Assembly: GCA_903831865.1 (NCBI GenBank)
Contig: CAIKZH010000029.1
Coordinates: 1-33,240, forward strand
Direction: 5' to 3'
DNA: 33,240 nt
Source of the DNA: an uncultured Coriobacteriia bacterium
GTDB lineage: Bacteria; Actinomycetota; Coriobacteriia; Anaerosomatales; PALSA-660
Below the pieces are notes generated by a model. The model was not told where the DNA came from, made no database searches, and was given only the letters and a program-made list of their open reading frames with translations. Position 1 is the first letter of the stretch. Each line of letters opens with the position of its first letter. The position numbers and the translations under genes were made by a program. This document shows positions 1 through 33,240 of this stretch, piece after piece.

Positions 1-30
1 CCGCTTCATGAGCGTTCGTGCAAGAGCGCT

Positions 31-234
31 CTAGAGAGCGCGCACCTGCGTCGCCTGCTGCTTGCCGTTCTGGCCAGTGGCTTCCGTGAAGGAAACGGCC
101 TGACCCTCGTCGAGGGTCTTGAAGCCCTCGCTCTGGATCTCGGAGAAGTGGACGAACAGGTCGTCGCCACCCTCGCGCTCGATGAAGCCATAACCCTTGT
201 CAGCGTTGAACCACTTGACTTTACCTTCTGCCAT
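31..234 (-). CDS. Cold-shock protein, CspA family (67 aa)
   Basis: A single cold-shock OB-fold protein that binds single-stranded RNA/DNA and acts in the cytoplasm as an RNA chaperone. The sequence shows the hallmark opening [15 protein letters not shown] (residues 4-18), which carries RNP1, followed by [10 protein letters not shown] (RNP2). The length of 67 aa is the usual one for this family. The ATG at 234 follows AGAGGA at good spacing. The gene is monocistronic as far as visible. It has a leader of about 100 bases with two hairpins and a -10-like TACTAT at 345-350. A 7-bp inverted repeat (26-41) straddles the stop codon. Family assignment is certain; the exact paralogue (cspA, cspC and so on) cannot be told. 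Confidence 0.97.
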
Positions 235-250
235 TCAGATCCATCCTCTC

Positions 251-308
251 GCCCCTGTTGGGGCAAAACAAAACGGCGTGACTGCCGCAAGATTGCGGTG
301 TGTCACGT
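251..308 (-). promoter_or_regulatory. Structured 5' leader of the cold-shock gene
   Basis: Two inverted repeats lie between the putative -10 and the start codon. The upstream one (277-308) has outer arms CGTGAC/GTCACG and inner arms CCGCAA/TTGCGG. The second (251-264) has arms GCCCC/GGGGC around a 4-base loop and abuts the Shine-Dalgarno region. Long structured leaders are known for cspA-type mRNAs; a role as a temperature-responsive element is inference. Confidence 0.45.
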
Positions 309-344
309 CGCAATTCTTCGAACCCATATGGTCCGCGTGCGGAA

Positions 345-350
345 ATAGTA
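345..350 (-). promoter_or_regulatory. Putative -10 element of the cold-shock gene
   Basis: On the minus strand the hexamer TACTAT follows GTGC, matching the TAnnnT pattern seen upstream of other genes here. No good -35 is visible. It would give a leader of about 100 bases. Confidence 0.4.
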
Positions 351-397
351 GCACGTCCTGCGCCATGCTGCACGTTCTCGGCTGCATCGCTCGATCC

Positions 398-1234
398 TCA
401 CGCCGCTGCGACGGTCCGCCTGAAGCCGTAGCGCAGCACGCGGTTCAGGCTCCTCAGGGAGGGCACAAGGTTCATCAGCCGCACGCGCGCGCGGACCCCG
501 GCTGGCAGCATCGGGTAGCCGTCAAGCTCCGTGTTGGCCGTCTGCAAGATGAGCTCGAGTCCCGGCACCAGGGTCGTGATCTCCCTCGGGTCGTCGATCC
601 CCCAGCCGAACGAGGCGCCGGTGCCCCCGATGTCGGCGCGAGCCCGGGTGGTGAACCCCACGAGCCGCCGACTGTGGGCGTCGAACGCCACCTCGCCGCC
701 GGGGAAGTGCTCCACGACCGCTTGGAGCAGGGACTTCACGATGTGCTCGGTGAGGTACATCGTCACGCCTTCGGCGACGACGAGGACCGGCTGATCTGCA
801 GGCAGGTCCCGTGTCCAGTCCACGTCCGCCAGAGATGTCCCGATCATGCGGCAGCCCGGCCGCAGCGGGAAGAGCCGCCGCCGCAGCTCGATGACGTCCG
901 GGTAGTCCACGTCGAACCAGCATACGGACTCGGGCGGTTCGACGCGCAGCGCACGGCTGTCAAGACCGCAGCCGAGATGGAGCACCGTCGCTCTCGGGTG
1001 GTCCGCGATGAACCGCACTGCCAACATGTCGAACTCCCGCGCCCGCACCGCGATGGTGAGCGAATCGGACTCGCTCACTTTGAGCTTCGCGAAGTCGTAG
1101 TCGAGGCGGTCCACGGCGGCTTCGGCCCACTCGTCGCGCAGGATCGGCTCGACGCGCCGACTCTGAAGGGCTCTGCCGCGCAGGGTGATGAGCAGGGTCT
1201 CCCGCTCACCGGTGAAGCGGACCTTCTCGCCGGT
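398..1234 (-). CDS. LCMT/PPM1-type SAM-dependent methyltransferase
   Basis: A class I methyltransferase of the leucine carboxyl methyltransferase-like family (PF04072 type), which in bacteria methylates carboxyl or hydroxyl groups of unknown small molecules. Visible features are the opening VRFTGERETLLITLRGRA, the SAM-binding stretch VLHLGCGLDSRALR, the acidic motif WFDVDYPDVIELRR and the later VVAEGVTMYL. I choose the ATG at 1234, which gives 278 aa and fits the family N-terminus. An in-frame ATG at 1279 exists, but it overlaps the best -10 candidate. The gene stands alone, divergent from the zinc-ribbon gene at 1361. A second, more distant family member lies at 28047-29021. The substrate is unknown. 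Confidence 0.88.
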   Translation of the reverse strand, partial: TGEKVRFTGERETLLITLRGRALQSRRVEPILRDEWAEAAVDRLDYDFAKLKVSESDSLTIAVRAREFDMLAVRFIADHPRATVLHLGCGLDSRALRVEPPESVCWFDVDYPDVIELRRRLFPLRPGCRMIGTSLADVDWTRDLPADQPVLVVAEGVTMYLTEHIVKSLLQAVVEHFPGGEVAFDAHSRRLVGFTTRARADIGGTGASFGWGIDDPREITTLVPGLELILQTANTELDGYPMLPAGVRARVRLMNLVPSLRSLNRVLRYGFRRTVAAA

Positions 1235-1274
1235 CATCAGCCGATCCTGACCTTCCTCGGTCGCCTGGGATCCG

Positions 1275-1280
1275 AGCATA
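1275..1280 (-). promoter_or_regulatory. Putative -10 element of the LCMT methyltransferase gene
   Basis: The minus strand reads GCGCTATGCT, placing TATGCT 41 bases upstream of the ATG at 1234. It supports that start over the ATG at 1279, which lies inside this hexamer. Confidence 0.4.
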
Positions 1281-1313
1281 GCGCTTGGACGGTCAGCCGC
1301 GGGCGACTGTAGC

Positions 1314-1319
1314 TATACT
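1314..1319 (+). promoter_or_regulatory. Putative -10 element of the zinc-ribbon/giant protein operon
   Basis: TATACT, preceded by GTAGC, lies 42 bases upstream of the GTG at 1361. TTGGAC at 1285-1290 is a possible but badly spaced -35. The divergent methyltransferase promoter lies within 40 bases. Confidence 0.4.
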
Positions 1320-1360
1320 CGTGTCGAGGGGTTGTCGCGACCGCGTCCCGGGGGGACCGC

Positions 1361-2092
1361 GTGACCGAGACCAGCAGCCGGTTCTGCGCGAACTGCGGCC
1401 GTCCTCTTGTGGCGGGCGCCGCGTTCTGCGCTGCGTGCGGGACCCGTGCGGTCACCCCGGCGTCGGCGACAATCGTCCCCGGCGTCTCCGCTGCCACAGC
1501 CGTTTCCGTCCCACAGCCGCCTCCAGGCGCCCCATCGTTCGTCTCGCCGGCGCGCACCGCGGCGGCTTCGGCGACCGGCGCCGTGCAGAGGACGATGTCC
1601 GTCGCCTCGCGGGGAATGGCCATCGGCGGCCTGGTCGTAGGCACGCCATGGACCGCCATCGTCGGCGGGCACGCCGACGTGGGACAGCTCGCGAAGCGAT
1701 GGGCGCCTTCGCTCTTGTCAGCGCTCCCGCGCCCCAGCCTCCGCGTGCCTGCTCTCTCCCTGCTGTTCTCGGTGACGCTCGACGCCGGGGCGGCGGTGAT
1801 CTCGGGACAGCCCGCCGCGATGCAGATGGCGGGGCTTCGTGCTCTCACCGGCGTCCTGACCGCGGTCATGGGCCTGCTCGTCGGCCGTCGTGGCGGCCTG
1901 CTGAGGTACGGGACGACGGCGATGAGCTGTGTCACCTCGGTGATCATGCTCGTGTCGCTCGGCCGAGTGGTTCTGGCGGCCCCGGCCGATCCCGCCGGGT
2001 GGCTTCCGCTGATCCCCACGATGATCTGTCAGGTCGCCTCAGTGGTCTGCCTGGTCAAGACGGTCCGGCTCACGCTCAAGCAGCACGCATGA
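1361..2092 (+). CDS. Zinc-ribbon membrane protein
   Basis: A 243-aa protein opening with a zinc ribbon of the CxxC...CxxC type (C9, C12, C23, C26), then a low-complexity Ala/Pro linker. The C-terminal half holds several hydrophobic segments (around residues 128-145, 155-175, 188-205 and 215-232) that look like membrane helices. The GTG start follows GGGGGG with 5-base spacing. The stop overlaps the start of the giant secreted-protein gene (ATGA at 2089-2092), so the two are probably translationally coupled. Zinc-ribbon plus membrane proteins of this kind are common in Gram-positive bacteria and usually lack a known function. Another zinc-ribbon protein is encoded at 6330-7436. Confidence 0.85.
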   Translation: MTETSSRFCANCGRPLVAGAAFCAACGTRAVTPASATIVPGVSAATAVSVPQPPPGAPSFVSPARTAAASATGAVQRTMSVASRGMAIGGLVVGTPWTAIVGGHADVGQLAKRWAPSLLSALPRPSLRVPALSLLFSVTLDAGAAVISGQPAAMQMAGLRALTGVLTAVMGLLVGRRGGLLRYGTTAMSCVTSVIMLVSLGRVVLAAPADPAGWLPLIPTMICQVASVVCLVKTVRLTLKQHA

Positions 2093-5000
2093 GCAGGCGC
2101 GATCATACGCGCAGGCAGACCCGGGCCCGAGGCGGCCTCCCGTCGCATCGCTCGGCGTGGGTACGGGTCACGGCCAACGTGTTCGTCACCCTGTTCGTAG
2201 CGCTCGTCGTCCTCTCCGCGTTGCCCGCGACCGCATTCGCCGACGACGTCTTCGACGCGCTCGGGGAGACGGGGCAGCAGCTCCGCGCCACGTACGAAGC
2301 GATCAGCGGGACGCTCTCGCCCTTCCACGGCGAGATCGGCTCCATCCAGAGCGGGGCGCCGGACGTCAGCGGCATGCAGATCTACGGCGGCTACGACAGG
2401 GCTATCTACGCCAAACGCATCGAGGGAGATCCGGGCGACCTCGCGTCGTCCTCATCACGCGAGCCGCGCGAATGGGTGGTGGTCGTCGCCTCAAAGGAGA
2501 AGTTCGCCGGCGTCGTGCCCTACGTGATGGACGTCCTTGTTCTCTACGACCCCGACCGCGGCGTGAGCGAACCCACCTTCATCGCGCAGATCCTCGATCC
2601 CTGGTGGATGATGCAGCTGTGGCGCAGCGGCGGCTCTCCTGGTTACGACCCGGGCAAGGACCAGTGGCGAGTCGCGCTCGGTGGCGCCGCAGCCGTCGCG
2701 GCCGCAGCGGCGGCCATCGCGGCGGCAGCCGCGAGCGGTGCGCAGCGCGGCGGCAAGAGACTGGACCCCAAGACGCCCGTCGGATGGGTTCTCACCCTCT
2801 CCACCAACTCGCTCGTCGTCGGCGAGAAGCAGTCGGCGGCACTGCAGGCGCACGTGTACCGGGTCACTGCGGACGGCGGATCCTCACCCGCGCCCGCGAA
2901 CTTCAGCCTCGTCCTGCCGCCGGGCATCTCCGCGAGCCCCCCTCCGCGCAAGGCACCCTGGACTCGAGCGTGTGGCAGAGCGGCCCGGCAGGACCCGCGG
3001 CCAACCTCACGGTCACCGCCACGACCGAGGGAGGCTCCTACTCGGCCGGCGTCACCGTCCACACATCCGAGGAGACGCTGCTCAAGCTCGAGCCCGAGGC
3101 ACGCGACCTGTCGGCCGTCGACCGGAAGCCGGTGCGAGTGCGCGCGCGCCTCGTCCTGTCCACGGCCGACAGGCAGGACCCAGCCGCGGGCTTCGAAGCG
3201 GCGCGCTCGGGGATCACGTTCCACGCGCCCGACCCGTGGCTCAACGTCTCGGACCCTCTCGACACGCCCGAGGGCAAAGATGTCAACGTCGCCGTGATCG
3301 ACCCGGATCCGGGATCGGGGAAGCAACCTCCCGCGAGCGTGACCCTTTCGGCGCTCACCACCGTCGGCGGCCGACAGGTCACGAACTCGGTCGTGTTCGA
3401 CGTGGGTCGGCAGCCAGCCCTCGACGTCGAGCCCGACTCCGTCACCTTCGCCGCGAAGTCGCAGGACCAGCAGCAGGTGGCTGTGACGGTCGCCGACCCG
3501 GGGGTCGGCCAGTGGAAGTTCACCACGCGGTGGGACAGCGGAGAGACCCCCGTCGCCACCGACCGGATCACGACCGACGGTGCCGACCGCGCCACCCTGA
3601 CTCTCACCGAGGCGGCGCCGGAATCGGCCCAGCGTCAGGTGACCGGCCGCCTCATCGTCGTCGCGGAGCACGCCGACCTGCCGAAGGCCCTGGAGCGCCA
3701 GGTCATGGTCACCGTGGTCCGCCAGGGCCTCTACCTCGACCAGATCGGGCTTGCGCCGGACGGCACCTACCATGTCGACGCCCAGGGGACTGACAAGCCC
3801 AAGGACCTCTGGGTCCGCGTGTACGTGAAGGACGCCCAGGGCCGCATGGGCGCCGACGCGACGCTCGCGTCGCAGGTGCGGATCGAGATGGCCGAGAGCG
3901 GCAAGACCGTCGGGGCCAACGCCGCCGAGGTGAGCAAGCTCGCATGGCACGCCGTGGCCGACCGCCCGCCGGGCGATCCCGGCGCCACGTGGAGGTTCGA
4001 TGCACCCACGCGCATCCCCGGCGATACCCCGACGATACCGGTGCGGTTCTCCGCGAGCGTGCCCGGACAGAGCGGGCCCGAGTTCGAGACCCAGTTCACC
4101 ATCGGGCTGATCCCGGAGGCCGACGGACCGGGGTCCCCCGCGGCCGAGCTGGAGTACCAGCGCGCGATGACGACGATCGACAAGTACGTGCCCGGTCCCA
4201 ACCAGGCCAAGTTGCGGCAGATCGTCGACAGCAAGCGTGAGTTCCTCGGAGCCGAGGGCATGACCGCGCTGCGCAAGTGGGTCTTCAAGCAGGCCGTGCA
4301 GCTGACACTTGCGGAAGGCGACCGCGGCTACGAGGACGTCGACAAGTGGGCGACGCGCATCACGACCGGCCTCGACTTCGCCACGTGGGCGGGCAACCAC
4401 TGCTTCAGTGCGCTCATGCTCATCTACGGCGGCCCATATGTGGGCATGGCCGGAGACGTCTGCAAGGACCTGATCGTCTCCGCCATCCAGGCCTGGGAGA
4501 TGGGGCAGGCCCCAGACGACTGGCTCCGCGAGCAGTGGCACATGATCCCGGGCATGGTCGAGGGGGCGGCCATCAACCCCGACGTCTTCCAGACGATGGG
4601 ACTCCGGGCCCGGGCGGTCGCATGGTCGCTCTTCGTCGCCTACCACTTCTTCAAGAGCTACTCGTACGAGAGGAAGCCGATGCTGACCGCCATCCGCGAG
4701 GCCGGCATGGCCGCCACCGACGCCGCGATCGGCTCGTTCCTCTACCACTACGGACACATCTCCGCGAAGGGCTACGCACCCGGGCACGGACCTGGCGAGC
4801 AGCCGCCGGCAGAGCACGGCCCGACCGAGAAGTCCCCTGCGGCTGAGCACGCCCCCGGCGAAAAGGCGCCTGTCGAGCACGGTCCGGGCGAGAAGGCGGC
4901 CGGACACGAGCCGGCGGGCGGCGAACATGCGCCGGGAGAGCACGCTCCTGCGGAGCATGGAGCGGCCGAGCATGCCGTCTCGGAGCACGTGCCGGGCGGC

Positions 5001-6272
5001 GAGCCTGCGCCGGCCGAACACACTGCAGGCGAGCCTGCGCCGGCCGAGCCGACTGCGTCGCATGAGCCCGGTCCCGCCGAGCCGGCCGCGGGACACGAAC
5101 CGACCTCGGCCGGACCGGAGGGCCAGACGTCCCCACCGCCCGCGCCGCACGAGCCGGCGCCGGCCGGCCACGAGCCCCCTCCGCCCGCGGGCGGGCACGA
5201 ACCGACGCCGCCCCCCAAGCCGACTCCCCCGCCGAAACCGACCGCGCCCCCGCCGCCGAGACCGAAGCCGAAGGAGCCGCCGCTTCCTCCGCCACCACCT
5301 ACGCCCCCACCGGTCCCGCTGATGCGTCCCGGGGGGCCGAAGACGTGGCAGGAAGCCGGCGCCCTCATCAAGGCGAACACCCGGACCGTCAACGGCGTCA
5401 AGGTCATCGATCCGGCGGTGATCGAGAACGTCATGCGCAACCCCGACGCGATGCGCAAGCTCAAAGGCGAGGACCCGGCGACCTGGGCCGCCTTCCACGA
5501 GGGCCGGCAGCAGATCTACTCGGCGCACGACGCGAAGCTGGAGAACTGGATCAAGGACAACGTCCCCAGCGCAAAGGACCGTACCGTCGAGGTCCGGTCG
5601 GTCGGCACCGCCAACGGGGTCGACCGCGACCTGCGCGCCGGCGTCACCATCACCGATCCGGTGACCGGGCAACCGAGGTTCATAGAGATCCCGAAGGAGA
5701 ACTGGCAGGCCCAGTCCAACAAGATCTTCTCTCAGGAGACGGGCGGTCCCGGCGATCCGGCCGGTCAGGCGAAGTGGGCGAAGGACCACCAGCAGCTGCA
5801 GACCGACCAGCATCACGCCGAGGCGAGCGTCGACATGTCAGACCAGGGCCTCGTGAGAGACCCGCAGACGGGCGAGTGGCGGCAGACACAGTTCGACAAG
5901 AGCAACCTCGTCCTCACGGAGGAGGGGCACTCGCAACTCATCGACCCCGAGGGACTCGGCCGCACGTACGAGACGAAGGTCGCGGAGTCGTACCACGCGG
6001 GCAACAGGGGTGACGCGTTCGCCCAGGCGGGCAAAGCGGTCAAGACGCTGGACGCGGTCCGCAGGGGCTACGCCGACCAGCACTACGGCGTGAAGGAGCC
6101 GCCTCCGAAGATCAAGGCGGGCACTGAAGCGATCCGTCAGGTGGAGGACGGCACGCTCACTCCGGCCGAGGCGGAGGCGAAGCTCAAGAAGATGGGCTAC
6201 AGCGACCTGCCGGACTTCATGGAGAAGATCTCGGGCCAGTTCGGCGCATTCAAGTGGGTGCGCCAGGGCTGA
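2089..6272 (+). CDS. Very large secreted repeat protein, frame-interrupted (about 1394 aa)
   Basis: The frame starting at ATG 2089 encodes a basic N-terminus, a hydrophobic segment (about residues 26-48) and a signal-peptide-like end AFADD, then about 283 residues. Coding then continues one frame back (-1) across the C6 run at 2937-2942 and runs to 6272. In order it holds an N-terminal domain, an Ala-rich stretch (about 194-218), beta-rich Ig-like regions (about 220-680), a helical region (about 684-894), a His/Glu/Pro repeat region (about 894-1080) and a C-terminal domain of about 300 aa that I do not recognise. The start overlaps the previous stop. Secretion or surface exposure is inferred. 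The frame change may be a sequence error, a real mutation or programmed slippage. Confidence 0.8.
2937..2942 (+). other. C6 run at which the reading frame of the giant gene changes
   Basis: Upstream of this run the protein-like frame is the one set by ATG 2089. Downstream the protein-like frame is -1 relative to it. One extra C would restore a single frame reading S-P-P-S-A-Q-G. In the upstream frame the run reads C CCC CCT, which has the form of a -1 slippery heptamer. Confidence 0.75.
4785..5322 (+). repeat. Coding low-complexity repeat: EH-x-PGE / PAE units, then Pro-rich
   Basis: Within the giant secreted protein the sequence repeats short degenerate units such as EHGPGEK, EHAPGE and EPAPAE. 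It then passes into a proline-rich tract (PPPKPTPPPKP and similar). Such segments typically act as flexible wall-spanning or linker regions. The DNA repeat is imperfect and codon-based. Confidence 0.85.
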
Positions 6273-6329
6273 GTCGGCTTGTGCGAAAGACCGCGGCTTC
6301 CGTCAGCCCTCACGATCCTCGAAGGTCAC

Positions 6330-7436
6330 CTAGTTCAGGCCGTTGCGCCTGTCGACGTAGCCCTTGCCGTCCTTCACGATCACCGTGTAGCTCGCCGTCT
6401 CGGCGCCGGACTGCCACTGCTCCTTCACGATCACGATCCACGCGTCGCCCTGCTTCTTCGCGCCGGTGACGTAGAAATCGTAGTCCGAACTCTTCATGAT
6501 CCACCCCGGGTTCGCGCTCTTGAAGCGCGAGGTGGCGGCCGCCTTGGCGGCGCTCAAGGACCCCGTGCCCTTCAGTCCGCTCAGCATCGTTCCCACCACA
6601 TCTATCGCGTCCGTCTTGTCGAAGGCCGGTGTCTGCGCCGAGGGCTCGACGGCGGTCCCCGCATCCGACGCGCCGGGCGTCTCACCGGTCGCGGCCACCA
6701 CATACTGCGACACGAGCCAAGTCCCGTCGGGCTGCTTCAGCAGAGTGAAGGTCGTCGCGGTCTGGGCAGGCGCGTCCGTCGGTGCCTCCTGCACGTCCAC
6801 TGTCGCCCTGCCGCCCTGGATGTCCGTGTTGTCGATGCGGTAGCTCTCCTGCGCGTCGCGGCCCTCGAACATGGAAGCGTCGATGGTCGAGGCGAAGTCA
6901 GGCGTCGCGGTCTTCTTCACCGCAGCGAGGTCGCCCTGCGACACGGCGACGAACCATGCGTCCACGGCCGCCTCGGGCGTCGGAGCACCAACCGCAGCGC
7001 CGGCGGTCGCGGGCGTCGCCGCCGAAGTCGCGGCGCTCGTCCCGTTCCCGCCCAGGCCGGGGATGTGGCCGTTGAGCAGGCTGTAGGCCGCGAAGCTTCC
7101 CAGACCCACCACAAGGAGGACGAGCAGGATGACGCCGATCGTCACGCCCACGATCAGGGCGGTCCTGGGCTTCTTCGCGGGCGCCGAGGCAACAGGTGCA
7201 TACGCGCCGGGTGCCATGCCCGGCGCACCAGCCGCGTAGCTGCCCGGCGGGGGTGAGACGGGCATCGGCGCCGTCACCTGTGCTGGCAGCGGGACCGGCG
7301 CGGGCGGTGGGACCGGCATCGGCTGCGTGGGAGGCGTCGCCTGTGTCACCTGGCGCGCACCGCTCAGATCGTTCCCGCAGACCGGACACGCCGCAGAATC
7401 GTCGGTGACCTGATTGCCGCACGCGGGACAGAACAT
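6330..7436 (-). CDS. Zinc-ribbon, single-pass membrane protein with NTF2-like extracellular part
   Basis: A 368-aa protein with an N-terminal zinc ribbon (C3, C6, C18, C21 in MFCPACGNQ...CPVCGND), a Pro-rich cytoplasmic linker (about 32-90), one strong membrane helix (about 97-125) and an extracellular region. The first extracellular part (about 155-260) resembles DUF4878/NTF2-like domains, which are often lipoprotein or sensory modules; this is a pattern match only. I choose the ATG at 7436 because GGAG lies just upstream and the cysteine motif follows at once. The gene is convergent with the giant gene and downstream of the SPFH gene on the same strand. Function is unknown. Confidence 0.85.
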   Translation of the reverse strand: MFCPACGNQVTDDSAACPVCGNDLSGARQVTQATPPTQPMPVPPPAPVPLPAQVTAPMPVSPPPGSYAAGAPGMAPGAYAPVASAPAKKPRTALIVGVTIGVILLVLLVVGLGSFAAYSLLNGHIPGLGGNGTSAATSAATPATAGAAVGAPTPEAAVDAWFVAVSQGDLAAVKKTATPDFASTIDASMFEGRDAQESYRIDNTDIQGGRATVDVQEAPTDAPAQTATTFTLLKQPDGTWLVSQYVVAATGETPGASDAGTAVEPSAQTPAFDKTDAIDVVGTMLSGLKGTGSLSAAKAAATSRFKSANPGWIMKSSDYDFYVTGAKKQGDAWIVIVKEQWQSGAETASYTVIVKDGKGYVDRRNGLN

Positions 7437-7489
7437 CCTTCTCCGCCCTCCCTCAGCCGCACTCACGACCGTGGCCGTACCCCGAGACA

Positions 7490-7495
7490 ATGATA
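7490..7495 (-). promoter_or_regulatory. Putative -10 element of the zinc-ribbon gene
   Basis: The minus strand reads GCGCTATCAT, 54 bases upstream of the ATG at 7436. It has the same GCGCTAnnnT context as several other genes here. No convincing -35. Confidence 0.4.
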
Positions 7496-7603
7496 GCGCG
7501 GTCGGCGACAACCCCCGAAGGAACGGCGATGGACCGCGTCGCCGCGGTCCATCGTGACTGTCGCCCGCTGCCCCACGGGACGCGGAGGGCCTGGCCTTGC
7601 CCT

Positions 7604-9862
7604 CTACGTGCCCTCGTCCCCGCGCTTGCGCCTCGTCTGCGGCAGGGACTCGTCCTCCATGGGTCTGGCCGCCGGGTGCGAGACCGCCTTCGTCTCCGGG
7701 GCGGACTCGACAGACGCGGCGCCCGTGTTCTCCGGAGCCTTCGTGGCGCCCTCCATCACCGAGTCGCGCAGTGCCGCGACCTGCGGCGACCGTTTGGAGT
7801 CCCGGTCCTGCGGCACGATCGGCGCACCGAGCTTCTCCGAGGTCAGCAGCGCGAGCAGCAGGCCGAAGGCGTTGTTGCCGGCGCCCGTGTCCGCGCCGCC
7901 TTCGGCCCCGCCCATGTTGACGACGGTCTGCGGCACGATCGGGACCTTGGACGTCTCCACCGCCTGTGCGAGCTTCGTCATCACGTCCTGCGCCAGTTGG
8001 AGCTGCGGCCCGCCGTAGGCGTTGACCTGCTCTTCGATGGCGATGGCACGTCCGATGCCGACCCTCGCCTCGCGATCGGCGTCCGCCTCGGCCGTCACGC
8101 GGATCCGCGTCGCCTCCGCGTCTGCAAGCACCTTCACGCGCGTCTGCTCGGCCGACGCCATCAGGGTGACCCTGTCCGCTTCGCCGGCCGCCAGCGTCCT
8201 GACCTTCTCGGCGTCACCTCGGGCGAGCGTCTTCACCCTCTCCGCATCCTGCGCCGCCCGCTGCAACTCGGCGCGCCCCGTGTTCTCCTGCACCTTGATG
8301 TTGATCTCCGACTGGGTGAGCATCGTCTGCTGCTCGGCGACCGCCACGGCCTCCTTGAGCTCGCGCTCCTTGTCCGCTGCGACCTTCTGCTTGTCGAACG
8401 TCTCGAGCTTCTCGAAGGCGATCTGGCGGTCGCGCAACTGAGTGAGGATGGTCTCGATCCGAGTGTCGCCCTCGGGCGAACGCGGGGTGCCGATGAGCAC
8501 CTCTTCGAGCTCCAGGTTGTAGCGGCCGAATCTCTCCTTCATGTCCTCGCTCGAGTGAGCCTGGATCTCGTTGCGCTGCTGAAGCAGCTCGATCAGCGTC
8601 TTGGTCTGGCCGACGTTCTTGAAGTAGCTCGACACCATCGGGTCCAGCGTCTGGTTCACGAGCATCGCGATGTCGCCGAAACGCTGGATGACGAGCGGGG
8701 CCTTCTTGTAGTCGATATGGATAACCACTGAGAGCGGCAGAGAAGGCTCGAAGGCGTCCTTGGTGATGAGCCCGATCTCCGTGAGGTTCGCGTCGTAGTT
8801 GTGCGCGCCTTGCTCGCCCTTGATCCACTTCAGGATGATGTTGGTGGTCGGGACCAGGATGACCTTGCCGGCGAACAGGTTGAACGCGTACTTGCCGGGC
8901 ATGAGCGGCTCGCTCCACACACCGCGGTAACCCGAGGCGACGAGCTCGCCGTGCCGGTACTCTTCGCCGGAGATGTCCTTGCCCTTGGGTCCGTAGTAGC
9001 TCACCACGACGCCGGCGTAGCCGACAGGGACGATGGTCTTCTCGATGAGCTCCACGGTGGCGAAGAGCCGGTTGATGAAGTACGTGCCTTCGGTGAGCAC
9101 CTGGTACTGGCGACCGCGATAGCCTCCTCCGCTCAGGAAGGCCTCCGGGTTCTGGAAGTTGTTGTGGTAGTTGGGGGCGCCGACCTCGTCTCCCACCGGT
9201 GGGGCGATGATGTCGCCCATCGGCAGGGAGGGGCCGTCCTGCACCGTCACGATCCCGACCTTGTCCTCGGCGCCCTTGATGAGCACGGGCGTGAAGCCAC
9301 CCACCTCGGCGAGGTGGGTCGCCATCGACATGACCGTGCCCTCCTCCTCCTTGTTGCCCATGGGGAGGTAGTGGACGTGGCTCTCCGTGATGACCATGAA
9401 CTGCGCGAGGTTGAGCGCGTACGTCCCCTCACGCATGATGGCGCGCTGCGGACCGCGTTGGCCGCCGTTCGCCATGAAGGCGCGCACGTCCTGGAAGTTG
9501 CTGCACTCCACCACACGCGCGAGCGTCTGCTGCGGCTGCATCGGGATGCCGTCACGGGCGAAGATGTAGCCGATCTTGCCCTGCGGGATCGTGATGAGCG
9601 GCATGATGCGCACGCGGTACATCAACGGCGACCGGAAGTGGATCCCGCCGCGCAGGACCTCGGGCTGGTAACCCGCCTCGCCCTTCATCGCAATGATCGA
9701 GTCCTTGAGCGACCCTCGGGGTGACCACCACTTCTCCACGACGCCGACTTGGGACGAGCGGATGACTCTCACCCCGAGGAGCAGCCTGAGCACGATGACG
9801 ACCACCACGACCGCCACGACGATCCAGACAAGGACCGTCAGAACCGAACCGACGTCGAACAT
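7604..9862 (-). CDS. SPFH/band-7 (flotillin-like) membrane protein, 752 aa
   Basis: A membrane-scaffold type protein. It has an N-terminal membrane helix (about residues 8-30), then an extended SPFH/band-7 region (about 31-470), then a long charged Ala/Glu-rich segment (about 470-640) of alternating A-E-A-D-R units typical of flotillin coiled coils. A Gly/Ala region and an acidic/basic tail follow. Flotillin-type proteins oligomerise and organise membrane microdomains. At 752 aa it is much longer than classical flotillins (around 450-500 aa) because the SPFH part is extended. The ATG at 9862 follows AAGGGA at good spacing. No NfeD-type partner, common beside flotillins, is present nearby. Confidence 0.9.
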   Translation of the reverse strand: MFDVGSVLTVLVWIVVAVVVVVIVLRLLLGVRVIRSSQVGVVEKWWSPRGSLKDSIIAMKGEAGYQPEVLRGGIHFRSPLMYRVRIMPLITIPQGKIGYIFARDGIPMQPQQTLARVVECSNFQDVRAFMANGGQRGPQRAIMREGTYALNLAQFMVITESHVHYLPMGNKEEEGTVMSMATHLAEVGGFTPVLIKGAEDKVGIVTVQDGPSLPMGDIIAPPVGDEVGAPNYHNNFQNPEAFLSGGGYRGRQYQVLTEGTYFINRLFATVELIEKTIVPVGYAGVVVSYYGPKGKDISGEEYRHGELVASGYRGVWSEPLMPGKYAFNLFAGKVILVPTTNIILKWIKGEQGAHNYDANLTEIGLITKDAFEPSLPLSVVIHIDYKKAPLVIQRFGDIAMLVNQTLDPMVSSYFKNVGQTKTLIELLQQRNEIQAHSSEDMKERFGRYNLELEEVLIGTPRSPEGDTRIETILTQLRDRQIAFEKLETFDKQKVAADKERELKEAVAVAEQQTMLTQSEINIKVQENTGRAELQRAAQDAERVKTLARGDAEKVRTLAAGEADRVTLMASAEQTRVKVLADAEATRIRVTAEADADREARVGIGRAIAIEEQVNAYGGPQLQLAQDVMTKLAQAVETSKVPIVPQTVVNMGGAEGGADTGAGNNAFGLLLALLTSEKLGAPIVPQDRDSKRSPQVAALRDSVMEGATKAPENTGAASVESAPETKAVSHPAARPMEDESLPQTRRKRGDEGT

Positions 9863-9913
9863 GTGTGTCCCTTCCCCCTCGATCGTGTGAGCGCGAACAG
9901 GTCGCGTCCCTCC

Positions 9914-9919
9914 ACGCTA
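9914..9919 (-). promoter_or_regulatory. Putative -10 element of the SPFH gene
   Basis: The minus strand reads GCGCTAGCGT about 52 bases upstream of the ATG at 9862, in the recurring GCGCTAnnnT context. No clear -35. Confidence 0.3.
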
Positions 9920-10011
9920 GCGCTCGCGGCCGCCGTTCGGAAGAGCAGACGGCCGCGCGGCGGCCTGGGGGGCGGCGAGCGCATCCATCCGGTCCCTCGC
10001 GGCGGCCCGCC

Positions 10012-10650
10012 TCATCGGATGAGCGAACCCACCAGCGCGGGCAACCCGGACAGTTCGACCGCCGTGTAGACGAGCGTGAGCGAGAGCACTCCCGCAATGA
10101 TCGCGCGATCCCGGTCCGTCCGCAGCCATCTGCGAACGGTCATCCCGGAAGCCGCCCAGAGTGATGTCGAGGTCATGCTCAGGAGTGCCAGCGCCACCGC
10201 GCTCACCGCGAGCGGGATCGGCTTCGAGGCGAGCGCCACCAGGAACGTCGAGTACATCATGAGCCCGTAGACGATGGCCTTCGGGTTCGCGAACTGGAGC
10301 ACGAAGCCCCCGGGGAAGCCGTGCGAGCGCGGCACCTCTTTCTCCCCCACCGCCCGTCCGAACTCCGCTCGCTTCGCCCACGTGGTCCACGCGAGCCACA
10401 GGATGTAGGCGGCGCCGACGTACTTGAGGTACGGCTCCACGGCGGGAAGCGCGCCGAGCAGCAGCGCCGCCGCGGCCGCGCACACGAGCATGACCACCGT
10501 GAAGCCGCACGTGACGCCGACGATGAAGGGCAGCGACCTCCGGTAGCCGTACATGACCCCCAGGGAGGCGCTCATCACGTTGTTGGGGCCCGGGCTGAAC
10601 GTCGCGGCCAGGGCGAACGTCAACGTCGCGGCGAGGGGGATCTGGTACAA
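10012..10650 (-). CDS. LysE/RhtB-type amino-acid exporter
   Basis: An inner-membrane transporter of the LysE superfamily, which exports amino acids or related compounds. The family signature FSPGPNN is near the N-terminus, followed by several hydrophobic segments consistent with the usual six helices and the conserved stretch YLKYVGAAYILWLAW. I favour the TTG at 10650: it follows GGAG with 6-base spacing and places the first helix at the N-terminus, giving 212 aa, the usual family length. The frame stays open upstream to 10758 but is Arg-rich and unlike a family N-terminus. The gene follows the 68-aa protein gene. The substrate cannot be told. Confidence 0.9.
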   Translation of the reverse strand: MYQIPLAATLTFALAATFSPGPNNVMSASLGVMYGYRRSLPFIVGVTCGFTVVMLVCAAAAALLLGALPAVEPYLKYVGAAYILWLAWTTWAKRAEFGRAVGEKEVPRSHGFPGGFVLQFANPKAIVYGLMMYSTFLVALASKPIPLAVSAVALALLSMTSTSLWAASGMTVRRWLRTDRDRAIIAGVLSLTLVYTAVELSGLPALVGSLIR

Positions 10651-10726
10651 GAGCTTCTCCTTGACGCGGTCGGCGACCCCGCGCCTGAGGCGGCGGTCGC
10701 GACCGCGGACGTGGGTCGGGCTCCGT

Positions 10727-10933
10727 TCAGCGCCGGACGATGGACGCACCGGCGGCAAGCGCCAAGGTTACCCCGAGCAGTGCCGGCAGCGCACACCCGC
10801 CGCCCGTGATCATCCTGCCTATCTTGCGCTCCCGGCCGCTCCGGGTGAGTGGGACGCCCGTCGCGCGCGAGATGCTCGACTTCACGCGAGTGATGCCCAG
10901 CGCCCGCTTCCAGGAGAACCCGCCTCTGTTCAC
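10727..10933 (-). CDS. Small conserved-looking protein, 68 aa, basic N-terminus and hydrophobic C-terminus
   Basis: This short gene starts at GTG 10933 behind a strong Shine-Dalgarno (GGAGGAGAGG). It encodes a basic, Ser/Thr-rich N-terminal half (GGFSWKRALGITRVKSSISR, then LTRSGRERKIGRM) and a Gly/Cys turn. A hydrophobic C-terminal segment (about residues 47-64) ends in RR. I recall similar small proteins with a FSWKRALGIT...TRSGRQRKIG pattern in other bacteria, but no named function. It begins 23 bases after the GNAT-RsgA stop and precedes the LysE-type gene, so it is probably in the same transcript. Membrane association is inferred from the hydrophobic tail. Confidence 0.75.
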   Translation of the reverse strand: MNRGGFSWKRALGITRVKSSISRATGVPLTRSGRERKIGRMITGGGCALPALLGVTLALAAGASIVRR

Positions 10934-10956
10934 GCTTCCTCTCCTCCTCGGCGCCG

Positions 10957-12564
10957 TCAGCCGTCGCCCTCGCGCCCCGGATCCCGCTTCGCGACACGAT
11001 GTGCCCGCGAGTCTCGGGCGTCCTCGGCCCGAAGCCGGCTCTCCACCTTCGTCGAGGCGCTCTGTGCCTCGCCGACCAGCTTGTGGTAGCTGGCGAGACG
11101 CTCCGCGGACAGCGCACCGGACTCCACCGCGGCACGCACGGCACAGCCCGGCTCCGCGTCGTGCGTGCAGTCGCGGAACCGGCACCGTGACGCGGCCTCC
11201 TCCACGTCCGGGAACGCCGAGGCGATGCCCTCCGGCGATCCCGTCAGTCCGAACGCCCGGAGCCCTGGCGTGTCGATGAGCAGACCTCCGCCCGGCATCC
11301 TGAACAGTTGCCGTGACACCGTCGTGTGGCGCCCTCGCCCGTCGCTCACGCGCACCTCGCGCGTCGCCTGGCGCTCCTCGCCGAGCAGCGCGTTGATCAG
11401 CGTCGACTTGCCCGCGCCCGACGGGCCCACCAGCACGGCGGTGCGATGGCCCGACAGGTAGCTCAGGAGCTGCTTCGCGTCCTGCGGGTCACGCCCGTTC
11501 GCGAGGACCACGTCTGTGTCCGGTGCCACGCCCTCCACGGCGGCGAGAGCCGCGACCGGATCTGCGGAGAGATCCTCTTTCGTCAGCACCACCACGGGGA
11601 CGGCGCCCGAGTCCCAGGCGACCGACAGCTCACGCTCGATGCGGCGAAGGTTGGGCGGCTCGTCGATCGGATGCACGACGAAGACCGTGTCGATGTTCGC
11701 GGCGAGGACCTGGACCTCTGAGGTCCTTCCGGGGTCGGACCGGGACACCGCGCTCGCGCGCTCGAGGACGGCCGCGATGAACGGCGAGTCGGGTCCTTCG
11801 GGAGTCGCCACAGCCACCCAGTCGCCGACCACCGGCCGGTCCATCGCAGCGCTCCCGGCCTTCGACAGGGTGGCGGCGAGGCGCGCCCGGACGACTCCCT
11901 CGGAGGTCGCCACGACCGCGCTGCCTCGAGAGGTCCTCACCACCCGCGCCAGCGTCATGCCCCTCGACGCAAAGGGCTCGAAGAGCGACGCCCAGCGCTG
12001 CGAGTAGCCGAGCGCTTGAAGCGCCTGCTCGACGTCAGCGATCGTCCTCGCCATCAGCAGGTCGTCCTGGAGGTCGCTGCCGAGCTGGAAGCTCTGGCGC
12101 CCGACGACATCGAACCCCATCCGGCGGTAGAACGCGATCGCCCCCGGGTTGCGCTCCCATACATCGAGCCACGCGACGTCGCACCCCCGCGCCGCCGCGG
12201 CATCCAGCGCGGCCGCCATGAGGCGGGTCCCGATCCCGCGGCCGATCCACGGCTTGTCGATGTAGAAGCGCACGATCTCCGCCGGCGCTCGAGCGGTCAC
12301 AGCCGCCGGCGACGTGCCGAGACGCACCCTCGCGTAGCCCACCGCGGAGCCGCCCGTCTCGGCGACGAGGACCACGCCGGACGTATCCCCGATCTCACGC
12401 GCCTGGATGTCGGCGCCGAATGCCGAGGCGAGGTAGGCGGCCATGTCCTGCTCGGTGTTGTACTCGGCGAAGGTGTCGAAGAAGGTCCGGGCGCCCAGCT
12501 CCGCCAGCATCCCGGCGTCCGAGTCACCCGCACGGCGTATGTCGAGCGGAACGGGGTCCATCAC
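10957..12564 (-). CDS. rsgA: GNAT acetyltransferase fused to ribosome-assembly GTPase RsgA
   Basis: One 535-aa open frame. Residues 1-172 are a GNAT acetyltransferase with the acetyl-CoA loop WIGRGIGTRL (107-115) and WERNPGAIAFYRRMGF. From about 175 the frame is a full RsgA: OB-fold region, then the circularly permuted GTPase with G4 TKED (328-331), G1 GPSGAGKST (380-388) and G3 DTPG (431-434), then a zinc knuckle C461, C466, H468, C474. RsgA is a 30S-subunit late-assembly GTPase. No stop separates the parts. An internal ATG at residue 171 could start RsgA alone but has no clear ribosome site. The gene starts (GTG 12564 or ATG 12561) on the stop of the DUF2164 gene, so the two are coupled. 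Confidence 0.92.
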   Translation of the reverse strand: MMDPVPLDIRRAGDSDAGMLAELGARTFFDTFAEYNTEQDMAAYLASAFGADIQAREIGDTSGVVLVAETGGSAVGYARVRLGTSPAAVTARAPAEIVRFYIDKPWIGRGIGTRLMAAALDAAAARGCDVAWLDVWERNPGAIAFYRRMGFDVVGRQSFQLGSDLQDDLLMARTIADVEQALQALGYSQRWASLFEPFASRGMTLARVVRTSRGSAVVATSEGVVRARLAATLSKAGSAAMDRPVVGDWVAVATPEGPDSPFIAAVLERASAVSRSDPGRTSEVQVLAANIDTVFVVHPIDEPPNLRRIERELSVAWDSGAVPVVVLTKEDLSADPVAALAAVEGVAPDTDVVLANGRDPQDAKQLLSYLSGHRTAVLVGPSGAGKSTLINALLGEERQATREVRVSDGRGRHTTVSRQLFRMPGGGLLIDTPGLRAFGLTGSPEGIASAFPDVEEAASRCRFRDCTHDAEPGCAVRAAVESGALSAERLASYHKLVGEAQSASTKVESRLRAEDARDSRAHRVAKRDPGREGDG

Positions 12565-12860
12565 GTATCCGACGTCCCGTCGTCGCCGACGAGGGCGTCG
12601 GGCCGGGCCGATGCGCCGTGAGCTTTCCAGAAGTCGAACTCGGGCTCGTAGCAGGCGCCGCCCAGGTCCGAGACCTTGTCCTGCAGGAAGGACTGGGCGT
12701 CGGCGATGGCCTGGTTGTAGATGCTCGGCCCGATCTCCCGGACGCAGTAGTCCAGAACGCGGAGGGCCTTGAGGTCGCCGATGTCGTCATCCATCTCGTC
12801 GGCGAAGAAGCGCTTCACCGAACTGACGAGGTATCTCTCCGTCTCCTTCTCGAGCCTCAT
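12561..12860 (-). CDS. DUF2164 family protein (99 aa)
   Basis: A small soluble protein matching the DUF2164 pattern: an N-terminal LEKETERYLVSSVKRFFADE helix, then the Asp/Glu-rich MDDDIGDLKALRVLDYCVREIGP and YNQAIADAQ. The family has no established function. The ATG at 12860 follows GGAGGAGG at workable spacing; an upstream in-frame start at 12893 adds only a Gly-rich stretch. Its stop overlaps the start of the GNAT-RsgA gene, implying co-translation. A C-terminal extension (FDFWKAHGASARPDAL and beyond) is acidic at the end. Confidence 0.85.
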   Translation of the reverse strand: MRLEKETERYLVSSVKRFFADEMDDDIGDLKALRVLDYCVREIGPSIYNQAIADAQSFLQDKVSDLGGACYEPEFDFWKAHGASARPDALVGDDGTSDT

Positions 12861-12962
12861 GGCCGATCCTCCTCCGGGTCCGTCAGTCAGCACTCGCCGG
12901 GACCGGACATCGATCTCCCGCGAGTCCTCTCCACGACATCGGGCAGGCCCGCGGAAGCGAGC

Positions 12963-13733
12963 TCACGGCCGCGTGCCGTCGTCGTCCGGCAGATCCATCT
13001 CGTCGGCGCCTCTCGAGTAGAGGCCGGTTCCCAAAGCGACCCAGAACAGCGCGTAGAGACCACTTGCGAGCACGGCCAAGGCGGCGGACCCCGAACTCGC
13101 GGCAGCGAGACGCTGGATCGCGCTGAGGAAGGAGCTCGCTCCGGGGAGGAACGCGTTCCATGTGGCGGCCGCGGTGAGAGCCACCACCACGCCGGACAGG
13201 ACCGCGTACGCGATCCCGACAAGAGCTATCCAACGTGTGGCGAGCCCGGCTCGCAGCAGGCCGGGCGCCATGACGAGCATGGCGACGAGTCCGAAGAGCC
13301 CGGGGACGAAGACCCAGAACAGCAGCAGCCACGCGACTGCGCTCGCGGACATCCTCGCCGAAGCCGTCGCGTACAGCCCGAGTATCGCGACGACTGACGC
13401 TCCGAGAGAGACCCCGGTCGCCACGAACGCGAAGAGGAGCTCCCGAGCGCCCGGACTCCCCAGTGCGAGCCGCCACAGCCGGTAAGCCACCCACGTCGCC
13501 AGTGCCGTCGCCAGCAGCCATGGGATGAGGCGCACGGCGCCGGCCGACACGTACTCCGACACAGGGAGTTGCTGACTGTGCGCGATCGCGAGGAGCAGTG
13601 CGATCCGGGGGTCAGTCACGTACATGCCGATCGCCGTCACGACTCCCACCGCCACTGCGACGATCCCGGTCGCCCGCAGAGACATAGAGGCAAGGCGCTT
13701 CAGTTCCACGGGCGAAGCCTCTGTCTCTGTCAT
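12963..13733 (-). CDS. Multi-pass membrane protein of unknown function
   Basis: A 256-aa protein with about six or seven hydrophobic segments (first near residues 20-40, last near 225-240) and short loops, ending in an acidic tail (DEMDLPDDDG). I recognise no family. The ATG overlaps the stop of the upstream 183-aa gene (ATGA at 13730-13733), so the two are probably translated together, and the partner may act with it at the membrane. No catalytic motif is visible. Confidence 0.8.
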   Translation of the reverse strand: MTETEASPVELKRLASMSLRATGIVAVAVGVVTAIGMYVTDPRIALLLAIAHSQQLPVSEYVSAGAVRLIPWLLATALATWVAYRLWRLALGSPGARELLFAFVATGVSLGASVVAILGLYATASARMSASAVAWLLLFWVFVPGLFGLVAMLVMAPGLLRAGLATRWIALVGIAYAVLSGVVVALTAAATWNAFLPGASSFLSAIQRLAAASSGSAALAVLASGLYALFWVALGTGLYSRGADEMDLPDDDGTRP

Positions 13734-14281
13734 TCGTCACCCCCACGTTCGACGACGACGGCCGGCCCGAATGTGAGCTGCAGTTCGTCGTAGCGCTTGG
13801 CGGTAAGGGGCATCGGCTCTATCGCGAGTCGCTCCCTGATCGATGCGAGCAGCTGCTCGGGCTCCGACCACGGGTCCGGATCCGGTGTTGCGAGTCGCTC
13901 GAACGTCTCATCCGGTTCGTCCACGAGGCGCCCGAGAGTGAGCCACCCGCTGATGGCGCCGGCCGCGAGGAACTCGTCGAGATCGCCTGCGACGATCCTG
14001 TTGCAGTCTTGGCCCTCCGAGGGCACCGTCATCACGACCGGCGCCGTGGCCGGATCGCCGCCCCCGAGGGTGAGCAGACTGAAGTGGATCCCGTCCTCTC
14101 CGGCCTGGGCGAACGTCAGCGAGTTGGAGGGCGTGCAGTCATAGTCCCATCTCTCGAGCGGACGCACGAGCAGAAGGCCGACCGGCTCGAAGATGCAGAG
14201 GGGGTCGGTGAGCGACTCGTGCCCCAGCTCGTCGGCGAGCTCCCACAGAGCGGAGAGCGATCCCGGTATCTCATCGTTCAT
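13730..14281 (-). CDS. Unknown soluble acidic protein (183 aa), coupled to a membrane protein
   Basis: An acidic soluble protein with a pattern resembling cell-wall/knockout-type (SMI1/SUKH-like) or DUF proteins: WELADELG near the N-terminus, SLLTLGGGDPATAPVVMTVP in the middle, and DLDEFLAAGAISGWLTLGRL, which suggests an alpha/beta domain. The similarity is too weak to name. The ATG at 14281 (or GTG at 14287) is preceded by only a weak ribosome site. The gene overlaps the downstream membrane-protein gene by four bases. It heads the minus-strand series running to about 10012. Confidence 0.72.
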   Translation of the reverse strand: MNDEIPGSLSALWELADELGHESLTDPLCIFEPVGLLLVRPLERWDYDCTPSNSLTFAQAGEDGIHFSLLTLGGGDPATAPVVMTVPSEGQDCNRIVAGDLDEFLAAGAISGWLTLGRLVDEPDETFERLATPDPDPWSEPEQLLASIRERLAIEPMPLTAKRYDELQLTFGPAVVVERGGDE

Positions 14282-14322
14282 GGTCACACCCGTCGCCGCA
14301 CGTCACATGGCACTTCCGACTC

Positions 14323-14328
14323 AGCCTA
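14323..14328 (-). promoter_or_regulatory. Putative -10 element for the 14281 gene
   Basis: The minus strand reads GGTAGGCT, 42 bases upstream of ATG 14281, fitting the TAnnnT pattern. Weak evidence without a -35. Confidence 0.3.
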
Positions 14329-14394
14329 CCAGCTTGCACGTCTCCGCCGGCGCGGCCGCGGACCTCAGCAACTCCCCGGGTCGCGGTAGGGCGG

Positions 14395-15288
14395 TCACGT
14401 CCTCTCGAGACGCAGGATCACGAACGCGGCCTCGGTCGCGATCGAGTCGCCCCCGAGCGCGGCGGAGTCCTCGGTCCTGTGCCGACTGCTGGGTCCCATA
14501 CGCATCACGTCCATCGCCGAATCGGCCGACAGCTCCATCGGGTACCGCAGCTCCTTCCTGTCCGCCAGCCGGAAGCCGTCCCGGAGCCGCTCGCGCACGT
14601 GCGCCTCCTTGTCCTCCTGGATGTCGAGGAGCCCCAGCGCCGTCCGCAGGCTGGCGAGGTGCGCCTCCGACGGGATCACGACGATGGCCGTCCCGCTTGG
14701 CGGGACGACGCGAGCGAACTCAGAGGCGTCCCGAGGCGCGAACACGTCCAGCAGTACGTTCGCGGAACCGGTCTGCAGGTAGATCCTGCGACGGACGTCG
14801 GCGACGAGGAAGCGGGCGTGATGGTATCTCCTCGACGCGAGCCTGACGGCCGACTTCGAGATGTCCGCGCCCACGAAGACCGGCGTCGCATCGCCGCGGC
14901 CCTTCAACCGTTCGGCGATGGAGCCGATGTAGTAGCCCTCACCGCACCCGACTTCCAGCACGCACGCTCCACGCGCCGCGTCGGATCGAGCGACGTCGCT
15001 GTGAGCAAGACACGATCCGACCTCGGCGACCAGCTGGTCCAACAGGAGCCGGTAGTGTCCCGACTCGAGGAACCGACGACGAGCCTGCAGCATGGCGAGG
15101 CTGTCGCCCTCGATCCCCCGAACACGGTGTTGGGGCGGCAGCAGGTTGACATAGCCCTCTCGCGCCACGTCGAAACTGTGCCCGCTCGGGCACACCAGGC
15201 TTCCCGGCCCCGATCTCAGCTCCCGCTCGCACACGGGACAGATGAGTGGCCAGGCGTCGTTGCGTCCTCCTGGGTCCATCGCTGACAC
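14395..15288 (-). CDS. rlmA: 23S rRNA (guanine-N1) methyltransferase, RlmA type
   Basis: A 297-aa protein with the RlmA layout: an N-terminal zinc finger (C17, C20, C33, H37 in CPVCEREL...LVCPSGHSFD), the connecting motif AREGYVNLLPPQHR, and a class I SAM fold with LEVGCGEGYY (111-120). The family methylates G745 or G748 in 23S rRNA helix 35 near the exit tunnel; the G748 branch (TlrB/RlmA-II) affects tylosin resistance. Which base is modified here cannot be read from the sequence. The GTG at 15288 follows GGGAG at 5 bases; an ATG follows at 15279. It stands alone, divergent from the reductase gene at 15564. Confidence 0.9.
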   Translation of the reverse strand: MSAMDPGGRNDAWPLICPVCERELRSGPGSLVCPSGHSFDVAREGYVNLLPPQHRVRGIEGDSLAMLQARRRFLESGHYRLLLDQLVAEVGSCLAHSDVARSDAARGACVLEVGCGEGYYIGSIAERLKGRGDATPVFVGADISKSAVRLASRRYHHARFLVADVRRRIYLQTGSANVLLDVFAPRDASEFARVVPPSGTAIVVIPSEAHLASLRTALGLLDIQEDKEAHVRERLRDGFRLADRKELRYPMELSADSAMDVMRMGPSSRHRTEDSAALGGDSIATEAAFVILRLERT

Positions 15289-15462
15289 GGCGACTCCCGT
15301 TCGTGGTGGTCTGCGCGTCGCGCGAGCCGAGTCACCGGACGACCGTGCGCGCAGGCATCATCATGCACCGGGCGCCGCCAGTGACTCGCGGTCGACGCAC
15401 GGGGACACCCGATCGGGTCGGGTCTTCTCTGCGGACCACCGGGCCAGCGGGGAACAACACCC

Positions 15463-15468
15463 TAGGAT
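15463..15468 (+). promoter_or_regulatory. Putative -10 element of the reductase gene
   Basis: TAGGAT in the context CCTAGGATAGT lies about 95 bases upstream of the ATG at 15564, in the 275-base gap between divergent genes. I see nothing else firm in that gap. Confidence 0.3.
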
Positions 15469-15563
15469 AGTGCCGCGCATCGTATCGGCAGCTTCAGCCC
15501 GAACGTCGATCTCAGCGCCCCCACGTCACGACTCGCGAGCCGCTCCAGCGGAAAGGGATCCAG

Positions 15564-16148
15564 ATGAGCAAGATCATCGTCACCAACAGCGTCACGCTCG
15601 ACGGTGTGATGCAGGCGCCCGGCCGGACTGACGAGGACACCCGCGGAGGATTCAGGTACGGCGGGTGGGCCGTGCCCTACAACGACGAGATCATGGGCGG
15701 GGTCATGGGAGAGGGCATGGCGAACACGGGACCCCTGCTGCTCGGACGACGGACCTACGAGGACTTCGCCTCGATATGGCCGAACATGCCTGACGACAAC
15801 CCGTTCGCCGCGGTGCTCAACAGCACTCGGAAGTTCGTCGCGTCCCGTACGCTGACAGAGCCACTGCCTTGGGTGAACTCCACGTTGCTTCCCGGCGACG
15901 CCGCCGACTCGGTGGCCGAGTTGAAGAAGCAGTCCGAGAAGGACATCGTGATCCTCGGCAGCGGCGAACTCATCCAGTCACTGATGCGAAGGAAGCTCAT
16001 CGACGAGTTCGTGCTGCTGATCCACCCGCTCGTCCTGGGGTCGGGCCGGCGGTTGTTCACGGACGGCGGGGCGTCCGCTGCGCTCCGGCTCGTCGACACC
16101 AAGAACACGAGCACGGGAGTGATCATCGCGACCTATCGCGCGGGCTGA
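15564..16148 (+). CDS. RibD-C/dihydrofolate reductase-like protein (194 aa)
   Basis: A protein of the RibD C-terminal/DHFR-like reductase family, common in actinobacteria as stand-alone genes of uncertain substrate. Visible are the opening KIIVTNSVTLDGVMQAPG, LLLGRRTYEDFASIWP, the nucleotide-binding-type stretch DIVILGSGELIQSLMRRKLI and DEFVLLIHPLVLGSGRRLF. The ATG at 15564 follows AAGGGA at good spacing. The length of 194 aa is typical. It is not in a riboflavin operon, so a role in riboflavin or folate synthesis is unlikely. A perfect 14-base palindrome (16159-16172) lies just after the stop. Confidence 0.92.
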   Translation: MSKIIVTNSVTLDGVMQAPGRTDEDTRGGFRYGGWAVPYNDEIMGGVMGEGMANTGPLLLGRRTYEDFASIWPNMPDDNPFAAVLNSTRKFVASRTLTEPLPWVNSTLLPGDAADSVAELKKQSEKDIVILGSGELIQSLMRRKLIDEFVLLIHPLVLGSGRRLFTDGGASAALRLVDTKNTSTGVIIATYRAG

Positions 16149-16158
16149 TGGAGGCCGG

Positions 16159-16172
16159 GACTCCGCGGAGTC
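16159..16172. terminator. Palindrome between convergent genes
   Basis: GACTCCGCGGAGTC is a perfect 7+7 palindrome 10 bases after the reductase stop, between two convergent genes. There is no T-run and no loop, so a terminator role is only a guess from position. Confidence 0.25.
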
Positions 16173-16232
16173 ACTTCGTCGCCTTGCCCGTGTTCCGCGC
16201 GACCCTGGACCGGACGATCCTGCGGGCCCGCG

Positions 16233-17138
16233 CTACGCCCTCCCCCGGGAGCCGAAGATCGCGATCCGGTCCGTCACCGGGGCATCCTCAGTCTTCAGCC
16301 ACGGTTCCTCGGCGACCATGGGCGTGCAGGGGCCCAGCGTGCAGACACGGATCGCTCGACTCGCCGCCTGCACGTGGAGGGAGTCGAGCACCGATCGCAG
16401 CATGCCGCCGATGAAGGGCGTGAACAGGTAGAAGACAGTGCCGGCCGAGAGGTCTGTCTCGCGCGCGTCCTGCTGCAGGAACGCTGCCCGAGACAGGTTC
16501 AGGGTGCGGGCGCAGCGGCGGGCGCTCTCGACGTACGCGGGCTGCAGTTCGACGCCGACCGCCTCGGCGTCCGTGCAGATCGAGACCAGCAGAGGCACAT
16601 GGCCCAGTCCGGATCCCAGGTCCACGAGCACGTCATGCTCGGTGAGTCCCACGCGGTCCATGAGGTCGAAGATGTGGCGGGCGGGTGTGGGCTGGTAGGG
16701 CACCATCTCCTGGTCGAGCTCGCCGACAGCGGGACCCGGAGGGCTCAGCCGCAGCACGCCTCCGACCAGCACGTCGAGGCTGTCGTAGTGCTCACCGTGC
16801 ACCGGCGTGGTGACGTCACCGGCCGCGCGATGCTTCTCAGCCCATCCCACCAGCGGCGTCGCGCCGGACCCGCACCGGATGCCGCATCTGATCGATCGGT
16901 ACACCGCGCGGTTGGCGCCCTCCAGCCGAGCGCGCACGTCGCGGGCACGCTCGCACAGCGCGAGATCGATCGACGCCGCGTGCGGATCCGCGCTGCGGAC
17001 GTCCGGAAGATCCGCTTCGAGTCGGTCGAGAACGTCGATGCGCTGGAGGAGGCGACCCGGTTCCTCGAGGGAAGGGTCGGCCTCGATCTCCGCGATCAGC
17101 GTCGCGAGTGCGTTCGTCGTCATCAGTGCGCGTCCCAT
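16233..17138 (-). CDS. Class I SAM-dependent methyltransferase
   Basis: A 301-aa protein whose C-terminal half is a Rossmann methyltransferase: DVLVDLGSGLGHVPLLVS (SAM loop), the acidic VGVELQPAYVESARR and FLQQDARETDL. The ordering and the LGSGLGH motif resemble DOT1-like and related families, but the substrate is not evident. The N-terminal half is helical (DPSLEEPGRLLQRIDVLDRLEADL). A conserved-looking CGIRCGSG lies in the middle. Starts are ATG 17138 or ATG 17123; neither has a strong ribosome site. The frame upstream of 17138 is Arg-rich and not protein-like. Convergent with the reductase gene. Confidence 0.85.
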   Translation of the reverse strand: MGRALMTTNALATLIAEIEADPSLEEPGRLLQRIDVLDRLEADLPDVRSADPHAASIDLALCERARDVRARLEGANRAVYRSIRCGIRCGSGATPLVGWAEKHRAAGDVTTPVHGEHYDSLDVLVGGVLRLSPPGPAVGELDQEMVPYQPTPARHIFDLMDRVGLTEHDVLVDLGSGLGHVPLLVSICTDAEAVGVELQPAYVESARRCARTLNLSRAAFLQQDARETDLSAGTVFYLFTPFIGGMLRSVLDSLHVQAASRAIRVCTLGPCTPMVAEEPWLKTEDAPVTDRIAIFGSRGRA

Positions 17139-17205
17139 CGAAGGTCCGAGCTCGGGCGGCGCGAGTGACCGGTCCTCGCCGGTTCGCCGAAGCCTCCCGG
17201 TCCTC

Positions 17206-17211
17206 AGCGTA
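17206..17211 (-). promoter_or_regulatory. Putative -10 element of the 17138 methyltransferase gene
   Basis: The minus strand reads GGAAGCGCTACGCT, the same words found at 26020-26025 and, with changes, at 29089-29094. The hexamer TACGCT is 68 bases upstream of ATG 17138. Confidence 0.4.
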
Positions 17212-17305
17212 GCGCTTCCGTCTTCGTCGAAGGACCCCCTGAGGACCGGGCAGGCCCGGCGCCGTATGCGGAAGGCGCGACGGACGCCGACCTCCGCGAG
17301 GCCGC

Positions 17306-17311
17306 TACGCT
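17306..17311 (+). promoter_or_regulatory. Putative -10 element of the nitroreductase gene
   Basis: CCGCTACGCT on the plus strand puts TACGCT 52 bases upstream of the GTG at 17363, divergent from the methyltransferase promoter about 95 bases away. No clear -35. Confidence 0.35.
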
Positions 17312-17362
17312 GTCCCAAGGTGTCAAAGTGTCGACAGTGGATCCGGCTTGAGGGAGGCAACA

Positions 17363-17872
17363 GTGGACGCGATCGAAGCGATCATGACCAGACGCAGCGT
17401 GCGCTCGTTCGGCGACGAGCCCGTCTCGGACGAGGATGCCGAGATCGTCCTTCGAGCTGCGATGGCCGCGCCTTCGGCGACCAATGAACAGCCCTGGCAC
17501 TTCGTCGTCGTCCGGGACCGCGCCGTCCTGGAGCGGCTCTCGCGAACGACGCCCTATGCGCGGCCCTTGGCGGCTGCCCCACTGGGACTGGTCGTCTGCG
17601 CGGACAAGCGAGCCGTACGCTACCCCGGCTTCTGGGTCATCGACTGCGCGGCTGCCATCGAGAACGCCCTGGTGGCGGCACATGCCATCGGCCTTGGAGG
17701 CGTGTGGATCGGCGTGCACCCCGTGCCGCCCTTCAGGGCCGCCGTGCGTCGCGTCGTGGGGCTCCCGGGTCGCATGGTGCCGCACTCGCTGGTGGCTCTC
17801 GGTCACCCGCAACGCGTGCCGGGACCGGCCGACCGCTTCGACCCGGACCGGCTGCACCCGGACCGGTGGTGA
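17363..17872 (+). CDS. Nitroreductase family protein (169 aa)
   Basis: An FMN-dependent NAD(P)H oxidoreductase of the nitroreductase superfamily. It shows the N-terminal FMN-phosphate motif TRRSVRSFGDEPV, AAPSATNEQPWHFVVV, then AAAIENALVAAHAIGLGGVWIG, the classical helix-and-flavin segment, and SLVALGHPQ near the end. I choose GTG 17363, preceded by AGGGAGG at 5 bases, over the in-frame TTG at 17348, which lies before that ribosome site. The length is that of the compact branch of the family. The substrate is unknown. Divergent from the methyltransferase gene. Confidence 0.92.
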   Translation: MDAIEAIMTRRSVRSFGDEPVSDEDAEIVLRAAMAAPSATNEQPWHFVVVRDRAVLERLSRTTPYARPLAAAPLGLVVCADKRAVRYPGFWVIDCAAAIENALVAAHAIGLGGVWIGVHPVPPFRAAVRRVVGLPGRMVPHSLVALGHPQRVPGPADRFDPDRLHPDRW

Positions 17873-17896
17873 TCGTCCCTCAGTCACTCACTCGTC

Positions 17897-17915
17897 GTCG
17901 GCAAAGACCGCCGAC
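17897..17915. terminator. Hairpin between convergent genes
   Basis: GTCGGC (17897-17902) and GCCGAC (17910-17915) pair perfectly around a 7-base loop, between the nitroreductase stop and the stop of the opposite PAS-like gene. No T-run on either side; a bidirectional terminator is plausible from position. Confidence 0.35.
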
Positions 17916-17921
17916 AGGGGG

Positions 17922-18323
17922 CTAGCGTGTCCGCCGGCGGCGATGTGCCGGCGCGCCACTGGCGGTCGGCCCCTGCGCGGGGCGCCACGCGTTCTCCGCC
18001 AGGACCAGCAGGGCACCCTCGGGCAAGCGGTAGACCGATACGACGATCGCCACGCTTCCCTTGACGGTCGAGACCAGAGCGGTTCGAAGGTGTCGGGCGA
18101 CGCCCGTGGCGGCCACTTCGCGCAGAGCTTCGGGGACTCCCATCGCCTCGGCCATCGGCAGCACCTGGTCGATCGTCATGTCGGCCGCGCAGGGATCCTG
18201 GCCCGAGACGACATGAGAGGCCGCCTCGTTCATCCAAACGACGGTCATCGTCCGCGGATCGACCAGGACCGCCTTCGCCTCCACCGGGCTGCTCAGGTCT
18301 TCAGCGCTTTGCACTTCCCGCAC
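17922..18323 (-). CDS. PAS-like sensor-domain protein
   Basis: A single-domain protein of about 133 aa with a PAS-like opening: AKAVLVDPRTMTVVWMNEAASHVV, then helices (DQVLPMAEAMGVPEALREVA) and beta strands (TVKGSVAIVVSVYRLPEGALLVL). PAS domains bind small ligands or cofactors; no output domain is present. The C-terminus is a short basic tail. The start is uncertain: GTG 18323 directly abuts GGAGGG, GTG 18314 is better spaced from it, and a TTG at 18365 has no ribosome site. It lies between the nitroreductase gene and DUF2277. Confidence 0.72.
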   Translation of the reverse strand: MREVQSAEDLSSPVEAKAVLVDPRTMTVVWMNEAASHVVSGQDPCAADMTIDQVLPMAEAMGVPEALREVAATGVARHLRTALVSTVKGSVAIVVSVYRLPEGALLVLAENAWRPAQGPTASGAPAHRRRRTR

Positions 18324-18396
18324 CCCTCCGCTGCCCTTCAGCCGCAACGCTTGCCCTGCCTTCAAGCGCGTCGGGCGTCAAGCCTCGTTTGCGAGC

Positions 18397-18666
18397 TCAG
18401 ACTCCGAATCTCCGCACCGCGCGTTCGTGTCCCCTCGCAACCTCGACAGCCCGGTCTCTCGGTGGGGCCGTCGTCACGAGCGACTCGAGCAGGGTCGACG
18501 TCGCCCGAGCGATGTCGTCCACCGCGCGACTGAACGCCCGCTCGTTCGCTGCCGATGGCTTTGCGAAGCCGCTGACCTTCCGGACGTACTGCGAGGCGGC
18601 CGCGCGGATGTCACCGTCCGTCGAGGGCGGCTCGAAGTTGTAGAGCACACGGATGTTCCTGCACAT
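18397..18666 (-). CDS. DUF2277 family protein (89 aa)
   Basis: The sequence MCRNIRVLYNFEPPSTDGDI, followed by AASQYVRKVSGFAKPS and VTTAPPRDR, is the characteristic DUF2277 pattern. It is a small family widespread in actinobacteria with no known function. The ATG at 18666 gives the canonical MCRNIR start; the frame is open upstream to 18690 but unlike the family. The ribosome site (AAGGTGG) is moderate. The gene opens the small-protein stretch to the right. Confidence 0.93.
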   Translation of the reverse strand: MCRNIRVLYNFEPPSTDGDIRAAASQYVRKVSGFAKPSAANERAFSRAVDDIARATSTLLESLVTTAPPRDRAVEVARGHERAVRRFGV

Positions 18667-18705
18667 GGCGCCACCTTCAGCTCCGCGCACCGCGGGAAAC
18701 GCTTC

Positions 18706-19065
18706 CTAGAACAGCACCCAGATGAGGATGCCCAGATCGATCGCCGCTCCCACGATGAACTGTGTGTTCCACGTGGCGGCGATCACCACGAGGGAGACCA
18801 CGGCTGACGCGACTCCCAGCGACACGAACCAGGCAGCGGGCACGAGCAGACCCAGGTAGCTCAGCGCGAACAGGCAGAAGCCGACGGTCGCCAACAGAGC
18901 CAGAGCTCGCACGAGAATGCGGACGACCCCGAGCGGCACACGCGCGCGGGTCACCAGCCACGACCGGGCCGGTGCCATCGGGTAGCGCGGATCGTCCGAC
19001 GGCACGAAGTAGGTCACATGGATCAGGCCATGCACCGCCAGGAAGAGTCCCACGACGATCTTCAC
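18706..19065 (-). CDS. Small four-helix membrane protein (119 aa)
   Basis: The protein has about four hydrophobic segments (residues 3-18, 46-70, 72-92 and 98-117) and short loops; one loop holds FVPSDDPRYPMAPARSW. I do not recognise the family. GTG 19065 is the likely start: AGGGGGG lies 7 bases upstream and the first residues VKIVVGLFLAVHGLIHV begin a membrane helix. It is followed at once by other small membrane-protein genes on the same strand, perhaps a loose operon. Confidence 0.8.
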   Translation of the reverse strand: MKIVVGLFLAVHGLIHVTYFVPSDDPRYPMAPARSWLVTRARVPLGVVRILVRALALLATVGFCLFALSYLGLLVPAAWFVSLGVASAVVSLVVIAATWNTQFIVGAAIDLGILIWVLF

Positions 19066-19140
19066 GATCTGCCCCCCTGCGGCACGCCATCGACCTCCGT
19101 CAATGCACACGAGTACGGCGTCGTCCCTGTACCCGCCACG

Positions 19141-19428
19141 CTATGTGAGCAGGTAGACGCATCCGAATGCGACCACGACCCCCGCGACCTGCAGCGCCAG
19201 GATGCGGAGCGCCTCGCTGCGGCATCCTGGGAGCCACCTGGCGGCGAAGAACGCGATCACCGGCACCTGCGCGACCATCAGGAGCTGGAAGATGTGCGCC
19301 GCCGCGCCCTCATCGACCTCATGGGCGATACCGAAGAGCGCGGCATGCCCCACGACCAGCGCGATCGCCGCGACGGACATCGCGAGAGGAACGAGAGCGC
19401 TGGGCTTCCTGATCAGACCGGATGCCAC
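19141..19428 (-). CDS. Small membrane protein (95 aa)
   Basis: Three hydrophobic segments (about residues 11-33, 41-59 and 71-93) separated by short loops, with no known motif. I choose GTG 19428, which follows GGGGTGGG closely; the frame is open to 19467. It is part of the minus-strand run of small membrane proteins between 18706 and 20731. Function unknown. Confidence 0.72.
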   Translation of the reverse strand: MASGLIRKPSALVPLAMSVAAIALVVGHAALFGIAHEVDEGAAAHIFQLLMVAQVPVIAFFAARWLPGCRSEALRILALQVAGVVVAFGCVYLLT

Positions 19429-19512
19429 ATGCCCACCCCTGGCTGGAACCACGTCGCTTCTCGACACCGAGTCACAGCACCTCCGGCCGTCCGGACCTTC
19501 GCGACCTCTGCG

Positions 19513-20013
19513 TCAGCTCGCGGCTCCCGCATCGCCGTTCGACGCAGTGATGATGCCTTCACGTGACTCGGGCGCACCCGACCCGCCGCTGCCGGGATCG
19601 AACAGCGTCTTCACGGACGGGCTCAGCAACACGATGAAGCTGAACACGCCGACGATCGTGCCCCACGGCACAGACAGGCACGACAGGCCCGCCATCACGA
19701 GGCACGCGGTGCGATGCCGCCTCTTCCTGATCCAGAAACCGGTGAGGATCGTCAAGATGCCGACAGCGCCGAAGACGACCATGAAGCCCGCGCCGATCGC
19801 GACGAAGAGCGACGCGATGAAGGCGGGTGGCGGGCCCGCGCTCGACGATGCGGAATCGATTGGAATGGAGGCGAAGAAGATGCCCAGCCCCACGTAGACC
19901 AACCCGTACAGGGCCAGGAAGCACTCGGTCGCACCCAGCACCCAGTAGAAGACCGGCAGCATCCGAAGATGCTCCTCGTCCACGATCAACTGCCGTTCCG
20001 AGTCGGTCACCAC
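19513..20013 (-). CDS. Membrane protein of unknown function (166 aa)
   Basis: The N-terminus is soluble and charged (DSERQLIVDEEHLRMLPVFYW), followed by about four hydrophobic segments with a basic loop WIRKRRHRTACL between the second and third. A soluble Gly/Ser-rich C-terminus follows. The arrangement is common in small actinobacterial membrane proteins but names no function. The start at 20013 is an in-frame GTG. A -10-like TACCAT lies at 20081-20086. Confidence 0.78.
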   Translation of the reverse strand: MVTDSERQLIVDEEHLRMLPVFYWVLGATECFLALYGLVYVGLGIFFASIPIDSASSSAGPPPAFIASLFVAIGAGFMVVFGAVGILTILTGFWIRKRRHRTACLVMAGLSCLSVPWGTIVGVFSFIVLLSPSVKTLFDPGSGGSGAPESREGIITASNGDAGAAS

Positions 20014-20080
20014 GTGAAGCCCCCTTGTCCGAGTGTGTCCTCATGTCATCCGCGTCAGCCGGCTGCGGCTCACCCCTGGG

Positions 20081-20086
20081 ATGGTA
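20081..20086 (-). promoter_or_regulatory. Putative -10 element of the 20013 gene
   Basis: The minus strand reads GGTACCAT about 68 bases upstream of the start codon, in the recurring GGTAnnnT context. No clear -35. Confidence 0.28.
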
Positions 20087-20104
20087 CCAGCACCGTGCGC
20101 CTCC

Positions 20105-20731
20105 TCACGCCGGCCCTTCCTCCCCATCGGTAGCCTCGGGCGAGACGGCGGCTCGCGACCGCAGGATCAGCGCGACACCGAGCGAGACGAGGAAGGCGAG
20201 GTAGGCGAGCGAGCCCAGCCCTTCGGTCCGAGACACGATCTCCAGCGCGGCTGTCGGTGCCGGCGAGACCTGGTACAGCCAGGCGCCGGACTGGACTGCG
20301 GCCGCGACGGCACCGAGCCAGGGGATCCACAACGGGATCCAGCCGGAGTCCGCGAGCCCGACGCACAGCAGGAGCTGTCCCAGGCCGGACAGCGCGACGG
20401 TCGCCACCGCCGAGGCGTCGGTCGGCGAGGGGACCGAGTACCCCAGGGCGATCCCGGCGACCGTGACGAGGAGCGCGGCGACGAACAGGTGTCTCGGGGT
20501 GCCGCTCGGCGCGAGCCGCGCGAATCCATAGGCCGCGAACACGAACAGGGCCCGCCCGGCCCAGACAACGAGCGAGAGGCCGATAGACGCGATGCCTCTG
20601 GGAATGAGGTGACCCGTGCTGACAGCGGCAGTCGAGATCAGCGACAGCTCAAGCTCGACGGGAGCGAGCACGGTGGCGACCGCGAGCAGCAGGGCGACGA
20701 TCCCAAGGCCCCTGGCGTTCCTGGCGGTCAT
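20105..20731 (-). CDS. Multi-pass membrane protein of unknown function (208 aa)
   Basis: Six or seven hydrophobic segments cover most of the protein, which ends in a short acidic tail (EATDGEEGPA). The loops contain nothing diagnostic. The ATG at 20731 follows AGGAGG at 8 bases and places a membrane helix at the N-terminus; the frame upstream to 20830 is Arg-rich and not protein-like. It lies downstream of the DUF2314 gene. Function is not recognisable. Confidence 0.8.
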   Translation of the reverse strand: MTARNARGLGIVALLLAVATVLAPVELELSLISTAAVSTGHLIPRGIASIGLSLVVWAGRALFVFAAYGFARLAPSGTPRHLFVAALLVTVAGIALGYSVPSPTDASAVATVALSGLGQLLLCVGLADSGWIPLWIPWLGAVAAAVQSGAWLYQVSPAPTAALEIVSRTEGLGSLAYLAFLVSLGVALILRSRAAVSPEATDGEEGPA

Positions 20732-20804
20732 GCCCGCGCCTCCTTCGTCGGTCCCGCGCCGCCCGCAGACTCCAGGTCGACGTGGGGGCGTGACGTCCCG
20801 CCGG

Positions 20805-21218
20805 TCAGAACGTGAACGGCACCTCTGCATCGAACTGCGCCCTCTTGTCCGCGCTCAGACGGTCACGGATCACGCGCATGGTGTATCCGCCTACCAGGCG
20901 ACCGTCCTCGACGTACATCCAGTCAGTGATCTGCGGATATGTGAACTCCACCGGCTGCCCGAAGACGAAGCCGGCAAGTGCCGGCTCGCTCGCTATCACG
21001 CCGCGAAGTGTTTCGCCGGAGAAGTCCAGGCCGGAGACCCAGATGCGCTCGAAGCGGGTCCCCTCGATGAAAGCGACGCTCACCAGGAAGGAGTCCTGAT
21101 CGGGCTTCGGGTCCGCGAAGGAGTCGAGGAACTGGCCGATCGACTGTCGCGCGGCGTCGACCGCTGCCTGCAACTTCGCCTCGTCGTCTTCGCCGGCGCG
21201 GATCGTGTCATCTGCCAC
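20805..21218 (-). CDS. DUF2314 family protein (137 aa)
   Basis: A soluble protein ending in the DUF2314 signature ITDWMYVEDGRLVGGYTMRV. Before it are an SFLVSVAFIEGTRFERIWVS strand region and EFTYPQ. DUF2314 proteins have no known activity but are widespread. The GTG at 21218 follows GGGAG at 5 bases. The N-terminus is an acidic helix (DDEAKLQAAVDAARQ). It is downstream of the EFR1 flavodoxin-ferredoxin and may be transcribed with it. Confidence 0.88.
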   Translation of the reverse strand: MADDTIRAGEDDEAKLQAAVDAARQSIGQFLDSFADPKPDQDSFLVSVAFIEGTRFERIWVSGLDFSGETLRGVIASEPALAGFVFGQPVEFTYPQITDWMYVEDGRLVGGYTMRVIRDRLSADKRAQFDAEVPFTF

Positions 21219-21314
21219 AAGTGCTCCCGTCAGTTCGATGGACCGGCGGCGGCGGACCGCCGCGCCTCCCCGTCGACACGCCTACGCGTCCCGGAGCCGC
21301 ACCGCAACGCAGCG

Positions 21315-22106
21315 CTACGCCTCGAGTGTCTCCCGCGTGCGCCGCGACGGGCCCGGATAGTAGGGTCCTCCCCGGAACCTGGCGGTGTAGATCGCGTGCT
21401 GCGGGCACTGGTTGTAGCAGCGCCAGCACCCGTAGCACGCACCCATGTCGAAGACGGGCTTCGGCGACAGGGTGATCGCCCGGTACGGGCATCGCTGCTC
21501 GCACAGGCCGCACTCGGTGCAGAGCTCCGCGTCGACGGACTTGTCCCCCATGTCCTCGCGCGCAGCGGTCCTCGCGCGGGTCCGGGACGCCGCGCTCAGC
21601 AGGCCGATCCGAATGGGCCGACGCGCGACCGCTTCATCGCGCTGAAGCGCGCCCAGCGTCGACGCGAGCCCGTCGATGAAGGTGTCGAACGCGCGCACCC
21701 CACCGCGCGTCGGCTGGCCGGCGAAGCCAAGACGGATCGCGATCATGGGCGGATAGTCCTCGGGCATCCGCAGTGAGTGCCCGCCCAGGACCTCGAACCC
21801 CCGCGATGTCGCGAGGTCGGCCATGTCGCGCAGCGTCCTGCCGCTCATGAACCCGAACGTGTTGAGCAGGAAGACCGGCTTTCCCTGCTGCTGCGGGAGT
21901 CCGTCGATGAAGGTCTCGAAACGCTGAGGCATCCCGCCGAAATCCGTGGGCGCCGCCAGCCCCACGACGTCGTAGGACGCGAGATCGACCTTGGCGTCAT
22001 CGACCACATCGACGAGGTCCAGATCGATCCCCACCCGGGCGGCGAGATGCTCGCAGGCCAACCTCGTGTTCCCCGAGCCGGAGTAGTAGCAGACGACGCC
22101 GCGCAT
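21315..22106 (-). CDS. EFR1-type flavodoxin-ferredoxin fusion (263 aa)
   Basis: An electron-transfer protein with an N-terminal flavodoxin domain (FMN-phosphate loop SGSGNT, residues 9-14; second loop TDFGGMP) and a C-terminal two-cluster ferredoxin. Cluster cysteines are C196, C199, C202, C206 and C224, C227, C230, C234, each in the CxxCxxCxxxC pattern for a [4Fe-4S] cluster. The family (EFR1, ferredoxin-flavodoxin) is typical of anaerobes, with no fixed partner known. The ATG at 22106 follows AGAGGG at good spacing. A lone Mop/TOBE gene lies directly upstream on the same strand, so a molybdenum-related role is possible but unproven. Confidence 0.92.
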   Translation of the reverse strand: MRGVVCYYSGSGNTRLACEHLAARVGIDLDLVDVVDDAKVDLASYDVVGLAAPTDFGGMPQRFETFIDGLPQQQGKPVFLLNTFGFMSGRTLRDMADLATSRGFEVLGGHSLRMPEDYPPMIAIRLGFAGQPTRGGVRAFDTFIDGLASTLGALQRDEAVARRPIRIGLLSAASRTRARTAAREDMGDKSVDAELCTECGLCEQRCPYRAITLSPKPVFDMGACYGCWRCYNQCPQHAIYTARFRGGPYYPGPSRRTRETLEA

Positions 22107-22194
22107 CTCTAGCCCTCTCGTCGGCACGTAGCGGCCCCCCGCCGGCCGGACCGCCGGCACAGCGTCAAGAAGACTCAGGAGCCTTGTTGCGAAC

Positions 22195-22401
22195 CTATTC
22201 CTTGACCGGCAGGACGTTGACCGCCTTGACGACCAGGCTCACCTTGTCCCCGATCTTCAGATCCATCTCGTCGAGCGATTCGGTCGTGAGGACCGACGCC
22301 ATCTCGCAGGGGGCCACGTCGAACTTCACGAGCGACATGATGTCGCCCTTCTTGACCGACTTGACCTCTCCGCGGACCGCGTTGCGCGCTCCGTACTTCA
22401 T
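22195..22401 (-). CDS. Mop/TOBE-domain molybdate-binding protein, molbindin type (68 aa)
   Basis: A single Mop domain: the opening KYGARNAVRGEVKSVKKGDI, then SLVKFDV and SVLTTESLDEMDLKIGDKVSLVVKAVNVLPV. Stand-alone Mop proteins bind molybdate or tungstate as oligomers and serve storage or homeostasis. Length and motif order are canonical. The ATG at 22401 follows AGGAG. No molybdate transporter or cofactor gene is in the window, so its partners lie elsewhere. A -10-like TAGTGT lies at 22441-22446. Confidence 0.94.
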   Translation of the reverse strand: MKYGARNAVRGEVKSVKKGDIMSLVKFDVAPCEMASVLTTESLDEMDLKIGDKVSLVVKAVNVLPVKE

Positions 22402-22450
22402 CGGAAGATCTCCTCTCTCACAGCGAGTCCCGCCTCACCTACACTACCTC

Positions 22451-22963
22451 CTACCCCGACGACGAGCGCAGCGACGCGAACTCGTGGGTGTAGCTCACCA
22501 GACCACCGCCCATTGGCAGCCTGCCGGCGGTGAGCTCGATCGCCTGGAACGCGTCCCCGCCGCCGAACTCACCGGACAGTCCCAGAGCCGAAGCGGGACG
22601 GAACCCGAACCGCGAGTAGTAGGCGGGATCGCCGAGAACGACCGCCCATCCGAAGCCGAGCGCCTCGCACGCGGCGAGCCCCGCTTCGATCAGCTGTGCC
22701 CCTACGCCTCGGCGACGGTGGGATCGGCACACCGCGACGGGAGCCAGGCCGACGCCGACGCTGCCCGATCCCACCGAGACGGGGCTGAAGGCGACGTGAC
22801 CGACCACCTCGCCGTCGAGCCCCGCGACGAGCGACACGGTCAGGTGCCCCGCGCCTCTGAGCCGATCGACGAGGTCCGCCTCCGCCGACGTGGGAAAGCT
22901 CGCGCATTCCACGTCCCGGATGGCGCCGGCGTCATCCTGCCGCTCCGGACGTACGACGATCAC
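22451..22963 (-). CDS. GNAT N-acetyltransferase, YhbS-like (170 aa)
   Basis: A small acetyltransferase. Visible features are the opening VVRPERQDDAGAIRDVECASF, GEVVGHVAFSPVSV, and the acetyl-CoA-binding motif CRSHRRRGVGAQLIEAGLAA (the RRxGVG loop), followed by GFGWAVVLGDPAYYSRFGF, the YhbS-type signature. The substrate is unknown. GTG 22963 follows AGGAGG, which overlaps the stop of the upstream glycosyltransferase gene, so the two are closely coupled. Confidence 0.93.
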   Translation of the reverse strand: MIVVRPERQDDAGAIRDVECASFPTSAEADLVDRLRGAGHLTVSLVAGLDGEVVGHVAFSPVSVGSGSVGVGLAPVAVCRSHRRRGVGAQLIEAGLAACEALGFGWAVVLGDPAYYSRFGFRPASALGLSGEFGGGDAFQAIELTAGRLPMGGGLVSYTHEFASLRSSSG

Positions 22964-22974
22964 CTGCCCACCTC

Positions 22975-24180
22975 CTAGCCCCCAGCGATCAGTCGTTGCG
23001 CGGCGACCATTGCGCCATCGGTGCGCACCGCCTTGGCGACGACGCGGGCGCGTGCCGTGACGGCGGGCCGGAGGGCCTGCTCCAGCGCGTCCGTCAGTGA
23101 CTCGGTGGTCGGGACGACGAGCGGGTGGGCGATTCCGATCCCGAGCTCGCTCACCCGCCGCGCGAAGTAGTGCTGATCATAGTGCTGGGGGATGACGACT
23201 TGTGGTGCTCCAGCGCTGGCGGCAGCGGTCGTCGTGCCTGCGCCGCCGTGGTGCACGACGGCCGCGACCCGTCTGAACAGCGCCTGCTGGTTGACCTCTC
23301 CGACGGCGTGGCAGTCCGGCCCGTCGTCGACGATCGCCAGATCTGCCCAGCCGCGCGACACGATCACGCGGCGACCGAGCGCGCGGGCCGCTTCGACCAT
23401 CGCCGTACCGAGACCTTGAGGCGCGCGGATGCTGCCGAAACCGAAGTAGACCGGTGGCTCGCCGCCCTCGAGGAACTCCTCCAGCTCCGGAGACAGCGGA
23501 CGCTCATCCCTCATGATCCAGGCGCCCGTCTGCAGCACATGCGGATCCCCGGGCTCAGGCCAGGGAGCCAACGTCGGGTCAGCAGCCAGCCAGGGCCTGT
23601 CGGTGAGGATGTGTCCCCGCACGTCGGCCACCGGCGCAAGCCCGACTGCCGCCCGGTGGGCGTTGAGAGAGGGACCCCAGGTCTCAGTCCAGCGCACAGC
23701 ATCCTCGGCCCAGAGCGTGAGATCGTCCGCGGCAGGGTCTTCCGCAGCCCATGCGAGCACTTTCGGCGGCGCGTGGTGGGAGGACGGCAGCGTGATCGGG
23801 CAATACGCCGCGAACACATAGCGGACTCCCATGTGCTCGGCCACCGACCGGGCGGCGATGTTCAGGGCGTTGCCGGCCACGATGACATCGCAGCCTTCGG
23901 CTGCCACCGGTATCGTCTCGAACTGGGTGGCGACTGTGCCCTCGATCATCTGACGTACCTGCTCCGCCGTGGGCTGTGCAGGCAACAGTGATGAACCGGC
24001 TTTCGCCGTCGAGCGAACCTCCGGCCCGAGGGGTACGAAGGGGATCCCGAGGTCCTCGACCCAGTCCCGGAAGTCAGGAGGAGCGCACACGCGTGCTTCC
24101 TCACCAAGCTCCTTCAACTGCAGCGCCAGCGCCACAAGCGGCTGGACATCGCCCCGCGACCCGATCGTCGACAGCAACAC
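22975..24180 (-). CDS. UDP-glycosyltransferase, GT1 family
   Basis: A GT-B fold glycosyltransferase of the type that decorates sterols, macrolides or glycopeptides. It opens with LLSTIGSRGDVQPLVALALQ and ends with the donor-site signature VVHHGGAGTTTAAASAGAPQ, followed by IPQHYDQHYFARRVSELG. The GSIRAPQG loop is also present. GTG 24180 is the likely start, giving 401 aa and the family N-terminus, with AGGAGG just upstream; a TTG at 24222 is the alternative. It is not in a biosynthetic cluster. The acceptor is unknown; a cell-envelope lipid or a xenobiotic are both possible. Confidence 0.92.
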   Translation of the reverse strand: MLLSTIGSRGDVQPLVALALQLKELGEEARVCAPPDFRDWVEDLGIPFVPLGPEVRSTAKAGSSLLPAQPTAEQVRQMIEGTVATQFETIPVAAEGCDVIVAGNALNIAARSVAEHMGVRYVFAAYCPITLPSSHHAPPKVLAWAAEDPAADDLTLWAEDAVRWTETWGPSLNAHRAAVGLAPVADVRGHILTDRPWLAADPTLAPWPEPGDPHVLQTGAWIMRDERPLSPELEEFLEGGEPPVYFGFGSIRAPQGLGTAMVEAARALGRRVIVSRGWADLAIVDDGPDCHAVGEVNQQALFRRVAAVVHHGGAGTTTAAASAGAPQVVIPQHYDQHYFARRVSELGIGIAHPLVVPTTESLTDALEQALRPAVTARARVVAKAVRTDGAMVAAQRLIAGG

Positions 24181-24265
24181 CCTCCTCGGGACTCTCCCTT
24201 GATATGTGTCGGTCTGGCGCAACCCCCTCCCGCCGCCGCGCCGATGGCACCCGCGCGAAGAGCCG

Positions 24266-24598
24266 TCACTTCACGAACGTGGGCCCGAGTTGGATCACCA
24301 GAGCGCCCAGCACGATCACAGTCAGACCAGCCCATGTGGTAGCGGGCACCGTCTCGCGAAACGCGAACCTGCCAACGAGTACTGCGACCGTTGCGAACAC
24401 GGCCACGTAGACGCCGAGGAGATGCGAGAAGTCCCAGCCGAGCAGGTTCACGACGATGCCGTAGGCCGCGAGCATGACCGCGCCCGCCAGCAGGATCAGA
24501 AGTCCGCCCCCGCGCAGGCCGCGACGTATCACTGCGTCGCCGGCGACTTCGAGAACGGCCGCGGTCACGAAGACGAACAGAGCCAGCGCAGAACGCAT
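24266..24598 (-). CDS. Four-helix small membrane protein, SMR/YnfA-like (110 aa)
   Basis: A 110-aa protein of four hydrophobic helices. The first helix carries an acidic residue (AAVLEVAGDAVIRRG), as small multidrug-resistance and YnfA-type proteins do. The later GVYVAVFATVAVLVGRFAF and TTWAGLTVIVLGALVIQLG also fit the DMT/SMR pattern. Drug or metabolite efflux is only a family-level suggestion. The ATG at 24598 follows GGAG at 6 bases; the frame is open upstream to 24646. A -10-like TAGAAT lies at 24671-24676. Confidence 0.82.
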   Translation of the reverse strand: MRSALALFVFVTAAVLEVAGDAVIRRGLRGGGLLILLAGAVMLAAYGIVVNLLGWDFSHLLGVYVAVFATVAVLVGRFAFRETVPATTWAGLTVIVLGALVIQLGPTFVK

Positions 24599-24670
24599 GA
24601 AGACTCCGATCTTCGATGCAGGGCAGGGTCGAACGATCGTGCGCATGAGTCGCGAGGGCGTCGTGGGACG

Positions 24671-24676
24671 ATTCTA
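24671..24676 (-). promoter_or_regulatory. Putative -10 element of the SMR/YnfA-like gene
   Basis: The minus strand reads CGGTAGAAT, 73 bases upstream of ATG 24598. TAGAAT is a good match to TAnnnT. No clear -35. I see nothing else in the 209-base gap to 24808. Confidence 0.35.
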
Positions 24677-24807
24677 CCGTTGCGGCGTCTGTTCGATGTG
24701 CCGTTCAGGCGCCGCACGCCGCTCGCTTCGTCATCCCCAGGTGGCAGACGCGCGCCCGAGCAGGTCCCCGATCAACGGTCTGCAGAGGAGCAGCGCGCAC
24801 TCTCGGG

Positions 24808-25107
24808 TCACATCACCGACCACTTCCCGGCCTGGAACACCGCTGCGCCCGTACGCCAGCCGAGGCGCGCGGTCTGTCCATCCGCGACATCTACCGTGGT
24901 GCTGCTGGCGAACGCCTCGCGGAAGAGAAGCCATTTGTGGTACGCCTTCAGCGTGTGCTGACCCGGTGGAACGGTGAGAGTGTTCAGCCCCCATTTGGCC
25001 TGACGAGGCTCACCGTCGACCTCGATGATCGGGTGCACCGCGTCTTGAGCCACTGAACCCGGCATGTGGCTGGCCGTGACCTCGATAGTTGCGGTGGCGT
25101 CGCTCAC
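24808..25107 (-). CDS. Small beta-rich protein (99 aa), unknown
   Basis: The sequence alternates short beta strands (ATIEVTASHM, HPIIEVDGEPRQAKWG, NTLTVPPGQHTLKAYHKW and DVADGQTARLGWRTG), which suggests an all-beta (PEGA-like) domain. No signal peptide is visible. GTG 25107 follows GAGGGGAG. It is transcribed between the DUF4386 gene and the SMR-like gene. Its role is unknown. Confidence 0.78.
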   Translation of the reverse strand: MSDATATIEVTASHMPGSVAQDAVHPIIEVDGEPRQAKWGLNTLTVPPGQHTLKAYHKWLLFREAFASSTTVDVADGQTARLGWRTGAAVFQAGKWSVM

Positions 25108-25184
25108 GTCCGCTCCCCTCCTCGCATCGTCCCCCAAGGCGCGATCCGCCTCAACGGCTGACCGCGCCGCCTCCTTGCCTCACG

Positions 25185-25190
25185 AGTCTA
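25185..25190 (-). promoter_or_regulatory. Putative -10 element of the 25107 gene
   Basis: The minus strand reads GCGTAGACT about 78 bases upstream of GTG 25107. The TAGACT word also occurs upstream of 26403 and 30427. Confidence 0.35.
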
Positions 25191-25245
25191 CGCCGTTCGC
25201 GCGCGCGCGAGTCTTCAGGGCGCCCGGTTGCGGCCCGACTCCCGA

Positions 25246-26403
25246 TCAGCCCACCGAGCCGGCTGTGGCGTCGCTGACCTTCACACCCCTGACGAGGAGC
25301 CACAGCGCCAGCCCGACTTCAGCGACGAAGCTCACGGCGAGCCCGGGGTAGGTGATCACGGGGTAGGCCGGTAGCAGGAGGGCCTGAAGGAACCAGATCA
25401 GGACCGCGATCCCGTCGAGCATCAGAAGGACGCCCAGGAACCGCGGAAGGAACTTGGACGTGTAGACCAGATAGCCGAGCGGGAACAACCACGTGCCGAA
25501 GAACAGCTGGGCCGTGACGAAGCCCGTCTTGTAGACGTTGATGAACAGGTACGCCAGCCCCTCCAGCTGTGCCCCCGAGAAGGCTCGCACGCGGCCGACC
25601 CCGTCCCCCAGCAGCATCGCGGATATCAGCGGGAGCATGCTCGCGCACTGAATGGCGACACCGACGGTGTTGAGCAGCAGGAACAGCAGGGCCAGGTCCC
25701 TGTTGACCGGTCGCAGAAGAACGTACAGACCCCAGGCAGCCATGAGGAAGAGGAACGCTGATGTGAAGGCGATGACAAGACCCAGACGGAACGACCAGAC
25801 ATTCGCGGCGATCGCCTGGTAGACCTGCGGCGCTGAGCCCAGCCCGACGTGCCCCAGAGCGTCGGCCAGCACGGAAGCCAGGATGAACGCGAGGTAGAAG
25901 CCGCCCGCGATCCGGGCTACCTTCTCCGGGGCCATGTGATCGGTGGTGTTGGGAGACATCCCCGCCCTCCTCCTGTCGATGACGCGCGCCGACCGTGGTC
26001 GCGGCCGGCCGCGCGCTCGAGCGTAGCGCTTCGTCAGGACCACGACCGCTCGCCGCCTCCGGGCGAACATGCCGGCCACGGGCACGAGCAGAAGCCACCA
26101 CGCTGAGACGGGCATCAGGACGCATCCGGCGATCGTGAGCGCAAGGAGTGTCCAAGGAAGGAACCCGGGGAAAGCGATGCCGAGTCGTTCGAGGTGGTGC
26201 ACGAGACCGCCGACCAGGAAGGCAAGCACGCCGGAGACGAAGAACCAGAACGTGGCGGCAGTCGCTGAGGCCTGCGACAGTGTGACTGTGTTGAAGAGCC
26301 CCCGATGAAGCAGTGGCGCGAGCCGGCCGCCGAGAACTGCGATACCGAAGACAGTGTGGATCGCCGCCACAGCGAGGATGCTCCGTCCGATCCAGACGCG
26401 CAT
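25246..26403 (-). CDS. In-frame double membrane protein: DUF6463-like + DUF4386
   Basis: One 385-aa open frame without a stop. Residues 1-120 look like a small four-helix DUF6463-type membrane protein (opening RVWIGRSILAVAAIHTVFGI). A basic linker follows (ARARGRPRPRSARVIDRRRA). From residue 149 (ATG 25959) a complete DUF4386 protein begins (EKVARIAGGFYLAFILASVL, then about six more helices). A strong ribosome site (AGGAGG, 6 bases before ATG 25959) and a promoter-like element at 26020-26025 suggest the second part can be made on its own. The first part starts at ATG 26403 behind GGGAGG. Function of both families is unknown. Whether a 385-aa fusion or two proteins are made is open. Confidence 0.82.
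   Translation of the reverse strand: MRVWIGRSILAVAAIHTVFGIAVLGGRLAPLLHRGLFNTVTLSQASATAATFWFFVSGVLAFLVGGLVHHLERLGIAFPGFLPWTLLALTIAGCVLMPVSAWWLLLVPVAGMFARRRRAVVVLTKRYARARGRPRPRSARVIDRRRAGMSPNTTDHMAPEKVARIAGGFYLAFILASVLADALGHVGLGSAPQVYQAIAANVWSFRLGLVIAFTSAFLFLMAAWGLYVLLRPVNRDLALLFLLLNTVGVAIQCASMLPLISAMLLGDGVGRVRAFSGAQLEGLAYLFINVYKTGFVTAQLFFGTWLFPLGYLVYTSKFLPRFLGVLLMLDGIAVLIWFLQALLLPAYPVITYPGLAVSFVAEVGLALWLLVRGVKVSDATAGSVG
25959..26025 (-). promoter_or_regulatory. Internal promoter-like element and ribosome site before the DUF4386 part
   Basis: TACGCT (minus strand, 26020-26025, in the GCGCTACGCT context) and AGGAGG shortly before the ATG at 25957-25959 lie inside the long open frame. They support separate expression of a 237-aa DUF4386 protein (25246-25959). 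Confidence 0.45.
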
Positions 26404-26438
26404 GAGTCTGCCTCCCGACCCCGGCCCCACCGCTCACC

Positions 26439-26444
26439 AGTCTA
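26439..26444 (-). promoter_or_regulatory. Putative -10 element of the 26403 gene
   Basis: The minus strand reads GGAAGGTAGACT, placing TAGACT 36 bases upstream of ATG 26403. No clear -35. Confidence 0.38.
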
Positions 26445-26463
26445 CCTTCCGAGGCGCGACAGG

Positions 26464-26514
26464 CTGCACCTTGGCGAAGTGGCCGGTGGGGGTGCAGGGT
26501 GACCCAGGCTGGGT
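26464..26514. promoter_or_regulatory. Inverted repeats upstream of the 26609 gene
   Basis: Two perfect inverted repeats lie in the 205-base divergent gap. CTGCACC (26464-26470) pairs with GGTGCAG (26491-26497), and ACCCAG (26502-26507) pairs with CTGGGT (26509-26514) across one base. They could be an operator or an mRNA structure; neither is shown. Confidence 0.35.
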
Positions 26515-26608
26515 GAGCCGGGAGCCGTCGGCGTGCCCCGACATCCCCGAATGGGCAGGTAGACATTTGAGACGGATACATTGCAGAAGTCCCAAGGGAG
26601 GGATAGGA

Positions 26609-27073
26609 GTGTCCAACGTTGTCGATTTCGAGAACGTGTCCACAGCGGGCCTGGAATCTTCGCCCGTCGCCGCGGCCCTTGCCGGCCTGCGTGCCAACGA
26701 GGCGCGGTATTCCATGAACAAGTACAAGCATGCGTTCACGGTCGTGCCGGCCAGCGAGAGCCAGGACACGCTGGACTACGTGAGTGGGATCCTCAAGAAG
26801 GAGCGTGACATCGAGTTCGCCGCCAAGCCGCTGGAGACCTCAAGCTACGAAGCGGAAGGCACCCGGTTCGCTCACGTGTTCTATGAAGATGGCCTTGAGG
26901 TCAACGTCATGTACGCGATCGATGATCCCAAGAAGCGGGCTGTCGGCTTCAAGCTCTCCGAAGGGATGGAAGTGCCCAAGGAGCTCGAAGGCAGGTTCAA
27001 GTTCGCCCGGCAGAAGTCCAAGCTCGCCGGGACGATCCGCGGCTCGTTCTTCGTGATCAAGGGCGACCACTAG
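26609..27073 (+). CDS. Unknown soluble protein (154 aa)
   Basis: A soluble protein with no family I recognise. The N-terminus is an uncharged Ala-rich segment, followed by NKYKHAFTVVPASESQDTLDYV, charged helices (LKKERDIEFAAKPLETSSYE) and a C-terminal region rich in Lys/Glu (ELEGRFKFARQKSKLAGTIR). There is no signal peptide or membrane segment. GTG 26609 follows AGGGAGG; the frame is open further upstream but loses protein-like character. Codon use matches its neighbours. Confidence 0.82.
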   Translation: MSNVVDFENVSTAGLESSPVAAALAGLRANEARYSMNKYKHAFTVVPASESQDTLDYVSGILKKERDIEFAAKPLETSSYEAEGTRFAHVFYEDGLEVNVMYAIDDPKKRAVGFKLSEGMEVPKELEGRFKFARQKSKLAGTIRGSFFVIKGDH

Positions 27074-27112
27074 ACCGGAGCGTGTGCGCTTCCACGGATG
27101 CCCGCGTCCGGC

Positions 27113-28000
27113 TCACCGGATCTTGCCGCGCTCGCGATCCGACAGGACCCCGCCCACCGATCGCAGATCCCGATGCCACGAAACGTCGGGACCGTCGGCG
27201 TCCACAAGGAAGGTCAGCGTGTCATGATCCGCGTCAACGGAGATGAACATCCGCACCTCGGAAGCCAGCCCGATCTCAGTCGCACATGACTCAAGCGCAG
27301 CCGCCCAGCCCTCGCGCCATGCAGTGACGTCGGTGACTCTGCCGGACAACGCGACGCCACCCTCCTGCGACCCCGGCTTCATGTCTGTCGAGCGAGGCGA
27401 CCGGATCGTGTGGGTCTCGCCACGCGAACGCGAGTGGTAATCGAGAGCCGACGAGATCTCCACGTCTGCCCCGCGGATGAGCATCAGAAGCTTGCAGCCC
27501 AGGTACTGCGCGTCAGGCGCCCATTCACGTGCCGACCCGTCCGACAGGTCGTGGATGCGATCGAACTCGGCCTTGCAGGGGATCCGGGCGGCCAACGCCT
27601 CCTGCGCCCTGGCGACCCGCTCGACCGCGTCCTTCATGGCCTTGAGCGCTTCGGGGGCGTGCCCCTGCCAATCCGCGACCTCGCCCGTGACCCGCAGCGG
27701 CCCCGTTGAGCAGTACGACTTCGTCGGGTTACCCGGGAATCTCTTGTCCGTCAGATCGGGGTCATCCACGATCGGGCCGGTCGGTTCCACCACGTAGATC
27801 CTGCCGGGTCCTTCGCCGCGGGCCAGCTCGGCTCCCCAGATGGCGGCCTCAAGGGTGCGGGTCATATAGACCCAGGTGGTAGTCCTCTTCACCTTGCCGA
27901 AGTTGGGCCGCTGGCCTGGCCTGATCAGGTCCCCCGGCTTCAGGTCAGCCTTGGTGCCATGGTAGAACCGCTGTGGACTCGAGTCGTCGGTGACTGCCAC
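27113..28000 (-). CDS. arr: Rifampin ADP-ribosyltransferase (Arr) with extra C-terminal domain (295 aa)
   Basis: Residues 10-133 are a full Arr: FYHGTKADLKPGD (catalytic His14), TTWVYMTRTLEAAIWGAELA (Tyr45), RIYVVEPTGPI, DLTDKRFPGNPTKSY (Asp85) and GEVADWQGHAPEAL. Arr transfers ADP-ribose from NAD to a hydroxyl of rifamycins and inactivates them. The family is usually about 140 aa. Here about 160 residues follow that I do not recognise (KAEFDRIHDLSDGSAREWAP, a GCKLLMLIRG strand, a Ser/Arg-rich linker, then a beta-rich MFISVDADHDTLTFLVDADG). The GTG at 28000 has only a weak ribosome site. Convergent with the 154-aa gene and downstream of a methyltransferase gene. Confidence 0.93.
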   Translation of the reverse strand: MAVTDDSSPQRFYHGTKADLKPGDLIRPGQRPNFGKVKRTTTWVYMTRTLEAAIWGAELARGEGPGRIYVVEPTGPIVDDPDLTDKRFPGNPTKSYCSTGPLRVTGEVADWQGHAPEALKAMKDAVERVARAQEALAARIPCKAEFDRIHDLSDGSAREWAPDAQYLGCKLLMLIRGADVEISSALDYHSRSRGETHTIRSPRSTDMKPGSQEGGVALSGRVTDVTAWREGWAAALESCATEIGLASEVRMFISVDADHDTLTFLVDADGPDVSWHRDLRSVGGVLSDRERGKIR

Positions 28001-28046
28001 CCGCTCGCTCGTTTCGAGTCACGCCATGTTGTCGGACCTCGACCGG

Positions 28047-29021
28047 CTACTCGACGACGGCGATCGCAAAGCCGCCCCACGCGCGCTCCGTCTCCGTCTC
28101 TAGACCGAGCGTGCGCTGCTCTGAGAGCGCCAACCCGCAGGATCGGAGAAGCTCGGACAGGCGCTCCCGCGATGGTGGCGTGCTGTCAACGCCGAACTTG
28201 AGCGGCTCGCCTGCCGCCCTGGTCGATGCTCGCGCGAAGCGCCAGTACATGTCGTTCGACTCAAGGGACACCGAGGTGTAGTAGTCGAACGCCAGGAGCG
28301 TGCCTTTGGCGCAGCTCGCGACCTTGCGCAGCGTATCCTCGACGGCCTCACGGTCCAGGTAGATGAGCACGCCCTCCCAGAGGAAGAGCGCTGGGCGACG
28401 GGTGTCCAGGCCGGCCTCGACCAGCTTGCCGAGCCAATCCTCGGCCTCGAAGTCCGCGGCGACGAACGCGACCTTGGTGGTGTCTATCCCGGCTTTGTCC
28501 AGCATCTCGGTCTTGAGAGCCTGCGTCTTCGGCGTATCGACCTCGAAAGACATGACCGGCGAGTCCCTGGGAAGGCGGTACGGCCGGGTGTCGAACCCGG
28601 CGCCGAGTGTGACGAACTGGTCGATGTCAGGAAGGAAGCGGTCGACCACATCGTCGAAGAAGGTCACTCTGGCCCCGGCCTCCACCGCGGGAGCGACGTC
28701 GCCTTCGAACGGGTAGCGGAAGGTCTTTGGGACGAAGCCGGTGGCGGCGTGGGCGAGCATCATGGGCCAGCTTGTCAGACGCATGCCCAGCCACGGCACG
28801 CCGGGCACGATGGGCAGCAGCCGGTTCGCCGCCTCGTCCTCCCGGACGCCCAGGTTGTGCATCGTCCAGCGAGCGGACAGTGGGCCCTGCGCAGTGGTCG
28901 AAATGCCCGGTGTCTTCACGAACAGGAGCTTGCCCACCCAGATCACGAAGCCGACCAGCGTGACCGGGAACAGAACGACCATGAGCGCGTAGTAGGCGAA
29001 GGCGGCAGCTCTCTTGGGCAT
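28047..29021 (-). CDS. LCMT-type SAM methyltransferase with N-terminal membrane segment (324 aa)
   Basis: A second LCMT/PPM1-like methyltransferase. Visible are FVTLGAGFDTRPYRLP (SAM loop), the acidic VMSFEVDTPKTQALK and ALFLWEGVLIYLDREAVEDTL. Residues about 10-32 form a hydrophobic helix, so it is probably membrane-anchored, unlike the copy at 398-1234. The ATG at 29021 follows GGAAGGGA at about 9 bases; ATG 29042 is the alternative. The promoter-like TACGCT at 29089-29094 lies in a dispersed repeat. The substrate is unknown. Downstream on the strand is arr. Confidence 0.92.
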   Translation of the reverse strand: MPKRAAAFAYYALMVVLFPVTLVGFVIWVGKLLFVKTPGISTTAQGPLSARWTMHNLGVREDEAANRLLPIVPGVPWLGMRLTSWPMMLAHAATGFVPKTFRYPFEGDVAPAVEAGARVTFFDDVVDRFLPDIDQFVTLGAGFDTRPYRLPRDSPVMSFEVDTPKTQALKTEMLDKAGIDTTKVAFVAADFEAEDWLGKLVEAGLDTRRPALFLWEGVLIYLDREAVEDTLRKVASCAKGTLLAFDYYTSVSLESNDMYWRFARASTRAAGEPLKFGVDSTPPSRERLSELLRSCGLALSEQRTLGLETETERAWGGFAIAVVE

Positions 29022-29085
29022 CGCGGGATCCCTTCCGCTCATGGTGCTCACGTGTCCGGCTTCAACGACTGGCCGATCGCTCGTC

Positions 29086-29130
29086 GAGAGCGTACCGCTT
29101 CCGCAGTCCGTCTGGACGCGCTTGTGAGGC
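29086..29130. repeat. Dispersed 45-base repeat, copy 1
   Basis: About 84% identical (38 of 45) to 31483-31527. It holds an imperfect inverted repeat (AGCGCTTCC-like / GGACGCGCT-like arms) and, on the minus strand, a GGAAGCGGTACGCT promoter-like word upstream of the methyltransferase gene. Confidence 0.6.
29089..29094 (-). promoter_or_regulatory. Putative -10 element of the membrane-anchored methyltransferase gene
   Basis: TACGCT on the minus strand, 68 bases upstream of ATG 29021, in a GGAAGCGG context and within the dispersed repeat. No clear -35. Confidence 0.38.
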
Positions 29131-29219
29131 CATGCTCTCTGGATCGACCGCATGTTTCGGATAGGACGGCACGCCAGTCGCGTCGTAGGCTTGTCGCATC
29201 GGCGACAAAGGAGGAGTTC

Positions 29220-29873
29220 GTGAGCCATGTCTACGCCCCGGGCTGCGCCCTCATGCTCTACAAGCCGCACCTGGCCGAGCGGGTGTTGACTCACCTCGAC
29301 TCGGTCGAGACCGGGATCGCGAGCCACCTGACCTGCTGCAGACATGAGCCACGTCTCGAGCCGGGCTCCGTCGTCATCAACACCTGCGCAGGCTGCGACA
29401 GGCGCTACCGCGAATGCTACGAGGGCATCTCGACCATCTCACTGTGGGAGGCTCTGGCCGTCAGTGAGACCTTCGACTTCCCTGACTACGCCGGCGCCGA
29501 GATGACGGTCCACGACGCCTGCCCGACACGTACGGAGCCCAGGGTCCACGCCGCCGTTCGCAAGCTGCTCGACCGGATGAACATCGTCGTCGTCGAACCC
29601 GAAGCGACTCGCACTCACGCCGTATGCTGCGGCGACAGCTTCTTCGGCAGGCTTCCCGACGACGAGGTGAAAGCACTCATGGCGAGGCGTGCGGAGTCGA
29701 TGCCTCGAGAAGATGTGGTCGTCTACTGCGTCTCGTGCGTCAAAGCGATGGCCATCGGTGGCAAGAGGCCGAGATACCTGGTCGATCTGCTCTTCGGCGA
29801 GGAGACCGTGCCGGGAGTCCACGAGCCGGGTGCGTGGCATGCCCTGCTCGAAGGGTTCATCGCCGAGCACTGA
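29220..29873 (+). CDS. CCG-domain (HdrB-like) Fe-S protein, 217 aa
   Basis: A cysteine-rich protein of the CCG family, as in heterodisulfide reductase subunit B and related Fe-S oxidoreductases, where CCG motifs bind non-cubane [4Fe-4S] clusters. Motif 1 comprises C9, C39-C40, C56 and C59; motif 2 comprises C101, C136-C137, C170 and C173. The first motif is short between CC and CxxC (15 residues; family usually about 33-36), the second is near canonical. The GTG at 29220 follows AAAGGAGGAG at ideal spacing. No HdrA, HdrC or hydrogenase partner is nearby. An electron-transfer or thiol-disulfide role is inferred. Confidence 0.9.
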   Translation: MSHVYAPGCALMLYKPHLAERVLTHLDSVETGIASHLTCCRHEPRLEPGSVVINTCAGCDRRYRECYEGISTISLWEALAVSETFDFPDYAGAEMTVHDACPTRTEPRVHAAVRKLLDRMNIVVVEPEATRTHAVCCGDSFFGRLPDDEVKALMARRAESMPREDVVVYCVSCVKAMAIGGKRPRYLVDLLFGEETVPGVHEPGAWHALLEGFIAEH

Positions 29874-29881
29874 TGGCCTGG

Positions 29882-29909
29882 CGTCAGCCGGTGCGGACAC
29901 ACCCTGACG
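29882..29909. terminator. Stem-loop between convergent genes
   Basis: CGTCAG (29882-29887) pairs with CTGACG (29904-29909) around a 16-base loop, just after the CCG-protein stop and before the stop of the opposite Imm5-like gene. No T-run; weak evidence. Confidence 0.3.
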
Positions 29910-29914
29910 GCTCC

Positions 29915-30427
29915 TCAGCAGTCGAACACCGACCAGCAGATATCGTTGCGCGATCGCTGATCGTCCAGGACAAGATCGCGGATCGCCTCCGGCAGTTGAT
30001 CGCGCTGCCACTGGCACTCCAGCCGGCCGGCATTCTCTTGCTCGCCGTCGCGCGCAGCTGCGCGCGCGGCCTTGATCGCGTAGGCCGCGGCACCGAGCTC
30101 GTGCGCGGCGACATGCGACACCGCTACGGCCTGGCCGGCAGCATATGCGGCGTGCCGAGCGGCTCCGCTCAACTCTCTTGCGGCGGCGTTGGCCCCAGCC
30201 GCCGCGCGGGCCTCAGACATCGTCATCTCGCCGCGCGCCCAAGCCCGAGCACTCTCGATGGTCCGGCGCGGCCGCGGGTCCGAGGGCTGCACCGACTCGA
30301 AGAGGTGCAGGACGTGCTCTGCGCACCCGGCCGCCCACAAGGCCAGGAGTCGATGGTCGGAGTCAGTGAGCGTTCCCCCGCGACGAATGGTGATGAATCT
30401 GGGATCGCGGTCTTTGGGGAGGATCAC
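29915..30427 (-). CDS. Imm5-like putative immunity protein (170 aa)
   Basis: An all-helical Ala-rich protein with the pattern of Imm5-like proteins: HRLLALWAAGCAEHVLHLFE near the N-terminus, SARAWARGEMTMSEARAAAG, then repeated helices of the type AARHAAYAAGQAVAVSHVAAHELGAA and YAIKAARAA, ending with WQRDQLPEAIRDLVL. Imm5 proteins are predicted immunities to polymorphic toxins, but many copies stand alone. No toxin gene is adjacent here. The start is 30427; TAGACT at 30504-30509 is a possible -10. Function as an immunity protein is family-based inference. Confidence 0.75.
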   Translation of the reverse strand: MILPKDRDPRFITIRRGGTLTDSDHRLLALWAAGCAEHVLHLFESVQPSDPRPRRTIESARAWARGEMTMSEARAAAGANAAARELSGAARHAAYAAGQAVAVSHVAAHELGAAAYAIKAARAAARDGEQENAGRLECQWQRDQLPEAIRDLVLDDQRSRNDICWSVFDC

Positions 30428-30448
30428 GAATGCGCCCTTCCTGTTGCG

Positions 30449-30700
30449 TCATCCCGACGTCAAGAGCGTCAGCTGCGCGCCGCCGAATGCGGCTTGCCAC
30501 CGGAGTCTACCGGTCTCTCCGCGGGGAGCCTGCCGGACACTTCTGGTTCGACGCCACAAGCCGGTAGCCCAAGCCAGGACACCCGTGCCAGCCGACCCGC
30601 GTGCGCACCCTGGGGCCGCGCGCTCCACCACTCCGCCGATCGTCCGCGCCGGCGAGGCGACGACAGCGCCGATCAGTACGAGCAGCGTGGATCCGCACAC
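30449..30700 (-). CDS. Doubtful small ORF with hydrophobic N-terminus (83 aa)
   Basis: A frame from GTG 30700 begins VCGSTLLVLIGAVVASPART, which could be a short signal or membrane segment, but the rest is Arg/Gly-rich and unlike a folded protein. There is no good ribosome site. It fills the 298-base gap between the Imm5-like and GNAT genes. It may be a remnant or chance frame. Confidence 0.22.
   Translation of the reverse strand: MCGSTLLVLIGAVVASPARTIGGVVERAAPGCARGSAGTGVLAWATGLWRRTRSVRQAPRGETGRLRWQAAFGGAQLTLLTSG
30504..30509 (-). promoter_or_regulatory. Putative -10 element of the Imm5-like gene
   Basis: The minus strand reads CCGGTAGACTCCGG, with TAGACT 77 bases upstream of the start at 30427. 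No clear -35. Confidence 0.33.
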
Positions 30701-30725
30701 GAGTGATCGCCTCGGCAGGTCGTGG

Positions 30726-31187
30726 TCACGCCAGCGCCTTCTCGTAGCAAACGCAGAGCTTACCGCCTTGGTATTCGCCGAAGAGCGGTATGCGGCAGTA
30801 TCCGCATGACTCGTAGAGCGCCAGGGCCTCCGGCTGTCGGACACCGGATCCGAGCCTCACAGCCGAGTTGCCCAGGGCGCGCCCTCGCGCCTCGAGCACT
30901 TCAAGCATCCGGCGGGCAGCGCCGAGGCGCCGAGCCTCCGGTACAACGAACATCCGCTTGATCTCGCCAACACCCTGCTCGAGCTCGCACAGCGCGCCGC
31001 AGCCGACCGGAGCGTCGCCGCGATACGCGACGACAACGACGAGCAGGTCCTGAGCTGGAGTCGACCCGTCGGTGCTGATCCCGGGATAGCGGTCTTCGAG
31101 TTCCTCATCGAGGCCTGAGACAAGGGCAGCGAAGTCGGGCGAATCACACTCCACGAGGCGGACAACGTGGTCCGAACACGAAGCCAA
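30726..31187 (-). CDS. GNAT N-acetyltransferase (153 aa)
   Basis: A small acetyltransferase with VVRLVECDSPDFAALVSGLD, GDAPVGCGALCELEQGVGEIKRMFV, then EARRLGAARRMLEVLEARGRA (acetyl-CoA loop, with the R/Q-x-x-G-x-G/A region) and ALALYESCGYCRIPLFGEY, typical of GNATs near the C-terminus. I favour TTG 31187, five bases after GGGGGAG; no ATG or GTG fits as well. The frame is open upstream to 31340 but is not protein-like. The substrate is unknown. Confidence 0.9.
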   Translation of the reverse strand: MASCSDHVVRLVECDSPDFAALVSGLDEELEDRYPGISTDGSTPAQDLLVVVVAYRGDAPVGCGALCELEQGVGEIKRMFVVPEARRLGAARRMLEVLEARGRALGNSAVRLGSGVRQPEALALYESCGYCRIPLFGEYQGGKLCVCYEKALA

Positions 31188-31242
31188 CGGTACTCCCCCG
31201 ATCCTGTCCAACGTGGCGCCGCATGACCCGCCGGGGTGCGGC

Positions 31243-31503
31243 CTACAGGCGCAGAGCGATGACGGCGACAACCACGATCCAAACTGCGTAGGTAGCCACC
31301 ATGAATCTATTGGGCCAGCCCTGGTAGACGCGAGGACCACCGACCTCCCCAGCCGAGGGGTCCTTGATCCTTGCGCGAACGATAGACCCGAAGAAGGTGA
31401 TCACCCCGATCCATGTCGCGACAGTCGCGAAGACCAGCGGGCCTTGGCTTGCCGACCACGTGGGACTGAGGAGGAGACAGAAGAGAGCGCAGCGCTTCCG
31501 CAA
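31243..31503 (-). CDS. Small membrane protein (86 aa)
   Basis: An 86-aa protein with two or three hydrophobic segments (about residues 6-15, 22-41 and 67-85), a conserved-looking loop SIVRARIKDPSAGEVGGPRV and YQGWPNRFMVATYAVWIVVV. I cannot name the family. The only in-frame start before the hydrophobic region is TTG 31503, which has a weak ribosome site and lies in the dispersed repeat, 18 bases after the stop of the upstream gene. The N-terminus may therefore be mis-set. Confidence 0.68.
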   Translation of the reverse strand: MRKRCALFCLLLSPTWSASQGPLVFATVATWIGVITFFGSIVRARIKDPSAGEVGGPRVYQGWPNRFMVATYAVWIVVVAVIALRL

Positions 31504-31527
31504 CCCGTCCGGACGCGTTTGTCAGGC
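31483..31527. repeat. Dispersed 45-base repeat, copy 2
   Basis: Counterpart of 29086-29130 (38 of 45 identical). It overlaps the 3' end of the 31932 gene and the start of the small membrane-protein gene. The promoter-like word is degraded here (TGCGCT on the minus strand). Confidence 0.6.
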
Positions 31528-31932
31528 GTCAGGCCGAGAAGGTCGCCCGCGCCCGCTTTCCCTGAAGACGATCCAAGTCAGAAGCAGGGTGACGAGCAGC
31601 ACGACGAGGTGGACGTACTCCAAGGCGCTGATCAGCTGCGAGGCAGGCAGTGAGAAGAAGGCGCCGGCCTTGTCCGCGACGTTAGGGACGAGGAAGGCGA
31701 CCGATCCGGCGAGCGCGAGGATCGAGGCCAGCCTGACCCGTCGGAAGATCAGGACGATCGCGGCCAGCCCGAGCAGGATACCGGCGGCGACGGCACCTAT
31801 CGAGATGTAGCCGACGGGCGTCAGGGCAGCGGACGGCCGCCGCTCGAAGCCGAGTGGACTCAGGAGGACGGCGAGCACGACGCTAGAGACCAACGCCACC
31901 ACGAGCGCCGAGCGACCGCTGCCGAGCTTCAT
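31522..31932 (-). CDS. Membrane protein (136 aa), unknown
   Basis: Four hydrophobic segments (about residues 9-27, 40-62, 66-85 and 103-122) with the loop FLVPNVADKAGAFFSLPASQ. No family recognised. The ATG at 31932 follows GAGGAGG at 7 bases; the frame upstream to 32007 is Arg-rich and not used. The 3' end lies in the dispersed repeat. Upstream is a 236-base divergent gap holding a perfect hairpin (GAGACC/GGTCTC, 31989-32005). Confidence 0.8.
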   Translation of the reverse strand: MKLGSGRSALVVALVSSVVLAVLLSPLGFERRPSAALTPVGYISIGAVAAGILLGLAAIVLIFRRVRLASILALAGSVAFLVPNVADKAGAFFSLPASQLISALEYVHLVVLLVTLLLTWIVFRESGRGRPSRPDA

Positions 31933-32168
31933 CCCGTGACCTCCTCGACGAGCCGAACTCCCATACGAGCGTGCCGGGGTTCTACCCGGAGACCTCGCAG
32001 GTCTCACGCGCCGCGAACCTCAACGGTGCCAGTGCTTGTACGCCCAACGTGCTCCGAGTGACCCGCGCGACGTGTGACGAGCGAGCCCGATGGGAACCAT
32101 CCACGCAGTCAGCGCGTGACCGCACCTGAGCGAGCCGAGCAGGACGGAGCCGAAGACGGGAGTGACTT

Positions 32169-32543
32169 GTGGCCGAGGAAGAGGATGCGGGCAGGCGCCC
32201 TGCGAAGAAGACCGACGGCGAAGGCGAGGTGCTCGCGAGCATCGCCGAGATGTCGGGCACCGATCAAGCCATGGCCGAGCGACTGTTCGAGCTCATCAAG
32301 GGCGTCGCGCCCGACCTGTCCCCGAGGATGTGGTACGCGATGCCGGCCTGGGCCAAGGACGGCAAGGTCGTCTGCTTCTTCCAAAGCGGGCAGAAGTTCA
32401 AGACGAGGTACTCGACCCTGGGGTTCCAGCAGGCGGCTAACCTCGACGCTGGCCATATGTGGCCCGTCGCCTTCGCGCTCACTGGAATGACCGATGCTGA
32501 AGAGGCCGAGATCATCGCGCTCGTGAAGCGAGCCATCAGCTGA
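32169..32543 (+). CDS. DUF1801/YdhG-like protein (124 aa)
   Basis: A small soluble protein resembling DUF1801, annotated in some bacteria as an iron-chaperone-like (YdhG/frataxin-like) fold. Visible are LFELIKGVAPDLSPRMWYAM, PAWAKDGKVVCFFQSGQKFK and the C-terminal TDAEEAEIIALVKRAIS. The GTG at 32169 follows GGGAG at 6 bases. The charged N-terminal 20 residues are extra to the fold. The metal-related role is only a family suggestion. Confidence 0.85.
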   Translation: MAEEEDAGRRPAKKTDGEGEVLASIAEMSGTDQAMAERLFELIKGVAPDLSPRMWYAMPAWAKDGKVVCFFQSGQKFKTRYSTLGFQQAANLDAGHMWPVAFALTGMTDAEEAEIIALVKRAIS

Positions 32544-32706
32544 AGGCTCCCGGCGCGCGCACTCCCGGGCCACCGAAGGTGGTGCGCATAGCCTGTGCGA
32601 CGTGCGCCTGCACTGTGCGGCAGGGTGAGCGCGTCAGGTTGATTCGGTTGTTCGGCACCGCGGATTCAGATACTAGACGCAACACCCCCGCCCCAGGAGG
32701 GTGGGG

Positions 32707-32880
32707 CGATCTGGGACACTTCCGGTTCCTCCCTACCGCCAAGAAGAGGGGAGCCGGTGAGCTACTCCCAGATCACCCAAGAGGAACGATACGCGATCTC
32801 CGCAAGGAGGATGCGCAGGTGCTCGATCCGGCAGATCGCCGGTGAGCTGGGGCGCTCCCCTTCCACCATCTGCCGGCAAG
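32707..32880 (+). mobile_element. IS30-type element remnant (left end and start of transposase)
   Basis: From about 32707 the sequence has a possible IS end (GGACACTTCCGGTTC, 32714-32728) and a hairpin (CGCCCC/GGGGCG) just before it. The transposase start follows at 32757. Similarity stops near 32880, where the sequence passes into the truncated opposite-strand gene. The right end is missing. Confidence 0.55.
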
Positions 32881-33044
32881 GTGGTGACAAGGAGGACGGC
32901 CAACGCCAGCGTCACCGGCGCGAGGAGTCGGACCGCGGCGCGATCCGCGATGACACTGACCGCGAGCCAGATGACGACCCACGGCAACCAGACCATCCAA
33001 AGCAGACGGGCGAGCGGTCTTGGCCGAGCCGATGTTCCGCTCAC
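32733..33044 (-). pseudogene. Truncated membrane protein, 3' part replaced by IS30 remnant
   Basis: From GTG 33044 (behind AGAGGAA) the frame encodes a basic start and two membrane helices (LARLLWMVWLPWVVIWLAVS, then VRLLAPVTLALAVLLVTTLP). After TTLPA, near 32880, it runs antisense into the IS30 remnant and reads nonsense to 32733. The native C-terminus is lost. The family is not recognisable from about 58 residues. Confidence 0.6.
32757..32880 (+). pseudogene. IS30 family transposase, N-terminal fragment
   Basis: From GTG 32757 (behind GAGGGGAG) the frame reads SYSQITQEERYAISARRM, then SIRQIAGELGRSPSTICRQ. This is the N-terminal helix-turn-helix of IS30 transposases. After about 41 codons the match ends and the frame goes on as unrelated low-quality sequence to 33104. 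The DDE catalytic domain is absent, so the gene cannot make a working transposase. Confidence 0.8.
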
Positions 33045-33192
33045 GTGGCCATTCCTCTGACTCCCGAGTTGTGCTGCGGAGTGCATTCAGGCCGATGCGC
33101 CTAGTCACTATGAGATGGCCGGCCCGAATCCGCGTATACGTGGATCGTCCGCGGGAACGGGCCCGCGGCGCCGACAGACGGAGGGACCGGCC
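33045..33192 (+). ncRNA. IS110 left-end region; possible bridge-RNA segment
   Basis: The non-coding DNA upstream of the IS110-type transposase holds a perfect 7-bp hairpin (CCGCGGG 33149-33155 / CCCGCGG 33162-33168). IS110-group elements encode a bridge RNA in the left non-coding end, so part of it may lie here. The RNA itself and its ends cannot be fixed from sequence alone. Confidence 0.3.
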
Positions 33193-33240
33193 ATGGACCA
33201 GCTTACGCACATCGGACTCGACGTGCACAAGGACACGATC
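33193..33240 (+). CDS. IS110 family transposase, N-terminal start (runs off window)
   Basis: The ATG at 33193, behind GGAGGG at 7 bases, encodes MDQLTHIGLDVHKDTI before the window ends. IGLDVHKDT is the opening of IS110 (DEDD-type) transposases, with the first Asp of the RuvC-like catalytic site in LDVHK. The 16 visible residues are in the expected place. The remainder lies beyond the window. Confidence 0.88.
   Translation, partial: MDQLTHIGLDVHKDTI

Follow-up and report, generated by a model that had tools for sequence, protein, structure and literature searches.

Genome analysis of an uncultured Coriobacteriia bacterium revealed a reading frame in which a complete PaiA-like GNAT acetyltransferase precedes a complete ribosome-assembly GTPase, RsgA. 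The observed join is probably a genuine in-frame fusion, private, as far as the compared sequences indicate, to this lineage. The favoured explanation, held with moderate confidence, is a chance fusion through loss of a stop codon, in which both enzymes would work and the GNAT would be a passenger. The source is a genome bin of 2.16 Mb (192 contigs, 96% complete), and the fusion lies on contig C29 in the window, i.e., the whole stretch of 33,240 nucleotides that was analysed. No report of a GNAT–RsgA fusion was found in the literature searched.

The minus-strand frame 12564..10957 is open across 535 codons and contains no stop between GNAT and RsgA, in agreement with the first-pass annotation of one stop-free frame. 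Its description of the motifs of both enzymes as intact also stands, every catalytic residue checked being kept in both halves. The same frame carries the Pfam domains Acetyltransf_1 at residues 49–151 (E 1.1e-18) and RsgA_GTPase at residues 266–440 (E 1.7e-44). The GTG at 12564, originally taken as the start, is probably not the true one; the ATG one codon downstream is likelier, because it shares bases with the stop codon TGA of the preceding DUF2164 gene (TGATG). This overlap suggests that translation of the two genes may be coupled. GC3 is high along the frame and does not drop where the two halves meet (0.93 and 0.90 in the flanking windows), and therefore the whole frame looks coding. 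The features are listed in the table.

Table. Features of the GNAT–RsgA fusion gene and its direct neighbours (positions in the window)
Feature	Position	Strand	Remarks
GNAT–RsgA fusion gene	10957..12561	-	likely start ATG 12561; 534 aa, 56.5 kDa
PaiA-like GNAT domain	12037..12561	-	residues 2–176; complete
RsgA half	10957..12036	-	residues 177–535: conserved N-terminal extension, OB fold, circularly permuted GTPase, zinc knuckle
RsgA GTPase domain PF03193	11245..11769	-	TKED (G4), GPSGAGKST (G1), GRGRHTT (G2 region), DTPG (G3)
RsgA zinc knuckle CRFRDCTHDAEPGC	11143..11184	-	residues 461–474; C461, C466, H468, C474
Junction M-ARTI-ADV	12031..12054	-	GNAT C-terminal strand straight into RsgA N-terminal extension, no linker
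Junction sequence DLLMARTIADVEQALQALGYSQRW		-	spans the GNAT–RsgA join
Internal ATG, codon 171	12054..12052 (element 12052..12068)	-	AGGA at 12068..12065, 10 bases upstream
DUF2164 gene	12561..12860	-	directly upstream; ATG 12860 after strong GGAGGAGG site
LysE-type transporter gene	10012..10758	-	downstream of fusion

The RsgA half scored 153.1 bits against the family profile TIGR00157 (cut-off 100) and is a member of this family; the structure of Escherichia coli RsgA (2ykr) matches most of it. Its G motifs follow the circularly permuted order G4-G5-G1-G2-G3, with TKED at residues 328–331, then GPSGAGKST at 380–388 and DTPG at 431–434. The knuckle CRFRDCTHDAEPGC fits exactly the C-terminal zinc motif of RsgA, Cx(F/Y)xxCxHxx(E/D)xxC (PMC9032327). 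All domains of the RsgA/YjeQ/YloQ proteins (TIGR00157, PF03193) are thus shared with the C-terminal 359 residues of the fusion; unfused representatives have no GNAT in front, whereas the fusion carries a complete GNAT enzyme at its N-terminus. In the late stages of 30S assembly, RsgA acts as a clamp on helix 44 and checks the decoding centre (PMC9032327). The fusion is the sole RsgA above the family cut-off in its own genome, and a second, unfused RsgA, searched for in the bin by the same cut-off, was not found. Because the motifs are intact and no other RsgA was found in the genome, the fusion is expected to keep ordinary RsgA function.

The GNAT half resembles PaiA-type enzymes, represented by the structures 1tiq (Bacillus subtilis PaiA), 8osp (LcGNAT) and 4e2a (Streptococcus mutans). 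The structure 1tiq aligns ungapped, end to end, over residues 9–175 of the fusion, and E96, Y101 and Y146 correspond, at a constant offset of 4, to E92, Y97 and Y142 of LcGNAT, a canavanine acetyltransferase in which the importance of these residues was shown by mutagenesis (PMC10416765). The catalytic Glu/Tyr/Tyr set of the polyamine acetyltransferase subclass is accordingly present, and the degenerate P-loop is also common to the GNAT half and this subclass. PaiA-type enzymes are separate proteins of about 175 residues, whereas the chain of the fusion runs on into RsgA. Against NCBIfam NF053587 (PaiA spermidine/spermine N1-acetyltransferase) the GNAT half scored 103.9 bits (E 7.7e-30), and the fusion 107.3 bits in the whole-genome search; since 103.9 bits lies below the equivalog cut-off of 250, the GNAT half is classed, by sequence, as PaiA-like only and not as PaiA. 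A RimI-like role was ruled out by the profile scores: although the GNAT fold is shared with RimI, the ribosomal protein S18-alanine N-acetyltransferase, the match to its profile TIGR01575 reached only 43.2 bits (cut-off 86.4), far weaker than that to PaiA. Solved relatives of the GNAT half take spermidine/spermine or canavanine (PMC10416765), and because characterised relatives use these compounds, a small amine is its likely substrate; with the NF053587 match under the curated cut-off, the label "polyamine enzyme" is a prediction.

The first-pass annotation stated that RsgA is normally alone, and the relatives read agree. The closest RsgA orthologues (in genomes G001, G002 and G005), which are from the same family, are 64–67% identical and have no GNAT in front. 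In the phylogenetic tree the RsgA half is sister to that of G001, a genome of the same genus as the fusion bin (support 0.98), next to those of G005 and G002, all unfused. The branches leading to the RsgA half and to G001 RsgA are equal (0.27 and 0.26), and therefore no burst of change followed the fusion. PaiA-like GNATs 54–57% identical to the GNAT half were found in only three other genomes (G051, G059 and G008) of the 69 of the order, as separate genes with no RsgA nearby; these relatives are 53–60% identical among themselves, and the GNAT half is not more divergent than they are. Judging from these comparisons, neither half looks decayed after the fusion. Both halves therefore do occur as separate genes in relatives, the arrangement that had been named as evidence against a fusion, but no relative has them adjoining with a stop between them.

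The search for GNATs was extended to 298 genomes of the class and 396 of the phylum; the phyla to which a gammaproteobacterial MAG and a Vicinamibacteria MAG belong were also covered, with 398 and 297 genomes, respectively. At none of the 86 PaiA-like GNAT loci examined elsewhere, among which some genomes contribute two overlapping loci, was RsgA present within 1.5 kb, and at all 86 the frame stops at the normal end of the enzyme. A conserved pair of a PaiA-like GNAT gene and rsgA in relatives was ruled out by this count and by the lack of a PaiA-like GNAT before RsgA in the relatives read. In a whole-protein search of the 298 class genomes, no second fusion was present among the matches listed; apart from the window's own, none of these starts before query residue 136, and the two starting before residue 170 (G055 and G286) read through a stop. 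A contig scan with the fusion as query returned only RsgA relatives, and a scan of viral contigs for GNAT relatives found none. The same fusion, which the first-pass annotation had proposed to look for in related genomes, was thus found, among the genomes examined, in this one only.

Within the order, RsgA was not detected by TIGR00157 in four genomes of the genus g14 (G018, G029, G035 and G064) and in G048, which are 92–100% complete, one of them being a single contig, while G016, G020, G021 and G042 contain two RsgA genes each. RsgA thus seems, from these gene counts, to have been lost and duplicated within the order. Since some well-completed genomes have none and others two, rsgA may be regarded as evolutionarily fluid here, and a private change of this gene is therefore less surprising than the same change would be in E. 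coli.

Separate PaiA-like GNATs end at query positions 174–193, mostly 175–176, and the RsgA of relatives starts at about residues 171–182, within roughly ten residues of position 181; the join coincides, in frame, with the natural GNAT end and the natural RsgA start. In the structure model the RsgA half has pLDDT values mostly of 75–90, and the GNAT half is meaningless, because the input alignment contained no GNAT homologues; domain packing was therefore left uninterpreted. The exact position of the join speaks against an artefact, which is improbable; in that case, misassembly or an error deleting a stop would have joined two separate genes. Such an origin would agree with the absence of the join from every other genome examined and with the source, a bin of 192 contigs. 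However, GC content is alike on either side of the junction (0.71 and 0.72), and reinstating a stop behind the GNAT would leave RsgA with ATG 203 as its first available start, at the cost of N-terminal residues whose conservation extends to G001, G002 and G005. Undoing a single base error thus does not recreate two normal genes, because RsgA would then have no start codon preserving its extension.

The only in-frame ATG, GTG or TTG between the halves is ATG 171, located in the last strand of the GNAT. It opens the way to a two-product reading, in which full-length GNAT–RsgA would be made together with RsgA alone, either from this codon (365 aa, 38.4 kDa) or through cleavage of the fusion where its halves meet, and the bulk of RsgA would be ordinary. 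The codon stands where the RsgA of relatives begins, some 11 residues ahead of the conserved LxxLG motif, and is preceded by AGGA at a distance of 10 bases, but the pairing energy of this site (−4.0) equals the background (median −3.7), and other in-frame ATG and GTG codons of the frame score better. Both the methionine and the residues around it belong to conserved GNAT sequence (DLIMAKTL in 1tiq), so that the codon is explained without a role as a start. The frame was also examined for a strong internal ribosome-binding site from which RsgA could be made separately, and none was found; the two-product reading is considered rather unlikely. A further alternative, also improbable, is a selected device in which the GNAT acetylates an rRNA-bound polyamine, a ribosomal protein tail or RsgA itself at the maturing 30S subunit, linking the acetyl-CoA or polyamine state to ribosome assembly. 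It is consistent with the intact active sites of both halves, and any working RsgA should come from the fusion gene, the only one found. There is also a precedent in plant mitochondrial RsgA (9evt), whose C-terminal extension blocks the mRNA channel of the ribosome (PMC12672651); both proteins are RsgA with added sequence, but in plants the extension is a helix at the C-terminus that has been kept widely among land plants, whereas that of the fusion is an N-terminal catalytic domain present in one genome. Acetylation of a ribosomal protein, an rRNA-bound factor or RsgA, as initially suggested, is not supported by the data: the GNAT is PaiA-like rather than RimI-like, its nearest homologues stand as separate genes in neighbourhoods without RsgA, and none of the other genomes examined shares the fusion. 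The GNAT would be delivered to the 30S subunit only if the uncleaved fusion binds 30S, and the sequence is compatible with a functional coupling of GNAT and RsgA there. A version in which a two-activity protein acetylates rRNA-bound polyamines or a nearby ribosomal protein during the decoding-centre check, so that assembly tracks the acetyl-CoA or polyamine level is very improbable.

Chance fusion is considered likelier than ribosome acetylation because the join was seen in no other genome examined. According to this favoured explanation, the gene of a PaiA-like small-amine acetyltransferase would, in this lineage, have become the immediate upstream neighbour of rsgA, after which the intervening stop codon would have been lost. 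Since neither half looks decayed, the fusion would be recent and the link incidental. The outcome would be one protein with two complete enzymes, in which the RsgA half presumably carries out its usual GTP-dependent check of the 30S decoding centre in late assembly, while the GNAT half would independently move acetyl groups from acetyl-CoA to a polyamine or an amino-acid analogue. Accidental adjacency and co-expression of the two genes, and not selection for a device that acetylates ribosomes, would probably account for the physical link. A point against the chance-fusion explanation is that the fusion is present in one genome bin only, and persistence or selection cannot be judged from one. 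Moreover, a domain in front of RsgA could disturb it unless tolerated or removed, because the N-terminus of E. coli RsgA, in particular its first 20 residues, matters for 30S binding (PMC9032327).

If the fusion is stable, RsgA tolerates a complete N-terminal enzyme although its N-terminus helps to bind 30S, and the protein would serve as a naturally occurring construct to ask whether GNATs can be brought to pre-30S particles. If it arose by chance, it is a clear case of two adjacent genes merged by loss of a stop codon, and it warns against inferring function from a domain fusion in a single genome.

Among the neighbouring genes, a LysE orthologue (62% identical) is also located downstream of rsgA in G001, with a further gene between; this shared order is in line with the favoured explanation. 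Upstream of the fusion, likewise on the minus strand and beyond three small genes, lies the gene of an RlmA-like 23S rRNA methyltransferase (14395–15288), another ribosome-related gene in this gene run. The minus-strand frame 27113–28000 carries a rifampin ADP-ribosyltransferase domain (Arr-ms, E 5e-44) at residues 12–111 and is a possible resistance gene; its remaining C-terminal part, of about 180 residues, matched nothing in Pfam. Leucine carboxyl methyltransferase (LCM) domains were found in two frames, 398–1279 and 28047–29345 (minus strand). A second GNAT frame (30726–31340, minus strand) has a 68% identical relative in G051 (L057, 11848–12318), about 1.4 kb from the PaiA-like GNAT of that genome. 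Near those two G051 genes, a 75% match to positions 26354–27073 of the window and a weak RibD_C relative are also present; parts of the fusion contig are grouped differently in G051.
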